A program made the translations under genes and the position numbers. Source: Methylophaga marina (lineage in GTDB: Bacteria; Pseudomonadota; Gammaproteobacteria; Nitrosococcales; Methylophagaceae). From it: DNA of 64,000 nt. The DNA lies in NCBI RefSeq assembly GCF_030296755.1, contig NZ_AP027741.1:2233475-2297474 (forward strand). The letters run 5' to 3'. Numbering within the stretch: position 1 is the stretch's first letter; every line of letters begins with the position of its first letter. Under the pieces are notes generated by a model. It worked only from the letters and a program-made list of their open reading frames with translations, did not search any database and had not been told where the DNA came from. This document shows, in pieces, positions 1 to 64,000 of the stretch.

Positions 1-892
1 CTACCATGGTCGTCACATGTTTGGGCATCTCAATCGGGATGATATCCCCCGGTTTTAACTTCAATATTTGTCCAAGCGATAATGTCGCTTGAGATAAGTT
101 TGCCCAGAGATCTACATCGGCGAGCATAATCTCTTCCCGCATGGATTTTTCCCAGCGCCCATCATCCATGCTGCGATCACTTTGTAAACCGGTATCCAGT
201 AATTCCCGAATAGGTTCCAACATGGAGTAGGGAAAAGTAATGTGTATATCGCCACTGCCACCATCTAAATCCACATGGAAAGTAGAGATGACCACGACCT
301 CACTCGGGCTGACAATATTGGCAAATTGTGGGTTCACTTCATGGTTAACAAACTCAAATTCAACCGGCATGACGGGTGACCAGGCTTCTGTCAGATCTTT
401 GAAGCACAGGTTGAGTACCATATTGATGACTCGAAGCTCGGTTGAGGTGAACTCTCTGCCTTCAATACGAGCCTGAAAGCGTCCATCTCCACCAAAGAAG
501 TTATCCAGAAAAGTGAATACCAGTTTAGGCTCAAAAACAATTAACCCTGTGCCTCTCAGTGGATGCAGGTGAATCAGATTGAGACTGGTGGGCACAAAAA
601 GAGTATGAATGTATTCAGAAAACTTCATCACCTGAACACCGCCGACAGAGATCTCGGCAGACCGCCGCAGCATGTTGAACAGACTAATTCTTAAATAACG
701 ACCGAATCGCTCATTAATCATTTCCAGGGTCGGCATTCGGCCGCGGATAATACGTTCTTCATTACCGAAGTCGTAGGGACGGGTACCAGCATTGTCACTA
801 TTCTCTGACCCATCTGTTTCAATATCGCCATCGCCCAAGCCATTGAGCAGCGCATCTACTTCATCTTGTGAGAGGATGTCATGAACGGCCAT
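1..892 (-). CDS. fliM: Flagellar motor switch protein FliM (partial, C-terminus outside window)
   Basis: FliM is part of the cytoplasmic C-ring that switches flagellar rotation when CheY-P binds. Reading the minus strand from the ATG at 892 gives about 297 residues before the window edge. The N-terminus carries the CheY-P binding motif (ILSQDEVDALLNG). A CheC-like middle domain follows, and the last visible residues (GDIIPIEMPKHVTTMV) begin the C-terminal FliN-like SpoA domain. The start lies 2 nt after the fliL stop, so the two genes are co-transcribed. Family assignment is firm; the missing end is only the window boundary. Confidence 0.93.
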   Translation of the reverse strand, partial: MAVHDILSQDEVDALLNGLGDGDIETDGSENSDNAGTRPYDFGNEERIIRGRMPTLEMINERFGRYLRISLFNMLRRSAEISVGGVQVMKFSEYIHTLFVPTSLNLIHLHPLRGTGLIVFEPKLVFTFLDNFFGGDGRFQARIEGREFTSTELRVINMVLNLCFKDLTEAWSPVMPVEFEFVNHEVNPQFANIVSPSEVVVISTFHVDLDGGSGDIHITFPYSMLEPIRELLDTGLQSDRSMDDGRWEKSMREEIMLADVDLWANLSQATLSLGQILKLKPGDIIPIEMPKHVTTMV

Positions 893-894
893 AG

Positions 895-1389
895 TTATTG
901 CATTATGAAGCTGGTGAAGTAGACGGCTTCCAACTGTTCATCAACAGAAGACTCGTTTTTAAGAATCTCATTGATGGTATTCAAGCTGGACTGTTGAAGT
1001 GCTTTTGTTCCCTCGATAGTTTGTAATTCGTCATAATTTTGACTAAAGAACAGCATATTTAATTCATGTTGAATGGCTGGTAAGTTCAATGTCACAGCAT
1101 CAATAACATCCTGAGAACGCGCTTTTACCTTGAGTTTGATCTGCATATATTTCACTTCCCCTTTGCTTTGTTCAGAGAAGTTGACGATAAACGGTTCTTC
1201 AATCGCGTAGTAGATAGGTGGCTGTTTGACTTCAGCTTTTTCTTCCTCGGGTTCATCACCGCCACTCATCATGAAAAAGGCGGCGACTCCACCACCTATC
1301 AATAGTAAAGCGACAACGATAATGATGATGAGTTTTTTCTTACCACCTTTGCCTTCTGTAATTTCAATATCTTCGCGTTCTTCTGCCAT
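895..1389 (-). CDS. fliL: Flagellar basal body-associated protein FliL
   Basis: FliL is an inner-membrane protein that associates with the stator units and supports motor torque. The 164-residue protein has a short acidic cytoplasmic tail, a lysine cluster, one transmembrane helix (about residues 20-42) and an acidic linker. The FliL domain contains YYAIEEPFIVNF and ends in the typical YFTSFIMQ. It sits between a second fliL-like gene and fliM. It is the more canonical of the two copies because it keeps the membrane anchor. Confidence 0.93.
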   Translation of the reverse strand: MAEEREDIEITEGKGGKKKLIIIIVVALLLIGGGVAAFFMMSGGDEPEEEKAEVKQPPIYYAIEEPFIVNFSEQSKGEVKYMQIKLKVKARSQDVIDAVTLNLPAIQHELNMLFFSQNYDELQTIEGTKALQQSSLNTINEILKNESSVDEQLEAVYFTSFIMQ

Positions 1390-1437
1390 AGTGCTGTTTC
1401 CAATTTGTTAATTTCAAGATAGCAAGTACTGTGCCGA

Positions 1438-1851
1438 CTATTGGATGATAAAGCTTGTGAAGTAAACTTTTTCGATTTTAGGGTTACCTGTTTCTTGCTC
1501 TAAAATGTTTCTCACTTGTTCTGTGGCTTTTTTATCTAACTCTTCTCGTCCCTGCAGCGTGTTGAGTGATTCATAGGTCTGCTGTGAAAACAATGTTCTG
1601 AGTTCATCCTGAATCATTGGCAGGTTTAACACTGCATTGTCGAGTGCTTTTTGATCTTTGGCCATCAGAGCAACTTTGATTTGAAGATAACGGGCCCGTT
1701 TCTGACTTTGATTCACAAAGTTGATAGTAAATGGCTCTTCAATTTTGTAATACACAGAGGGTGTTTTTTCACTCTCATCGTCATCAGCAAATGTTGGCGT
1801 CACTAAGGCATAAAAGAATAATAAAATGATTAGCGACAGCGATTTCTTCAT
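1438..1851 (-). CDS. Second FliL-like protein with a signal peptide
   Basis: The 137-residue protein has the same periplasmic FliL domain as its downstream neighbour (YYKIEEPFTINF near the start, YFTSFIIQ at the end). The charged tail and membrane anchor are replaced by an N-terminal segment that looks like a cleavable signal peptide (MKKSLSLIILLFFYALVTPT, then FADDD). It probably is a periplasmic FliL paralogue that works with the motor or stators, which is inferred. It lies 48 nt upstream of fliL in the same operon. The start at 1851 gives the complete signal peptide. Confidence 0.85.
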   Translation of the reverse strand: MKKSLSLIILLFFYALVTPTFADDDESEKTPSVYYKIEEPFTINFVNQSQKRARYLQIKVALMAKDQKALDNAVLNLPMIQDELRTLFSQQTYESLNTLQGREELDKKATEQVRNILEQETGNPKIEKVYFTSFIIQ

Positions 1852-1934
1852 TGCTTGATATACTCCATGATTTCTTATGAAAAAGGTTTACACAGAATTA
1901 TGACAAGCTTAGGCAATTGGTTAAAGAGGCAGGC

Positions 1935-2825
1935 ATGAGTAAAACGCAAAAACACCCACAAGCTTCTTGGTTTAGCAAAGTCTCTGATGTGATTTTGACG
2001 CTGCCACAATATGTGATTCCACAGCATGCCTTATCTGTTGTTATGCATGCCTTAACTCGTAGCCAGGTAAAGTGGTTTAAAAATGCATTCATTCGGTTTA
2101 TTACCTGGAAGTTCAACGTTAATCTCAGCGAGGCCGCCGTTTCAGATCGCGCTTATTACGCCAGTTTTAATGCCTTTTTTACGCGTGAGTTGCGAGCAGG
2201 TATTCGTCCCATCGCTACAGGTGAAGAGGTTATCGTTTCTCCTGTTGATGGTGCCATTAGTCAGCTGGGTCCAATCATTGGACAAAGTATTGTGCAAGCA
2301 AAAGGACGAAGCTATACAGTAGAAGAATTGTTGGGAGGAGATAAGGCATTGGCTGAGCAGTATCAGCAAGGACAATTTGCCACTATTTATCTCTCGCCGC
2401 GTGATTACCATCGTATCCACATGCCAATGGCGGGAAAACTGAAGTCCATGCGTTATCTGCCGGGTAAACTATTCTCAGTGAATCCGCGGACGGCGAGAGC
2501 CGTGCCTAGACTCTTCGCCCGAAATGAACGCGTTATCTGTGTGTTTGATACCGACTTTGGCGAGGTGACTCTCGTGCTTGTTGGGGCTATTTTTGTTGGC
2601 AGTATGGAAACGGTATGGGCAGGTCAGATAACGCCTCCTTACGGTAAAAGCATACAAAACTGGACTTATGAAGGTGATGAAGCGTTGTCATTCGAAAAAG
2701 GTCAGGAAATGGGTCGGTTCAATATGGGCTCGACGGTAGTGATGTTACTACCTGCTGGCATGAAACCATTTAATCAAGCATGGCAGCCAGAGGAAAAAAT
2801 TCAACTGGGACAGGCGATGAACTAA
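1935..2825 (+). CDS. psd: Phosphatidylserine decarboxylase proenzyme
   Basis: Psd makes phosphatidylethanolamine from phosphatidylserine at the inner membrane, using a pyruvoyl group made by self-cleavage. About 296 residues, normal for the bacterial family. Visible motifs are SPVDGAI, YLSPRDYHRIHMP (the catalytic-site histidine region) and FNMGSTVV near the C-terminus. Cleavage is expected between Gly and Ser of GST; the usual LGST is MGST here. The ATG at 1935 is preferred over the in-frame TTG at 1917 because a GAGGCAGG stretch sits just before it. It is divergent from the fliL operon and converges on zwf. Confidence 0.93.
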   Translation: MSKTQKHPQASWFSKVSDVILTLPQYVIPQHALSVVMHALTRSQVKWFKNAFIRFITWKFNVNLSEAAVSDRAYYASFNAFFTRELRAGIRPIATGEEVIVSPVDGAISQLGPIIGQSIVQAKGRSYTVEELLGGDKALAEQYQQGQFATIYLSPRDYHRIHMPMAGKLKSMRYLPGKLFSVNPRTARAVPRLFARNERVICVFDTDFGEVTLVLVGAIFVGSMETVWAGQITPPYGKSIQNWTYEGDEALSFEKGQEMGRFNMGSTVVMLLPAGMKPFNQAWQPEEKIQLGQAMN

Positions 2826-2844
2826 GTTTGTTTGCAGATGAAAT

Positions 2845-2874
2845 AAAAAAGCCGGCTAGTAGCCGGCTTTTTTG
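2845..2874. terminator. Bidirectional rho-independent terminator between psd and zwf
   Basis: A perfect GCCGGCT/AGCCGGC stem with a 3-nt loop is flanked by A6 on the left and T6 on the right. It can therefore end transcripts from both psd (plus) and zwf (minus). Confidence 0.9.
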
Positions 2875-2887
2875 TGAGCGTATCTGC

Positions 2888-4357
2888 TTAGATATTGTTA
2901 CGCCATGCGTGACAGGAATTATCCTGTATACGGCTAACTTCTTCAGGACCCCATGTACCTGCAGGGTAGGTGTGAACAAAGCCTTTATCTTTTGCCCATT
3001 TCTCGATGACAGGATCGACCACTTTCCAGGCCAGATTAACTTCATCTGAACGCAAGAACAGCGAACGGTCACCTAAAATTGCATCCAGAATTAATGCTTC
3101 ATAGGCATCCAAGCGATGCTTAGTATCTTCATTTTCAACAGTTTCAAGCGCCACAGTATGGTTGTTTAATTCCAGACCAGGCTGCTTGGCTTGCAATTCG
3201 ATACGTAAGGTGTTGTCGGGTTGTAGACCCATCACAATCCAGTTGGCATGACTGTCACCAATTACAGTGTCTTTAAATAACTCTTGAGGTGGTTTCTTAA
3301 AGCGGATAGCAATCATCGCTTTAGATTCAGGCATACATTTACCCGTTCTTAAGTAGAACGGCACACCACGCCAGCGCCAGTTATCAATGTACAATTTCAT
3401 AGCTGCGTAGGTTTCCGTCACGCTATCATTCGGTACTTCATCATCTTCCAGGTAACCCGGTTCTTTTTTACCGTTGACTTCACCAGCCGCATATTGCGCA
3501 CGAAACGCATGATCATCAACGATATCTTCAGTGATAGGGCGGATGGCTTTTAAGACTTTTACTTTTTCATCACGTAGAGATTCATCACCTAAATCTGCTG
3601 GTGGTTCCATCGCGACTAATGCCATTACCTGCATCAAGTGACTCTGAATCATATCGCGAAGCGCACCAGAGGTATCATAGTAACCAGCACGACCGCCTAC
3701 ACCTTGTTGTTCAGCATGAGTAATTTGAACATGATCGATGTAGTTACGATTCCATAATGGCTCGAGTAACAAGTTAGCAAAACGGAATACAAAAATATTT
3801 TGAACGGTACCTTTACCCAAGTAGTGATCGATACGGTAAGTTTGTTGTTCGGTGAAGTTTTTGCGCAAGATGCCTTCTAATTCTTCAGCACTCTTCTGGT
3901 CATAACCAAATGGTTTTTCAACGACCAAGTGGCGCCAGCCGTTGTCTTCCTTATTTAAACCAACAGCGGCTAATTGATCACCTACGACGCCGAATAATGC
4001 TGGCGCAATTGAGAGATAGAAAACGATATTCTGAGAGAAATTATTCTCTTCTGAAGTGATCAGTTTGTTGAGTTCGTGATAGCTGAAAGCATCGTTGATA
4101 TCACATTTGAAGTAGTGAATACGATCCAGAAATGTATTAAGAAGTTCGTTATTTACACCACCGCGTGCTTTAGGTGTGACAAACTCTGTTACTTGTGCTT
4201 TCCAGTCTTCCTGACTGGACTCACGACGACCCATGCAGATAATGCGCGTATCCGCTGTTAAGCGTTTTTCCGCATCAAGATGGTATAAAGCAGGCAATAA
4301 CTTTTTCTTAGATAAGTCGCCTGTGGCGCCAAAAATAACAATGGTACAAGATTGCAT
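2888..4357 (-). CDS. zwf: Glucose-6-phosphate 1-dehydrogenase
   Basis: Zwf oxidises glucose-6-phosphate to 6-phosphogluconolactone with NAD(P)+, feeding the oxidative pentose phosphate or Entner-Doudoroff routes; in ribulose-monophosphate methylotrophs it is the entry to formaldehyde oxidation. The 489-residue protein has the Rossmann motif [18 protein letters not shown] at the N-terminus, the VVEKPFG segment and the substrate-binding and active-site motif RIDHYLGKG. The last residue of that motif is usually Glu, here Gly. GGGAG lies 7 nt before the ATG. It is divergent from glgA. Confidence 0.95.
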
Positions 4358-4398
4358 GATTTCTCCCGTTGCAGGCTATTACTCAGCCGTTGACCGTA

Positions 4399-4430
4399 TA
4401 TAATTTGGAGAATTGTACAATTTTTGGGAG
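4399..4430 (+). promoter_or_regulatory. Putative glgA promoter -10 with palindrome at the start site
   Basis: TATAAT at 4399-4404 is followed by the perfect 12-nt palindrome AATTGTACAATT at 4411-4422, where transcription would begin. The glgA Shine-Dalgarno GGGAG (4426-4430) comes next. No good -35 box is visible. The palindrome may be an operator, but this is inferred from symmetry and position only. Confidence 0.35.
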
Positions 4431-4436
4431 ATAAGC

Positions 4437-5899
4437 GTGCGAAAAATTCTTTTTGCCAGTAGTGAAGTCCATCCGTTAATGAAAACCGGGGGCCTGGCAG
4501 ATGTGTCTGCCAGCTTACCAGCGGCGCTGGCTGAACATGGACAAGATGTCAGAATTTTTATGCCTGCCTATCGTCAGTGCCTGCAAAGAATAGAAAGCTC
4601 GCACACCGTTGCTACGATTAAACTGGATGGTTACCACCTGCCTGTGGAAATTATTGAAACCACACTTCCTGGTACTGAGGTCATCGTCTGGCTATTGAAT
4701 TCCCCTATCACTTTGATCGCAGTGGTGGACCCTACAGCCACCCTGGCGGACATGACTGGGAAGATAATGCCGCAAGGTTTGCATTGTTTTGTCGCGCTAT
4801 TGTGGCTTTAGCCATGGATGAAGCTGAACTGAACTGGAAGCCAGATATTTTGCATTGCAACGATTGGCAGACCGGGCTTGCACCAGCATTGCTGACGTTG
4901 AGAGAGAATGCTCCCCATACCATTTTTACTATTCACAATATGGCCTATCAGGGACTGTTTGAGCGCCCGGTTTTTGACGCGCTGGACTTACCTGAGTCTC
5001 TTTGGTCAATTGATGGGCTAGAGTTTTATGGCTTGATGTCTTTTATGAAAGCCGGGCTCATATTTAGCGATCACATCACTACAGTTAGTCCTACCTATGC
5101 TAAAGAAATATGTGACGCTGAGTTTGGTTATGGCCTGGAGGGATTATTATCTTATCGAGCCGAACAAGGGCGCTTAAGTGGCATATTGAATGGCATTGAT
5201 TATCAAGAATGGAACCCGGCTACGGATCCTTATCTAAGGCACCATTACTCAGTCAAAACACCAAACCGTAAAAAGAAAAACAAGCAGGCACTTCAGCAAC
5301 AATTTTATTTACCCCAGTCTGAACAGACGCTCTTTATCGGCTTAATCAGTCGTCTGGTATCACAGAAAGGTATCGATTTATCCATCGAAGCGATAACACG
5401 CTTACTGGAAGAGGGGCAGGATATTCAGCTGATTTGTCTGGGCAGTGGTGAAGCAGATTTTGAGCAAGCTTTGCGTGTACTTCGTGCGCGGTTTCCTGAT
5501 AAAGTGGCATTGACCATTGGCTATGATGAAAAACTCTCGCATCAGATTGAAGCGGGGGTGGATGTGTTTCTGATGCCCTCACGATTTGAGCCATGTGGCC
5601 TGAATCAGATGTATAGCCTGCGATATGGTACGCTACCGATTGTACGTAATACTGGCGGTTTAGCTGACACAGTTGTTGATGCTAACGACGAAAACCGTAA
5701 AATCGGTATTGCTAATGGATTTTGTTTTCATGAGGCTTCAGCAGAAGCATTATACGAAACACTGGAACGGGCGACCGCGCTGTTTCAGCATCCGCGGATA
5801 TGGCGAAAACTGATGATCACCGCAATGGAGGGGGATTTCAGTTGGGAAAACAGCGCCAATATCTATATCGATCTCTATCACCATGTAAATGAACGTTAA
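4437..5899 (+). CDS. glgA: Glycogen synthase GlgA, interrupted by an apparent one-base frameshift
   Basis: GlgA transfers glucose from ADP-glucose to growing glycogen chains (GT5 family). Translation from the GTG at 4437 (GGGAG 6 nt upstream) gives the hallmark N-terminus [18 protein letters not shown]. The frame is lost after WLLNSP at a C4 run (4702-4705), and the family sequence continues in the next frame as [18 protein letters not shown]. Downstream are [31 protein letters not shown] and [10 protein letters not shown]. Adding one C restores a 487-residue protein, the usual length. Either a sequencing under-call or a real null allele. Confidence 0.88.
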
Positions 5900-8747
5900 T
5901 ACTATGACAGATTATGAACCTGTATTGAGTACTGTCGAGCAGCTATCTATGCTGGGCGATAAAGAGCTACGTCAACATGTTCGGTTTCTTGGCCATATTC
6001 TTGGTGAAGTAATTGATGAGCGTGCTGGTCGTGAGGTCTATGAGACGGTAGAGCGTTTGCGTAAGGGGTTTATTAATCTTCGCAAAGACGATAACGCTCT
6101 ATTACGCACGGAGTTACTGAGTTTCCTGAATACGCTGGATGCCACCACATTACGTGAAGTCATTCGTGCGTTTAATTTGTATTTCAGTCTGCTGAATACG
6201 GCAGAAGAAGCCTTTAATTATCATAACCGTCTAATCCAGTTAAGAAATGGTCGTGATTTATGGCATGGATCGTACCTGGATACATTAAATCAGTTTAAAC
6301 AAGAGGGCGTTACCCTCGAACAACTTCAGCATATGATGGATACGATGGTATACATGCCTGTATTCACCGCTCATCCGACTGAGTCAAAGCGTCGGACTTT
6401 GATGGAAATTCTGCGTCGTATTTTCTTATTAGACGAAAAGCTGACCAATGACCCTTTGACGGCATTTGAAGAAGAACGCACACGGTCTGAAATTAAAAAA
6501 CAAGTGCAGTTGTTGTGGTCCACCGATGAAGTGAGGGCTGTTAAACCCACCGTTCGCGATGAAATCAAAAATGGTTTGTATTACTTTAACGTAAGTCTGT
6601 TTGATGCGGTGCCCAGAAGTTATCGCAATATGGAAAATGCCATTCGTCGCGTCTATAAAGACGAGATTGATGCAGGTGCGTCATTCAAAGTGCCAGGCTA
6701 TATTCAATTCGGTTCCTGGATTGGCGGTGACCGAGATGGAAACCCTTATGTAACAGCTGAAACCACCGACATGGCGATTCAGTTACAAAAGCGCACAGTG
6801 ATTCGCCGTTATCTGGAAGACGTGACTAAACTTAGCTACCAACTCACACACTCACAACCTTTGTGTGAAATAAGTGATGAATTAGCTGCCAATATTGATG
6901 AATCGGAACAACGTTACGCTGGGGCATTTCGTGCAAAACCAGACCGTTTTCTGAATGAACCTTACCGCCGAAAACTTTACATGATGCGGCATCGTTTGGA
7001 AGATAATCTACGACTATTGCAGCAATATTTTCGGCCTGATCTTGAGCCCACTGCATTGGGACTGGCTTATGACAACGAAGATGAATTACTGCAAGACTTA
7101 CGCTTAATTCAACAGTCCCTGATCGTACACGGGGATGCCGAGTTGGCGGGCAGTGAACTGACCGATTTGATCCGACTGGTGGAGACCTTTGGCTTTTATT
7201 TATATCACTTGGATGTGCGCCAGGAATCGACATTACACACGGAAGCGGTGAGCGAGGTGCTTAGACAAACAGGCTTGTGTGACGATTATCAGCAATTAGA
7301 TGAAACGCAACGTCAGTCAGTGTTGACGGATTTGTTAGCACGTCATGATTTACCCTCTTTGCCTGAATTAGAAGGGCAAAACAAAGAAATTCTGTCGGTA
7401 TTTCAGTTGATGACACGACTACAACAGGAAGTCAGCACCAATGCTTTCGGCAGTTATGTCATCTCCATGACTCACCAGGCCAGCCATATTCTGGAAGTAT
7501 TAACTTTGGGGCGGTTTGCTGGTTTATGTGGTTATACAGAAGATGGTAATACCTACTGTCACCTCCGAGTATCACCTTTATTCGAGACCATTGAAGATTT
7601 ATCTCATATCGAACCGGTGATGTCGGCATTACTTGAGAATGAACATTATCGTCGTTTATTAAGTGCCTCAGGCAATTTACAGGAAGTCATGCTGGGTTAC
7701 TCCGATTCTTGTAAAGATGGGGGTATTCTGGCGTCTGTATGGAATTTGTATCAAGCCCAACAGAGAATCAGTCACCTGGCCGAACAGCATGGTGTGCAAT
7801 GTCGAATGTTCCACGGTCGTGGCGGTACGATTGGTCGCGGAGGTGGCCCAACTCATGATGCTATTCTGTCTCAGCCGGTTGGCACGGTGCAGGGACAAAT
7901 CAAATTCACAGAGCAGGGCGAAGTATTGTCATTCAAATATGGCAATATCGAGACAGCTGCCTATGAATTGGGGATGGGGGTATCTGGTTTAATGAAGGCT
8001 TCACGAAGTCTGGTGGCTAAAACGCATCATGATGAGCCGGCCTTTATGGATGTAATGCATCAGCTCACGGCCTACGGCGAGCAGAGCTACCGTAAATTGA
8101 CCGAAAACACCGCAGGCTTCCTCGATTATTTTTATGAGGTCTGTCCAGTGACTGAAATCGGTATGATGAACATCGGTTCCAGACCCTCACATCGTAAACA
8201 GGGTGATCGTTCCAAGGCATCGGTTCGTGCTATTGGCTGGGTCTTTTCCTGGGCACAGTCACGACACACCTTACCTGCATGGTATGGCATTGGTACGGCG
8301 TTAGAACAGTGGCATCAAAATGATCCTGAGAAAATTGAAACGTTACGTCGAATGGTCAAAGAATGGCGTTTTTTCAGTGCGCTTTTAAGTAATACGCAAA
8401 TGTCCCTGTCAAAAGCCGATATGAATATCGCACGGCGCTATGCCGCTTTGTGTGAAAATGCGTTTCAAGGACAGCAAGTATTCGAAGTCATTTCAGCAGA
8501 ATATCATCGCACGGTAGAACAAGTTCTGCTGGTGGTGGGTGAGGACAAGTTAATGTCAGAAACACCGGCATTACGATCTTCTTTACGCCGACGTGAACCG
8601 TATCTGGATCCCATTAACTATATTCAGATTCTTTTATTGCAACGATATCGAGAGAACGCCTTATCTGAAGATGAACGAGATAAGTGGCTGGATCCGTTGC
8701 TGAGAACGATCAGTGCGATTTCTGCCGGTATGCGGAATACAGGTTAA
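5889..8747 (+). CDS. ppc: Phosphoenolpyruvate carboxylase
   Basis: Ppc carboxylates phosphoenolpyruvate to oxaloacetate, refilling the TCA cycle; it matters for C1 or C2 growth. About 950 residues. Motifs are FTAHPTESKRRTL (catalytic His), WIGGDRDGNP, the mobile-loop FHGRGGTIGRGGGPTH and IGSRPSHRK, with NTG at the C-terminus as in the family. The first ATG overlaps the end of glgA by 11 nt; a second in-frame ATG at 5904 (MTDYEP) is equally plausible, and neither has a strong ribosome site. Coupling to glgA suggests an operon. Confidence 0.95.
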   Translation: MNVNTMTDYEPVLSTVEQLSMLGDKELRQHVRFLGHILGEVIDERAGREVYETVERLRKGFINLRKDDNALLRTELLSFLNTLDATTLREVIRAFNLYFSLLNTAEEAFNYHNRLIQLRNGRDLWHGSYLDTLNQFKQEGVTLEQLQHMMDTMVYMPVFTAHPTESKRRTLMEILRRIFLLDEKLTNDPLTAFEEERTRSEIKKQVQLLWSTDEVRAVKPTVRDEIKNGLYYFNVSLFDAVPRSYRNMENAIRRVYKDEIDAGASFKVPGYIQFGSWIGGDRDGNPYVTAETTDMAIQLQKRTVIRRYLEDVTKLSYQLTHSQPLCEISDELAANIDESEQRYAGAFRAKPDRFLNEPYRRKLYMMRHRLEDNLRLLQQYFRPDLEPTALGLAYDNEDELLQDLRLIQQSLIVHGDAELAGSELTDLIRLVETFGFYLYHLDVRQESTLHTEAVSEVLRQTGLCDDYQQLDETQRQSVLTDLLARHDLPSLPELEGQNKEILSVFQLMTRLQQEVSTNAFGSYVISMTHQASHILEVLTLGRFAGLCGYTEDGNTYCHLRVSPLFETIEDLSHIEPVMSALLENEHYRRLLSASGNLQEVMLGYSDSCKDGGILASVWNLYQAQQRISHLAEQHGVQCRMFHGRGGTIGRGGGPTHDAILSQPVGTVQGQIKFTEQGEVLSFKYGNIETAAYELGMGVSGLMKASRSLVAKTHHDEPAFMDVMHQLTAYGEQSYRKLTENTAGFLDYFYEVCPVTEIGMMNIGSRPSHRKQGDRSKASVRAIGWVFSWAQSRHTLPAWYGIGTALEQWHQNDPEKIETLRRMVKEWRFFSALLSNTQMSLSKADMNIARRYAALCENAFQGQQVFEVISAEYHRTVEQVLLVVGEDKLMSETPALRSSLRRREPYLDPINYIQILLLQRYRENALSEDERDKWLDPLLRTISAISAGMRNTG

Positions 8748-9226
8748 CTCGTCTGAGTTCGCAAGGTGCTGACAGTGAGCTGTGTGATGAGCATAATCAG
8801 TAACACTGCAGCACCAAACACATATAAGCCCGGATGAATCTGAATACTGGCGATGGCACCAAGTTTGACAGTGACGATCAACATCGCCACTACCATGACA
8901 TCAAGCATTGCCCAGCGGCCATAATCATGCATAAGATTCAACAAGGTCATCTTGAGTGGCGTAGGGTGGTTATCAGCGAATAACAATCGGAACAGTAAGG
9001 CTAACTTAGCGAAAGGCATGAGGATACTGAAACAACCGATAACAAAAAATAACACGTATTTTTCTGCTTTCCACAGTTCTGTAATACCGGAAATAACAGA
9101 GAAATCATCACGAATGACCAGAAATTGCGTGATGGTCAACATCGGCATGAAAAGTCCGGCAATCAATAACACGCTGCTGATTAACAATAAGCCGCGTAGA
9201 AAATAAGTGGATTTATTCTTGGGCAC
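8744..9226 (-). CDS. PqiA-family (paraquat-inducible protein A) membrane protein
   Basis: The 160-residue protein has four predicted membrane segments and the PqiA-family sequence (GRWAMLDVMVVAMLIVTVKLG). PqiA proteins act with PqiB/YebT-type MCE proteins in envelope lipid transport, but no such partner is nearby. It carries a single PqiA domain and lacks the usual cysteine pair. Its start overlaps the end of the helicase gene by 14 nt, and its stop overlaps the convergent ppc stop by 4 nt. The exact role is unknown. Confidence 0.75.
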   Translation of the reverse strand: MPKNKSTYFLRGLLLISSVLLIAGLFMPMLTITQFLVIRDDFSVISGITELWKAEKYVLFFVIGCFSILMPFAKLALLFRLLFADNHPTPLKMTLLNLMHDYGRWAMLDVMVVAMLIVTVKLGAIASIQIHPGLYVFGAAVLLIMLITQLTVSTLRTQTS

Positions 9227-10424
9227 GGTCTTTTTTAGAAATGTATCTGGCTTTGGGCTCTTTTTTACTCTTTTGTTTATTGACTTTGCCTTTCGGTGCC
9301 AAGCCCTTCATTTTTACTACAGGTAATGACTGGCCAATATGATGTTCGATGCGCTCAAGGTTTTTTTGGTCATGGCTTTCCACCAGATTGACAGCAATAC
9401 CTGATTGTCCAGCTCGCCCGGTTCTGCCAACACGATGAATATAAATATCACCACGAAACGGCACATCATAGTTAACGACGTGGCTCACTTGCGGTAAATC
9501 CAGTCCACGTGAAGCTACATCTGTTGCAACTAAGACTTTGATTTTTCCTTGACGGAATTTACGTGTTCGTTCTCGGCGATCTGCCTGAGAGAATTCACCA
9601 TGCACTACCTGAGCAGAGATATTTTGTGATTGTAAGTAATCAGCCACTTCATCTGCACGTTCTTTTTTATTACAAAAGACCAAAGCACTTTTACACTCGT
9701 CCGATTGAATCATGGCTTTGAGTAGTGCCTGTTTATGTTCACGATTATCGGCTAAATAGACACGCTGCTCGACCTGTTCGGCATAGTGGTTTGAAGCATT
9801 CACATCCACTCGGGTAGCATCAGGCAGTAAAGTATTAGCAAAAATTTCCACACCGGCACCAGCCAGTGTGGCGGAGAACAAGCAGGTTTGGAATGCTGTT
9901 GTAATTGAAGCTAATAATGTCGCGACATCAGGACCTTGTCCCATATCCAGCATACGATCCGCTTCATCTATCACCACAAACTCAATCAGTGATAAATCGG
10001 CCTGCTCTTGTTCAACTAAGTTCAATAAACGGCCGGGTGTGGCAATGATGACATCACAGCCTTCATCTAAAACCTTTTGTTGGGCAGTGGGTGCCTGACC
10101 ACCGGTAATCATGGCAATATCGATTGGATCTTCTTTACTGAAGGTTTTAAGCACATGTTGAATCTGGAAGGCCAGCTCACGTGTTGGAGCCAGAATGAGA
10201 GCGACAGGTTCATGTGAACGATGCTTTCTGTCCCAGAGCTTTTGTAATAAAGGCACAACAAATGCTGCGGTCTTGCCTGTCCCTGTGGCCGCACAGGCCA
10301 ATACGTCCTGACCGGCTAAAATAAGCGGGATCGTTTCTTCTTGAATTGGCGTAGGGGTGGTGTAGCCGTGAGCAGCGATAGCGCTCAACAGGCTGTCTTC
10401 TAACATGAGATCTTCAAATGACAT
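9213..10424 (-). CDS. DEAD-box ATP-dependent RNA helicase (RhlE/SrmB type)
   Basis: The 403-residue protein has the full set of DEAD-box motifs: TPTPIQ (Q motif), AATGTGKTAAF (Walker A), PTRELA, TPGRL, VIDEADRMLD, SATL, DVASRGLD and HRVGRTGRAG. A short lysine-rich tail follows. It unwinds RNA duplexes, probably in ribosome assembly or mRNA turnover. The tail is shorter than in classical RhlE, so the subfamily cannot be fixed by eye. It starts directly after the stop of the upstream SMP-30-like gene. Confidence 0.87.
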   Translation of the reverse strand: MSFEDLMLEDSLLSAIAAHGYTTPTPIQEETIPLILAGQDVLACAATGTGKTAAFVVPLLQKLWDRKHRSHEPVALILAPTRELAFQIQHVLKTFSKEDPIDIAMITGGQAPTAQQKVLDEGCDVIIATPGRLLNLVEQEQADLSLIEFVVIDEADRMLDMGQGPDVATLLASITTAFQTCLFSATLAGAGVEIFANTLLPDATRVDVNASNHYAEQVEQRVYLADNREHKQALLKAMIQSDECKSALVFCNKKERADEVADYLQSQNISAQVVHGEFSQADRRERTRKFRQGKIKVLVATDVASRGLDLPQVSHVVNYDVPFRGDIYIHRVGRTGRAGQSGIAVNLVESHDQKNLERIEHHIGQSLPVVKMKGLAPKGKVNKQKSKKEPKARYISKKDRAQE

Positions 10425-11294
10425 TTAGCGGTGTATCCGGAATGCAGTGATGACGTTATCCATCATCATTGGAACAATAACAAGGTCTTTCTCAGGCATA
10501 ACTGTATGGTCAGCACTACCTGGATTAAATTCAATCAAAGTTTCACTTCTTCCTTCAGGTGTGATTTTTAATAATCGGCCTTTCATCCAATCGGTGACCA
10601 GGTAATTCCCCTGACCATCTGCTTCGATGCCATCCAGATTACCCACGGGTGATTGGTCACCCAGGCTTTTCATCTGTTGTGTAATCAGATCAATGATTTT
10701 TAAATGTCCCGGCGTCTCGGTTTCAAACCCTTTGGTCATATTGCCCCAGCTGGCGACAATCAGATTATTATGCTCAACCAAAAGACCGTTGGGGGATTCT
10801 AGAGCAGGGTCATCCATCCAGACATTAAAGTCATCACCAGACAAGCGATAGATGCGGTTTGTCATCATGTCGCTGACGTAAACATGTCCCTGTTTATCAA
10901 TGGCCACATCATTCAGAAATTGGGCATTCTCCGCGGGATAACGCTTGATGATGCGTTGTTCAGCAATATCAATGACCACCAGTTCATCAATATCAGAAAC
11001 ATAGAGATGGTTACCACTGAGTGCCAATCCTTTTGGGGCATTGAGGCCATCCAGCCAATGCAGTTTTTCAATCTCACCTTTGACTGATAATTGGCTAATA
11101 AAGCCATTACCATCTGCATCTAGGGGATTGCCATTAACATTCGAGACATATAAATGTTTTGTGATGGGATCATAGATAACAGATTCAGGTGTTTTAAGTT
11201 CTGCCGGGCTGCTCCATACAGGTGACAGCACTGTGTTAGCACAGACCTGTACTGACATTAATAAGCCGGTCAGCAATAGCGTTAACCGTTTCAT
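10425..11294 (-). CDS. Secreted SMP-30/gluconolactonase-like beta-propeller protein
   Basis: About 289 residues with a signal peptide (MKRLTLLLTGLLMSVQVCA) and a repeated NHL/SMP-30-like pattern: YVSNVNG, LYVSDIDELVVID, VYVSDMMTNRIYRL, NYLVTDWMKGRLLKI. These are blades of a six-bladed propeller. The ATG at 11294 is chosen because GGAG lies 6 nt upstream; longer in-frame starts have no ribosome site. Substrate and function are unknown. The SMP-30 name is a fold-level resemblance, not a proven lactonase. Confidence 0.65.
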   Translation of the reverse strand: MKRLTLLLTGLLMSVQVCANTVLSPVWSSPAELKTPESVIYDPITKHLYVSNVNGNPLDADGNGFISQLSVKGEIEKLHWLDGLNAPKGLALSGNHLYVSDIDELVVIDIAEQRIIKRYPAENAQFLNDVAIDKQGHVYVSDMMTNRIYRLSGDDFNVWMDDPALESPNGLLVEHNNLIVASWGNMTKGFETETPGHLKIIDLITQQMKSLGDQSPVGNLDGIEADGQGNYLVTDWMKGRLLKITPEGRSETLIEFNPGSADHTVMPEKDLVIVPMMMDNVITAFRIHR

Positions 11295-11348
11295 CATCTT
11301 CTCCAATAACAATCTGAGTGCATAATAACAGGCCAAGCCCTATCCCGC

Positions 11349-12218
11349 TCAAGCGTTTAGAACCAGTAAGCTGCCTGCCACCATTACCAGACAAGCTGAT
11401 AAGCGTCGCCAGAGATGTTCTTCATTAAAAATGCGGTAGCCAAGGAATACCTGTAGCACCATACTTAGTTGAAATAATGCCAGAGAATAAGCGACCAAAA
11501 GCTGTGAAAATACCAGCATAGTCATGTATTGCATCAGAAAGATCAGACAGCCCAGATAAACAAAAGGGCGGATGTTATGTCGCGCTTTTGCGATATTGGT
11601 GGTGATATCTTTTTTGATAAAAAGCCATTGAGTTAAGGCTGCCAACGGCAAACCCAATAAACACCAGAACACGGTTGTAGCTAAGGCTCCACCTTCTATC
11701 ACTGCTGTTTTCAGCGGTAGAGTGCCGATAGAAAAAAGCAAAATCGATAAAAACCGGTATTGAACGCCTTTGTCTTTGAACAAGGTCAACATGCGGCTTT
11801 GCGAAGTCGTTTTGGGCGGAAATAAAAAATAGCTCCCCACCACAATGACCGCGACACCAAAAAAGCCTTGAAGGCTGGGGATTTCTCCAATAAATATCAT
11901 TGCCAGTATCATGGAGATAACGACTTTGTAGGCATTCAAAGGCCCAAACACAGATAGATCTGTTTTTGATAAAGACATGACCAGATAGGCTGTACCCGCC
12001 ATATCCAGTAGGGCGGCAAAGAAAATATTTATCCAAAAATTGCTTGTCAGTGAAAACAGGTCAAGTAAAGAAAGTAGTGGTAGACAGATAACGGCTAGAA
12101 CAAGATAAGAACTAAAAACAATAAACAGTGAGTCAAAGCCACGGTGAGTCAGTTGCTTTTGAAAAACATTAGAGAATGCCGAGAACAGTAACCTGCTCAG
12201 CACAACGAGGATTTCCAT
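11349..12218 (-). CDS. DMT-family (EamA-like) transporter
   Basis: The 289-residue protein is almost wholly hydrophobic, with about ten membrane helices arranged as two EamA-like halves. The first half includes VFGPLNAYKVVISMI and FIGEIPS, a typical pattern. These proteins export metabolites or import small organics; nothing here shows the substrate. It starts 2 nt after the DUF411 gene ends, so it belongs to the same transcription unit. Confidence 0.75.
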   Translation of the reverse strand: MEILVVLSRLLFSAFSNVFQKQLTHRGFDSLFIVFSSYLVLAVICLPLLSLLDLFSLTSNFWINIFFAALLDMAGTAYLVMSLSKTDLSVFGPLNAYKVVISMILAMIFIGEIPSLQGFFGVAVIVVGSYFLFPPKTTSQSRMLTLFKDKGVQYRFLSILLFSIGTLPLKTAVIEGGALATTVFWCLLGLPLAALTQWLFIKKDITTNIAKARHNIRPFVYLGCLIFLMQYMTMLVFSQLLVAYSLALFQLSMVLQVFLGYRIFNEEHLWRRLSACLVMVAGSLLVLNA

Positions 12219-12220
12219 GG

Positions 12221-12730
12221 TTATTCCTCAGTTGTGCTGGCCTGGTAATGCTGATTTTCATCAAGCTGATAGGTAGTAAAAATGCTGTATTGTTGGTTTG
12301 GGGTAAACTCAATAACGGCAAAATTATCTTTGCGGGGGCCCATTTCCATGCCGGGCGTACCCACTGGCATTTGAGGAACAGCGAGCCCGGTGATAGTGGG
12401 TTTTTGTGTCAGTAAACGCATGATATCAGCAGCTGGTACGTGCCCTTCGATAACATAACCTTCGATCACGGCCGTGTGACAAGAGTGCATAGCATGAGGG
12501 ACGCCTAACTTTTCTTTAACGGCATCAAGATTGTGTGTTAATTGATCGGTGACATTGAATCCGTGATGCTCAAGGTGACTGATCCACTTATGACAACACT
12601 GACAATTCGGGTTACGGTAAACCTTGATATCAAGTGGTTTATCTAAATTGATAGTCGACTCAGACCACTCTGAGTCTGCATAAGCAGTTGTATTCAACAA
12701 ACAGACGAGTAAAAAAAGAAGCGTTTTCAT
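12221..12730 (-). CDS. DUF411-family periplasmic protein, likely metal-binding
   Basis: The 169-residue protein has a signal peptide (MKTLLFLLVCLLNTTAYA) and the DUF411 core: YRNPNCQCCHKW near residue 40, then HAMHSCHTAVIEGYVIEGHVP. The CxCC cluster plus the HxxHSCH motif suggests copper or another soft metal as ligand. DUF411 proteins are often found near metal resistance genes, though none is recognisable here. The start codon lies directly after the stop of the small upstream gene. Confidence 0.82.
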   Translation of the reverse strand: MKTLLFLLVCLLNTTAYADSEWSESTINLDKPLDIKVYRNPNCQCCHKWISHLEHHGFNVTDQLTHNLDAVKEKLGVPHAMHSCHTAVIEGYVIEGHVPAADIMRLLTQKPTITGLAVPQMPVGTPGMEMGPRKDNFAVIEFTPNQQYSIFTTYQLDENQHYQASTTEE

Positions 12731-12982
12731 TTATAAATATTCAACATAGATTTCAGTATCGTGACTGTGTTTTTCAACCTGACTCAAAGCATGGATGACT
12801 GATCTTTCATTAGTTGGGTCAGCCTGTTCGCTGAGAAAAAAACAGTCGCAGCCAGATTCGACTAATTTGGCATAATCATTGGTGTTTTTTAGATCCGGAT
12901 TCAACCAGACAGTCGCTTGCTCTGCCTGTATTTCTGAAGCCGCTTCAGCTAAACCCTCGGCTGTAAAAATCAAGAAAATCAT
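12731..12982 (-). CDS. Small hypothetical protein
   Basis: The 83-residue acidic protein has no recognised domain and no clear signal peptide; the N-terminus MIFLIFTAEGLAEAAS is short and weakly hydrophobic. Two cysteines sit in SGCDCFFL. Its ATG overlaps the stop of the upstream binding-protein gene (ATGA), and its stop directly precedes the DUF411 ATG. Translational coupling on both sides supports it as a real gene. Function unknown. Confidence 0.6.
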   Translation of the reverse strand: MIFLIFTAEGLAEAASEIQAEQATVWLNPDLKNTNDYAKLVESGCDCFFLSEQADPTNERSVIHALSQVEKHSHDTEIYVEYL

Positions 12983-14088
12983 TGGGCCGGTTCAAGGTTT
13001 AAGTAAGTTCTTTCAGAAATTTGAGACCAATCAGCATCCTTTTGACGGAATGCCTGATATGCATCGAAGACACGTTTAAATTTCGGATTCTTCTCGGCTT
13101 CTTCAACTAAAGTTTCATCTGACAGGGCTTTTAAACGTTGCAACACATCATCTGGGAAGGGCGCTATAGTAATGTCATCACGTGCTTTCAGAATTTGTAA
13201 TGCCTCAGCGTTTTTATGCTCCATCTCTGCCAGCATGGCCAGATTTTCTGCTTGAGCTGCATTCGCGACGATAGCTTGCAGATCAGGTGGTAGACTGTTC
13301 CACGCACGCTCATTCACAGTTAACTCCAGGACGGTGCCAGGTTCATGCCAACCTGGATAGTAATAATGCTCTGCAGCGCGATACAAACCTAAGCGCTCGT
13401 CATGATATGGCCCAATCCATTCAGTCGCATCAATCGTATTGCGTTCAAGCGCACTATAGACTTCACTGCCGGCCAATAAAACAGGGTTACCACCGGCTTT
13501 GGCTAATACCTTGCCACCTAAGCCTGGAATACGCATTTTTAATCCCTGCAGATCATCAACAGAATTGATTTCTTTATTAAACCAGCCGCCCATTTGGACA
13601 CCAGTGTTACCCAGCGGGAAAGGGATAACATGGAACGGCTTATAAACTTCACGCCATAATTCGAGGCCGCCACCATCGTATAACCATGAGTTCATACCTA
13701 ATGCTGTCATGCCAAAGGGGACGGTGGAAAAGAATTGCGCTTCAGGGACTTTACCGGCCCAGTAATAGGCACTGCCGTGCCCCATTTCTACCGTGCCCTG
13801 TGATACGGCTTCAAACACCTGTAAAGCAGGGATGAGTTCACCGCCGGCATATACTTTAATTTCCAGTCGTCCATTAGACATGGCCCTGATATTGGCAGCA
13901 AAACGTTCAGCACCTTCCTGTAATACAGGGAACCCCGGTGGCCAGGTTGTGACCATCTTCCATCGGTAACTCTTTTTATAGTCTGTATTATCAGTGACAG
14001 ATTTTGATTGTTCACTTTGTCCACATGAGGCCAGCATGAAAGTCATTAGACCCACAATGACAGAACGTGAAAAACAAGATGCCAACAT
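12979..14088 (-). CDS. TRAP transporter substrate-binding lipoprotein (DctP family)
   Basis: The 369-residue protein has a lipobox ending at Cys22 (MLASC) and a DctP/TakP-type fold: WKMVTTWPPGFPVLQEGAERFA, then MGHGSAYYW, LKMRIPGLGGKVL and NTIDATEWIGPYHD. TRAP binding proteins deliver carboxylates or keto acids to a DctQM permease. No dctQ or dctM lies in this window, so it is an orphan or works with a distant permease. It follows uvrD by 16 nt and is first in a closely packed set of small genes. Confidence 0.85.
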   Translation of the reverse strand: MLASCFSRSVIVGLMTFMLASCGQSEQSKSVTDNTDYKKSYRWKMVTTWPPGFPVLQEGAERFAANIRAMSNGRLEIKVYAGGELIPALQVFEAVSQGTVEMGHGSAYYWAGKVPEAQFFSTVPFGMTALGMNSWLYDGGGLELWREVYKPFHVIPFPLGNTGVQMGGWFNKEINSVDDLQGLKMRIPGLGGKVLAKAGGNPVLLAGSEVYSALERNTIDATEWIGPYHDERLGLYRAAEHYYYPGWHEPGTVLELTVNERAWNSLPPDLQAIVANAAQAENLAMLAEMEHKNAEALQILKARDDITIAPFPDDVLQRLKALSDETLVEEAEKNPKFKRVFDAYQAFRQKDADWSQISERTYLNLEPAQ

Positions 14089-14104
14089 AGATGTATGTCC
14101 CTAA

Positions 14105-16273
14105 TTAAAGTATGTCTAATTTAGCATAAGCCAGTACTAACCACTTACTACCAGCATGTTTGAAGTTGACTTGCACTCGCGCATTTTTGCCTGAACCTTC
14201 GGTATCAAGCACGATTCCCGGGCCAAACTTTTGATGATGCACCTGCTGTCCGGTTTTGATGCCTGTTTCGTTCATTGTCTGTGTGTCTCGACCGCGAACA
14301 CCATTCAGGCTGGGAGTGATATGGTTTTTGCGAGCACGAACTTCTTCTGTACACTCGGTCGGAAGTTCACTCAGAAAACGTGACGGGCGTTGAATCATTT
14401 CTTGCCCATAGAGAAAGCGCGATTCTGTGTACATCAGATAGAGGGTTTTTCTCGCGCGTGTCATGCCGACATAACAAAGCCGTCTCTCTTCGGCAAGGCG
14501 GACAGGATCATCACTGGACTTTTGTCCGGGGAACAGACCTTCTTCCATGCCCACCATAAAGACGATTGGAAATTCGAGACCTTTGGCGGAATGTAATGTC
14601 ATTAATTGCACGCAATCTTCCCAGCGGTCAGCCTGATTCTCACCGGCTTCGAGTGCAGCATGGGCAAGAAATGCATCCAGATCCGACATGTCTTCTGCTT
14701 CTTCAGGTTTGTGAAACTGTTTGGTCGCTGAGATTAATTCGTCCAGGTTATCAATCCGACCTTGCCCTTTTTCGGTCTTATCTTTGGCAAAGTGGGCTTT
14801 TAGGCCACTTTCATCAATGACTAACTGTGTCAGTTCATTTAAGCCCATCACGGTGTCTTGTTCAGGAGTCAGTGAATCAATCAGTGTGATAAAACCCGCT
14901 AGCGCATTACCTGCTCGTGCCGCAAAGGCTTTAGCATCGAGCATCTCTATGGCACTGTGCCACATCGAAATACCGCGTTCACGAGCATATTGGCGTACTT
15001 GTGTGAGAGTGGCAGCGCCGATACCGCGCGTAGGTGTGTTGACGATACGTTCAAAAGCGGCGTCATCGAGACGGTTTGATACCAGACGCAAATAAGACAG
15101 AACGTCTTTTATTTCAGCCCGCTCAAAAAAGCGTAAGCCACCATAAACCCGATATGGCATAGCAGCTTGTAGTAAGGCTTCCTCAATGACCCGTGATTGC
15201 GCATTCGAACGATAGAGCACGGCAGCATCACTTCTTTTCCCACCGTTTTCTACCCATTTACGGATTTGCTCGACAAGGTATGAGGCTTCGTCACGTTCGT
15301 TGTAAGCGTTATAAATCTGGATGGGATCGCCGTCATCATCCTCTGTCCATAATTCTTTGCCTAAGCGTTCACTATTATTGGCAATAACCGCATTAGCTGC
15401 TTTGAGAATATTGCCAGTAGAACGATAGTTTTGTTCTAGACGGATGGTGCTGGCACCCTGGTAGTCGGTGTCGAACTGTTGAATATTTTCTATACGTGCA
15501 CCACGCCAGCCATAGATAGACTGATCATCATCCCCCACGATAAACAGGTGTCCGCTAGTTCCGGCGAGTAATCTTAGCCAAGCATATTGCAAGGTATTAG
15601 TATCCTGAAACTCGTCGACTAAAATTTGTTTAAACCGCTGCTGATAGTGCGCCAGAATATCGGGCCGTTTTAACCAGAGTTCATGGCTTCTTAATAAAAT
15701 TTCACCGAAATCGATGACCCCAGCTCGTTGACAAGCTTGTTCATAGGCAAGGTAAATGGCCAGCATATTTTTTGAATAAGGGTCATGACCTGCCTGAATA
15801 TCTTTGGCACGCAGGCCTTCATCTTTTTGTGCATTGATGTACCACTGGGCCTGTTTAGGTGGCCATTGTGCTTCATCCAGTTCCATCGCGCGGATGATGC
15901 GTTTCAGCATCCGAAGTTGATCATCGCTATCCAGAATCTGGAAATTTTGAGGCAGATCGGCTTCTTTCCAATGTGAGCGCAATAGGCGGTGAGCTAAGCC
16001 ATGAAAGGTGCCTACCCACATGCCGCCTGGTGGATAACCCAGAATCTCTTCAATACGACCACGCATTTCTGCAGCCGCTTTATTGGTGAAGGTCACAGCT
16101 AAAATATTACCCGCTGAAAAACCTTCTGCTTGTATCAGCCAGGCTATTCTGTGGACTAATACCCGTGTTTTTCCACTACCGGCTCCCGCCAGAATCCTAG
16201 CGTGGCCTAGAGGTGCAGCAACCGCTTCACGTTGTGGTTTGTTTAGATCGTTTAAAAGCTCTGAGACATCCAT
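14105..16273 (-). CDS. uvrD: DNA helicase II UvrD
   Basis: UvrD is a superfamily 1 3'-5' helicase of nucleotide-excision and mismatch repair. The 722-residue length matches the family. Visible motifs are LNKPQREAV (Q motif), AGAGSGKTRVL (Walker A, about residue 30), TFTNKAAAEM, VDEFQDTN, GDDDQSIYGWRGA, LEQNYRS, MTLHSAKGLEFP and VGMTRARK. A C-terminal Tudor-like tail (VNFKHAGSKWLVLAYAKL) is present. It appears to head the minus-strand run that ends at the PqiA-like gene. Confidence 0.95.
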   Translation of the reverse strand: MDVSELLNDLNKPQREAVAAPLGHARILAGAGSGKTRVLVHRIAWLIQAEGFSAGNILAVTFTNKAAAEMRGRIEEILGYPPGGMWVGTFHGLAHRLLRSHWKEADLPQNFQILDSDDQLRMLKRIIRAMELDEAQWPPKQAQWYINAQKDEGLRAKDIQAGHDPYSKNMLAIYLAYEQACQRAGVIDFGEILLRSHELWLKRPDILAHYQQRFKQILVDEFQDTNTLQYAWLRLLAGTSGHLFIVGDDDQSIYGWRGARIENIQQFDTDYQGASTIRLEQNYRSTGNILKAANAVIANNSERLGKELWTEDDDGDPIQIYNAYNERDEASYLVEQIRKWVENGGKRSDAAVLYRSNAQSRVIEEALLQAAMPYRVYGGLRFFERAEIKDVLSYLRLVSNRLDDAAFERIVNTPTRGIGAATLTQVRQYARERGISMWHSAIEMLDAKAFAARAGNALAGFITLIDSLTPEQDTVMGLNELTQLVIDESGLKAHFAKDKTEKGQGRIDNLDELISATKQFHKPEEAEDMSDLDAFLAHAALEAGENQADRWEDCVQLMTLHSAKGLEFPIVFMVGMEEGLFPGQKSSDDPVRLAEERRLCYVGMTRARKTLYLMYTESRFLYGQEMIQRPSRFLSELPTECTEEVRARKNHITPSLNGVRGRDTQTMNETGIKTGQQVHHQKFGPGIVLDTEGSGKNARVQVNFKHAGSKWLVLAYAKLDIL

Positions 16274-16405
16274 TTTGTGATCATATCGTTCAGAAATAAA
16301 TAAACCAGCACATTATCCGGTGTGATGGATATGAACTGGTCAATTGATGTTATGCCATATCAGTCGGGCGGGGGACTGATAGCGTATCTGCATAACGCTC
16401 ATTGT

Positions 16406-16445
16406 AAAAATCAAACTCCCCGCAACGAGAATGCTTGCGGGGAGT
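16406..16445 (-). terminator. Rho-independent terminator of trxA
   Basis: Read on the minus strand, an 11-bp perfect stem (ACTCCCCGCAA/TTGCGGGGAGT) is followed by TTTGATTTTT just downstream of the trxA stop. Confidence 0.8.
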
Positions 16446-16454
16446 ATGTATTTT

Positions 16455-16781
16455 TTAGATGTTGCTATCTAAAAATGCAGCCAATTGTGATTTTGTTAAA
16501 GCACCTACTTTTGTGGCTTCAACTTCACCATCTTTAAACAACATTAATGTTGGGATACCACGGATACCGTAGCGTGGTGGAGTGTCCTGATTTTCGTCAA
16601 TATTCAGCTTGCAAACTTTCAACTTACCAGCGTATTCGGTCGCGATTTCATCCAATACAGGGGCGATCATTTTGCATGGACCACACCATTCAGCCCAGTA
16701 ATCGACCAACACAGGCAGGTCAGACTGTAGTACTTGGCTATCAAAGTCGCCATCGGTCACGTGGGTGACGTTTTCGCTCAT
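16455..16781 (-). CDS. trxA: Thioredoxin 1
   Basis: TrxA is a small cytoplasmic disulfide reductase that serves ribonucleotide reductase, methionine sulfoxide reductase and others. The 108-residue protein has the active site WCGPCK (cysteines 33 and 36), the cis-proline segment [10 protein letters not shown] and the family's usual length. GGAGATAAAAC precedes the ATG. It is divergent from rhlB, the same pairing found in Escherichia coli, and is followed by its own terminator. Confidence 0.97.
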
Positions 16782-16879
16782 GTTTTATCTCCAGTGGTAT
16801 ATAAAGTATCGTGGGTCTATACTCCCATACGATATAGCCTAACATTTTTTCCTATCACAAAAGGTAATGCAAGTATTCT

Positions 16880-18158
16880 ATGAGTGCACATCTAACCGAG
16901 CAGGCCTTCTCATCCTTGCCACTCCACGCTTCACTAAAAGCCGGGCTGGCAAAGGCCGGATTCGAATTCTGTACCCCGATTCAAGCTTCTGCGCTGCCAT
17001 TATTACTATCAGGCCGTGATGTTGCTGGTCAGGCACAGACAGGAACGGGCAAAACCATTGCTTTTTTACTTGCTACCTTTCAATGCCTGCTTGAAAAAAG
17101 CCTGCCGAAAATTGGGACGGAAAACAACCACGCGCACTGATTTTAGCTCCGACTCGCGAATTAGCCATTCAAATAGCGAAAGATGCAGAAAAACTTAATG
17201 CTGAATCAGGACTGCGTATTGGTATCGCACATGGAGGCAAAGATTACCAACGTCAGCGCGATATGATTACGGAGGGGCTGGATATTTTAATCGGCACGCC
17301 TGGGCGCTTGCTGGATTATCAGAAACAGCGCGTGTTCAGTTTAAAATTCATTGATGTCGTTGTACTTGATGAAGCCGATCGGATGTTTGATCTGGGCTTT
17401 ATTAAAGATGTCCGTTATTTCCTGCGTCGTATCCCTAAACCCGAGCAACGTTTAGGGATGTTGTTTTCAGCGACATTGAGCTACAAAGTTAGCGAATTAG
17501 CTTACGAACATATGAATAACCCAGAAAAAGTTCAGGTCGAACCTGAAAAAATGATGGGGGATCGTATTGAAGAATGGGTGTACTACCCGGCGAATGATGA
17601 AAAAATTCCTCTGCTGCTGGCATTGATTAAACGTTTGAATCCTGAACGGGGCATTATTTTTGTCAATACAAAACAAGCTGCAGATGTTGTCTGGGGATAT
17701 TTGGAGGGGAATGGCTACAAGGCTTCATTATTGTCTGGTGATGTGCCCCAGAAAAAACGTGAACGCTTATTGCAACATTTCCAAGATGGCGAATTTCCCT
17801 TCCTCGTCGCCACTGATGTTGCTGCGCGAGGATTACATATTCCTGAGGTGAGTCATGTATTTAATTATGATTTACCCCAAGATGTAGAGGACTACGTTCA
17901 TCGCACGGGACGGACTGCTCGAGCAGGGGCTAGCGGTGTTGCCATCAGTTTAGCGTGTGAAGAATATGTATTTTCACTGCCAGATATTGAAGCTTATATC
18001 AAACATAAATTACCATTAGCATCAACCTCTGATGAGCAACTGGACACACCCAAGCCACGAGTAAAAAAGGAAAAAGAAGCCGCACCACAACGAAAAAGAC
18101 ACGACGCGAATAAATCATCAAAGCCACGACGCAGGCGTCCAAGGCAAGAAAAAAGTAA
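16880..18158 (+). CDS. rhlB: ATP-dependent RNA helicase RhlB, interrupted by apparent frameshifts
   Basis: RhlB is the DEAD-box helicase of the RNA degradosome. The frame opens with [14 protein letters not shown] and [11 protein letters not shown], then breaks at an A4 run (17108-17111). The expected continuation ([15 protein letters not shown]) is in the next frame and runs through [33 protein letters not shown] and [11 protein letters not shown] second loss at an A6 run (18149-18154) would explain a nonsense C-terminal extension to 18462; with one more A the gene ends RQEKK then stop. Restoring both gives 426 residues, matching the family. Divergent from trxA. Confidence 0.85.
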
Positions 18159-18164
18159 TGATAG

Positions 18165-18512
18165 ATGCAGATCAACAATAACAGACAAGCGAATTTTTAC
18201 CCGCTGGTTCCTACTGAACCACGCAATAATACGCGTTTGCCTGTTACTTTTGATGCTGCCGCTGAATACACCGCCACCATCGTTGATAAAGAACAAGCTG
18301 ATACAACGAATGTCGTTGTGCCAGTGGCCTCCACACAAGATAGTCAGCAAGCGCAATTTGTCAGGCAGTTTATCGGCACTGAACGTGACTCATCTTCGTC
18401 TGAACGACAAAACAATCTACTACCAAAGTCTGTACAGCAATATTTATATATCAAGGACATGAATAATGATTCAAAGCCGTCAGGAGGGCAGTTAGTGGAT
18501 GAGATGGTTTAG
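18165..18512 (+). CDS. Hypothetical protein downstream of rhlB
   Basis: The 115-residue soluble, polar protein ([20 protein letters not shown]...) has no recognised domain and no signal peptide. It is probably real: the reading frame is rich in ordinary codons, starts just after the repaired rhlB stop, and overlaps the next lipoprotein gene by 14 nt. It competes with the frameshifted rhlB tail for the same DNA, and this one looks more protein-like. Function unknown. Confidence 0.55.
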
Positions 18513-19191
18513 CGTTTTATGGCTTGTTTTTTTCATTACGGGCTGTGCGGCAAGCGGAAATAATAGTCAGTCAAATAACGGTGTCTCCAGACTAGCCAAG
18601 AGTGACATCGATGAAGTGATAGAGCTTCACCAACAAGCGGTGATGGCGCAGTTAAAAAGATTAATGTTGAAGCTTTACAAACGTAATCCCAATCTTCGTC
18701 ATGACAGGGATATCAGAACCATCAAAGAGAGTGTGGAGCGGACATTCTCCAGAGAGGTGGATTTCATCTACCCCGAATGGGCTATTATCAAGAGACCAAC
18801 CGATATAATACGACTCTCTCTTGATGAACGTTTTCAGGGGGATCGTGTACTTGCCTATATTGTCGGCTTAAGAAAAATGCTGATGGCATCTTATGATAAC
18901 CACAGCGAATTTTTTTACCTGACCTCAATCGATCAGCAAAAACTCTATAACAGTGCTCGTAATATAGAAATTGCGGCGTGGTTGTTGGCAAAGAAACGTG
19001 ATCGTGACGGTAATCTACTGATGTTGAGCGATAGCTTATCAGGCGAGATACGTAATTTGAGTTATCAACGACTGTTTGGAAAAATGATTGCTACCCAAGA
19101 TAATCTTGCCCAAATCATCGCGCAGAAAAATGGCCGTATTATTAAGACATTTGTCGTTCGAGCGGCCACGCTTGTTTTCTTACCTATTTAG
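18499..19191 (+). CDS. Hypothetical lipoprotein
   Basis: The 230-residue protein begins with a lipoprotein signal ([16 protein letters not shown], lipid-attached Cys16) and continues with a helical domain lacking recognised motifs. It should be anchored in the inner or outer membrane. The residue after Cys is Ala, which by the usual rule favours the outer membrane. It overlaps the preceding small gene by 14 nt and its 3' end overlaps the convergent DUF502 gene by 8 nt. Function unknown. Confidence 0.7.
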   Translation: MRWFSVLWLVFFITGCAASGNNSQSNNGVSRLAKSDIDEVIELHQQAVMAQLKRLMLKLYKRNPNLRHDRDIRTIKESVERTFSREVDFIYPEWAIIKRPTDIIRLSLDERFQGDRVLAYIVGLRKMLMASYDNHSEFFYLTSIDQQKLYNSARNIEIAAWLLAKKRDRDGNLLMLSDSLSGEIRNLSYQRLFGKMIATQDNLAQIIAQKNGRIIKTFVVRAATLVFLPI

Positions 19192-19776
19192 GTTTTGTGT
19201 GACCAGCCACTCCAGCAGTTAATACAAAACGCAAGGCTTGTTCCATGCTCATATCAATCGGTTTTAACATGCGTCTTGGCATGATCACAGGATAGCCGCC
19301 GATGTTATAACTCATTGGTAAATACACCAGCACACGATCTTCATCATCTTTGGTTGGTAGATGCTCTGCACTGTCCAATGTGATAAAGCCAATCATCTCC
19401 ATACCATTATCCAGTTTGACGGAAACAACCTGTTCAAACTCAGTTTCTCGTCCCGGTGTGAAGTAATGAAAAAGTCATGCATGCTGCCATAAATTGATTT
19501 GATGACTGGTAGGTGATAAAGCAAGCTTTCTGCACCCTTGAACAAGCGCTTGAAAACATAGAGGCGCATTAAAATACCGAGAGTAAAGATCAAGGCAATA
19601 GCAGCTAAAAAACCCATCCCTGGCCAATACATGTAATCCGGTAACAGAAACATGATGACTTGGCTTAATGCTTTTTCTGCAGAAGAAATGACCCAATAAA
19701 TCAGATAGAGCGTAATGGTGATAGGCAGAATAGTGATTAAGCCGGTCAAAAACTGACGGGTTAGGAATCGAAACAT
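19184..19776 (-). CDS. DUF502 membrane protein, interrupted by an apparent frameshift
   Basis: DUF502 proteins are conserved two-helix inner-membrane proteins of unknown role. The N-terminal part has two transmembrane segments and the family motif LPVIKSIYGSMHDFF. The frame then breaks at a T5 run (A5 at 19469-19473 on the plus strand). The next frame supplies the missing HYFTPGRETEFEQVVSVKL and the C-terminal MEMIGFITLD...YNIGGYPVIMP. Adding one base gives 197 residues, the normal length. Likely an under-called homopolymer rather than a dead gene. Confidence 0.82.
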
Positions 19777-19839
19777 ACACTAGGCTCCGTGAAATAAAAG
19801 TATGGTCATCTGATCTGAGAAAGACGAAGGGGAGATAAT

Positions 19840-21054
19840 TTAATCACGGCCATAGTGGCGCTGAGCCAGTTTAGGCGTGGCAAAAGAACGGCTTGCTGCT
19901 TGCTGCATAAACAGGTTTTTCAGTAAGCGACTTTGGTTGACATGACGCAAGCCAAATTGACGTAGCCATCTCACCGGAGCGGTGCGGTTAGTGAAGACAC
20001 GCTTGAACATGTCCATGCTCATTTGCATCAGCAGATTATCAGCATGTCGTTGTCGTTGGTATTTTTGTAACGTATGTAGCTGACTAATATCACGATTATG
20101 CATGGCAGCATCGATAATAACTTCGGCTAGCGTTGCTGCATCCAACAAACCGATATTGACGCCTTGTCCTGCTAGTGGATGAATGGTGTGTGCGGCATCA
20201 CCAACCAGAACAATGCCTGGTTTGATATATGTCTCGGCATGACGTAGTTGAAGCGGAAAAGCATCACGGTGGCTGATGTGGGTGACTTTTCCCAAACGTT
20301 CTTCAAATGTCACATTTAGTTCATCGATAAATTCATCATCGCTGAGCGATAACAGACGATCAGCATCGTCATTTTTAAGTGTCCAGACAATTGAGCATTG
20401 ATGATTATCTTTTAGAGGTAAAAACGCAAGCGGACCATCAGCTAAGAAGCGCTGCCATGCGGTGTTTTGATGAGGATGTTCAGTGGTAACATTACACACC
20501 AGGCCTTTTTGATGGTATGACCAGCCTTTTGTCTGGATGTTAGCCAGCTCTTTAATAGCCGAATGAGCACCATCTGCCGCGATAATTAGCTGTGTTTTTA
20601 CTATGCGTCCATCCTCGAGACGAAGTTGCTGGTTATCAATAGCTACTGGTTTGGCTGGGCAAATCACATCAATATTAGCTTGTTGCTGACAGAGGCTGAA
20701 ACTGGTTTGTTGCAGTTGCCGATTCTCAATGATGTGACCTAAGTTGCTGGTACCCATATCAGCACTATTGAAATGTATCTGACTCTCACTGGTTTCCCAG
20801 ACTTTCATGTCAGAAAATGCAGATAGCCGTGCTGGTGATAGCATTGACCATATTCCCAGATTTTTCAGAATGGCTTCACTACCTTTGGTCAATGCACTGA
20901 CTCTGATGTCAAAGGAATCGTCAGCAGTTAATGGTTCAACATGACGAGCCTCTATTAAGGCAATGGTGAATTGGTCATAACGTGATAATGCCATCGCCAG
21001 ACAGGCTCCCACCATGCCACCACCGACAATCGTAATATCATATTGCTGTTTCAT
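19840..21054 (-). CDS. ubiI: FAD-dependent ubiquinone hydroxylase UbiI (VisC)
   Basis: UbiI adds the C5 hydroxyl to the ubiquinone ring. The 404-residue protein has the FAD dinucleotide-binding motif IVGGGMVGACLA at the N-terminus, the AADGAHS motif and GDAAHTIHPLAGQGVNIGLLD near residue 290. It follows ubiH with a 4-nt overlap. The order ygfB-pepP-ubiH-ubiI is the same as in E. coli, which supports UbiI rather than the related UbiF. Confidence 0.87.
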   Translation of the reverse strand: MKQQYDITIVGGGMVGACLAMALSRYDQFTIALIEARHVEPLTADDSFDIRVSALTKGSEAILKNLGIWSMLSPARLSAFSDMKVWETSESQIHFNSADMGTSNLGHIIENRQLQQTSFSLCQQQANIDVICPAKPVAIDNQQLRLEDGRIVKTQLIIAADGAHSAIKELANIQTKGWSYHQKGLVCNVTTEHPHQNTAWQRFLADGPLAFLPLKDNHQCSIVWTLKNDDADRLLSLSDDEFIDELNVTFEERLGKVTHISHRDAFPLQLRHAETYIKPGIVLVGDAAHTIHPLAGQGVNIGLLDAATLAEVIIDAAMHNRDISQLHTLQKYQRQRHADNLLMQMSMDMFKRVFTNRTAPVRWLRQFGLRHVNQSRLLKNLFMQQAASRSFATPKLAQRHYGRD

Positions 21055-22256
21055 GATAAGGGAACACCTCGAGCTAATTTAGGCTGTGCTTGTGCCAATC
21101 CCATACTTTTCTGTGCCAGCCAGTGTTTCATAACAGGCATCGTATCCATCAGCGTAAGTCCTGCCCCACGCAGATGACCTAATAGCGGAATATCATTACT
21201 GAATAATCGCACCAGTTGGTCTGTGGATTTAACAACCTGATCCTGATCTTGTTGACGCTGCTGCTGATAACGTTGCAACAACTCAGCGTGACCGCAATCT
21301 TTGGCATCAAAAATATGTTCAGCCAATACCGCGACATCACGTAAGCCAAGATTGAATCCCTGACCAGCAATGGGGTGCAGGCTGTGTGCGGCATTTCCAA
21401 TAAATACGATTCGAGCTTGAACTGGCATGTCAGCTTGCATCAATATCAATGGGTAACTGTTACGCTCGCCAACACGAATAAACCGTCCGGCACGATAGCC
21501 GAAGTGATGTTGTAATTGCTTTAGAAATGCTTCCTCTGGAAGTGAGAGTAATGCACTTTCTTCACCCGCTTTGACTGTCCATACTAAGCTGCTTCTTTTA
21601 TCCGTCATCGGCAATAAAGCCATGGGACCAGATGTAGTGAAACGCTCGTATGCCCAACCATAATGTGGTTTATCTGTAGAAATATTGGCGGTGATAGCGA
21701 CCTGACTGTAATCTTGCTCCCAGGCACTTAAGTTCAAACAGTGACGGATAGTCGATTCACGTCCATCTGCGGCAACAATCAGTTTGGCAGTCAGAGTGTG
21801 ATGGTTATCTAACGTGACTTTTACATGTTCATCTTCAGTGACTACTGCATTCACCGTTCTTGGGCAGAATAATGTCAAATTATCGAGTTGCTGCAATTGC
21901 TGGTTGAGTGCGTGGCCTAAATATTTGGCTGTAATGACTTGGCCGAGTGCCGGCACTTTTTCCTGTTCGGCCGATAAGCGTGTCACACCAAAGCGGCCTC
22001 GCTCAGACACGTGAATGTGTTGGATAGGACTCGCGTGCTTTACGATATGTGTCCAGACACCCATTGTTTCAAAGATACGTTGCGAACCATAGCTGAGTGC
22101 AATGCCACGATCATCGTAACTGGGCTGGGAATCTGTTTCTAATGATTTCGCTTCTATAAGACCAATCTTCAGTCGACTCTCTTTCAAAGCGATAGCCAGA
22201 CTAGCACCAGCCATACCGCCTCCCACAATCAACACATCAAACAGGCTGTGATTCAC
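21051..22256 (-). CDS. ubiH: 2-octaprenyl-6-methoxyphenol hydroxylase UbiH
   Basis: UbiH hydroxylates C1 of the ubiquinone precursor ring. The 401-residue flavoprotein has IVGGGMAGASLAIAL at the N-terminus, VAADGREST, and IGNAAHSLHPIAGQGFNLGLRD in the FAD domain. The usual GDAAH is GNAAH here, as in many UbiH proteins. It is placed 3 nt after pepP and overlaps ubiI, so all are one operon. Confidence 0.9.
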   Translation of the reverse strand: MNHSLFDVLIVGGGMAGASLAIALKESRLKIGLIEAKSLETDSQPSYDDRGIALSYGSQRIFETMGVWTHIVKHASPIQHIHVSERGRFGVTRLSAEQEKVPALGQVITAKYLGHALNQQLQQLDNLTLFCPRTVNAVVTEDEHVKVTLDNHHTLTAKLIVAADGRESTIRHCLNLSAWEQDYSQVAITANISTDKPHYGWAYERFTTSGPMALLPMTDKRSSLVWTVKAGEESALLSLPEEAFLKQLQHHFGYRAGRFIRVGERNSYPLILMQADMPVQARIVFIGNAAHSLHPIAGQGFNLGLRDVAVLAEHIFDAKDCGHAELLQRYQQQRQQDQDQVVKSTDQLVRLFSNDIPLLGHLRGAGLTLMDTMPVMKHWLAQKSMGLAQAQPKLARGVPLS

Positions 22257-22259
22257 GTT

Positions 22260-23570
22260 TTAGATTGCCTCTGCCATTAATGCTTCAATCTCATCGATTT
22301 CCTTGGGGGCCGCTTCAGTGAGTACTTCGCAACCGTCTTTTGTCACCAGTACGTCGTCTTCAATCCGAATACCGATAAAGTGCCACTTTTTATCGACATG
22401 TTCCTGATCGCGGATATAGAGACCAGGCTCTACCGTTAATACCATGCCGGGTTCTAATAAGCGCCACTCACCACCGACTTTGTAGTCACCGACATCATGT
22501 ACATCCATTCCCAGCCAGTGTCCTGTTCGGTGCATATAAAACTCACGGTAAGCGCCTTCTTCGATGAGTTGATCGACATTGCCGTTAAGAATGCCTAATT
22601 CAACTAAGCCTTGCGTTAAGACCTCAACCGCTGCTTCGTGTGGTTGATTCCAATGATTGCCTGGCTTCACTGCAGCAATGGCGGCTTTTTGTGCATTCAA
22701 AACGATTTGATACACAGCTGCCTGCGCGGTAGTGAACTTACCATTAACAGGAAAAGTGCGAGTAATATCGCCCGCGTAACATTCGAATTCTGCACCGGCA
22801 TCAATCAGCAATAACTCATTACTTTTCAACTTGGCACTGTTTTCAATGTAATGCAGGATACAGCCATTCTCACCGCCACCCACAATGGATGGGTAAGCAG
22901 GGGAGCGACAGCCATTTTTCATAAACTCATGAATAATTTCCGCTTCGACCTCATACTCCCATTTACCTGGTTTGGTAAATTGCATAGCACGAATATGAGC
23001 TTGGGCCGACACGCTTGCTGCCTGTTTCATGGCTTTGATTTCCTGACTGCTTTTAAATAATCTCAGCTCATTCAGGCAGTGCTCGAGTTCAATAATCTCT
23101 GTTGGCGAATGTTTACCAGAGCGTGCTGCCTGACGTAGGTGATTCAACCAAGACACCATGTGCTGATCAAAGCTCGGCTGATTTCCCATGGTGTAATAGA
23201 CTTTTTCTTTACCTTCCAGCAAACCTGGCAGGATATCGTCAAGATCACTTATTGGATAAGAGTCATCGGCGCCAAATTCAGCGATGGCACCTTCCTGACC
23301 TGCGCGATAGCCATCCCAGATTTCTTTATCCAGGTCCCGTTCACGACAGAATAAAATATACTCGCCATGTTCTCTTCCTGGAATCAGCACCAGTACGGAT
23401 TCAGGCTCATCAAACCCTGTCAGGTAGTGGAAACTACTATCACTTCGGTAGGGATAGTCGACATCACGGTTACGGTTAGCCACTGGCGCGTTGGGTAATA
23501 CAGCGATCGTATCTGGTCCCATAATATCCATCAGATGTTGACGGCGTTTGGTGAATTCTTTCTTTTGCAT
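22260..23570 (-). CDS. pepP: Xaa-Pro aminopeptidase (aminopeptidase P)
   Basis: PepP removes N-terminal residues before proline using two Mn2+ ions. The 436-residue protein shows the metal ligands in order: DAGAEFECYAGDITRTFP (two Asp), the HRTGHWLGMDVHD histidine, and Glu in VEPGLYI and GIRIEDDVLV. Its ATG overlaps the ygfB stop by 1 nt (TAATG). It is often co-transcribed with ubiH in gammaproteobacteria. Confidence 0.95.
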   Translation of the reverse strand: MQKKEFTKRRQHLMDIMGPDTIAVLPNAPVANRNRDVDYPYRSDSSFHYLTGFDEPESVLVLIPGREHGEYILFCRERDLDKEIWDGYRAGQEGAIAEFGADDSYPISDLDDILPGLLEGKEKVYYTMGNQPSFDQHMVSWLNHLRQAARSGKHSPTEIIELEHCLNELRLFKSSQEIKAMKQAASVSAQAHIRAMQFTKPGKWEYEVEAEIIHEFMKNGCRSPAYPSIVGGGENGCILHYIENSAKLKSNELLLIDAGAEFECYAGDITRTFPVNGKFTTAQAAVYQIVLNAQKAAIAAVKPGNHWNQPHEAAVEVLTQGLVELGILNGNVDQLIEEGAYREFYMHRTGHWLGMDVHDVGDYKVGGEWRLLEPGMVLTVEPGLYIRDQEHVDKKWHFIGIRIEDDVLVTKDGCEVLTEAAPKEIDEIEALMAEAI

Positions 23571-24118
23571 TAGTGTTCAGTCGCTTCCTCAGTTGGGTCG
23601 GTAGGTTGCAATTCTCCGTAAAGTAAAAAAAGACCCATACGAATATATTCTACGAGTTCTTCAAAATTGGCACGTTCTTCTTCTGTGTCTTCTACATTGT
23701 CAAAATTAACCTGACTGATTTTGATGACATCAGTCACGTATTCCTGACAATCATCAGAGAGTTCTGTTTCATTGGTCATGCCTGATGTACCGAGACCGAA
23801 TACAAGCCCTTGACACCAGTCTGCCATCGCCGATAAACGTGAGATAATCGGTGCATTGTCATCCGGGAGTTCCATCTGAAAGTCAAAATCCAGGCTATTT
23901 AGAGACTGAATCGTGTCATCAAACAGGTGTGTTAAATCTTGTTTCTCTTCTTCGGCAGGCGAGAAATCTTCAAATAATCGTGTGTACCAGCTTTTACGAT
24001 CGGCCAGAGCGTCCATACAAAGCAAACCGCATAATGCGCCCTGAAGTTCAGCGAGACTGGCAGGCCCATCACCGTTTTGATTATCGGGCGATAGAGATGG
24101 AAAGTAGAGTTGTGACAT
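23570..24118 (-). CDS. ygfB: UPF0149 family protein YgfB
   Basis: YgfB-type proteins are small acidic helical proteins upstream of pepP. In Pseudomonas the homologue has been linked to control of beta-lactamase expression. The 182-residue protein has typical acidic character and the segment GALCGLLC near residue 27, then WCQGLVFGLG and EYIRMGLFLLY. It is the first gene of the minus-strand operon, divergent from the zapA-side operon. Confidence 0.87.
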   Translation of the reverse strand: MSQLYFPSLSPDNQNGDGPASLAELQGALCGLLCMDALADRKSWYTRLFEDFSPAEEEKQDLTHLFDDTIQSLNSLDFDFQMELPDDNAPIISRLSAMADWCQGLVFGLGTSGMTNETELSDDCQEYVTDVIKISQVNFDNVEDTEEERANFEELVEYIRMGLFLLYGELQPTDPTEEATEH

Positions 24119-24203
24119 AAACTTAAAACCTGAATAATGGCAAAAAAGATATCTTGTTCAATGTTATGCATTGGAACACAAATTGTTCCTATTATGACAG
24201 TTG

Positions 24204-24233
24204 TTGACCGAGTCGGCAGCGCACGTCTATAGT
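24204..24233 (+). promoter_or_regulatory. Putative promoter of the coiled-coil gene-zapA operon
   Basis: TTGACC (24204-24209) and TATAGT (24228-24233) are separated by 18 nt, close to the sigma-70 consensus, about 38 nt upstream of the first ATG of the operon. Confidence 0.5.
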
Positions 24234-24270
24234 TAAGCTTTATTCTCGCACAGCGAAAGAACTCATATTA

Positions 24271-24480
24271 ATGGATAAGAACGCGATACAACAATTGGAG
24301 CAACAAGTGGATGAGCTACTTCGTACCAGTCGTCGATTGCGGGAAGAGAACATGCTGTTGCGCTCTCAACAAACAGCGTGGCTCTCAGAACGTTCTCAAC
24401 TGATCGAAAAAACCGATGTGGCTCGAAGCCGGATTGAGAAGATGGTGAGTCGTTTAAGAGAATTGGATAGCGAATTATGA
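24271..24480 (+). CDS. TIGR02449 family small coiled-coil protein
   Basis: The 69-residue protein is a single predicted coiled coil with heptad leucines (LEQQVDELLRTSRRLREEN) and resembles ZapB/DUF904 in shape. This family is regularly found just upstream of zapA, where it may assist Z-ring assembly; that role is an inference from position. It overlaps zapA by 4 nt (ATGA). Confidence 0.82.
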   Translation: MDKNAIQQLEQQVDELLRTSRRLREENMLLRSQQTAWLSERSQLIEKTDVARSRIEKMVSRLRELDSEL

Positions 24481-24782
24481 GTTCACCGGTAACTGTGACG
24501 ATTTTGGGCAAGGAATATCAAATTGCTTGTCCGGAAGAAGAAAAAGAGGCGCTGATTGCGTCTGCCAAGATGGTCCATGACAATATGGAAAAGATTCGTC
24601 AAAGTGGCAAAGTGGTAGGTGTCGATCGTATCGCGGTAATGGCAGCACTCAACTTAGCGCACGAGTTGCTTATTTTCAAACATGACGAAGGTCATGACAT
24701 GGAAAAAGTAAACAACAAAATTATGCAGTTGAAAGAGCGTGTTAGCGCTTTTCTGGAAGAAGATAGACAATTGGAGCTCTGA
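24477..24782 (+). CDS. zapA: Cell division protein ZapA
   Basis: ZapA binds and bundles FtsZ filaments at the division ring. The 101-residue protein has the family N-terminus (VTVTILGKEYQIACPEEE), the globular core LIASAKMVHDNMEKIR and a C-terminal coiled coil. Position directly upstream of 6S RNA is as in E. coli. The ATG at 24477 overlaps the stop of the preceding gene. Confidence 0.92.
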   Translation: MSSPVTVTILGKEYQIACPEEEKEALIASAKMVHDNMEKIRQSGKVVGVDRIAVMAALNLAHELLIFKHDEGHDMEKVNNKIMQLKERVSAFLEEDRQLEL

Positions 24783-24825
24783 AAAACTTGAGCTAAGCAT
24801 AGTGAATTTGCGTATCATAGGTTAT

Positions 24826-25004
24826 GTCCCTGCGGTGCTCGATAGCGACATGTGTGTCTTGAGCCGATAAGCAAATGCTTAAGGAAACTGACAATCCGAA
24901 GTTGAAAAACAGGCCCGCTTGACGGGAAGTTTGCCATCTTCATGAAGTTTCCCTCTTGAATCTCATGGTTCAAGAACCCCCGTCGCACCGACACTGTGGG
25001 GCTC
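24826..25004 (+). ncRNA. ssrS: 6S RNA
   Basis: 6S RNA mimics an open promoter and sequesters sigma-70 RNA polymerase in stationary phase. Support: position just after zapA, the 5' block CTTGAGCCGATAAGC (matching the E. coli CCTGAGCCGATA block), and the 3' CTTGAA/TTCAAG hairpin that corresponds to the E. coli TTGAACC...GGTTCAAG arm. The 5' CGGTGC pairs with the 3' GCACCG. Size is about 180 nt. Ends are estimated to within about 10 nt; a TATCAT -10 box at 24813 fits the 5' end. Confidence 0.83.
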
Positions 25005-25217
25005 AATTTCCCCCTTCATCCTCGCCTCGATCTTAATCATAATAAAGAAGCCGATCTCTTCGGTGGGGATGTTTTTCCTTGTTTGTTTTCACCTTCACCA
25101 CCATTTCCCATGGTTCGCTTTTTTAGGCTTTTTTTCTGTGGCGGTTCCGTCTTGATCAATAGTTGTGATATGTTGCTGAAAAACATAAAAACTATATAAA
25201 AGAGAGGAATATTACTG

Positions 25218-26957
25218 ATGTCATGGTTTGATAACTTAGCCAGTCGGCTGTCCAAGAAACATATCATCGCCAAACCTGGGTTTAATCGCTGGCTAATTGC
25301 CCCTGCTTCTGTCGCTATTCATTTGTGTATCGGTTCGGTCTATGCCTGGAGTATTTTTAATCCAGCCCTGACGAAACAGTTTGGTGTGGTGGCCAGTGCT
25401 GCTGATGACTGGAGCTTTTCATCTGTTGTCTGGATTTTTTCTACCGCGATTGTGTTTCTGGGATTAGCAGCAGCCATTGGGGGTAAATGGCTTGAAGAAG
25501 TAGGGCCAAGAGCGACCGGATTTCTCGCTGCTTGTTTATGGGGTGGTGGCTTTCTCGTTGGCAGTATCGGCATTGCCACACACGAGCTTTGGCTCATTTA
25601 TTTGGGGTATGGTGCTATTGGTGGTTGTGGTTTAGGGCTTGCCTACGTCACGCCAGTCAGTACCTTGATTCGCTGGTTCCCTGATAGACGTGGTATGGCG
25701 ACAGGTATCGCCATCATGGGGTTTGGTGGTGGTGCGATGATAGGCGCGCCATTAATCACTTACCTATTGAGTTTGTATTATCGAATGCCTGAATATTTAG
25801 GCAAAGTCACCGACGTTAACCTGATTACTGAATCGGGTAGGCGCTATGCTGAAGTGGCAGGTCAACAAGTTGAAGTTGTTATTGCTTCCGCAGCGGATAT
25901 GTTAAAGACCCCTGTGCCTGGGCCAGAAGGGGTCTATGTCGTGGGCACAGGTGATACCGGAGCGACCAGTGTCTTCATCACGCTTGGTATTGTGTATTTT
26001 ATTGTGATGACCATCGCGGCGTTTAGTTTCCGAGTCCCAGCAAAAGACTGGAAACCAGATAACTGGACGCCTCCAGCTAAAGATCAATCTACAAAAAACC
26101 GTCTGATTTCTGACAACCATGTTCATATTGATCAAGCGATAAAAACACCGCAGTTCTATCAACTATGGATTGTATTGTGTTTTAACGTGACGGCAGGTAT
26201 TGGGGTGATCGGGGTGGCAAAAACCATGATTACTGATATTTTTAGTCCGAGCCTGCCAGGCATTGTTGATGCCAGCTTTGCTGCTACCTATGTATTGATG
26301 ATTAGCGTGTTTAATATGTCAGGGCGTTTTTTATGGTCTACAGCATCTGATTACATCGGGCGAAAAAATACCTATCATTGCTTCTTCTTGTTGGGGGCAT
26401 TGCTGTATTTATCTATTCCCTTTATAGCAACACAAGCTAGTGTAAGTCCGAGTGTGACAGCATTAGTCATGTTCTATGCCGTTACCATGATCATATTCAC
26501 TATGTATGGCGGTGGTTTTGCCACTATTCCAGCTTATCTGGCTGATATTTTCGGTACGATGCATGTGGGTGGTATTCATGGGCGATTGTTAACAGCCTGG
26601 AGTACCGCTGGCATTTTAGGACCATATGTGATTACGCATCTACGTGAGCACTCGATGAATAAAGTATTACATGAGTTAGCAGCTAAAGTTGATCCGGCTG
26701 CATTCCTGCAAAAGTTTGGGGCGAGTATTGATAATCTTGATGAGCTGATTACGGCGAAAACAGTGTCCATTTCACAGCTGATGGAGATTGCACCGGCAGG
26801 GACTTTAGATCCTACTCCAAGCCTTTATAATTCAACTATGTATGCCATGGCAGGATTACTTCTTGTAGCATTCCTGGCAAATTTATCTATTCGTCCAGTT
26901 AGAGAAAAACATCATGTGCAAAACACACATCCTGAATTAGCTCAGGAACATAAATAA
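25218..26957 (+). CDS. OFA-family MFS transporter (oxalate/formate antiporter-like)
   Basis: The 579-residue protein has about 12 membrane helices. N-terminal motifs are characteristic of the OFA family: HLCIGSVYAWSIFNPALT and GGCGLGLAYVTPVSTLIRWFPDRRGMATG (split as seen around residues 135-165). A loop of about 70 residues with a periplasmic-type insert follows helix 6, longer than usual. It may exchange monocarboxylates such as formate or oxalate, but the substrate is not shown by the sequence. AGAGAGG precedes the ATG. It lies where fau follows ssrS in E. coli. Confidence 0.83.
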   Translation: MSWFDNLASRLSKKHIIAKPGFNRWLIAPASVAIHLCIGSVYAWSIFNPALTKQFGVVASAADDWSFSSVVWIFSTAIVFLGLAAAIGGKWLEEVGPRATGFLAACLWGGGFLVGSIGIATHELWLIYLGYGAIGGCGLGLAYVTPVSTLIRWFPDRRGMATGIAIMGFGGGAMIGAPLITYLLSLYYRMPEYLGKVTDVNLITESGRRYAEVAGQQVEVVIASAADMLKTPVPGPEGVYVVGTGDTGATSVFITLGIVYFIVMTIAAFSFRVPAKDWKPDNWTPPAKDQSTKNRLISDNHVHIDQAIKTPQFYQLWIVLCFNVTAGIGVIGVAKTMITDIFSPSLPGIVDASFAATYVLMISVFNMSGRFLWSTASDYIGRKNTYHCFFLLGALLYLSIPFIATQASVSPSVTALVMFYAVTMIIFTMYGGGFATIPAYLADIFGTMHVGGIHGRLLTAWSTAGILGPYVITHLREHSMNKVLHELAAKVDPAAFLQKFGASIDNLDELITAKTVSISQLMEIAPAGTLDPTPSLYNSTMYAMAGLLLVAFLANLSIRPVREKHHVQNTHPELAQEHK

Positions 26958-26972
26958 GGTCTGTATGTTCAC

Positions 26973-27002
26973 AAAAAAGCCTGCTTTTAGCAGGCTTTTT
27001 TA
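26973..27002. terminator. Bidirectional terminator between the OFA transporter gene and aroE
   Basis: AAGCCTGC/GCAGGCTT stem with a TTTTA loop, A6 on the left and T5 on the right, serving both convergent genes. Confidence 0.9.
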
Positions 27003-27009
27003 GGCTAGG

Positions 27010-27837
27010 CTAGTCTGATTTAATGTTCTCACGAAGTTGCTGCAAAACAGCTTGGGTATCGGGCCTGATATGTCGCCAAAGATAAAAGGCTTCAGCAGCT
27101 TGCTCGACTAACATTCCCAGGCCATCAATGGTTTGACTGACTTTGTGTTGTTTTGCCCACTTGATAAATGCGGTATCCCTATCGGCATACATCATGTCAT
27201 AGCAACATGATTTTTCAGTAAATATACTTTCTGGTAGGTCAGGTACTTCGTCTTGCAGGCTTGCTGCAGTCGCATTGATGATGATGTCGAAATGACCAGA
27301 TACGTCAGTAAATCCACCGCCTTTAATAATACCTAAATCGGAGAACAAATCAGCCAGTTGAGTGGCTTTACTGGCTGTTCTGTTGGCAATAAATAATTCG
27401 GCTGGTTGATAAGTCATCAACGGGGCGATGACGCCTCGCGCCGCACCACCTGCACCTATTAACAAAATCCGCTTATCTTTAAGGCTGATATGGTGGTTTT
27501 CCAAATCTCGGCATAAGCCAATACCATCAGTATTGTCACCATAAATAGTACCGTCACTCTCAAAAATGACTGTGTTGATGGCACCAGCACGTTGAGCACG
27601 ATCTGACAGACTATCTGCCAAGGCCCAGGCTTGTTCTTTAAAAGGAACAGTGATGTTAATCCCTTTAAGCTTGAGAATATCTCGCAGCTGTTGAAGACTT
27701 GAAGCCAGTGATTCCAATGGCACTTCAATAGCTGTGTATTCAATATCTTGCTGGCTCTGCTTGGCAAATTCGGCATGAATGAAGGGGGATTTACTGTGTT
27801 TAATTGGGTGGCCTATTACGGCGTATTTATCAGTCAT
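27010..27837 (-). CDS. aroE: Shikimate dehydrogenase
   Basis: AroE reduces 3-dehydroshikimate with NADPH in aromatic amino-acid synthesis. The 275-residue protein has the substrate site IGHPIKHSKSPFIH, the catalytic NITVPFK (Lys), the GDNTDGIGL segment, the NADPH-binding LLIGAGGAARGV and the NRT motif for the 2'-phosphate. C-terminal GLGMLVEQAAEAF is also typical. It follows hemB by 27 nt and is probably co-transcribed with it. Confidence 0.96.
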   Translation of the reverse strand: MTDKYAVIGHPIKHSKSPFIHAEFAKQSQQDIEYTAIEVPLESLASSLQQLRDILKLKGINITVPFKEQAWALADSLSDRAQRAGAINTVIFESDGTIYGDNTDGIGLCRDLENHHISLKDKRILLIGAGGAARGVIAPLMTYQPAELFIANRTASKATQLADLFSDLGIIKGGGFTDVSGHFDIIINATAASLQDEVPDLPESIFTEKSCCYDMMYADRDTAFIKWAKQHKVSQTIDGLGMLVEQAAEAFYLWRHIRPDTQAVLQQLRENIKSD

Positions 27838-27864
27838 AGAGTCATTGCAAACGTATTTTTAAAA

Positions 27865-28893
<1,029 letters not shown>

Positions 28894-29037
28894 TTACATA
28901 GTAAACACCCCAATATACCTAAGCATAGCTAATGTCACCAGTGATTTTCTGATGTGTTGCGTATGAGTTTGTATTGAACGATTTTTTGTTATATTTTCGT
29001 CAAACAGGAATAGGCACAAAAAATGTAAGGTGATGTG

Positions 29038-29850
29038 ATGGTAATAGACGTCGGTATCGTGCAAATGAATTCATCGGAAAGCTATGAAGATAACCTGGCT
29101 TTTTCTGAGAACATGATCGCAGAGGCATCGGAACGTAAGCTTAATCTTTTAGCCTTTCCTGAAACCTTTCTCTATGTCGGCAAGGAGCACTCAGCTAAGC
29201 ATAAAGTGGCAGAAAAACTGGAAACAGAGATATTGCCGCGCTTTAGCCAACTTGCAAAACAGAGTCATTGTGCCTTGTTACTGGGCAGTGTCTACGAGCT
29301 GACAGATGAAGATAGTGGGCGGTTATTCAATACCTCCATTTTCATTGACCGTGATGGCAAAGAAAAGGCTCGTTATCGAAAAATCCATATGTGTGATGCA
29401 GTGCCTTTGGGGTACATGGAATCTGCGGGTATTAAACCTGGAGACAAAACCGTGGTGATTGATCACGAACTAGGTCGGCTCGGATTTAGCGTTTGTTATG
29501 ATCTTCGTTTTCCCGATCTGTTTCGTTCACTTTCTGACAAAGGGGCAGAAATCATTTTCGTGCCTGCTGCCTTTTTTCTTCATACCGGTAAACACCACTG
29601 GTTACCGCTATTAATTGCACGGGCTATTGAAAATCAGGTGTATATCGTTGCGCCGAATCAATGGGGGCATCACTACGGTGATCGAACTTCATACGGCAGC
29701 AGTGTCATTATTGATCCATGGGGAAGCATCCTCTGCTGTGCACCTGAAAGAGTGGGATTAACATTGAGTCGAATTGATATTGAGTACCTTCGACAAGTTC
29801 GTTCGAATATGCCGCTGCATACGCATCGCAGACCAGAACTCTACGTCTGA
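29038..29850 (+). CDS. Carbon-nitrogen hydrolase (nitrilase superfamily, Nit type)
   Basis: About 270 residues with the complete nitrilase triad: Glu in AFPETF, Lys in YRKIHM and Cys in VCYDLRFPDLF. The sequence is closest in pattern to the Nit1/Nit2 branch, whose members hydrolyse deaminated glutathione or omega-amidase substrates; the exact substrate cannot be told by eye. AAGGTG precedes the ATG. The GTG three bases upstream is an alternative start. It is divergent from hemB. Confidence 0.85.
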   Translation: MVIDVGIVQMNSSESYEDNLAFSENMIAEASERKLNLLAFPETFLYVGKEHSAKHKVAEKLETEILPRFSQLAKQSHCALLLGSVYELTDEDSGRLFNTSIFIDRDGKEKARYRKIHMCDAVPLGYMESAGIKPGDKTVVIDHELGRLGFSVCYDLRFPDLFRSLSDKGAEIIFVPAAFFLHTGKHHWLPLLIARAIENQVYIVAPNQWGHHYGDRTSYGSSVIIDPWGSILCCAPERVGLTLSRIDIEYLRQVRSNMPLHTHRRPELYV

Positions 29851-29975
29851 CAGGCAGACTACTTTTCAGCAAATTGAAACAGTTATCACAAGCACTGAGG
29901 GATAATCGTTTTTAGCGTGGACTCGACCTGCTGTTTTGCGATAAAATTGCAAAGATTTTGTCTGGGGAGAACGTC

Positions 29976-30122
29976 ATGTTAGCCCCATTATTTTTATCTG
30001 GTGGAGGTTTCCCTTGCGAACGAGTGCGTTACTTGCTCTTGAAGACGGCACGGTTTATCACGGCGAGTCGATTGGAGCCATTGGCCAGTCAGTCGGTGAA
30101 GTGGTGTTTAACACGTCAATGA
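29976..30122 (+). CDS. Possible leader ORF overlapping the carA start
   Basis: An ATG at 29976 preceded by GGGGAGAACGTC opens a 48-codon frame that overlaps the first 109 nt of carA in another frame. Its ribosome site is as strong as that of carA. It could be a leader peptide for translational coupling or attenuation, as has been described upstream of carA in pseudomonads, but no attenuator hairpin is obvious. May also be chance. Confidence 0.3.
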
Positions 30123-31144
30123 CTGGCTATCAGGAAATCCTGACTGATCCTTCTTATTGTCGACAAATAGTCACATTAACTTATCCTCATATCGGCAACA
30201 CTGGTGTGAATGTGGAGGATGAAGAGTCTGACAATGTTTACGCAAGTGGACTCATTATTCGAGAGCTGTCCCCGGTTGTTAGTAGCTGGAGAAGTGAACA
30301 AGCACTAGATGAGTACTTGGTCAAACACAATATCGTCGGCTTGTCAGGTATTGATACTCGCTCGCTCACACGCTTGATTCGTGAAAAAGGTGCAATGAAA
30401 GGCTGCATCGTTGCTGGTGATGATATTGATGTCGAAGCAGCTATTGCTGCGGCTAAAGACTTTCAAGGCTTAAAAGGACTGGACCTAGCTAAAGAAGTCA
30501 GCACCAAACAAAGCTATGTTTGGGATGAGGGATGCTGGCATATTGATGGGCAAGCAAAAGCAGCTGAAGCGAAATACCATGTGGTCGCTTATGACTATGG
30601 CGCGAAAAAGAATATTCTTAGAATGCTGGTGGAACGTGGCTGCAAACTGACAGTTGTTCCTGCACAGACACCTGTAGAAGATGTTCTGGCGATGAATCCA
30701 GATGGCGTGTTTTTGTCTAATGGACCTGGCGATCCAGAACCTTGTGATTATGCCATCAGCGCTATTCAAACCTTACTGGAAAAAGATATCCCTACCTTTG
30801 GTATCTGTCTTGGCCACCAACTACTTGGGCTGGCCTGTGGTGCCAAAACGGTGAAAATGAAATTTGGTCATCATGGTGCTAACCATCCAGTACAAGAATC
30901 ACTGGCTGGATTGGTGATGATTACCAGTCAGAACCACGGTTTTGCTGTTGATGAAGAAACGCTGCCAGAGACCTTAAGAGCAACGCACAGGTCCCTATTT
31001 GACGGCACCTTGCAAGGCATCCATCATGTCAGCAAGCCTGCATTTAGCTTTCAGGGACATCCAGAAGCAAGTCCTGGTCCGCAAGACGCAGCTCCTCTTT
31101 TTGATCACTTCATCGATCTACTTGAACAAGCAACGGGTAAATAA
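30014..31144 (+). CDS. carA: Carbamoyl phosphate synthase small subunit
   Basis: CarA is the glutamine amidotransferase subunit that supplies ammonia to CarB for arginine and pyrimidine synthesis. The 376-residue protein has [30 protein letters not shown], the class I nucleophile motif [13 protein letters not shown] and the C-terminal [15 protein letters not shown] start at 30014 is chosen because GGAGGT lies 6 nt upstream and no ATG fits. It is followed 6 nt later by carB. Confidence 0.96.
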
Positions 31145-31150
31145 CACACG

Positions 31151-34100
31151 ATGGCTAAACGTACTGATATTCAAAGTATTCTGATTCTGGGTGCAGGACC
31201 GATTGTTATCGGTCAAGCCTGTGAGTTCGATTATTCTGGTGCACAAGCGTGTAAAGCGCTGAGAGAAGAAGGTTACCGTGTGATTCTGGTGAACTCGAAT
31301 CCAGCCACGATAATGACCGATCCCAATATGGCCGACGCAACCTATATTGAGCCTGTTACCTGGCAAGCAGTAAGTAAAGTCATTGAAGCGGAACGCCCCG
31401 ATGCTATCTTGCCTACTATGGGTGGTCAGACGGCATTGAACTGTGCATTAGATCTGGAAAAACACGGCATCTTAGAACAATTTGGTGTCGAAATGATCGG
31501 CGCTGACAGTGAAGCGATTAACAAAGCTGAAGACCGTGACTTATTCCGTGAAGCAATGCGTAAAATCGGTCTGGATATGCCGCAGTCTGATATTGCTCAC
31601 ACATTAGATGAAGCAATAAAAGTTCAAGAAAAATTTGGCTTTCCAGTGATTATTCGTCCATCTTTTACAATGGGTGGCAGTGGCGGTGGTATCGCATACA
31701 ATAAACAAGATTTCATTGAAATCTGTCAGCGCGGTTTATACCTCAGCCCTACATCTGAGCTACTGATTGAAGAATCCATCATTGGTTGGAAAGAGTATGA
31801 AATGGAAGTGGTGCGCGATCGTAAAGATAACGCCATCATTATCTGCTCCATTGAAAACCTGGATCCAATGGGCGTGCATACCGGTGACTCAATCACGGTT
31901 GCGCCAGCACAAACTCTGACAGATAAAGAATATCAAATCATGCGTAATGCCTCTCTGGCAGTACTGCGTGAGATCGGTGTCGATACCGGTGGTTCAAATG
32001 TGCAGTTTGCCGTTAATCCCGAGACAGGACGTCTCATTATTATCGAGATGAACCCTCGTGTATCACGTTCTTCTGCGTTGGCCTCTAAAGCAACAGGTTT
32101 CCCTATCGCAAAAGTTGCTGCAAAACTGGCAGTGGGTTACACGCTGGATGAATTGCAAAACGAAATTACAGGTAATGCAACACCGGCCTCGTTTGAGCCA
32201 ACAATTGACTATGTGGTAACAAAAGTACCGCGTTTTACCTTTGAAAAATTCCCACAAGCCGACAACCGTCTGAGCACACAGATGAAGTCTGTTGGTGAGG
32301 TGATGGCGATTGGCCGTAACTTTCAGGAATCATTACAAAAAGCCCTGCGTGGACTAGAAATTGATCGTGATGGTTTGACAGAAATCATTGAACTGACAGA
32401 AGAAAACACAGCGGAAACATTACGCCGTGAGTTGAGTCTGCCAGGTTCTGACCGTTTATGGTTTGTGGCAGATGCTTTCCGTTATGGCTTTAGTTTTGAC
32501 GAAATTCAAAAGCTAACGCATATCGATCCATGGTTCTTGATCCAGATCGAAGAATTGGTGACATTAGAAAACCAACTCAAAGAGCGTTCGCTGAATGATA
32601 TCGATCAGCAAGAGATGTATGCCTTAAAACGCAAAGGTTTCTCTGATTCACGTCTGGCTAAACTGTTACTGAAGACTGAAAAACAAGTCCGTGAATACCG
32701 TCAGGCGATGCAGGTCCGTCCTGTCTACAAACGTGTTGATACCTGTGGTGCTGAGTTTGCCACTGGCACAGCGTATATGTATTCAACCTATGATATGGAA
32801 TGTGAAGCCAACCCAAGTGACCGTGACAAGATCATGATTTTGGGTGGTGGGCCTAACCGTATCGGTCAAGGGATTGAGTTTGACTATTGCTGTGTTCATG
32901 CTGCATTAGCCTTACGTGAAGATGGTTATGAAACCATTATGGTCAACTGTAACCCAGAAACTGTTTCCACTGATTACGACACATCTGACCGTTTATATTT
33001 TGAATCATTGACTTTAGAAGACGTATTAGAAATTGTCGAGTTAGAAAAGCCAAAAGGCGTCATCGTTCAGTTCGGTGGTCAAACACCTCTAAAATTAGCG
33101 CGTGCACTTGAAGCGGCAGGTGTGCCTATTATTGGTACTTCGCCAGATGCTATTGATCATGCTGAAGACCGCGAGCGTTTCCAGCAAATGGTTGAAAAAC
33201 TGAACTTGCTGCAACCACCTAATAGATTGGCACACTCTGTTGATACTGCAGTGTCACTCGCTTCTGAAATTGGTTATCCATTAGTTGTTCGTCCGTCTTA
33301 TGTTCTTGGTGGACGCGCGATGGAAATTGTTTACAACGAAGATGAGTTACAGCGTTACATGTTAAATGCTGTCAAAGTATCGAACGAATCACCAGTCTTA
33401 CTGGATCGTTTCCTCGATGATGCGATAGAAGTTGACGTTGATGCTATCTGTGATGGTAAAGATGTGCTGATTGGTGGCATTATGGAACATATTGAGCAGG
33501 CTGGTGTTCACTCTGGTGACTCTGCTTGTGCATTACCTCCATACAGTTTAAGTCAGGCAACACAAGATCAACTTCGTGAACAAGTACGCCAAATGGCTTT
33601 AGAGCTTGGTGTAAAAGGCTTAATGAACACGCAGTTTGCTATCAAGGGTGAGCAAATATACATTCTTGAGGTCAACCCACGTGCGTCCAGAACGGTTCCT
33701 TATGTATCGAAATCAATTGGTGAACCGCTCGCTAAAATTGCTGCTAGGGCAATGGCTGGCCGATCACTAGTTGATCAAGGTGTCACTAAAGAAGTGATTC
33801 CATCTTACTATTCAGTTAAAGAAGCGGTATTCCCATTTATCAAATTCCAAGGTGTTGATCCGATCCTTGGGCCTGAGATGAAATCAACAGGCGAAGTCAT
33901 GGGGGTTGGCAGAACGTTTGGTGAAGCCTTTGCAAAATCACAGTTAGCTGCCTCTGTCGTGTTACCGACAGGTGGTAAAGCCTTTATCAGCGTTCGTGAG
34001 GCTGATAAGGTAGCAGTTATTCAAATTGCAAAAGACCTGTCGTCACTTGGTTTTGCTTTACTAGCCACCAGAGGTACACAACGTGTGCTGGAAGAAGCTG

Positions 34101-34369
34101 GTGTGTCATGTGAACCCGTAAACAAGGTCGCAGAAGGTCAACCGCATATCGTTGATATGATTAAAAATGATGAAATCGACTTGATTGTGAATACCACAGA
34201 AGGTCGTCAGTCTGTCGCGGATTCAAGAGAAATCCGTCGCGCGGCCTTACAGCATCAAGTCAATTATACAACCACATTGGCAGCGGCAAGGGCCACTGTT
34301 CAAGCATTAAATAGTGAAGATGTTGGTTCTGTTAACAGACTGCAATCTTTGCATGGAGAGTTAAATTAA
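31151..34369 (+). CDS. carB: Carbamoyl phosphate synthase large subunit
   Basis: CarB forms carbamoyl phosphate from bicarbonate, ammonia and two ATP. The 1072-residue protein has the two homologous ATP-grasp halves, each starting with the same pattern: [20 protein letters not shown] and [20 protein letters not shown]. The allosteric MGS-like domain forms the C-terminus. It overlaps greA by 1 nt (TAATG). The carAB-greA order is known from Pseudomonas. Confidence 0.97.
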
Positions 34370-34845
34370 TGGCTGTACCTATTACTTCACGTGGTGCTGA
34401 AGCACTTAAAGAAGAATTGAAACATCTGAAAACGGTAGCAAGACCTGAAGTCGTTGCTGCCATATCAGAAGCCCGTGCACATGGTGATTTAAAAGAAAAT
34501 GCCGAATACCATGCAGCAAAAGAACAGCAAAGTTTTATCGAAGGCCGTATTCAAGAGCTTGAGTCTGTATTATCGAATGCACAGATTATTGACCCGGCAA
34601 CATTGCCCCAAGAAGGTCGGGTGGTGTTTGGCGTTACCGTTACGTTATTGAATATCGATACAGACCAAGAAGTGAAATACCAAATCGTGGGTGATTATGA
34701 GTCTGATATTAAGTTAAATCGTATTTCAGTCTCGTCACCCATTGCTCGAGCTCTCATCGGTAAAGAAATTGATGATGTAGCGTCAGTGCAAGCGCCCGGC
34801 GGTAACATTGAATATGAAATCGTTGAGATAGGCTACGAGGCATAA
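34369..34845 (+). CDS. greA: Transcription elongation factor GreA
   Basis: GreA rescues backtracked RNA polymerase by stimulating transcript cleavage. The 158-residue protein has the N-terminal coiled coil with the acidic tip ([17 protein letters not shown]) and the C-terminal FKBP-like domain ([14 protein letters not shown]). It overlaps the carB stop by 1 nt and is followed within 2 nt by the next gene. Confidence 0.96.
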
Positions 34846-34847
34846 GC

Positions 34848-35312
34848 ATGCTGTCTGGCTATACAGGTGAACGGCTACTTCTGACTCTATGGATAGGGGC
34901 GTTATGGTCAATAGGTTATTTAGCTGTTCCCATGGCCTTTGCCAACTTAGATGTAACAATTGCCGGTGACTATGCCGGCAAATTGTTTTATGCCGTTAAT
35001 ATAATCAGCCTCATTAGTGCTTGTATATTATTAGTGAGTAGACTGTTTATTTTCGGTCTGAAGACATTTCATCGTTATTGGCGCAGCTGGCTTATTTTAG
35101 CCATGCTTATTATGAGTTTTATCTTTTTGGCATTTATTCAGCCAGAGATGACATCAATAAAGTTATTAGACTGGCGTGCAGATGCTGTTCTTAGTGAACG
35201 ATTTAACACATTACATCAATTCAGTGAAAGCCTGTATATGCTGATGAGCTTGCTTGGTTTAATGTTAGTGTTAACCACCGATAAACGTGCAGAAGCAGAG
35301 CAAGTGTCCTGA
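34848..35312 (+). CDS. DUF4149 (TMEM205-like) membrane protein
   Basis: The 154-residue protein has four membrane helices. The N-terminal [19 protein letters not shown] is typical of DUF4149, whose members are often found between greA and rlmE/ftsH in gammaproteobacteria. Function unknown. It begins 2 nt after greA and is followed 1 nt later by rlmE. Confidence 0.78.
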
Positions 35313-35313
35313 T

Positions 35314-35931
35314 ATGGCAAGAAGTAAATCAAGTCAAAGCTGGTTAAAAGAACATTTTGATGATCAATATGTCAAACAGGCACAGAAAGAAGGTCATCGT
35401 TCGCGCGCCACGTTTAAGCTAAAAGAAATTGATGATAAAGATAAGCTCATCCGTCCTGGCATGAGTGTTGTTGATTTGGGCTCAGCCCCAGGTGGCTGGT
35501 CTGATTATGCTTTAGGTAAAGTCGGCGACAATGGTAAAGTCATCGCATTGGATATTTTAGAAATGACGCCACTGACGGGTGTACATTTTATTCAAGGTGA
35601 CTTTCGTGAGGACGATGTACTAGATGATTTGAATAAAGTATTGGATGGCCGACAAATAGACCTTGTATTATCGGATATGGCCCCCAATATGACAGGAGTA
35701 GGGTCGATTGATCAGCCTTCAAGTATGCACTTGGTTGAGTTGGCTTTAGATTTTGCATTGAACAACTTAAGTAAAAGCGGTTGCTTTCTTGTCAAAGTAT
35801 TTCAGGGCGAAGGATTTGACGCTTTTTTGAAAGAAATGAGAGACAATTTCACGAAAGTAGTGACCCGTAAACCGGGGGCTTCCAGAGCAAGAAGTCGTGA
35901 AGTTTATTTATTGGGACGTGGTCTCAAGTAA
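35314..35931 (+). CDS. rlmE: 23S rRNA 2'-O-ribose methyltransferase RlmE (FtsJ/RrmJ)
   Basis: RlmE methylates U2552 of 23S rRNA in the large subunit. About 205 residues with [13 protein letters not shown], the SAM motif [17 protein letters not shown], the LSDMAPN motif (catalytic Asp) and [10 protein letters not shown]; catalytic Lys and Glu are present. The ATG at 35314 is preferred over an upstream in-frame start inside the DUF4149 gene. The gene precedes ftsH, as in E. coli. Confidence 0.95.
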
Positions 35932-35960
35932 CATTTAATGGTAACCAGAGGTACCTTACA

Positions 35961-37874
35961 TTGAATGACATGATGAAAAATATTATTTTGTGGGTCGTCA
36001 TCGCCGTAGTGCTGATGTCTGTCTTTAATAATTTTGGTCCGCAAAATAACGATTCAGGCAGCATGGACTACTCCAGCTTTATCAGCAATGTTAAAAACGG
36101 TGCAGTCTCCAGAGTCGATATTCAGGGCAGAACCATTTCAGGTGAACTGACTGACGGCAGTAAGTTTACAACTTACAGTCCTGACTACGATCCAGGCTTG
36201 ATTGGTGATCTGCTAGACAATGGTGTGACGATAAAAGCAGAGCCTGCTGAAAAAACCAGTCTTCTTATGCAGATTTTTATTTCTTGGTTCCCAATGCTGT
36301 TGCTGATTGGTGTCTGGATATTCTTTATGCGACAAATGCAAGGTGGTGGTGGTAAAAACCCCATGTCATTTGGTAAAAGCAAAGCACGTATGCTGAATGA
36401 AGACCAAGTCAAAGTGACCTTCAAAGATGTGGCTGGTGTAGAAGAAGCAAAAGAAGAAGTCGCCGAGCTTGTCGACTTTCTTCGTGACCCAAGCAAATTC
36501 CAAAAATTAGGTGGTCGGATCCCACGCGGTATTTTGATGGCGGGTTCACCTGGTACGGGTAAAACATTACTGGCTAAAGCAATTGCTGGTGAAGCCAAAG
36601 TGCCATTCTTTTCTATCTCCGGCTCTGACTTCGTTGAAATGTTTGTTGGTGTTGGTGCTTCGCGTGTTCGTGATATGTTCGAACAAGCTAAAAAACATGC
36701 CCCATGCATCATCTTTATTGATGAGATTGATGCTGTTGGTCGTCACCGTGGTGCGGGCATGGGCGGTGGTAATGATGAGCGTGAACAAACGCTTAACCAG
36801 TTATTGGTCGAGATGGATGGTTTTGAAGGTAATGAAGGCGTCATTGTTATTGCTGCAACGAACCGTCCTGACGTACTTGACCCTGCACTATTACGCCCAG
36901 GTCGTTTCGATCGTCAAGTTGTCGTACCACTCCCTGATATCCGTGGTCGTGAACAAATTCTTAACGTCCACCTGCGAAAAGTCCCAGCATCAGATGATGT
37001 GGATGCAAGAGTGATTGCTCGTGGTACACCCGGCTTTTCAGGTGCTGACTTAGCTAACCTTGTAAACGAAGCGGCATTGTTCGCTGCTCGTGGTAACAAA
37101 CGTCTGGTTGGCATGGAACAGCTCGAACTCGCCAAAGATAAAATCATGATGGGTGCAGAACGTCGCTCCATGGTCATGAACGAGAAAGAGAAAGAATTGA
37201 CGGCTTATCATGAAGCCGGCCATGCCATTATTGGTCGTTTAGTGCCTGGACATGATCCTGTTTATAAAGTCAGCATCATTCCGAGAGGTAGGGCTCTTGG
37301 TGTGACTATGTTCTTACCGACGGAAGATAAGTACAGTTACAGTAAGCAGACTTTGGAAAGCCAAATCTCAAGTCTGTATGGTGGTCGTTTAGCCGAAGAA
37401 CTTATTTTTGGTGAAGAAGCAGTAACTACTGGTGCATCGAACGATATTCAACGGGCTACAGAGTTGGCTCACAACATGGTTACCAAATGGGGCTTGTCTG
37501 ACAATATGGGGCCTTTGTCTTATGGTGAAGATGAAGGCGAAGTCTTCTTGGGCCGAAGTGTTACTCAACATAAAGCCGTGTCTGATCTGACAGCTAAACA
37601 GATTGATGAAGACGTCAGACGCGTCATCAATCGTAACTATGAGCGTGCAAAACAATTGTTGATTGATAACATGGATAAATTACATACCATGTCAAAACTA
37701 TTGATGAAGTATGAAACCATCGATAGTGATCAGATCGATGCCATCATGGAAGGTCGTGAACCCGGTGAACCTAAAGACTGGACTGACCGTTCTTCACCTC
37801 CACCAGCATCAGGTGATACTGAATCTGATTCGTCCGAAACGCCATCTGGCAAACCAGCTGATCAGTTACACTAA
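35961..37874 (+). CDS. ftsH: ATP-dependent zinc metalloprotease FtsH
   Basis: FtsH is the inner-membrane AAA+ protease that degrades LpxC, sigma-32 and damaged membrane proteins. The 637-residue protein has two transmembrane helices around a periplasmic domain, then [19 protein letters not shown] (Walker A; the usual second residue is Pro, here Ser), the [10 protein letters not shown] Walker B, the SRH region and the zinc site HEAGHAI. The start is probably the TTG at 35961 (AGAGGT upstream), with an ATG 9 nt further in as alternative. Confidence 0.96.
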
Positions 37875-37892
37875 ATATCAGGAAGTTATCAC

Positions 37893-38732
37893 GTGATTTT
37901 TGACTGTGCGGGCAAGTCCTTGGACTTGTCCGTTCCTCGTATTATGGGCATCATTAATGTCACTCCAGATTCATTTTCTGACGGTGGCAAATTTTTTGAT
38001 CGCGATGCTGCTTTAAAACAAGCTGAAAAGTTAATTTCAGACGGTGCTGATATCTTGGACATTGGTGGTGAGTCCACGCGACCTGGTTCAGATATCGTGG
38101 CTGAGCAGGAAGAAATCGAACGCGTCGCGCCTGTCATCGAAATGATAAGTGCTGAATTCGATATCCCCATTTCCATTGATACTATGAAGCCTGGCGTGAT
38201 GACAGCAGCAGTCAAAGCGGGCGCGGGTCTTATCAATGATGTTAATGCCTTACGCATGGAAGGTGCACTCGAAGCTGCAGTGGAATTAAATGTCCCCGTC
38301 TGCCTGATGCATATGCAGGGCACTCCTCAAACTATGCAGCAAGAACCACACTACGATGATGTGGTGACAGAAGTAAAAACATTCTTACTGGAACGTGTAG
38401 ATACTTGTCTAAAAGCAGGTATCAAAGCAGAACATATCATGCTTGATCCTGGGTTTGGTTTTGGTAAACGTGCCCGTCACAATCTTCGATTAATGAAGCA
38501 CTTGTCTGTACTGACGGATTTACCATATCCAGTGCTCGTCGGGGTTTCCCGTAAATCTATTATCGGCGACATGTTGAAAGTATCGGTAGATGAGCGATTG
38601 GCAGGAAGTTTGTCGCTGGCTTCGATTGCCACATGGCAAGGAGCAAAGCTCATTAGAACTCATGATGTAAAAGAAACCTATCAAGCCGTAAAACTGAGTC
38701 AGGCTGTAATGCAGGTAGAAGATTTTGACTAA
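37893..38732 (+). CDS. folP: Dihydropteroate synthase
   Basis: FolP joins 6-hydroxymethyl-dihydropterin pyrophosphate and p-aminobenzoate in folate synthesis, and is the sulfonamide target. The 279-residue protein has the signatures [16 protein letters not shown] and [13 protein letters not shown], and [14 protein letters not shown] for the pterin site. A GTG start (AGGAAG upstream) is used. It overlaps glmM by 8 nt. The order ftsH-folP-glmM is conserved in gammaproteobacteria. Confidence 0.96.
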
Positions 38733-40071
38733 ACAAAGACGTTATTTTGGTACGGATGGAATCCGTGGTCGTGTCGGTGATGGTGCTGTTACGCCAGACT
38801 TTGTATTAAAGCTGGGCTGGGCAGTTGGCCGTGTTCTGGCCAAAGAGCGTAATAGTCGCGTCATTATTGGTAAAGATACCCGCATTTCAGGTTATATGTT
38901 TGAGTCTGCCTTGCAAGCAGGTTTATCTGCCGCGGGTGTTGATATTTATTTATTAGGACCTATGCCGACACCTGCTGTCGCTTACCTGACTCGTACATTT
39001 CATGCACAAGCTGGTATCGTCATCAGCGCCTCCCACAACCCTTATCACGATAACGGCATTAAGTTTTTCTCTGCCCAAGGTACAAAACTACCTGATGCGA
39101 TAGAGCTGGAAATTGAAGCCATGTTGGAGCAACCTTTAAAAACGGTTGATTCTACTCGCTTAGGTAAAGCTCATCGGATTGGTGACGCAGCGGGTCGTTA
39201 TATTGAGTTTTGTAAGAGCACCATACCAAGTGGCGTGGATCTGCATGGACTCAAAATCGTGGTTGATTGTGCTCATGGTGCTACTTATCACGTTGCACCA
39301 GATGTCTTCAAAGAGTTAGGTGCTGACGTCATTGTGATGGGCGCTGAACCTGATGGCTTTAATATCAATTTAAATTGTGGCTCAACTGAACCTCGGCTAT
39401 TACAGCAAGCGGTACTAGAAAACAAAGCAGATTTGGGGCTGGCACTAGATGGCGATGGTGATCGCATTATCATGGTTGATCATCGTGGTGAAATTGTTGA
39501 TGGTGATGAGCTCTTATTTATTATCGCCAGAGCAAGGCAGCGTTTGGGTGCGAGCATGCCTGACGTGGTCGGTACGCAGATGTCTAACCTGGGCTTAGAG
39601 CATGCCTTGGCAAAATTTGATATGTCACTTCACAGAGCCAAAGTGGGTGATCGCTATGTGATGGAAAAACTACAACAGGTAGGCGGCCTGCTTGGTGGTG
39701 AAGCCTCAGGCCATATTATTTGTTTAGATAAAACCTCGACTGGTGATGGCATTGTGGCAGCGCTTCAAGTTGTCGCCGAAATTCAGCAAACCAATAATAG
39801 CCTGCATGATCTACGCTCAGTCGTTACAAAATATCCACAGCATTTAATCAATGTCAGGGTAGATAAAATGATCGATATCAGCAGTAATGCAGATATCAAT
39901 AACGCCATTAGATCTGTAGAAAAAAGATTGGGTGATGAGGGACGCGTATTACTCAGAGCATCTGGAACGGAGCCTGTGATCAGAGTGATGGTGGAGGGCA
40001 TTGATGCGACATTGACTAAACAACTAGCAGAAGAACTGGCATCGGTTATAGAACAGGTACTGAAAAATTAA
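38725..40071 (+). CDS. glmM: Phosphoglucosamine mutase
   Basis: GlmM converts glucosamine-6-phosphate to glucosamine-1-phosphate for UDP-GlcNAc, cell wall and lipopolysaccharide. The 448-residue protein has YFGTDGIRG, the phosphoserine loop [14 protein letters not shown] (active Ser), the metal loop LDGDGDR and the GGEASGH sugar-binding loop. A TTG start overlapping folP by 8 nt is the only fit; the ATG at 38752 would cut the conserved N-terminus. Confidence 0.96.
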
Positions 40072-40191
40072 TTTCTATGTCTGTTGGCTCTGATGGCTCA
40101 ACGAGACAATCCTTGTCACATTTCATACATTGCATTATTCATGGTGGGTATGTAGTCTGATGTTTCATTTTATATTCAGAGAGAGTCTTAG

Positions 40192-40977
40192 GTGCGTAAA
40201 CCACTAGTCGCTGGCAACTGGAAAATGAACGGCTCTAGTGAGAGTAACAAAGCACTACTTGAGGGAATACTTTCAAAAGCCGATACATTCTCCGATATAG
40301 AAGTCGCATTATTTCCTCCTGCCGTTTATCTGGGCCAGGTGCAGTCAGCTCTTTCAGGAACAGACCTGGCGTGGGGTACACAAAATCTATCTCAATTTGA
40401 AAAAGGTGCTTACACCGGAGAAATTTCGGCAAGTATGCTGGCTGATTTTGGTTGCCAGTATGTGCTGATAGGGCACTCAGAGAGACGTTGTTTATATGCT
40501 GAGTTAGATTTAGACCAATGTCTGTTAGATCGTATTATCGCTGAGAAATATGAAATGGCAGTCAGGGCTGGTATCACCCCCATCATATGTATTGGTGAAA
40601 GTCCAGACGAGCATGCGGTCGGTCGCACAGAAGAAGTTGTATTGCGATTACTCGACACCGTGATTGCGCATCAAGGTGTTGAAGGTTTAGCGCATACCGT
40701 CTTAGCCTATGAACCTGTATGGGCTATTGGTACAGGACGCTCAGCCACGCCAGAGTGGGCGCAAGACGTACATAGCTTTATGCGTCAACGTGTAGCAAAA
40801 CACGATAAACAGATAGCAGAAAATATAAGAATACTTTACGGAGGCAGCATAAAAGGTAATAATGCTGCGCCATTGTTTCTACAACCTGACATTGACGGTG
40901 GGCTCGTCGGCGGTGGATCGCTTGATGCCGATGAGTTTGTTAAAATATGTCAGGCCGCAGTTTTAAAATTAGGTTAA
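40192..40977 (+). CDS. tpiA: Triosephosphate isomerase
   Basis: TpiA interconverts glyceraldehyde-3-phosphate and dihydroxyacetone phosphate. The 261-residue protein has AGNWKMNG (Lys), IGHSERR (His), AYEPVWAIGTG (catalytic Glu, loop 6) and YGGSIKGNN for phosphate. The GTG start is 120 nt after glmM. secG follows directly, as in pseudomonads and many other gammaproteobacteria. Confidence 0.97.
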   Translation: MRKPLVAGNWKMNGSSESNKALLEGILSKADTFSDIEVALFPPAVYLGQVQSALSGTDLAWGTQNLSQFEKGAYTGEISASMLADFGCQYVLIGHSERRCLYAELDLDQCLLDRIIAEKYEMAVRAGITPIICIGESPDEHAVGRTEEVVLRLLDTVIAHQGVEGLAHTVLAYEPVWAIGTGRSATPEWAQDVHSFMRQRVAKHDKQIAENIRILYGGSIKGNNAAPLFLQPDIDGGLVGGGSLDADEFVKICQAAVLKLG

Positions 40978-40983
40978 CAACAC

Positions 40984-41313
40984 ATGCACGCGATTATTCT
41001 CACAGTTCATATTATTGCCTGTCTTATGCTGATTGGATTTGTTCTGATTCAGCACGGTAAAGGCGCTGATGCAGGCGCTGCATTCGGTGGTGGCGGTGGT
41101 GGTGCCTCAGGCAGCTTGTTTGGCAGCCAAGGCTCGGCTTCATTTTTAAGTCGTGCGAGTGCTGTGCTGGCAACAATCTTCTTTATCACCAGCCTGACAT
41201 TAGCCTATTTTTCAGTCGATACACCAGGAAAAGCGAAAAGTGTGACAGAGTCTGTGCCTACAACAGAACAAAAAGTCGATAAAACACCTGCAGATTTGCC
41301 TGAATTACCGTAG
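40984..41313 (+). CDS. secG: Protein translocase subunit SecG
   Basis: SecG is a two-helix subunit of the SecYEG channel. The 109-residue protein has the first helix (IILTVHIIACLMLIGFVLI), the family motif QHGKGADAGAAFGGG, the SQGSASFLSRASA segment and a second helix. The C-terminal tail is polar. It lies 6 nt after tpiA and 23 nt before tRNA-Leu, the usual arrangement. Confidence 0.95.
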   Translation: MHAIILTVHIIACLMLIGFVLIQHGKGADAGAAFGGGGGGASGSLFGSQGSASFLSRASAVLATIFFITSLTLAYFSVDTPGKAKSVTESVPTTEQKVDKTPADLPELP

Positions 41314-41336
41314 AATACGCAACCTTGATTACCCTT

Positions 41337-41421
41337 GCCGACGTGGTGGAATTGGTAGACACGCTATCTTGAGGGGGTAGTGCCTTCGGGTGTGCCGGTT
41401 CGACTCCGGCCGTCGGTACCA
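41337..41421 (+). tRNA. tRNA-Leu (anticodon GAG)
   Basis: The 85-nt gene has an acceptor stem GCCGACG/CGTCGGT, a D arm starting TGGTGGAATTGGTAGACAC, the anticodon loop CTTGAGG (GAG), a long class II variable arm (TGCCTTCGGGTG), the T loop GTTCGACTC and an encoded CCA. Class II structure and anticodon give leucine. It follows secG and ends in its own terminator. Confidence 0.96.
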
Positions 41422-41430
41422 AATTAAAAC

Positions 41431-41455
41431 GCCTGACTTGTGTCAGGCTTTTTTT
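41431..41455 (+). terminator. Terminator downstream of tRNA-Leu
   Basis: GCCTGAC/GTCAGGC stem with a TTGT loop and a T7 tail, 9 nt after the tRNA CCA. Confidence 0.9.
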
Positions 41456-41585
41456 GCCTGATAACTTTGTCAAGACAAAGAAATAATTAACTTTTACATT
41501 AATAAGACTAGGAATAATTGCTGAAGTCGGTAATATCTATTTCAATAGATTATTTACTTACTCAGATAAGGACGTTTTTTTTACT

Positions 41586-42176
41586 ATGAACAACATCGTC
41601 TGGCATAAACATAAAGTAGAAAAGTTAGACCGATCAAAACAAAAAAAACAAAAGCCATGTATTTTATGGTTTACAGGGCTCAGTGGCGCAGGCAAATCAA
41701 CGGTTGCAGATGCTGTGGAACAAAAGCTATTTGAGCTAGGACATCACACTTATTTACTTGATGGTGACAACGTCAGACACGGCTTAAATAAAGATCTTGG
41801 GTTTTCTGACGCAGACCGTGTTGAAAACATCAGACGTATCGGTGAAATGGCAAAGCTATTTGCTGATGCTGGTCTCATTGTCATGAGTGCTTTCATTTCG
41901 CCTTTCCGCAGTGATAGAAAACTGGTTCGAGATCTCGTTGAAGAGAAAGAATTTGTTGAAGTCTATATATCCACCCCACTGAGTACTTGTGAACAACGTG
42001 ATCCAAAAGGCTTATATAAAAAGGCAAGAAGTGGACAGATAAAAAATTTCACAGGTATAGATTCAGAATATGAAGCGCCAGTCTCCGCAGAAGTGACGCT
42101 AAACACTGCTGAACTCAATGTGGATGAGTGTGTGGCGAGAGTGATTACCTATCTAAAACAAAACGAGATAATTTAA
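41586..42176 (+). CDS. cysC: Adenylyl-sulfate kinase CysC
   Basis: CysC phosphorylates adenylyl sulfate (APS) to PAPS, the activated sulfate. The 196-residue protein has the P-loop [37 protein letters not shown] and the APS-binding FISPFRSDR. It opens the locus after the tRNA and has no cysN or cysD beside it. Next to an EPS locus this suggests sulfation of the polysaccharide as an alternative to assimilation; this is inferred. Confidence 0.93.
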
Positions 42177-42186
42177 AATCAAATCC

Positions 42187-43161
42187 ATGACCAACTTTGA
42201 TGTTTTTAATGGCGATGCTGACGGTATATGTGCCTTAGTTCAATTAAGACTGGCCAACCCGAGTAAGGCAGAACTGATTACAGGTGTTAAGCGAGATATA
42301 AAATTACTGAGCAGGGTAGATGTTGAAAAAGCATCAAAAGTCACTGTTTTAGACATATCAATGCAGAAAAATCATGATGCATTATTAAATTTGTTATCAA
42401 ATAATGTTGATGTCTTTTATGCCGATCACCACAACCCCGGCGATCAAATCAGTCATCCTCGTTTAGAGGCATTGATTGATATGCATCCCAATAAATGCAC
42501 AGCTTTAATTGTCAATGAGCACCTCAATCATGCCTATGAGCTCTGGGCAATCACGGCAGCTTTTGGTGATAATCTATCTAATGTTGCCGAGGAGTATGCA
42601 AAGGAACTACACCTCACTGAAACCCAGGCAATCAAACTTAAAACCTTAGGGCAGCATATTAATTACAATGGCTATGGTGCGAGTCTAGATGATTTGTTTT
42701 TTGCACCTGATGAACTCTATAGACAATGTGTAAACTATTCATCACCTTTGGATTTTATTAATGATAGTACAGAGATAATGGAGACTCTGGATTCTGGCTA
42801 TAATTCAGATTTGTCTCAAGCTAAACAGCAAAAACTAAGTTATGAGAGTGATATGGTAGGGGTTATTACCTTACCTGATGATAAATGGGCGAGACGTATT
42901 AGTGGCACCTTCAGCAACTACTTGAGTAACCAGTTTCCTTCTCGAGCACATTTAATTCTTACTGAAATACCTGATTCAGGGGCTTATGTCGTTAGTATTA
43001 GAGCTCCTAAAATACGTCAAGAAGGAGCAGACTTTATTGCAGGTCAGTTCGACACAGGCGGCGGCAGAAAAGCAGCAGCAGGCATAAACTTATTACAAGA
43101 AGCAGAGCTTGCAAGACTAATTTCTACTGTTGAGGACTATTACAGTAGCAATATCAACTAA
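42187..43161 (+). CDS. DHH-family phosphoesterase
   Basis: The 324-residue protein has the DHH-superfamily motifs: FNGDADGICAL at the N-terminus, VTVLDISM, the YADHHNPGD signature near residue 80 and the DHHA1-type FDTGGGRKAAAGI near the C-terminus. Members such as NrnA remove the 3'-phosphate from PAP, the by-product of PAPS-dependent sulfotransfer, or degrade nanoRNA. Its place 10 nt after cysC suggests PAP clearance. This is an inference; the precise substrate is not shown. Confidence 0.8.
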   Translation: MTNFDVFNGDADGICALVQLRLANPSKAELITGVKRDIKLLSRVDVEKASKVTVLDISMQKNHDALLNLLSNNVDVFYADHHNPGDQISHPRLEALIDMHPNKCTALIVNEHLNHAYELWAITAAFGDNLSNVAEEYAKELHLTETQAIKLKTLGQHINYNGYGASLDDLFFAPDELYRQCVNYSSPLDFINDSTEIMETLDSGYNSDLSQAKQQKLSYESDMVGVITLPDDKWARRISGTFSNYLSNQFPSRAHLILTEIPDSGAYVVSIRAPKIRQEGADFIAGQFDTGGGRKAAAGINLLQEAELARLISTVEDYYSSNIN

Positions 43162-43221
43162 TACAAAGTCATTTATACTTATAATCAAAAGACTAAAAAA
43201 CGATAGGATAAATTAGCACAG

Positions 43222-44630
43222 ATGGCTCAGGGCAGGATCAGACAATACGACGCAAAAATTAATGCCATATCAAGACTGATTGATAGCGGTATTATCCTGC
43301 TAACGTTTTTAGCTTTATTCGATATTTTCCATGCGACCTGGGATGTACTTTATATCTGGAGTCTTTTGTTCGCAATTGTATTGTTTAATTTCTTTGCTGA
43401 GTCACAGGATGCCTACCGCTCGTGGCGGGGTACGGCGTTAAGGGAAGAAGTCTCTGCCGTCATGTTTTCATGGTTTACCAGCGTTTTCATTCTGGTCATG
43501 ATTGATATTTTCTTTATTCATTCTGGTACCTACCTCGATAGTTTTGTTTTCTTATGGTTTTTACTGACACCAATAGAGTTAATTTCCTGGCATGCCATTG
43601 TAAGAACGTCATTGGCCATACTTCGAGCTCGTGGTGTTAATACCAGAAATGTAGCCATTGTCGGTGAGACAACGTTAGGTAAGCGTTTGGAACGTGCATT
43701 CAACGAAATGGATTGGTCTGGGTTCAGACTGGTTGGATACTATGATGATCGTTCACAAAAACGGGTAGAAACAGAACCTAATCTGGTCGTCACAAATAAG
43801 AAAGTAGGTGATTTCAATCAACTCATTGAAGATTGTAAGGCAGGGAAGGTTGATACTGTTTACATCACCTTGGCTATGTCTGCTGAGCATAGAATCAGAC
43901 ATATTACTGAGCTATTAGCCGATAGTACGGCTTCTGTGTATCTTGTTCCTGACTTATTCACATTTAACTTGCTTAATTCCCGATGGGTCGATTACCAGGG
44001 AATCACCGCTATTTCAGTCTATGAAACCCCTTTTGCTGGTATCGACAGTATCCTTAAACGGCTGGAAGATATTATCCTAAGCAGCCTTATCCTGATGATG
44101 ATTGCTATTCCTATGATGGTGATTGCCGCAGGGGTTAAATTGACATCGAAAGGGCCTGTGTTTTTCAAGCAAACTCGCTACGGCATGGACGGTGAAAAAA
44201 TTAAGGTATGGAAATTCCGTACGATGACCGTAACAGAAGATGGAGATACCGTCACACAGGCACAAAAGAATGATAGCCGTATCACGCCATTTGGCGGTTT
44301 TTTGAGAAGAACATCATTGGATGAGTTGCCACAATTCTTTAATTCATTAGGCGGGAGCATGTCGATTGTAGGCCCACGGCCTCATGCTGTAGCACATAAC
44401 GAACAATACCGCGCTCAGATTCAAGGGTATATGTTGAGACATAAAGTCAAACCAGGTATTACGGGCTTAGCCCAGATAAATGGCTTTAGGGGGAAACTGA
44501 TACCTTGGACAAAATGCAGGGTCGTGTGCATTACGATTTAAAATATATCCAGAACTGGTCATTGTTATTAGATATTGAGATTATTTTCTTGACGATATTC
44601 AAAGGGTTTGTGGGTAAAAACGCCTATTGA
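43222..44630 (+). CDS. Undecaprenyl-phosphate sugar phosphotransferase (WcaJ-like), apparent frameshift
   Basis: This enzyme transfers the first sugar phosphate to undecaprenyl phosphate and so starts EPS repeat-unit synthesis. The N-terminus has about four membrane helices and a Rossmann-like CoA-binding domain (NVAIVGETTLGKRLE). A fifth helix precedes the catalytic domain with GPVFFKQTRYGMDGE, KVWKFRTM and LRRTSLDELPQFFN. At a G5 run (44489-44493) the frame is lost; the next frame gives ETDTLDKMQGRVHYDLKYIQ and runs to TGA at 44630. Adding one G gives 469 residues, the usual length. Confidence 0.85.
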
Positions 44631-44867
44631 ATTCCATATTGCGTATCAGTAGTTTTACTTAGGAAAATAAACTTGTTGCCTGCCGTGAGACACGGTATTA
44701 TATAACTCTATTGAAATAGAAGCATCAATCATTGATGTTAGATAACACTCGTTATCGTCATTATTTTCAATAGCAATCAGAACAATAGACATCAACGGTG
44801 ATGGCTTTGTAGCAAGATCATAATCATATGATCTTACACAACGTCAGCGGGTTAGATGTTGTGTAAT
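44631..44867 (+). other. Intergenic leader region before the first sorted-protein cassette
   Basis: No gene is seen here. The stretch holds several short inverted repeats: CCGTG/CACGG (44683-44695), CATCAAT/ATTGATG (about 44723-44737), GATAAC/GTTATC (about 44741-44756) and GATCATA/TATGATC (44816-44833). The last abuts TTACACAAC/GTTGTGTAA (44834-44866). AACAATAGAC at 44781-44790 matches the -10 region of the other two cassettes and may be the promoter. Confidence 0.5.
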
Positions 44868-44948
44868 TAAAGCCAAACTCGCTGTGAGGCGGGGTCGGAA
44901 AGCCACAGATCTTTAAAACTTTTAAAGATGGCTGGGTTGCATTGCTTG
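44868..44948 (+). promoter_or_regulatory. c-di-GMP-I (GEMM)-like riboswitch, copy 1
   Basis: The core fits the GEMM pattern: GCCAAAC, a six-pair stem closed by a GUGA (GNRA) tetraloop (CTCGCT/GGCGGG), CGGAAAGCCACAG, then a long P3 (ATCTTTAAAA/TTTTAAAGAT), GGCTGGGTTGC. The same organisation repeats twice downstream, with compensatory changes. It sits about 30 nt upstream of the first sorted-protein gene. Ligand class (c-di-GMP or a related dinucleotide) is inferred from motif resemblance. Confidence 0.75.
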
Positions 44949-44979
44949 TTTTTTCAACTTATGCATAAGGAAGTTTATT

Positions 44980-45429
44980 ATGAAAAAAGCGATGCTATTT
45001 GTCGTAGCTATGATGTTCTCTGTTGCTGCCAACGCGGCGACATTCAACTTAACAACTTCAGACAGTGCTACTATTTTCGATAGTGGTACGAGCGCTGTTA
45101 GTGCTGCATTTGGTGATACTAATACCACTTTCTCATTGGAAGTGATTGGTGATGGTCCAGCAGCAATCGATTTTGATTTCTCGCCTGCTAGCAAGTTTTC
45201 TGCAGGGACTTTAACAATTGGCACGGAAGTGTTTGCAGTGACTCCAGATTTTACAACAATTCTGAACCTAGCTGCTGGTATCTACAGTGTCACATTTGAT
45301 ATTACTCCTGCATTAGGAAACATGTCATTTGGTGTTTCAGCTGTACCTGTTCCAGCTGCATTATTCTTGTTTGCCCCTGCCTTATTAGGTTTCTTAGGTA
45401 TGCGTAGAAAAAATGCTGTTGCAGCGTAA
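44980..45429 (+). CDS. VPxPA-CTERM (PEP-CTERM type) sorted surface protein, paralogue 1
   Basis: The 149-residue protein has a signal peptide (MKKAMLFVVAMMFSVAANA) and a beta-rich body. The C-terminal sorting signal is VPVPAALFLFAPALLGFLG followed by MRRK: a VPxPA motif, a hydrophobic helix and a basic tail. Exosortases recognise such tails and attach or export the protein to the EPS matrix. It is preceded by a riboswitch and followed by a terminator, so it is transcribed alone. Very similar to paralogue 2. Confidence 0.9.
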   Translation: MKKAMLFVVAMMFSVAANAATFNLTTSDSATIFDSGTSAVSAAFGDTNTTFSLEVIGDGPAAIDFDFSPASKFSAGTLTIGTEVFAVTPDFTTILNLAAGIYSVTFDITPALGNMSFGVSAVPVPAALFLFAPALLGFLGMRRKNAVAA

Positions 45430-45450
45430 GTAAGAGCTACACAAAAATAA

Positions 45451-45476
45451 AAAAGGGAGCATAGGCTCCCTTTTTT
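45451..45476 (+). terminator. Terminator of sorted-protein cassette 1
   Basis: GGGAGC/GCTCCC stem, ATAG loop, T6 tail. The same stem ends all three cassettes. Confidence 0.9.
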
Positions 45477-45536
45477 ATTGGCATAATGCTAATTTTAATA
45501 TCCTATAATCTTGAAAATTAAAACTAATTAGGCACA

Positions 45537-45552
45537 TTGTACCAAGGTACAA
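45537..45552 (+). promoter_or_regulatory. Palindromic operator-like site, cassette 2
   Basis: TTGTACC-AA-GGTACAA is a perfect inverted repeat overlapping a probable -10 box (TACAAT) about 90 nt upstream of the aptamer. The near-identical site precedes cassette 3. It is a candidate binding site for an unknown regulator. Confidence 0.5.
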
Positions 45553-45609
45553 TAGACAGCAACCAAACCTTACTCGTAATATGAAATCATCTGAAAAAGT
45601 CAGATAGGT

Positions 45610-45636
45610 AATTATTAAATTAGTAATTTAATAATT
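45610..45636 (+). repeat. Perfect inverted repeat just upstream of aptamer 2
   Basis: AATTATTAAATT and its exact inverse are separated by 3 nt. An inverted repeat in the same place, with different sequence, precedes the other two aptamers. Confidence 0.6.
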
Positions 45637-45637
45637 G

Positions 45638-45717
45638 ATTAAAGCCAAACTCGTCGTGAGGCGGGGTCGGAAAGCCACAGATCTTTAAAGCAAAGATGGC
45701 TGGGCTGCATTGCTTGT
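45638..45717 (+). promoter_or_regulatory. c-di-GMP-I (GEMM)-like riboswitch, copy 2
   Basis: Same layout as copy 1: GCCAAAC, CTCGTC/GGCGGG stem with a GUGA tetraloop, CGGAAAGCCACAG, P3 ATCTTT/AAAGAT, GGCTGGGCTGC. The shorter P3 loop relative to copy 1 still pairs at the base. About 30 nt upstream of the second sorted-protein gene. Confidence 0.75.
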
Positions 45718-45748
45718 TTTTTCAATTTATGTGTAAGGAAATTTATTT

Positions 45749-46198
45749 ATGAAAAAAGCGATGCTATTTGTAGTAGCTCTAATGTTCTCTGTTGCTGCTA
45801 ACGCTGCCACATATAATTTATCAACAACAGATAGTGCTACTATCTTTGATAACGGTACAAGTGCTGTAAGTGCTTCATTTGGTGACACTACTACTACATT
45901 TTCACTTGAAGTGATTGGCGATGGTCCAGCAGCGATTGATTTTGATTTCTCTCCAACGTCAAAATTTACCTCAGGAACATTGACAATTGGTTCTGAGATC
46001 TTTGCTATAGCCCCTGATTTTACAACAATCTTGAATCTTGTATCAGGTATTTATACTGTATCTTTTGATGTGTTGCCTACTACCGGTAATATGTCATTTG
46101 GTGTTTCTGCAGTGCCTGTGCCAGCAGCATTATTCCTATTTGCCCCAGCTTTATTAGGCTTTTTAGGTATGCGTAGAAAAACTGCTGTTGCAGCATAG
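45749..46198 (+). CDS. VPxPA-CTERM (PEP-CTERM type) sorted surface protein, paralogue 2
   Basis: The 149-residue protein is nearly the same as paralogue 1 in length and sequence: the same signal peptide, the shared IGDGPAAIDFDFSP body motif and the same VPVPA tail with MRRK. Differences are spread through the body rather than clustered, as expected of an older tandem duplication. It is transcribed alone, with its own riboswitch and terminator. Confidence 0.9.
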   Translation: MKKAMLFVVALMFSVAANAATYNLSTTDSATIFDNGTSAVSASFGDTTTTFSLEVIGDGPAAIDFDFSPTSKFTSGTLTIGSEIFAIAPDFTTILNLVSGIYTVSFDVLPTTGNMSFGVSAVPVPAALFLFAPALLGFLGMRRKTAVAA

Positions 46199-46214
46199 AA
46201 ATAACAGTTTTAAT

Positions 46215-46242
46215 AAAAAAGGGAGCTTATGCTCCCTTTTTT
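46215..46242 (+). terminator. Terminator of sorted-protein cassette 2
   Basis: GGGAGC/GCTCCC stem, TTAT loop, T6 tail. Confidence 0.9.
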
Positions 46243-46270
46243 GTATTAATGGGGTAATTGGTTTTTGCTT

Positions 46271-46300
46271 CTGACATATAAAGTTGTACTAAGGTACAAT
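46271..46300 (+). promoter_or_regulatory. Putative promoter with palindromic operator, cassette 3
   Basis: CTGACA (46271-46276) and TACAAT (46295-46300) are 18 nt apart, close to sigma-70. TTGTACT-AA-GGTACAA (46284-46299) overlaps the -10 and matches the cassette 2 operator except for one base. Confidence 0.5.
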
Positions 46301-46386
46301 AGACTTCAATTGAAAAAGTTTCGTATTATTTAATCAACTAGAAAAAGTCAGATAAGCGATTATCATACGATTGACGTGATAATTAA

Positions 46387-46461
46387 TAAGCCAAACTCAT
46401 CGTGAGGTGAGGGCGGAAAGCCACAGGTCTTCAATGCAGGAGATGGCTGGGTTGCATTGCT
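46387..46461 (+). promoter_or_regulatory. c-di-GMP-I (GEMM)-like riboswitch, copy 3
   Basis: Most diverged copy, yet the pairing is kept: CTCATC/GGTGAG closes a GUGA tetraloop with compensatory A-U and U-A pairs in place of G-C and U-G. P3 (GTCTTC/GGAGAT) also covaries. The core CGGAAAGCCACAGG and GGCTGGGTTGC are unchanged. It lies about 30 nt upstream of the third sorted-protein gene. Confidence 0.75.
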
Positions 46462-46491
46462 AATTTTTGCTTATACATAAGGAAAAATATA

Positions 46492-47007
46492 ATGAAAAAA
46501 GTGATGCTATTTATTTTTGCTTTTACATTCTCTGTCGGCGTCAATGCCGCAACGTTGAATTTGTCTACAGAGGATTCTTTTTTAGCTACGCAAGTTGTTG
46601 ATACTGCATCTGGTTCAACAGTATCAGGTTCGGGAGAAGTTAAGGAGCTTGGTGGAGTTGGTAAAGATAGATGGTACTCACAATACAATATAAAATCAGT
46701 CGATGCTAATACACCTGTCAAAATTGAATGGTCATTTGAGCCTCAAGCCAATCTGGAATCTGCTACCTTGGGTTTTGGTCTATTTGGTGGAGCTTACACA
46801 ACGATAGATATCATTGGTAACACTAGCTTCATAGCTTTCTTAGAACAAGGCAAAGTGTATGCCCTCGATATATTCGATGCCAGCGGTAGTAAGCTAGAAT
46901 ACAAAGTATCAGTATCTGCAGTACCAGTACCAGCAGCATTATTCTTGTTTGCCCCAGCTTTACTAGGTTTCTTAGGGCTTAGAAGAAAATCAGCAGTTGC
47001 TGCATAA
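46492..47007 (+). CDS. VPxPA-CTERM (PEP-CTERM type) sorted surface protein, paralogue 3
   Basis: The 171-residue protein keeps the signal peptide (MKKVMLFIFAFTFSVGVNA) and the VPVPAALFLFAPALLGFLG tail with LRRK. The body between them differs almost completely from paralogues 1 and 2. So the control region and both sorting ends were kept while the displayed part changed. This suggests a different ligand or surface role. It is also monocistronic. Confidence 0.9.
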   Translation: MKKVMLFIFAFTFSVGVNAATLNLSTEDSFLATQVVDTASGSTVSGSGEVKELGGVGKDRWYSQYNIKSVDANTPVKIEWSFEPQANLESATLGFGLFGGAYTTIDIIGNTSFIAFLEQGKVYALDIFDASGSKLEYKVSVSAVPVPAALFLFAPALLGFLGLRRKSAVAA

Positions 47008-47050
47008 GAATTAAGATTTATATTAACAGTAAGTTACTGTGACAAATTGA

Positions 47051-47076
47051 AAGGGAGCAAAAGCTCCCTTTTTTTT
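47051..47076 (+). terminator. Terminator of sorted-protein cassette 3
   Basis: GGGAGC/GCTCCC stem, AAAA loop, T8 tail. Confidence 0.9.
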
Positions 47077-47134
47077 GAAAAATAGAGTGTTAATATCAAA
47101 TTTGAATGTCATTTATAGATAAGGATTTTCCCTC

Positions 47135-47686
47135 ATGTCAAAACGCTTCATTTTCTTCTTTTTGATTCTCACTTCCCTATTTTCCTCAAGCGTCTTTGCA
47201 GACCAGCGTTATCTATTAAATTCGGGCGATATTCTAGATATTTCAGTATGGAATGAGGAAGCGTTACAAAAACAAGCCGTCGTGCTGCCAGACGGTATTA
47301 TTACTTTCCCACTAGCCGGTGAAATTGTTGCTAAAGATAAAACAGTAGCTGACGTCGAAGAAGAATTAACCAAAAAACTCAGTGAATACTTAGCTGATCC
47401 TGTTGTCACAGTCTCTGTTACTAGCGTTGAAGGTAATAGGGTACACATTCTAGGCAAAGTCCTAAATCCAGGTTCGTTTGTAATGAATCAACCTCTGGAT
47501 GCTATGCAAGCTTTAAGTTTAGCCGGTGGGTTATCGCCATACGCGGAAGAGAACAATATTATCGTGCTACGAAGAGCCGGCACAACTCAACAAGTCTTAC
47601 CGGTTAAATTTGCTGAAATAAAAAAAGGTAAAGCTCTGAATACCAATATCACACTAGAAAGCGGTGACGTCATCATCGTACCTTAA
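47135..47686 (+). CDS. Polysaccharide export protein (Wza/EpsE-like, SLBB domain)
   Basis: The 183-residue protein has a signal peptide (about residues 1-22), the export domain (YLLNSGDILDISVWNEE, then VLPDGIITFPLAGEI) and one SLBB domain (VHILGKVLNPGSFVMNQPLD). It should form the periplasmic part of the outer-membrane EPS pore. Unlike classical Wza it shows no lipobox cysteine and lacks the C-terminal membrane helix, as in the short exporters of exosortase-linked loci. It opens the export gene run. Confidence 0.88.
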   Translation: MSKRFIFFFLILTSLFSSSVFADQRYLLNSGDILDISVWNEEALQKQAVVLPDGIITFPLAGEIVAKDKTVADVEEELTKKLSEYLADPVVTVSVTSVEGNRVHILGKVLNPGSFVMNQPLDAMQALSLAGGLSPYAEENNIIVLRRAGTTQQVLPVKFAEIKKGKALNTNITLESGDVIIVP

Positions 47687-47713
47687 GCAGAATAATAGCT
47701 GAGAAGCGTGTCA

Positions 47714-48901
47714 ATGATAAAATATATTCCGCTACTGTTGCCTATGTTACTAAGCAACAATGCGTCGGCAGCTGAATGGGTATTTAATGCTCAGGCAGAC
47801 CCTAAATTTAAATACGATGATAATGAATTACTTCGGGAAGATGAGTTAGATGACTTTAGCTTGAACATTGATCCAACCCTTTCACTAACTCGCTCATTAG
47901 AGAACTCGACATCTGAAATACGTCTCGGGTATAGAATTAGTCGATATCAAGACTTAAAAGAACTTGATAAAGAAAACCCATTTGCGAGTTTTAATACGAC
48001 TTATGCCACCGAGCGAAGTACTTACGGACTGAAATTAGACTATGCTGAACGTGAGTCACGGGATATTGCTGAAGAGGATACGGCGGACTTTAGTAATATT
48101 TCTACAACGATTACAAAGAGTATCTCACCATCATTTAGTTACAGGCTGACGGAGCTGGACACTATAAGCACGAGTTTATCTTATCAAACGCGTAAACAAT
48201 CTGATGACTCAAGCAACAGTAACTCAATTCTTGGTTCGTCATCTAACCTCACGGATAATGAAACAGCCAGTTTGAACTTAGCTTGGCAGCATCAATACAC
48301 AGAAAGACTAAATGGTGGCTTATCGTTTACCTACGTTAATTATCAAGCTGAATCAGACAGGCTTGATAATCAATATGATTCTTATTCACTGGGCTTGACT
48401 AGTGAATATCAACTATCTGAGCTTTGGTCGGTCAATGGCTTGCTGGGTGCACGTTATCTGGATAGTGAAAATAGTCCGGTAATTGGTCCAGAAACATCGG
48501 ATCAAAGTACAGGATTAGATTACTCAATCAGTACAACCCGAGAAGATGAGCTGAATAGTTATACTTTATCAGCAAGTAGATCGTTAACACCTTCAAGTGA
48601 GGGGGATGTTAATGAGCAAGATGCCTACACCATTACTTATCGTAGAAACTTCACAGAAAAGCTTACAGGTAACTTATCTGCGAGCTATCGTAAATATAGT
48701 AGTGCTGATGATTTAGATAGCACAGAAACAAAATATTTTGATTTTTCACCTAGTTTATCTTGGAAGTTAGATGAAGACTGGTCTCTTGTTTTTGGATACA
48801 GGTATCGAAGCGTCGATGAATCAGATGGAAAGAATGTAGATGGCAATGCGCTCACATTCAACATCGATTACAATTGGAATGGTATTCGTTTTTCTCGCTA
48901 A
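47714..48901 (+). CDS. Outer-membrane beta-barrel protein of the EPS locus
   Basis: About 395 residues with a signal peptide (MIKYIPLLLPMLLSNNASA) and many short alternating polar/hydrophobic strands (SLNLAWQHQYTERLNGGLSF, YTITYRRNFTEKLTGNLSA). The tail NIDYNWNGIRFSR ends near an aromatic, as in outer-membrane barrels. Exosortase-linked EPS clusters usually carry such a barrel, thought to pass the polymer outwards. ATG 47714 is preferred to the upstream GTG because GAGAAG lies 7 nt away. Confidence 0.75.
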   Translation: MIKYIPLLLPMLLSNNASAAEWVFNAQADPKFKYDDNELLREDELDDFSLNIDPTLSLTRSLENSTSEIRLGYRISRYQDLKELDKENPFASFNTTYATERSTYGLKLDYAERESRDIAEEDTADFSNISTTITKSISPSFSYRLTELDTISTSLSYQTRKQSDDSSNSNSILGSSSNLTDNETASLNLAWQHQYTERLNGGLSFTYVNYQAESDRLDNQYDSYSLGLTSEYQLSELWSVNGLLGARYLDSENSPVIGPETSDQSTGLDYSISTTREDELNSYTLSASRSLTPSSEGDVNEQDAYTITYRRNFTEKLTGNLSASYRKYSSADDLDSTETKYFDFSPSLSWKLDEDWSLVFGYRYRSVDESDGKNVDGNALTFNIDYNWNGIRFSR

Positions 48902-48924
48902 ATCACAGCAAAGAGCAATAATAA

Positions 48925-50685
48925 ATGGAAGAAGAAGTAAAGGGCTTAGGGGACTATCTTAATATTCTCTGGCGTAGAAAATATTGGGTTATTATTCCTG
49001 CTGTGCTGCTAGCCATAGCAACTGTAGTGGTAGTTTTTTCTTTACCTGCTACCTATAAATCTCAAGGCACAATACTGATTGAGTCACAAGAAATTCCCAA
49101 TGACTTAGTCCGTTCAACAGTCACGAGTTATGCTGACCAGCGTATCGAAGTGATTAAGCAACGATTAATGACGACATCCAGAGTGATGGACATGGTCAGA
49201 AAATATGATCTTTATCGTGCTGAGCGTCAAAAAACAGCTGCCACATCAGGCATTGTCGATTTATTTAAATCTAATGTCAGTGTGGATTTGGTTCAAGCAA
49301 ATGTGACTGATCCAGTTAGTGGGCGTGCAAAGCGAGCCAGTATCGCCTTTACCGTTTCATTCATGGATAAATCACCACAAAAAGCACAGCAAGTAGCGAA
49401 CGAGCTTGTGACAGAGTTTCTCAATGAAAACGTCAAAGCCCGCACAGACCGTGCTGCAGAAACCAAAGACTTTCTTAAGGAGGAGGGCGATAAATTTCAA
49501 GCAAAAGTACGTGAGTTAGAAAAACAAATTGCCGAGTTTAAAGATCGTTATAGCGGTAGTCTCCCTGAATTATTACAGTACAATCTTTCGATGATACAGC
49601 GTTTGGGTGATGAACAAAGTACCAATCAAAATGAAATTTTATTATTGAAAGATCAAATCACCACATTAAGTCTACAGCTTTCTACTATTCCGATGTACTT
49701 ACCCTTAGGTGTGACGGCAACTAGTGCAAATGAACCAAACACCTCTGAAGTGCGTCTGGAACAACTAAGAATTGAATACAGCACTTTATTATCAAAATAC
49801 GAACCCACCCACCCAGATGTAGTCAGAGTTAAACGACAAATTGATGCATTAGAAAAAGAGCTGGGTGTTACAGGGAATGATGCTCAAATCATTCAAGCTG
49901 AATTAGACCAGGCAAAGACAGAATTAAATACGCTGAGTGAAAAATATGCCGATAATCACCCTGATATAAAAGCACAAAAAAATAAGATTGCCGGCCTGGA
50001 AAAACGCCTGGAAAACGCTGACAGTCAGCCAGCTGAAACAACGTCATCATCCGAACGATTGAATCCAGCTTATGTGCAACTTAAATCTAAGATAGACTCA
50101 ACGGAAAATGAAGTCTCTCGCTTAAGAGTTCGCCAGGAAGAGATTAAAACAAAACTTGCTGAATTTGAACGCCGTGTTTCGGAAACATACCAAGTTCAGC
50201 GGGCATATGATGAGCTGACACGCGATCATGAAAACACTGTAGCCAAATATCGTGAATTACGTGCTAAGCAATTACAAGCTGAACTGGCTCAGAACTTAGA
50301 GTCAGAAAACAAAGGTGAAAGCTTTACGTTAATTGAACCTCCTGCAGTACCAACTAAGTCAGAAAAACCTAACAGGCCTAAATTACTCGTTCTTGGCTTA
50401 GGCGCATCTGTAGGTGCAGGCTTAGGCTTAGCACTTCTAGTTGAGATGTTTTTTGGTGGGGTAAGAGGGTATACACAAGTTACTCATATTGTTGGTAAAT
50501 CACCACTGGTTGTTATCCCTATTATTACAACAACTCGAGAACTGGCTCGCAGAAAAACATTAAGAAACCGCTGGATCATTATTGCAATTCTGTTAGTTAT
50601 CGCATCAGTGATAGCAGTACACTTTTATGTGATGAACCTCGAAGTGCTGTGGTATCGATTAATGCGAAAAGTCAGCTTGCTTTAA
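48925..50685 (+). CDS. Polysaccharide chain-length determinant (Wzz family)
   Basis: The 586-residue protein has a Wzz N-terminus (LGDYLNILWRRKYWVIIPAV with the first membrane helix), a long periplasmic coiled coil of about 400 residues, a PxxP region (PPAVPTKSEKPNRPKLLVLG) and a second membrane helix. A further hydrophobic stretch lies near the C-terminus (WIIIAILLVIASVIAVHFYV). It should set polymer length together with the BY-kinase encoded next. Confidence 0.9.
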   Translation: MEEEVKGLGDYLNILWRRKYWVIIPAVLLAIATVVVVFSLPATYKSQGTILIESQEIPNDLVRSTVTSYADQRIEVIKQRLMTTSRVMDMVRKYDLYRAERQKTAATSGIVDLFKSNVSVDLVQANVTDPVSGRAKRASIAFTVSFMDKSPQKAQQVANELVTEFLNENVKARTDRAAETKDFLKEEGDKFQAKVRELEKQIAEFKDRYSGSLPELLQYNLSMIQRLGDEQSTNQNEILLLKDQITTLSLQLSTIPMYLPLGVTATSANEPNTSEVRLEQLRIEYSTLLSKYEPTHPDVVRVKRQIDALEKELGVTGNDAQIIQAELDQAKTELNTLSEKYADNHPDIKAQKNKIAGLEKRLENADSQPAETTSSSERLNPAYVQLKSKIDSTENEVSRLRVRQEEIKTKLAEFERRVSETYQVQRAYDELTRDHENTVAKYRELRAKQLQAELAQNLESENKGESFTLIEPPAVPTKSEKPNRPKLLVLGLGASVGAGLGLALLVEMFFGGVRGYTQVTHIVGKSPLVVIPIITTTRELARRKTLRNRWIIIAILLVIASVIAVHFYVMNLEVLWYRLMRKVSLL

Positions 50686-50717
50686 CTGTCACCTGATTCT
50701 TCGAGTAGGAAATAAGA

Positions 50718-51560
50718 ATGGATAGAATTCAAAAAGCCTTAGACAAAGCAAAGCAGAAGCATGCTGGGATCGAGGGTGAGCCAGAAAATACAATTGTGTC
50801 TACGGAAAATGATATAAACACTTCTTTTCCTGAAGATCCATTAGCTCCGCCTTTACAGAATATTGAATACACACAAACAAAAGTGGTTAAAACACCACCG
50901 AGTGTTCTGGAAAACAACCGGGTTATTGCCGGTCATTACAATAATCCGCAATCAGCAGTGTTCCGTATGTTGCGTACACAAGTGTTGCAAAAAATGCGGC
51001 AGAATGATTGGCAAACAATTGCCATTACCTCGCCAACAGCGGGGGAGGGTAAATCATTGGTCTCAGCTAATCTCGCCGTTGCCATTGCTATGGAACTCAA
51101 TCAGACAGTGCTTTTAGTCGATATGGACTTGAGAAATCCTTCGATTGCCAGCTACTTTGGATTAAATGTGGAGGCGGGATTAAAAGAATATCTAGAAGAT
51201 GATTTGTATCTTCACCATGTGCTAGTAAACCCTGGCGTAGAGAGGCTAGTTATATTACCAGGGAAGGGAAGAGCTGAAGATTCAGCCGAGTTACTATCAA
51301 GTCCAAAAATGGCATCTTTAGTGAAAGATATTAAATCGCAATACAACTCTCGATTAATTATTTTCGATGTACCGCCTTTGTTACAGACGGACGATGTTTT
51401 AATGTCTTCGAATTATTTTGACTGTACTTTACTTGTGCTGGAAGACGGGAAAAATAATGAAGAGAACATTAAAAAGTCATTACAGCTATTAGAAGGTTCA
51501 CATCTTGTCGGGACTGTGCTTAACAAAGCAGAAAGACATCCAACCCATCAGAATTATTAA
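50718..51560 (+). CDS. Tyrosine autokinase (BY-kinase, CpsD/Etk type) of the EPS locus
   Basis: The 280-residue cytoplasmic ATPase has the BY-kinase motifs: SPTAGEGKSLVSANLA (Walker A), LLVDMDLRNPS (Walker A') and LIIFDVPPLL (Walker B). It regulates polymerisation by phosphorylating itself and possibly the Wzz partner. Only one tyrosine is near the C-terminus (HQNY), so the usual tyrosine cluster is missing. It is in the place expected of the exosortase-system kinase. Confidence 0.9.
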   Translation: MDRIQKALDKAKQKHAGIEGEPENTIVSTENDINTSFPEDPLAPPLQNIEYTQTKVVKTPPSVLENNRVIAGHYNNPQSAVFRMLRTQVLQKMRQNDWQTIAITSPTAGEGKSLVSANLAVAIAMELNQTVLLVDMDLRNPSIASYFGLNVEAGLKEYLEDDLYLHHVLVNPGVERLVILPGKGRAEDSAELLSSPKMASLVKDIKSQYNSRLIIFDVPPLLQTDDVLMSSNYFDCTLLVLEDGKNNEENIKKSLQLLEGSHLVGTVLNKAERHPTHQNY

Positions 51561-51563
51561 TTC

Positions 51564-52454
51564 ATGTATACAGAACATTTTGGTCTGAATTTCAAGCCGT
51601 TTAACCTGGTACCTGATCCTAAGTTTTTATATCTTAGCCCTGTACATAAAAAAGCCTTAACCATGCTCGAATATGGCTTAATGAGTCAGGCGGGTTTTAC
51701 AGTCGTTACCGGAGAGATTGGTGCGGGTAAAACAACATTAATTCGGTCTCTGTTAAAAAAACTGGATGATGAATACCTGATCGGATTGATTAATAACACG
51801 AGTGAATCGTTCGGTGAATTGATGGAGTGGGTGCTTGATGCACTAGAAATACCATCTTCAGCCACTGATAATGCGGGTCGTTATCGTGATTATGTTGATT
51901 TTGTTGTTGAACAACATGCAAAAGGTAAAAAAATTGTTCTGATTGTAGATGAAGCTCAAAACTTATCAGTTAAGGCTTTGGAAGAGTTAAGGCTACTTTC
52001 AAACGTTAATATTGATGCAGATATCTTTATGCAGTTGGTATTAACTGGGCAGCCTGAACTCAGTGATAAACTTAATTTACCCGAGCTTGAACAGTTTGCT
52101 CAACGAATTGGCGTTGAATATCATCTAAAAGCATTGAGCTATCCAGAAACACAAAAATACATTGAACACCGAATGGAAATTGCCGGTGCAGACCATAAGA
52201 TTTTTACCAATGAAGCCTGCGCTGCTATCTTCTGCTATAGCGAAGGCGTACCAAGGCGTATCAATAACCTATGTGACTTTGCTCTAGTATATGCTTTTGC
52301 TGATGATTCGAAAGAGGTCAATGTCAATACGGTAATTGATATGATTAAAGATAAACGTTCATCTACCATTATTAAAACAAAAGACAGCCAAAACCCAGAT
52401 GTTAAACGTGTTCGTAGTTGGCTTCTTGAGTTATACAATGTCCATCTGGTCTGA
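51564..52454 (+). CDS. ExeA-like AAA ATPase of exosortase-type EPS loci
   Basis: The 296-residue protein has LNFKPFNLVPDPKFLYLSP, the Walker A motif GEIGAGKTTLIRSLL, Walker B LIVDEAQNLS and the sensor-like LVLTGQPEL. Proteins of this type are typical of exosortase A EPS clusters, where the role is unclear, perhaps assembly of the export machine. It starts 3 nt after the kinase gene, so both are one operon. Confidence 0.87.
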   Translation: MYTEHFGLNFKPFNLVPDPKFLYLSPVHKKALTMLEYGLMSQAGFTVVTGEIGAGKTTLIRSLLKKLDDEYLIGLINNTSESFGELMEWVLDALEIPSSATDNAGRYRDYVDFVVEQHAKGKKIVLIVDEAQNLSVKALEELRLLSNVNIDADIFMQLVLTGQPELSDKLNLPELEQFAQRIGVEYHLKALSYPETQKYIEHRMEIAGADHKIFTNEACAAIFCYSEGVPRRINNLCDFALVYAFADDSKEVNVNTVIDMIKDKRSSTIIKTKDSQNPDVKRVRSWLLELYNVHLV

Positions 52455-52474
52455 TTTCTTTCAAGTTAATTAAG

Positions 52475-52496
52475 ATATTCTTTTGCACAAGAATAT
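52475..52496 (+). repeat. Inverted repeat after the ATPase gene
   Basis: ATATTCTT/AAGAATAT, 6-nt loop, then TTTCT. A weak, AT-rich hairpin that could be a leaky terminator. The rest of the 52455-52593 gap shows nothing else. Confidence 0.35.
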
Positions 52497-52593
52497 TTCT
52501 CTAAATGAGAAGTTCATCAACTATGGAGCTAGTATTAAGTGATGGATAGCGTTAGAGTTACGCATGACTCACACATATTGAGAGGTACATGTT

Positions 52594-54948
52594 ATGTCAA
52601 TCAAATATAATATATTTTTAGCAATTTTTGGCATGTTCCTGACAAGTACGCAAGTATTGGCTGATTGCATTGTAACTAATAATAATTTCAATAAATCTTC
52701 AAAGATTATTTTTGTTAACCAATACAACGGAAGTGATCAGCTCGCAAAAATATACTCCCTAGACAATGTTCGTAACCCATATGAAGCGAACAACGTGGCA
52801 GCTTTTCAGAGTATTGAAAAGGCAAAATCTTTGGCTGATACAGATAATGGTGATCTGATTTTGATAAAAGCTGGTCCCCAATGGACTAATTATCAGGCCT
52901 GGGAAGGCAATAAACTCTCTGAATTTAATAAAGAAGTCATGAAAGCTAAAGTGATGTCCCAAAGGCAGTGTCAAGAAGAGTCCTTAACTTGGGTTCCTCC
53001 AGCTGTTAATGATAACCAACCTGATCAACAACCCGTAACAACAGATTTTGTCAGCGATCCTGACGAAGTGACTCTGGCCAGAACACAAGAAACGTCCCCT
53101 ATTAGCTTACCTGGTATCACTTCATCCAATACGAATGATACAACTCAGTCTTCAAATTCATCTGGAAGAACCAGCTCATCAAGCAGTTCTTCGGGAGGCT
53201 CAAGCAGAGGGGCAAACTCTAATAACTCTACTAACCAGACTTCTCAATCATCAAGTCAAATGGAGTCTAGTGAGTTACCAACTAACATGACTTCTAAAGC
53301 TAATGCCCGTAATACGACTTTTGGAGCCCCTGAAAACCTTATTGATGATCCTGATACTCAGTCAGTGTCGGATTCGAATGAGGATGTCATTAATGAAAGC
53401 CCTGAAGATGAACCACTTACTGAAAATAATCCTATTCAAGAAATACCTGACCAAAGTCATAGCTCTGCATGTTATAAAACAGCTGAATGGCAATATCAAA
53501 TACACCAATACCAGCACGATAATGACGGTTGGTCGAAAATAACACCAGATAGTTCTTCAAGATTGATTTATGTGAGCTCATCGGAAGGTAATGATGACAA
53601 AGCAAGATATTATAGCCCTTCTGAAGTTGGGGATATCGATACACCAGTCAATATCATTCCTTTTCAATCAATTGCTAAAGCTTATAAGCACGTGAGAAAA
53701 GGACGTCCGGATTGGATTCTTTTGAAAAGAGGTGATTCCTTCGAGCTTCAATCAACACTATATCTACAATCTGGTGAATCAAAAAATGCACCAATGGTTC
53801 TTACTGCATATGGAAATGACAAAACAAGACCTGTAGTTGATTCTAAAAACTTTACAGCATTAATGATGGGGAGTAAGAGTCATATAGCTATTGTAGGTAT
53901 AGAGTTATACCCTAGCAAGCTTGATCCTAATTCTACAGGGTTCTCAGGTTGGGGAAACATGAAACAAAATGCTATTGGCATAGCTAGTATTTCTGGTTCG
54001 CAATCGGACAACATACTAATTGAGAATGTTCGTGTGAGTTATTACAAAAATAATATTGTAATTGGTGGCGGTGGGGGACATAAAAATGTTGTTATAAGAA
54101 GAAATGAGATTCTAAATGCATATAGCGATACAGGTCATTCACAAGGTGCATCTATTGCATATGTCGATGGATTATTAATTGAGGAAAATTTGTTTGATCA
54201 CAATGGATGGTATCAACAACGACCATTATCTGTTGCCCTCAATACCAAATCTTATGGCTATGCTACATGGTTTAACCATAATGCTTATATAATCGATTCG
54301 GCAAATATGATTCTGAGAGAGAATCTAATCTCAAGATCTTCAAGTATAGGTGTAAAATTCACAGCAAATTCTGATAAACAAACTAAGACTAATAGTATTC
54401 GAGCATATAATTATCTTATAACCGATAATATTGTAACTGAAGGTGAGGTTGGTTTCTCATTAGGTGGTAATACTGATTTTAATAATGGCTATAGATGGAA
54501 AAATATAAATGTAACACATAACATTTTTAGTAATATAGGAAGGACTAAACCTACCAATAGAGAGCTATCATGGAATATGCAAATCGATGATTGGGATACA
54601 GGAAGTGTATGTTTTAATTTGATGGCTGATCAAACAAATAATTCACTTACAAATATTAAAGGTATTGATGTTTATGGTGAGAATAGGGATGTTTCGATAT
54701 TTATGAACAAATTCATTAATATTGGTCTTTCGGCTGAGAGTTATCAAAACAAATCTGAAGATTTTACTTCATATCAAAATTCATATTTACCTAAATATAA
54801 TACTAATTTATTGAACTCATATACTGGTAGTGATAGCTATGACACTTATATAGAGGGAGTTCGGAGCAGACTAGAAGATAACTATTTAGAGTATCCTGAT
54901 ATAACTAATATGTTGGAGTATTTAAGGACTAGAGCACCATCATTTTAA
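52594..54948 (+). CDS. Large secreted right-handed beta-helix protein with duplicated N-terminal module
   Basis: The 784-residue protein has a signal peptide (about residues 1-24, ending VLADC). A first module follows (IIFVNQYNGSDQLAKIYS...AAFQSIEKAKSLAD), then a Ser/Asn-rich linker of about 100 residues. A second, similar module (LIYVSSSEGNDDKARYYS...PFQSIAKAYKHVR) leads into a parallel beta-helix with repeated turns (NILIENVRVSYYKNNIVIGG, NVVIRRNEILNAYSD). Beta-helix proteins in EPS loci are often lyases or epimerases; catalytic residues were not identified. An exposed EPS-binding or modifying role is likely. Confidence 0.72.
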   Translation: MSIKYNIFLAIFGMFLTSTQVLADCIVTNNNFNKSSKIIFVNQYNGSDQLAKIYSLDNVRNPYEANNVAAFQSIEKAKSLADTDNGDLILIKAGPQWTNYQAWEGNKLSEFNKEVMKAKVMSQRQCQEESLTWVPPAVNDNQPDQQPVTTDFVSDPDEVTLARTQETSPISLPGITSSNTNDTTQSSNSSGRTSSSSSSSGGSSRGANSNNSTNQTSQSSSQMESSELPTNMTSKANARNTTFGAPENLIDDPDTQSVSDSNEDVINESPEDEPLTENNPIQEIPDQSHSSACYKTAEWQYQIHQYQHDNDGWSKITPDSSSRLIYVSSSEGNDDKARYYSPSEVGDIDTPVNIIPFQSIAKAYKHVRKGRPDWILLKRGDSFELQSTLYLQSGESKNAPMVLTAYGNDKTRPVVDSKNFTALMMGSKSHIAIVGIELYPSKLDPNSTGFSGWGNMKQNAIGIASISGSQSDNILIENVRVSYYKNNIVIGGGGGHKNVVIRRNEILNAYSDTGHSQGASIAYVDGLLIEENLFDHNGWYQQRPLSVALNTKSYGYATWFNHNAYIIDSANMILRENLISRSSSIGVKFTANSDKQTKTNSIRAYNYLITDNIVTEGEVGFSLGGNTDFNNGYRWKNINVTHNIFSNIGRTKPTNRELSWNMQIDDWDTGSVCFNLMADQTNNSLTNIKGIDVYGENRDVSIFMNKFINIGLSAESYQNKSEDFTSYQNSYLPKYNTNLLNSYTGSDSYDTYIEGVRSRLEDNYLEYPDITNMLEYLRTRAPSF

Positions 54949-55003
54949 TGGTTGGCCTGTGTCAGATATTCATTAACTAACATTTACACTGATTTAATTA
55001 TTT

Positions 55004-55030
55004 TATAATACGGTTTATTCCCTCTGGAGG
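55004..55030 (+). promoter_or_regulatory. Putative -10 box and strong ribosome site before the glycosyltransferase
   Basis: TATAAT at 55004-55009 has only a poor TTTACA -35 (15-nt spacing). A strong CTGGAGG Shine-Dalgarno at 55024-55030 follows. The ribosome site is not followed by ATG, GTG or TTG at normal distance. Confidence 0.4.
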
Positions 55031-55035
55031 TTATC

Positions 55036-56079
55036 ATAAAAGACAAATATCATACTAGGCTGAAATTAGTATTAGCTGCGCCTTATGAGACCAATCTTTC
55101 AGATCCAAATGATCTGTGGGCTATAATAAAAAAAAATAACCCAGACTTGGATATTATTTTTGTCTCACCTCAATATCAACATGATAGAAGCCGTTCAAAG
55201 ACGAGTTTATCTGATTGGTCTGATTACTGGTCGCACAGTAAACGAGTTATTAAGGCTGCAAAAGTTAACAATGCAGATATTATCGTTACAGCATTCCCGC
55301 CTTTAGCTGTATGTGTTGGAATAAGAAAAAAACTCAGTTTTCTTCGAATTCCTATTCTAGCTTGGGCTTTTAATCTAGGCACACTGCAGAAAGGCATAAA
55401 AAAAACGATTGCTAAGTTTAGTTTGAGTGCAGTAAATAAATTTATTGTTCCTTCCTCGGCAGAGACCGTTACATATAGCCATTTTTTGGCTAGAAAAAAA
55501 GATGACTTTGTATTTATTAGATTCAGAAAACAGCAGATTATTGAGTTTCAAAAAAAACATAGCTCCAAAAAATACATTTTAAGTATGGGAGCTGCAAATC
55601 GAGACTATGAAACTTTAGTAACAGTAGCAGAACAGACAGTCTACCCATTTATAATTGTGGCACCTGACAGATGCAAACCAAAAAGAGATATACCAAATAA
55701 TATGAAATGGTTATCTTTCCTGAGCTTAGATGAGTGTCATCGACTTTATCAAGATGCGGCAATGAGTATTATTCCTATAAAAAATACTGAAATAGCATCA
55801 GGACAAATCACAATGATTGAGTCAATGATGCACCAAACACCTGTGTTGGTTACTGATAGCATCGGCGCAAGAGATTATATTGAAGATTCAATCAATGGCA
55901 TCTTATTGGAACCTCAGTCAACTCAAGATATGGTCGAAAAAATAAAAATGATTTGGGAAAATAATACTTTAAGAATGCACTATGAAGAGGCAGGTATAAA
56001 ATATGTTCATGAGTTTCTCTCAGGTGAGGCCATCTCTAATGATGTAATTAGCGTTATTAACTCAATTCTCAAAAATTAA
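55036..56079 (+). CDS. Glycosyltransferase (GT4-like), start codon unclear
   Basis: The reading frame is open from 55036, where the codons read ATA AAA GAC after a strong GGAGG. It continues as LKLVLAAPYETNLSDPND and on to the end. It is about 347 residues counted from 55036. The C-terminal half has a GT4-type pattern (IASGQITMIESMMHQTPVLVTD, EDSINGILLEP). The first canonical start (CTG at 55060, or TTG at 55147) would cut the N-terminal Rossmann strand, so a rare ATA/ATC start or a miscalled base is likely. Acts on a lipid-linked sugar in the cytoplasm. Confidence 0.72.
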   Translation: MKDKYHTRLKLVLAAPYETNLSDPNDLWAIIKKNNPDLDIIFVSPQYQHDRSRSKTSLSDWSDYWSHSKRVIKAAKVNNADIIVTAFPPLAVCVGIRKKLSFLRIPILAWAFNLGTLQKGIKKTIAKFSLSAVNKFIVPSSAETVTYSHFLARKKDDFVFIRFRKQQIIEFQKKHSSKKYILSMGAANRDYETLVTVAEQTVYPFIIVAPDRCKPKRDIPNNMKWLSFLSLDECHRLYQDAAMSIIPIKNTEIASGQITMIESMMHQTPVLVTDSIGARDYIEDSINGILLEPQSTQDMVEKIKMIWENNTLRMHYEEAGIKYVHEFLSGEAISNDVISVINSILKN

Positions 56080-56227
56080 TTTCATTTTTATCATAGCTTT
56101 CAATACATAATTTTTACGAACTTAATATGCAATATTAATTTTATTACATCAAACAATGATGTTTCAGCTAGCCTATAAGTTTTAGTCTGCTTTTTTTAAG
56201 AAAGCTCTTCTCTAGTAAAGGATTTTG

Positions 56228-57568
56228 GTGTCTTCAGAAACTGGTTTGAGAAGTAGAATTATCCATGCTTTCTCATGGACTCTCTCTGGTCATTTAATAA
56301 CCCAGGCAATTCGTTTATTCAGTAATTTAATAATGACACGTTTATTAATGCCTGAAATGTTCGGCATTATGGCAATCGCCAATATCATTATTATAGGATT
56401 AGCGATGTTCTCAGACTTGGGCCTGAAGCAAAATATTATTCAAAGTCAGCGTGGGCGTGATCCTCATTTTTTAAACACTATATGGGTAGTACAAATCATC
56501 AGGGGCTTTTTTCTATCCTCTTTTTGTTTGTTAGCCGCATACATTCTTGCATATGTGAATAATGTTGGATTAATAGATAATAGCAGCGTCTATGCATCTA
56601 AACTACTTCCTGAAGTATTAGTTATCTTATCCCTCTCTCCATTAATACAAGGTTTTGAGTCCACTAAAATTGCCACTGAAAACAGGGGACTTCAATTAAA
56701 ACGGATAGTAAAATTAGAGTTAATAGCTCAACTGTGTGGGTTAGTATTTATGCTTGTTTGGGTGTCATATGATCGCTCTATATGGGCGCTGGTATACGGA
56801 GCATTAGTTGCAGGACTTACAAAAGTTTTTATGGGCCACATCTATCTCCCAGGAAGAAAAAATAAATTCGAATGGGATAAAAAAGCATTTGATGAAATAT
56901 TCCATTTTGGTAAGTGGATGTTTCTATCATCAATACTTGGTTTTCTCATAAACCAAGGTGATAAGTTACTCTTGGGTGGAGTTATGTCATCAACATCATT
57001 CGGTTTGTACTCCATTGCCGCCCTACTTTTTTCTTCATTACAGGTTTTAGTTTCAAAAGTGATTAGTAGTGTGGTTTTTCCTGCGTTAGGAGAAATAAAT
57101 AGAATATCGCCAGATAAAATCAAAGAGAAATACTATAAACTACGTCTGCCAATAGACATCTTTTGTTTGTTTATTGCTGGTTTTCTCTTTAAGTCAGGTG
57201 GTACCTTGGTCGATCTTCTATACGATGATAGGTACTCCGATTCAGGTTTTATGTTGCAAATATTATCATTAGTACTCATTGTTATTAGATTTGGAGTAGC
57301 GGGGCAATTCTACTTAGTAATGGGTAAACCTAAAATAATGAGTATTTTAATGTTGTCAAGACTCATTTTTATGGTAATTTTAGTTCCTGTAGGTTATCAA
57401 CTAGATGGTGATATAGGTGCAGTATGGGGGCTTGCTGCCGCATACTTTCCAGGATTAATACTGACATTCTTCTATAAGATACAATATGGGCTTATGGATA
57501 TAAAAAAAGAACTGTATGTTATTCCTGTATTCATTATCGGCTTAGTATTCGGCATGATATTTGACTAA
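56228..57568 (+). CDS. Oligosaccharide flippase (Wzx-like, polysaccharide biosynthesis family)
   Basis: The 446-residue protein has about 12-14 membrane helices. The N-terminus has the pattern SRIIHAFSWTLSGHLITQAI and RLLMPEMFGIMAIANI, typical of lipopolysaccharide/EPS flippases of the MOP superfamily. It moves undecaprenyl-linked repeat units across the inner membrane. The GTG at 56228 is preferred because AAGGA lies 5 nt upstream. The gap of 148 nt before it shows no clear feature. Confidence 0.87.
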   Translation: MSSETGLRSRIIHAFSWTLSGHLITQAIRLFSNLIMTRLLMPEMFGIMAIANIIIIGLAMFSDLGLKQNIIQSQRGRDPHFLNTIWVVQIIRGFFLSSFCLLAAYILAYVNNVGLIDNSSVYASKLLPEVLVILSLSPLIQGFESTKIATENRGLQLKRIVKLELIAQLCGLVFMLVWVSYDRSIWALVYGALVAGLTKVFMGHIYLPGRKNKFEWDKKAFDEIFHFGKWMFLSSILGFLINQGDKLLLGGVMSSTSFGLYSIAALLFSSLQVLVSKVISSVVFPALGEINRISPDKIKEKYYKLRLPIDIFCLFIAGFLFKSGGTLVDLLYDDRYSDSGFMLQILSLVLIVIRFGVAGQFYLVMGKPKIMSILMLSRLIFMVILVPVGYQLDGDIGAVWGLAAAYFPGLILTFFYKIQYGLMDIKKELYVIPVFIIGLVFGMIFD

Positions 57569-57617
57569 ACCATTGAGCTCACTACTCTCTCACATTGCTG
57601 CAATAGGTTGTTAGACA

Positions 57618-58888
57618 TTGAAAATAGTTATTGATAATAGTGGTTACGGGTTAGATAATATAGGTGACCTTGCTATGTTACAGGCTGCTGTTGAAAGGTT
57701 ATGTGAGTTATGGCCTAGGGCGACTATACATGTCATCTCAGCCGAAAAAAGCAAGTTGGCTTCTTGTGTACCTAGGGCTGAGTTTTTTAGCCAGAGTTCA
57801 AAAAAAGCTTGGTTGAGTGGGTATAACCTTATTGGTGGGCTCAGGCATTTTTTCCCAAAAAAATTCAGTTATCCTTGCTCAATTATGAATGCTATATTAA
57901 GACACGACATCCTAACCTGGCTTTAAAAATCATATCTTGGAGGTTTGGAGCTGAGAGTTCAAATTATCTAGCTTCGAAAAGTGTAATGGACTTAATCAAA
58001 GAGTCTGATATTGTAATTGCTACCGGAGGTGGATACGTAAATGATAGTTTTTCCGATCATGCATCGAAATTACTTGATGTGATACTTTTAGCTCAGTATT
58101 ACAACAGACCTACAATCATGCTAGGGCAGGGCCTTGGACCTTTATCAAATAAAAACCTCGTTAAAAAATTCAAATGCGTGTTGAACGGATTGAAACTTAT
58201 TTCTCTGAGGGAAGGTGAATTTTCACCTAAACTATTAAATTCTCTGATGTCTTCCCAAGGAAAACCATCTGTATTTGTAAGTGGTGACGATGCCGTAGAG
58301 ATGTCTTATAGACTTCGTACAGAATCTCTAGGAAATAAACTCGGACTAAATATAAGGAATGCATCTTATGCAACTTTGCCGAGTGGAACGATTGAAAAAC
58401 TAGGTGATGTTATTCAAGGTTATATTCATAAGAAAAAAACTTCTTATCAACTACTACCTATTTCTTTAGTCCCGGGAGATGAGTCTGATATAAGATCTTT
58501 GATAAGTCTAATGCGACTGAGTAGTCAACAGGACAATGAAACCGAAGAAGGCTTGTCAGTAGAAGATATTATTCAACGAGTGTCAGAATGCCGAGTTGTA
58601 ATAACTGGTAGTTATCATGCTGCACTGTTTGCTTTGTCTCAAGGTATACAGGTGATAGGGCTGACTGCTTCAAACTATTATGATTACAAGTTTATGGGTT
58701 TATTGAAACAATTTGAAGTCGGTGTACAAATTCTATATTTAGACGATGGTATAGATAAGTTATCAGAATATTTAGATGTTGCATGGTCTAGAGCAGATGG
58801 TCAGAGAAGTAAGCTTTTAGAGCGTGCTAAACAGCAAGTCTGTGCCGGTAAAGATGCATATTTACAACTTAAAACATTTGTAAAATGA
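57618..58888 (+). CDS. Polysaccharide pyruvyl transferase family protein, apparent frameshift
   Basis: These enzymes add pyruvate ketals to EPS sugars, giving negative charge. The N-terminus (IVIDNSGYGLDNIGDLAMLQ) matches the family. The frame breaks in a T6/A7 stretch (57848-57863) and the continuation LSLLNYECYIKTRHPN is in the next frame, with VIATGGGYVNDSFSDHA, GQGLGPLSN and ITGSYHAALFALSQG. Adding one base gives 423 residues, full length. A TTG start is used; there is no better one. Confidence 0.78.
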
Positions 58889-59799
58889 AAAAAGACAAAA
58901 ACATAAAAGCTAGCGTAATCTTGCCAGTACACAATGCAGAAAAATATTTGAATAGTGCAATAGATTCAATACTGAATCAGACATTTAAAAATTTTGAATT
59001 ATTACTTCTTAACGATGGTAGCAACGATAACTCAGAACAAATAATAGATAGTTACGTCAGTCGAGATAGGCGTTGCAAAAAGTTTTCTTGGTCAAACAAA
59101 GGCCTCATCAAAACACTTAACATAGGGATTGAACAGTCTGTAGGTGAGATTATTTTCAGAATGGATGCAGATGATATAAGTTATCCTGATAGGTTTGAGA
59201 AACAAATCCTTTACTTGGAACAACATCCAGATTGCGTTGCAGTTGGTTCCAGAGTTCTACTTATTGATGACGAGTCATTACCAATCAGAGTTTTGGATGT
59301 ACCAACTGAGCATGAAGATATTGATAAAGAAAATTTAAAAGGTGCTGGCGCATCAATCGTTCATCCAACTGCTGCAATAAGAAAGAAAGCATTACTAAAA
59401 GTTAATGGGTACAGAGAAAGCTATCCTCATGCTGAAGATATAGATTTATTTCTTCGACTTGCTGAGCTTGGCGATCTTGCTAACATGGTCGATATACTTT
59501 TGAGTTACCGCCAACATGTATCAAGTGTTGGTTACAGCAAAAGAAAAGAACAACTCGATTCGATACTGAAAGCAATCAAAGATGCTAATTTCCGTAGGGG
59601 ACTCTTTAATGATGTTAATATCCAAAATAACATAAACCATAGTCCAGGATTATATGATGTTTACATTAAGTGGTCTTGGTGGGCGCTGCGAGCAGGAAAT
59701 AAAAAGACTGCGTGGAAATATCTTTTGAAGGCAGTGAGTTTAGAACCTTTTCATATGAGAAATTTAAACTTATTGATGTGTAATTTGAGGGGCAGGTAA
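58885..59799 (+). CDS. Glycosyltransferase family 2
   Basis: The 304-residue protein has the GT-A signatures: SVILPVHNAEKYLNSAIDSI, LLLNDGSNDNS, IFRMDADDISYPDRFEKQ (DxD) and HAEDIDLFLRLAE. The acceptor and donor sugars cannot be told. Its start overlaps the pyruvyltransferase stop by 4 nt. A gap of 142 nt follows, with no recognised feature. Confidence 0.9.
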   Translation: MKKDKNIKASVILPVHNAEKYLNSAIDSILNQTFKNFELLLLNDGSNDNSEQIIDSYVSRDRRCKKFSWSNKGLIKTLNIGIEQSVGEIIFRMDADDISYPDRFEKQILYLEQHPDCVAVGSRVLLIDDESLPIRVLDVPTEHEDIDKENLKGAGASIVHPTAAIRKKALLKVNGYRESYPHAEDIDLFLRLAELGDLANMVDILLSYRQHVSSVGYSKRKEQLDSILKAIKDANFRRGLFNDVNIQNNINHSPGLYDVYIKWSWWALRAGNKKTAWKYLLKAVSLEPFHMRNLNLLMCNLRGR

Positions 59800-59941
59800 G
59801 GTTTTAAATGAGTAGAAAAATAGAAGCTATCAATTTGTAAATTCTATTGTGTTTTAAGCGAAATGAATAGACATGATATTCATACGTCATTGAACTATAT
59901 TTCCTGATTTTTTCCTCAAAATATGAAAAGTTAAATTTAAA

Positions 59942-61313
59942 ATGCCGAATACTATTGCTAATGTTATTCTTATAATCTGGCCTCTAGCAGTAGTTTATCT
60001 GATAAACCGTTACCGGGTAGGAAAAGGTTCTTTACTATCACTGTTGCTAGCATATATGTTTCTTCCAGCACATATGTCAATAGACCTACCTATCTTACCT
60101 CCTCTTGATAAATTCACAATAACAACTATTACGATACTTTTTTTCTTGCTGCTGAAGAAAGTACCGATTGGGATCGGACTTCTACCTCTGAAATATAAAA
60201 TAGTCTTTGCTGTTTTGCTGGTGTCTCCATTTATCACTGCAGTTACAAACACAGAGCCTTACTTATTTTTAAGACCTCTCAGTCTATACGATGGCCTAAC
60301 AAACTCGATAGTGAGTTTTTTGTACTTTTTACCATTCTTTATTGGTCTAAAGTATTTTAGAGATACTGAAGCACATGAAAAATTAATTGCTTACTTTGCG
60401 TTAGCTGCTTTTGTCTATTCATTTTTTGCTCTATACGAAATAAGAATGAGTCCTCAACTACATCAACAAATTTATGGTTACTTTCCACATTCATGGGTTC
60501 AACAGAAGCGAAGCGGTGGTTTCAGAGCTATAGTTTTTATGGGGCATGGTCTATTGGTTGCCATGTTTTTAGCTATTGGTGTTGGCTTCTGGACATTGTT
60601 GAAAAAGAATAACCAGAAGATCTTTCGTTACAGTTTGAATTTTGGGTTATTAATCTGTTTGATCACTTTAATTCTCATGAAAAGTCTGGGAGCACTTTTG
60701 ATGGGAACGTTGTTATTGCTGTCTATTTATTTTCTTAAACCGACGCAGCAGATATTATTGTCAGTAATCATTGCAATTGTATTCATCACCTACCCATTCA
60801 CGTCTGCAACAGGATTATTTCCTCATGAAGATCTTTACGAGTTGGCAGCAACTTATAGCGAGGAGCGAGCTGGTTCGCTGAAATATAGGTTTGATAATGA
60901 AGAAATATTGCTAAATCATGCTAATGAGAAACCGCTTTTTGGTTGGGGGGATGGGCTCGCAGTAGAGTCTTTGACCCTGAAACTGGTAAAGATATTTCTG
61001 TGACAGATGGTTATTGGATCATTATTTTAGGAAAGTATGGTTGGGTCGGCTTTTTAAGTACATTTTTATTCATGATACTGCCAATATGGACTAGTTTTCG
61101 TAATCAGAAATTGTTGAGAGGTCAGGATATGTCTGTGCAGAGGTCGGTAGCAGCACATACCTTAATTTTATCTATCATTCTGATAGACCAACTCCTAACT
61201 CTTCACTAATTGATAATGGTTTATATTGGCTACTTGCTGGAAGTTTATTGGGGCGCCTAAACGAATTAGATAAGAATCGGGGCTCAACTATAAAGAATAC
61301 TGAAATAGAGTGA
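59942..61313 (+). CDS. O-antigen ligase/polymerase-like membrane protein (Wzy), two apparent frameshifts
   Basis: The protein has about ten membrane helices and the Wzy/WaaL-type large loop. The frame reads to FGWG, then breaks in a G6 run (60945-60950). The next frame continues as WARSRVFDPETGKDISVTDG. It ends early near LIID; a second break at CC (61188-61189) leads to NSSLIDNGLYWLLAGSLLG and TGA at 61313. Restoring both bases gives 457 residues, as expected. It should polymerise the EPS repeat units in the periplasm. Confidence 0.78.
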
Positions 61314-61392
61314 AACTTATTGTATTCAATATGAAGTTCTAGAATTATCTTGTGTATCAGTATCCTGTATTTATTAATAAAGCCTAAAAATT

Positions 61393-62454
61393 ATGAAAAA
61401 AATTTATTATTTAATTCCTGATATCAAGGTTAGGAGAAAGTGGTCTTTTATAGCTGCACTTAAATCTATATTCAAAGGCCAGCTTTTTCAATATACAAGT
61501 AGTTGTTTTACAAAAAAAGAAAAACCAGTTGGCGGTATTAAAGTAATTTATCAACATTGCCAAATGCTGAATGAGCTTGGCTATGATGCTTATCCTTTGA
61601 TGATGGGAGATTACTCGGGTAACTTTTTTGACTATAACAATGAAATTAAAACATTTGTGAACGAAAAAGAAAATATTAAAAAAGGCGACGTTGTAGTCGC
61701 CACTGAGTTTGAACCGTATGAAGGTTTGGTATTTAGAGATGCATTGAAGGTAATCTTTGTTCAAAATTGGTGGGGTGTTATAAAAAGACTTAAACCAGAA
61801 GATAGGCATCTAGACTATATTCAACTGGGCTATGATCATGTGTTTACATGCAGTCAGTATTGTTCAGAATATGTTTCAGAGAAAATGAATATTCCAGCAG
61901 CGACGATAACAAATGGAATTGACCTAGATGTTTTTTGTGAATCAAATATACAAAGAATACCTAATAGAGTACTGGCGATGTCCAGAAAGAATCCAGCAGA
62001 CCTAGAGCAATTAAAGAAATTGCTTTCGACTGCAGATATAGAACTACACGTTGTTGATGGATTATCACAGTCTGAACTTGTTCTGGAGTATCAATCTGCC
62101 GAAATATTCGTCACCTTAGGTTACCCTGAGGGATTTTCACTTCCTCCATTAGAGGCTATGGCCTGTGGTTGTGTTGTTATAGGATTTACTGGTGGTGGAG
62201 CAAATGAGTTTATGATAAATGAGCATACTGCCCTTGTGTCAAAGGATGGAGATTGTGAAAGTGTTTATAAGAACATAATTCGTATTCAAAAAGATTATGG
62301 TCTTAAAGAAAGGCTTAGACGTAATGGCCTTGAAATGGCTAGTAATTATGACTTGAAGAATACAAAAAAACAGCTTTCTGAGTACTATGAAATGATAATA
62401 GGAAAACCAGCTACACTAACTCCGGTTGCAACTGAGATTTCAAATGAACCATAA
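61393..62454 (+). CDS. Glycosyltransferase (GT4 family)
   Basis: The 353-residue protein has the GT4 pattern: GGIKVIYQHCQMLNELGYDA in the acceptor domain and YPEGFSLPPLEAMACGCVVIG (with the E-x7-E type segment) in the nucleotide-binding domain. TNGIDLDVF is also typical. It acts in the cytoplasm on the lipid-linked EPS unit. It overlaps the next gene by 11 nt. Confidence 0.88.
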   Translation: MKKIYYLIPDIKVRRKWSFIAALKSIFKGQLFQYTSSCFTKKEKPVGGIKVIYQHCQMLNELGYDAYPLMMGDYSGNFFDYNNEIKTFVNEKENIKKGDVVVATEFEPYEGLVFRDALKVIFVQNWWGVIKRLKPEDRHLDYIQLGYDHVFTCSQYCSEYVSEKMNIPAATITNGIDLDVFCESNIQRIPNRVLAMSRKNPADLEQLKKLLSTADIELHVVDGLSQSELVLEYQSAEIFVTLGYPEGFSLPPLEAMACGCVVIGFTGGGANEFMINEHTALVSKDGDCESVYKNIIRIQKDYGLKERLRRNGLEMASNYDLKNTKKQLSEYYEMIIGKPATLTPVATEISNEP

Positions 62455-63424
62455 TTCTAATATCAGAATTGTAATATCTATAGTTAATTACTGCTCGGCC
62501 AATCTCGTTTGTCAATTATTACCAGACCTTGTTAGTGAGCTAGAAGCGTTCAATGCTCGAGTTGTGATTGTTGATAATCACTCACCAGATAATTCAATAT
62601 CATTACTTACTGATTTCATTCAAAATGAAAAACTTCACGATAGTGTTTCCTTGGTTAGCTCAGATATTAATGGCGGTTTTTCTTACGGTAATAACCTAGC
62701 GATTAACTACGCTATAGAAACTCTTGCTTTTCAACCTGATTATGTTTTTCTTCTAAACCCAGATACAAAAATATTAAAATCAGCCTTGTGTAAACTAATT
62801 GACTTTATGGAAACCCACCCGAAAGCAGGAGTAGCTGGCAGTCAACTGGTTTCTGAGGCTGGAGACATACAACGCTCAGCATTTAACTTCCACTCATTAA
62901 TAAGCGAAGCATTGTCCAGCCTACGAATTGGCTTGCTTGATAAGTACTTTTCAAACTATCTCGTATCATCTGAGTTCATACCCAAAAACAGTTGTTTAGT
63001 TGACTGGGTAGCAGGCGCAAGTATGCTGGTGCGTTACTCAATGCTAGAAAATATTGGGTTGATGGACGAATCTTATTTTCTCTACTTTGAAGAAACTGAT
63101 TTTTGTTTACAGGCTAAACGTGCTGGTTGGGAGTGTTGGTATGTGCCACAAAGCCAGGTTGTTCATTATGTAGGTCAAAGCACTGGCGTGGTTAGTGGTG
63201 ATGTAAGTCGTCGAAGAAGACCTAAATATTGGTTTCAGTCACGTCAATATTATTTTAGAAAGAACCATGGTTTTTTCTATTGCTTAATTGCTGATCTTAT
63301 ATGGGGGCTAGGCTACTCTTTCACCAAACTTAGATACTTTATACAAGGTAAAAAGAGCTCTGATCCGGTTCATATGTGGAAGGACTTTTGGAGAAACTCA
63401 ATACTATTTTCATGGATTAAATAG
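62444..63424 (+). CDS. Glycosyltransferase family 2 (rhamnosyltransferase-like)
   Basis: About 326 residues with the pattern of bacterial rhamnosyl-type GT2 enzymes: VIVDNHSPDNS, FLLNPDTKI (DxD-like), VDWVAGASMLVRYSML and LYFEETDFCLQAKRAGW. The ATG at 62444 is chosen because the TTG at 62426 lies inside the preceding gene. It forms one run with the upstream GT4 gene and the following acetyltransferase. Confidence 0.88.
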   Translation: MNHNSNIRIVISIVNYCSANLVCQLLPDLVSELEAFNARVVIVDNHSPDNSISLLTDFIQNEKLHDSVSLVSSDINGGFSYGNNLAINYAIETLAFQPDYVFLLNPDTKILKSALCKLIDFMETHPKAGVAGSQLVSEAGDIQRSAFNFHSLISEALSSLRIGLLDKYFSNYLVSSEFIPKNSCLVDWVAGASMLVRYSMLENIGLMDESYFLYFEETDFCLQAKRAGWECWYVPQSQVVHYVGQSTGVVSGDVSRRRRPKYWFQSRQYYFRKNHGFFYCLIADLIWGLGYSFTKLRYFIQGKKSSDPVHMWKDFWRNSILFSWIK

Positions 63425-63433
63425 AGATTAGTA

Positions 63434-63946
63434 ATGTTCGACAATATTATTCAAGATAGAATCGCAAACTCAAAATCAATAAACCATGCAGGCTTCCGTG
63501 TTCTTTTAGTTTATAGATTTGGCAGGTGGAGAATGGAGGTTAGAAATAAATTAATTAGAGCTCCATTGAGTTTTATCTATCGAATCATGGAAAAACACGT
63601 CCGCTTTAAATATGGTATCGAACTACCCTACAGTTGTTGTATTGGCCAACAGCTCACTATTGAACATCAACATGGAATTGTGATTCACGGAAATGCAAAG
63701 ATTGGAAGTTTTTGTGTTATAAGGCAGGGAGTTACCATTGGGAATAAGACTACAACTTCTCCACATGAAGCACCAACAATAGGAGATCACGTCAACATAG
63801 GAGCGGGAGCTAAGTTGCTAGGTAACATAGTTATAGGTAACTATGTGACAATAGGAGCCAATGCTGTTGTTGTAACTGATTTACCTGATTATGCTGTAGC
63901 TGCTGGTATTCCCGCAAAGATTATCAAAATTAATTCTCATTTATAG
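63434..63946 (+). CDS. Left-handed beta-helix acetyltransferase (serine acetyltransferase-like)
   Basis: The 170-residue protein has hexapeptide repeats (IVIHGNAKIGSFCVIRQGVT, TIGDHVNIGAGAKLLGNIVI) and the catalytic-type EHQHGIVIH segment found in CysE-related sugar acetyltransferases. Within an EPS locus it probably O-acetylates the polysaccharide rather than serine. It lies 9 nt after the rhamnosyltransferase-like gene; the locus probably continues beyond the window. Confidence 0.86.
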   Translation: MFDNIIQDRIANSKSINHAGFRVLLVYRFGRWRMEVRNKLIRAPLSFIYRIMEKHVRFKYGIELPYSCCIGQQLTIEHQHGIVIHGNAKIGSFCVIRQGVTIGNKTTTSPHEAPTIGDHVNIGAGAKLLGNIVIGNYVTIGANAVVVTDLPDYAVAAGIPAKIIKINSHL

Positions 63947-64000
63947 CGATGTATATATTGGAAAATAAACACAACAATTAAGGATGAACTTGATTGTATT

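Follow-up and report, generated by a model that had tools for sequence, protein, structure and literature searches.

We propose, with a probability of roughly 0.57, that three adjacent one-gene cassettes of Methylophaga marina are translational ON switches that c-di-GMP opens, that their products are sorted by the exosortase XrtD, and that the three copies respond differently. The cassettes lie in a window, i.e., the whole 64,000-nt stretch of DNA that was analyzed (GCF_030296755.1, NZ_AP027741.1, positions 2,233,475 to 2,297,474, forward strand), and the coordinates below are window-based. Each cassette would be a one-gene unit made of an upstream region, a 5' hairpin, a class I c-di-GMP aptamer and a secreted-protein gene. 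What a preliminary description had observed in this DNA was confirmed, and its interpretation was partly supported.

The GEMM-like aptamer that it had placed in each cassette was recovered by Rfam cmscan, as three c-di-GMP-I matches above the gathering threshold:

44862-44944, + strand: c-di-GMP-I aptamer of cassette 1 (Rfam); G20, A47 and C92 are kept, C21-G46 replaces G21-C46
45634-45712, + strand: c-di-GMP-I aptamer of cassette 2 (Rfam)
46381-46460, + strand: c-di-GMP-I aptamer of cassette 3 (Rfam; best match RF03167)

In the scan of the whole window, aptamers 1 and 2 matched RF01051 (57.0 and 54.7 bits; gathering cut-off 35 bits) and aptamer 3 matched RF03167 (c-di-GMP-I-GGC; 60.8 bits, cut-off 59 bits); in a genome search aptamer 3 also scored 57.0 bits with RF01051, above the 35-bit gathering cut-off. 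When 44600-47150 was searched alone, RF03167 was the top model for all three copies, with aptamers 1 and 2 at 57.0 and 57.9 bits, under the cut-off of 59. The c-di-GMP-II model, which the preliminary description had also proposed to run, gave no listed match in the Rfam scans of either the whole window or 44600-47150. The bases G20, A47 and C92, described as ligand-contacting in the available parts of PMC3764141 and PMC4744006 (numbering from PMC3764141), are present in the three aptamers and, in our genus survey (24 genomes, 96 aptamers), in 96/96, 96/96 and 95/96 copies, respectively. Among 34 related aptamers, four of the five measures of the whole structure beat all 500 shuffles, and the fifth one (further pair types) was equalled by 107 of them. 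The covariation claimed for the stems holds for P2 and P3 (98.0% and 97.6% paired), where both sides have changed in 13 of the 16 pairs. P1 is poorly conserved and just 43.4% paired, no better than slid structures; the printed RF01051 consensus annotates no P1 pairs. At the level of alignments, these data show a predicted aptamer fold with conserved ligand-contacting bases.

The c-di-GMP-II and cGAMP classes were rejected in view of the Rfam results and of G20. That the ligand might be another cyclic dinucleotide (e.g., 3',3'-cGAMP), or that the C21-G46 core might be a variant of altered specificity, appears improbable. In all 96 genus aptamers, the G21-C46 pair of the Rfam consensus is indeed replaced by C21-G46, at positions listed among the contributors to ligand binding by a simulation study (PMC9049102), and the variant family RF03167 tops the region-only search. 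However, cGAMP binding is tied to G20A in the available text of PMC7288161, and the A20 of GEMM-Ib (cGAMP-type) aptamers was found in none of the 96 copies. Furthermore, the alignments show an A at position 47 of all three aptamers, whereas RF03167 has a G there, a feature inferred from its printed consensus.

As claimed previously, one open reading frame with a VPVPA tail lies 3' of each aptamer:

44980-45429, + strand: surface protein 1 (ORF), 149 aa, signal-peptide-like start, VPVPA tail
45749-46198, + strand: surface protein 2 (ORF), 149 aa, 85% identity to protein 1
46492-47007, + strand: surface protein 3 (ORF), 171 aa, 37% identity to protein 1, same tail
47135-52454, + strand: exosortase-associated polysaccharide genes (best NCBIfam matches)

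The three proteins end with SAVPVPAALFLFAPALLGFLG[ML]RRK and combine, in sequence and alignments, the C-terminal motif, a hydrophobic stretch, a basic end and a signal-peptide-like N-terminus, the signal peptides being assigned by eye. The curated VPLPA-CTERM model TIGR03370 gave 13.0 bits for protein 1 and 11.7 for protein 2 (cut-off 25.35), and was not listed for protein 3 in the same search. Hence, the tail call is based on the conserved motif and on the presence of a cognate exosortase, which support the assignment of putative exosortase-type tails to proteins 1-3. The XrtD of the window genome scores 524 bits with TIGR04152 (cut-off 400); its gene, located some 25 kb further downstream than cassette 3, has a reading frame that is broken close to its 5' end. 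This XrtD of the same locus would process the VPxPA tails, thereby sorting the proteins to the cell surface or the matrix. The proposed EPS locus was supported, as a polysaccharide/exosortase locus: the best NCBIfam matches at 47135-52454 are an export protein, an outer-membrane protein, a chain-length determinant, a tyrosine autokinase and an ATPase, of which the chain-length determinant alone exceeds the curated cut-off.

The AlphaFold model of protein 1 has a mean pLDDT of 69 and a pTM of 0.55, and the 50 Foldseek matches listed for it are all weak (query TM-score at most 0.48); many of them are beta-sandwich carbohydrate- or collagen-binding domains, which may be taken as a hint only. Mobile spread was rejected, as there was no plasmid match and no relative of protein 1 was confirmed among viral contigs.

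The cassettes also contain the following hairpins and palindromes:

44834-44866, + strand: hairpin adjoining aptamer 1 on its 5' side (TTACACAACGTC..GATGTTGTGTAA), 12 bp, shuffle p 0.01
45609-45637, + strand: hairpin adjoining aptamer 2 on its 5' side, 13 bp, p 0.01
46358-46384, + strand: hairpin adjoining aptamer 3 on its 5' side, 9 bp, p 0.04
45455-45470, + strand: terminator-like hairpin GGGAGC/GCTCCC, cassette 1
46221-46236, + strand: terminator-like hairpin GGGAGC/GCTCCC, cassette 2
47053-47068, + strand: terminator-like hairpin GGGAGC/GCTCCC, cassette 3
45537-45552, no strand: palindrome TTGTACCAAGGTACAA, candidate operator, upstream of aptamer 2
46284-46299, no strand: palindrome TTGTACTAAGGTACAA upstream of aptamer 3

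Thus, the terminator said to recur three times was located, as a terminator-like hairpin, in each cassette. A generic terminator scan reported the cassette 1 hairpin alone, on the - strand; we infer that it perhaps missed the hairpins because their T run pairs into the stem. The GTAC palindrome is absent upstream of cassette 1, unlike cassettes 2 and 3. It occurs upstream of 47 of the 96 genus aptamers, and also of two strong VPxPA genes of the window genome that have no riboswitch, as would be expected if the promoter and the palindrome mainly set expression and the riboswitch were a minor or decaying layer. We regard this explanation as very unlikely, since the aptamer core bases and the P2 and P3 pairing are clearly constrained, and 49/96 aptamers lack the palindrome. 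Moreover, genome G006 (probably M. nitratireducenticrescens) has it at copy 3 only; copies 1 (very high transcript) and 2 (low transcript) are both palindrome-free, so that the palindrome fails to explain the published levels.

The translational switch that we favor rests on a complementarity between the 3' end of the aptamer and the start of the controlled gene:

44939-44947, + strand: 3' strand of aptamer 1, GCATTGCTT (C92 = 44940), pairing with codons 3-6
44987-44995, + strand: AAGCGATGC in codons 3-6 of cassette 1, complementary to 44939-44947
45707-45715, + strand: 3' strand of aptamer 2, GCATTGCTT (C92 = 45708)
45756-45764, + strand: AAGCGATGC in codons 3-6 of cassette 2
46454-46461, + strand: 3' strand of aptamer 3, GCATTGCT (C92 = 46455)
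46500-46507, + strand: AGTGATGC in codons 3-6 of cassette 3; weaker helix of 8 pairs, including two G-U

In MKxxML, the gene (leader) family of the window's cassettes, the leader strand consists of position 91, C92 and the 7 bases that follow, and its partner lies in codons 3-6. The following lines of evidence show that this putative helix is conserved in sequence. First, at least 8 of the 9 pairs are found in 51 of the 52 sequences, and all 9 in 40 of them. Second, the helix is 97% paired, as compared with 32-57% for slid registers, and its Watson-Crick permutation p is 0.0017 (12 distinct combinations). Third, compensatory changes occur at pairs 1, 6 and 7, that at pair 1 being seen in one sequence. 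Fourth, Ala4 is encoded by GCG in 34/34 cases (89/832 for later Ala codons of the same genes) and Leu6 by CTN in 39/39 (224/679 for later Leu codons). Codons 2 (AAA, 39/39) and 7 (TTT in 36 of 38 Phe), located beyond the helix or at its border, are nearly invariant too; therefore, the codon conservation is partly due to something else. Among the 19 leader families tested, MKxxML alone pairs significantly, and a helix common to all 19 is unsupported (Fisher p 0.12, or 0.27 without MKxxML).

In the absence of c-di-GMP, the aptamer-codon helix would close the start region in a loop, and the stem at +8 to +16 would hinder the 30S subunit, so that the protein would not be made. As c-di-GMP would require C92 for its own base pair, its binding would break the helix and translation would start. 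Since the helix covers C92 and position 91, the full helix and the ligand-bound state are mutually exclusive. Differing responses are expected from the 9-bp helix of copies 1 and 2 versus the weaker 8-bp helix of copy 3, and from the occurrence of the palindrome at copies 2 and 3 only. Folding gave free-state helix probabilities of 0.93, 0.85 and 0.37 for copies 1, 2 and 3, respectively. A simple two-state model shows no opening of the ribosome site: from the free to the aptamer-folded state, accessibility at -15 to +16 goes from 0.40 to 0.43 (copy 1), 0.29 to 0.25 (copy 2) and 0.35 to 0.41 (copy 3), and enforcing the aptamer in the 96 leaders did not free the site (up by more than 0.05 in 11, down by more than 0.05 in 27). 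In modelling of copies 1 and 2, a 7-bp remnant of the helix may coexist with the folded aptamer unless P1 forms too, at a further cost of 8 to 9 kcal/mol.

This lack of modelled opening is in line with a rather unlikely, but weightier, alternative, in which the riboswitch works without opening the start region: ligand binding would alter the stability of the RNA or its transcription, or would turn expression OFF, and the helix would have another role, as an mRNA-stabilising fold or by showing the Shine-Dalgarno GGA to a CsrA-like protein. Similarly, a strong hairpin adjoins the aptamer in 23 of 37 MKxxML cassettes (p ≤ 0.05), like stabilised 5' ends, and, according to PMC12530212, the levels of the riboswitch transcripts in biofilm cells are not those in planktonic cells, with one copy going opposite to the rest. 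Against this alternative, the complementarity takes in C92 as well as position 91, and one sequence shows a compensatory change at pair 1, so that the full helix excludes the ligand-bound state. In addition, at least 5 consecutive T occur between the aptamer and the start codon in just 27/96 genus leaders, so intrinsic termination is not a shared mechanism, and termination at the U run 3' of aptamers 1 and 2 was rejected as a general one. In anoxic GP59 RNA (riboswitch/gene, mxaI = 100), the available data of PMC5918138 give 2,011/936 for copy 1, and 9.1/7.3 and 6.5/30 for copies 2 and 3; there is no strong loss of RNA from riboswitch to gene, which fits translational control over termination.

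How biofilm bacteria control their exosortase substrates is understood only in part. In the genus, a VPxPA-tailed gene lies 3' of 94/96 aptamers (the remaining two genes run off contigs), 14 aptamers occurring in the window genome. Riboswitches and strong tails occupy the same 15 of the 24 genomes; at E ≤ 0.01, the tail-profile search found 18, namely these 15 with strong scores and three more, each of which has a single borderline match (E 0.004 to 0.005). This genomic distribution shows a riboswitch lineage coupled near-exclusively to VPxPA genes, and one lineage gating a whole regulon would link c-di-GMP directly to surface display. Arrays at such loci range from one to five copies, so three copies are not special. 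Two same-species genomes have the regulatory DNA of cassette 1 in common (94-100%), but not the DNA that encodes its mature protein (38%). Tentatively, and at slightly less than even odds, the lineage could be one exosortase's dedicated switch, with an anti-aptamer in codons 3-6 of its largest gene family, in a transplantable cassette with fixed ends and a displayed domain that is swapped among strains. If true, its parts would be a sensor, a signal peptide, a passenger, a sorting tail and a terminator.

The preliminary description regarded three such adjacent copies as undescribed, but they are in print and the novelty is ruled out (PMC5918138, PMC12530212). M. nitratireducenticrescens GP59 and JAM1, of the same genus, have three adjacent similar genes amid polysaccharide genes, each with a class I c-di-GMP riboswitch (PMC5918138), which were named PEP-CTERM and whose riboswitch transcripts were measured (PMC12530212). 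The supply of the proteins may follow c-di-GMP, as the preliminary description inferred; in the transcript data of both papers, the copies do not change in concert. GP59 has 7 c-di-GMP riboswitches with mixed neighbours (PMC12530212), versus the 14 aptamers of the window genome. In the available text of the two papers, we found no proposal of the expression platform, the genus-wide VPxPA regulon, the palindrome or the passenger exchange. Like the three class I c-di-GMP riboswitches Bc3-5 of Bacillus thuringiensis, those of the window stand in tandem, but Bc3-5 all lie in one 5' UTR (PMC4759541), whereas in the window a separate gene and a separate terminator-like hairpin go with every aptamer. 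As in the XrtD/VPLPA-CTERM system (TIGR04152, TIGR03370), the exosortase of the locus is far over the XrtD cut-off; unlike in that system, the tails of the window substrates are under the curated VPLPA-CTERM one. Similarly to the cassettes, Vc1 of Vibrio cholerae is a c-di-GMP-I aptamer located 5' of a gene for a secreted adhesion protein (gbpA); its expression rises with c-di-GMP, with no apparent terminator and by a mechanism stated as unclear (PMC4744006). Unlike the window trio, Vc1 serves one gene, and a leader-codon helix was not found in the available text of PMC4744006. The codon-embedded helix would thus be a concrete candidate expression platform for a c-di-GMP-I switch, comparable to the one whose mechanism was stated as unclear. 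With respect to the known trio, what appears to be new is the family-wide system and, in MKxxML, an aptamer end predicted to pair with the start of the gene that it controls.

As the preliminary description had it, the three cassettes are real, and the c-di-GMP-I family assignment is sound: each c-di-GMP-I aptamer is followed by one small secreted-protein gene and then by a GGGAGC/GCTCCC terminator-like hairpin. The genes are as follows:

44980-45429, + strand, surface-protein gene of cassette 1
45749-46198, + strand, surface-protein gene of cassette 2
46492-47007, + strand, surface-protein gene of cassette 3

The three proteins end with VPVPAALFLFAPALLGFLG[ML]RRK, a VPxPA-type sorting tail presumed to be an XrtD exosortase substrate; protein 1 is 85% identical to protein 2 and 37% identical to protein 3. 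The trio is flanked on one side by an undecaprenyl-phosphate glucose phosphotransferase ORF, and on the other by ORFs that best match, in NCBIfam, the export, outer-membrane, chain-length, kinase and ATPase proteins of exosortase-type polysaccharide systems. For a 784-aa ORF (52594-54948) located 3' of the exosortase-system ATPase, Pfam and NCBIfam gave no match at E 1e-5. The exosortase itself, of the VPLPA-CTERM-specific XrtD type (524 bits for a cut-off of 400), is encoded outside the window, about 25 kb downstream from cassette 3. Counting only the cases where array and exosortase share one contig, the two lie about 26 to 32 kb apart in eight other Methylophaga genomes (G003, G004, G008, G009, G012, G020, G021 and G022) and 46 kb apart in a ninth (G006). 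The XrtD frame is broken near its 5' end in the window genome, G000 (locus L146, 9198-10571; G000 2305084-2305841), whereas it is one open frame in most relatives. Similarly, the profile match of the phosphotransferase ORF (43222-44541) ends at about position 410 of 453 and, as judged by eye, similar coding resumes in another frame, which points to a frame broken near the G run at about 44490. Both broken frames may be assembly errors.

The association between riboswitch and tail holds across the genus. The window genome possesses 14 aptamers above the family cut-off, and the genus search yielded 96 in 15 of 24 genomes, including those of G004, a genome classed as the same species as the window genome. 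The ORFs located 3' of these 96 aptamers are 83 tailed ones (by regular expression), five VPLPP-tailed ones, seven that run off the stretch end and one with an interrupted frame; a tail profile recovered the tails of four of the seven cut ORFs, the start of a fifth, and the tail of the interrupted ORF (G022 contig C3 460162, locus L101), which persists downstream. Two genes behind aptamers run off their contigs, and tails were seen for 94 of the 96 aptamers, with no counter-example. In its first version, the tail profile matched at E <= 0.01 exactly the 15 riboswitch genomes of the 24; when built from exact rows only, it matched 18, the 15 riboswitch genomes with best E-values of 1e-14 or better and three extra ones (G015, G017 and G018) through a single match each (E 0.004 to 0.005). 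Of the 15 riboswitch genomes, 14 have an exosortase above the cut-off, as do four of the nine genomes without riboswitch. The window genome has 18 tail matches, comprising all 14 riboswitch genes and four riboswitch-free genes, two strong (107053 and 2116762), one weaker (2169478) and one marginal (2397833). It also harbors a second three-aptamer cluster (G000 contig C1 2496353-2498389, locus L047), two of them divergent, with VPxPA genes at all.

In other genera of the family, 63 aptamers among the matches listed were inspected: 55 precede ORFs tailed by pattern and two more by eye; two have an ordinary G21-C46 core with ORFs running off the stretch, two have no tailed ORF and two are orphans. 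The orphan c-di-GMP-I aptamers (L231 1501-1587 and L242 1501-1588, in two genomes) are directly followed by a terminator-like hairpin and face the 3' end of ahpF-like genes (named by eye); they are possibly antisense or stand-alone riboswitch RNAs. In the control, which used the longest ORF near each aptamer, the 30 class-level loci gave no tail in 15 closed ORFs (13 other ORFs being cut and two loci having none), and three further order-level loci gave none in two closed ORFs, the third being cut.

The comparison of cassette 1 with its G004 counterpart showed 94% identity upstream, 98% in the aptamer, 100% in the leader and 85% in the tail, but 38% in the mature-protein DNA. The passengers (mature displayed parts) of four other loci are 92-100% identical between the two genomes; that of a fifth locus is 52% identical, with upstream DNA only 66% alike, which makes its orthology unsure. 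Array size varies as well, from two cassettes in G004 to three in the window and five in G009 (C7 317000-324500, locus L117, five consecutive riboswitch-gene cassettes). From these alignments of two genomes, a small sample, it looks like the displayed domain is swapped between fixed ends.

The proposal that the aptamer stems covary stands for P2 and P3, which are 98% paired in 34 related aptamers with both-side changes in 13 of 16 pairs; conservation of P1 is poor (43% paired). Taking the structure as a whole, four of five measures beat all 500 shuffles, further pair types being reached by 107 of the 500, and all measures beat slid controls in the same 34 aptamers. G20 and A47, kept in 96/96 genus aptamers, and C92, kept in 95/96, are named ligand contacts (PMC3764141, PMC4744006). 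The Rfam consensus pair G21-C46 is replaced by C21-G46 in all 96, an invariance that makes it uninformative on covariation. A search pattern requiring the swap also found it outside Methylophagaceae: three of four matches in Methylococcales and Methylomonas contigs precede a tailed ORF, and none was found beside matches in Psychromonas, Sulfurovum, Arcobacteraceae, Neptuniibacter and deltaproteobacterial contigs. A subgroup of aptamers (loci L005, L010, L013 and L014) carry GCCAACC in place of GCCAAAC and, by eye, also differ at the base before C44, a possible covarying P2 substitution.

In the MKxxML leader family, which includes the three window genes, the strand 5'-GCAUUGCUU-3' (position 91, C92 and seven more bases on the 3' side) can base-pair with 5'-AAGCGAUGC-3' in codons 3-6. 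First, all nine standard pairs occur in 40 of the 52 MKxxML sequences from across Methylophagaceae and at least eight in 51, the mismatches being mostly at pair 8 (six sequences) and pair 9 (five). Second, pairing in the 40 genus sequences decreased from 97% to 32-57% once the partner was shifted by 1 to 3 bases. Third, three pairs show compensatory changes: G-C became A-U at pair 1 (one sequence, where Leu6 CTA turned into TTA) and at pair 6 (four sequences), and C-G became U-A at pair 7 (one sequence); over 12 distinct combinations, the permutation test gave p 0.014 when G-U was allowed and p 0.0017 when only Watson-Crick pairs were counted. Fourth, GCG encodes Ala4 in 34/34 cases versus 89/832 for later Ala codons of the same 39 genes, and CTN encodes Leu6 in 39/39 versus 224/679, the Fisher p-values being too small since related genes were counted as independent. 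Codons 8 to 14 vary, as do those of the tail; codons 2 (AAA in 39/39) and 7 (TTT in 36/38 Phe), both outside the nine pairs, are near-invariant, so conservation extends beyond the helix.

Knowing that the helix includes C92, its full form and the ligand-bound state are mutually exclusive. The helix encloses the Shine-Dalgarno sequence and the start codon, with its stem at +8 to +16, and we infer that it would operate as a translational ON switch. The folding predictions go against this model. Enforcing the aptamer increased start-codon accessibility in 11 of the 96 leaders and decreased it in 27 (change above 0.05). In copies 1 and 2, seven helix pairs can persist beside the folded aptamer; forcing P1 too eliminated this remnant, at a cost of 8 to 9 kcal/mol, and left accessibility from -15 to +16 nearly unchanged. 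Copy 3 could form no P1 pair in the folding test, and its helix probability was only 0.37. Among the 19 leader families, MKxxML alone was individually significant (median p 0.02; combined p 0.12, or 0.27 without MKxxML; own versus other families' strands p 0.09); the putative leader-codon mechanism is proposed for MKxxML.

The palindrome GTACYAARGTAC occurs 58 to 117 bases upstream of 47 of the 96 aptamers (about 1 of 96 expected from mononucleotide shuffles), including those of cassettes 2 and 3 but not cassette 1, and a second palindrome lies near -210 at the five MKFYK genes. The genus has 55 exact sites (none for the reversed pattern), five of which fall in four riboswitch-free genomes. 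When up to two mismatches are allowed, the palindrome is not enriched over control, either in the window genome (18 versus 17 reversed) or in the window (four matches, all exact, versus 3.25 expected). With at most one mismatch, nine of 12 matches in the window genome precede VPxPA genes, including both strong riboswitch-free ones; two, at one place on both strands, lie near transposase-like ORFs. The remaining match (L183) lies upstream of an ORF containing a von Willebrand A domain, which hints at a biofilm regulon of wider extent; we take the N-terminus of this ORF to resemble LapA-type adhesins. A strong hairpin on the aptamer 5' side (p <= 0.05 versus mononucleotide shuffles) occurs in 23/37 MKxxML cassettes and 32/86 overall, the hairpin sequences being mostly unrelated.

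Contrary to the preliminary description, three such adjacent copies were already published. In M. nitratireducenticrescens, polysaccharide genes flank three adjacent genes (>88% similarity), and a cyclic di-GMP riboswitch accompanies each of the three; in anoxic cultures, expression of copy 1 ranks among the highest of all genes (relative to mxaI = 100, riboswitch 2,011 and gene 936 in GP59, riboswitch 1,561 and gene 777 in JAM1), and that of copies 2 and 3 is low (PMC5918138). These genes were labelled PEP-CTERM in a second report, where one riboswitch was up in planktonic anoxic cells and the other three nearby were up in biofilm (PMC12530212). G006 is probably this species, as judged from its near-matching aptamer positions (1405158, 1406079 and 1407020, versus 1405201, 1406231 and 1407172 published for GP59); we found six aptamers in G006, versus seven listed for GP59 (PMC12530212). 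To this known trio, our sequence comparisons add a near-exclusive riboswitch-exosortase regulon, a codon-embedded helix and a polymorphic cassette structure.
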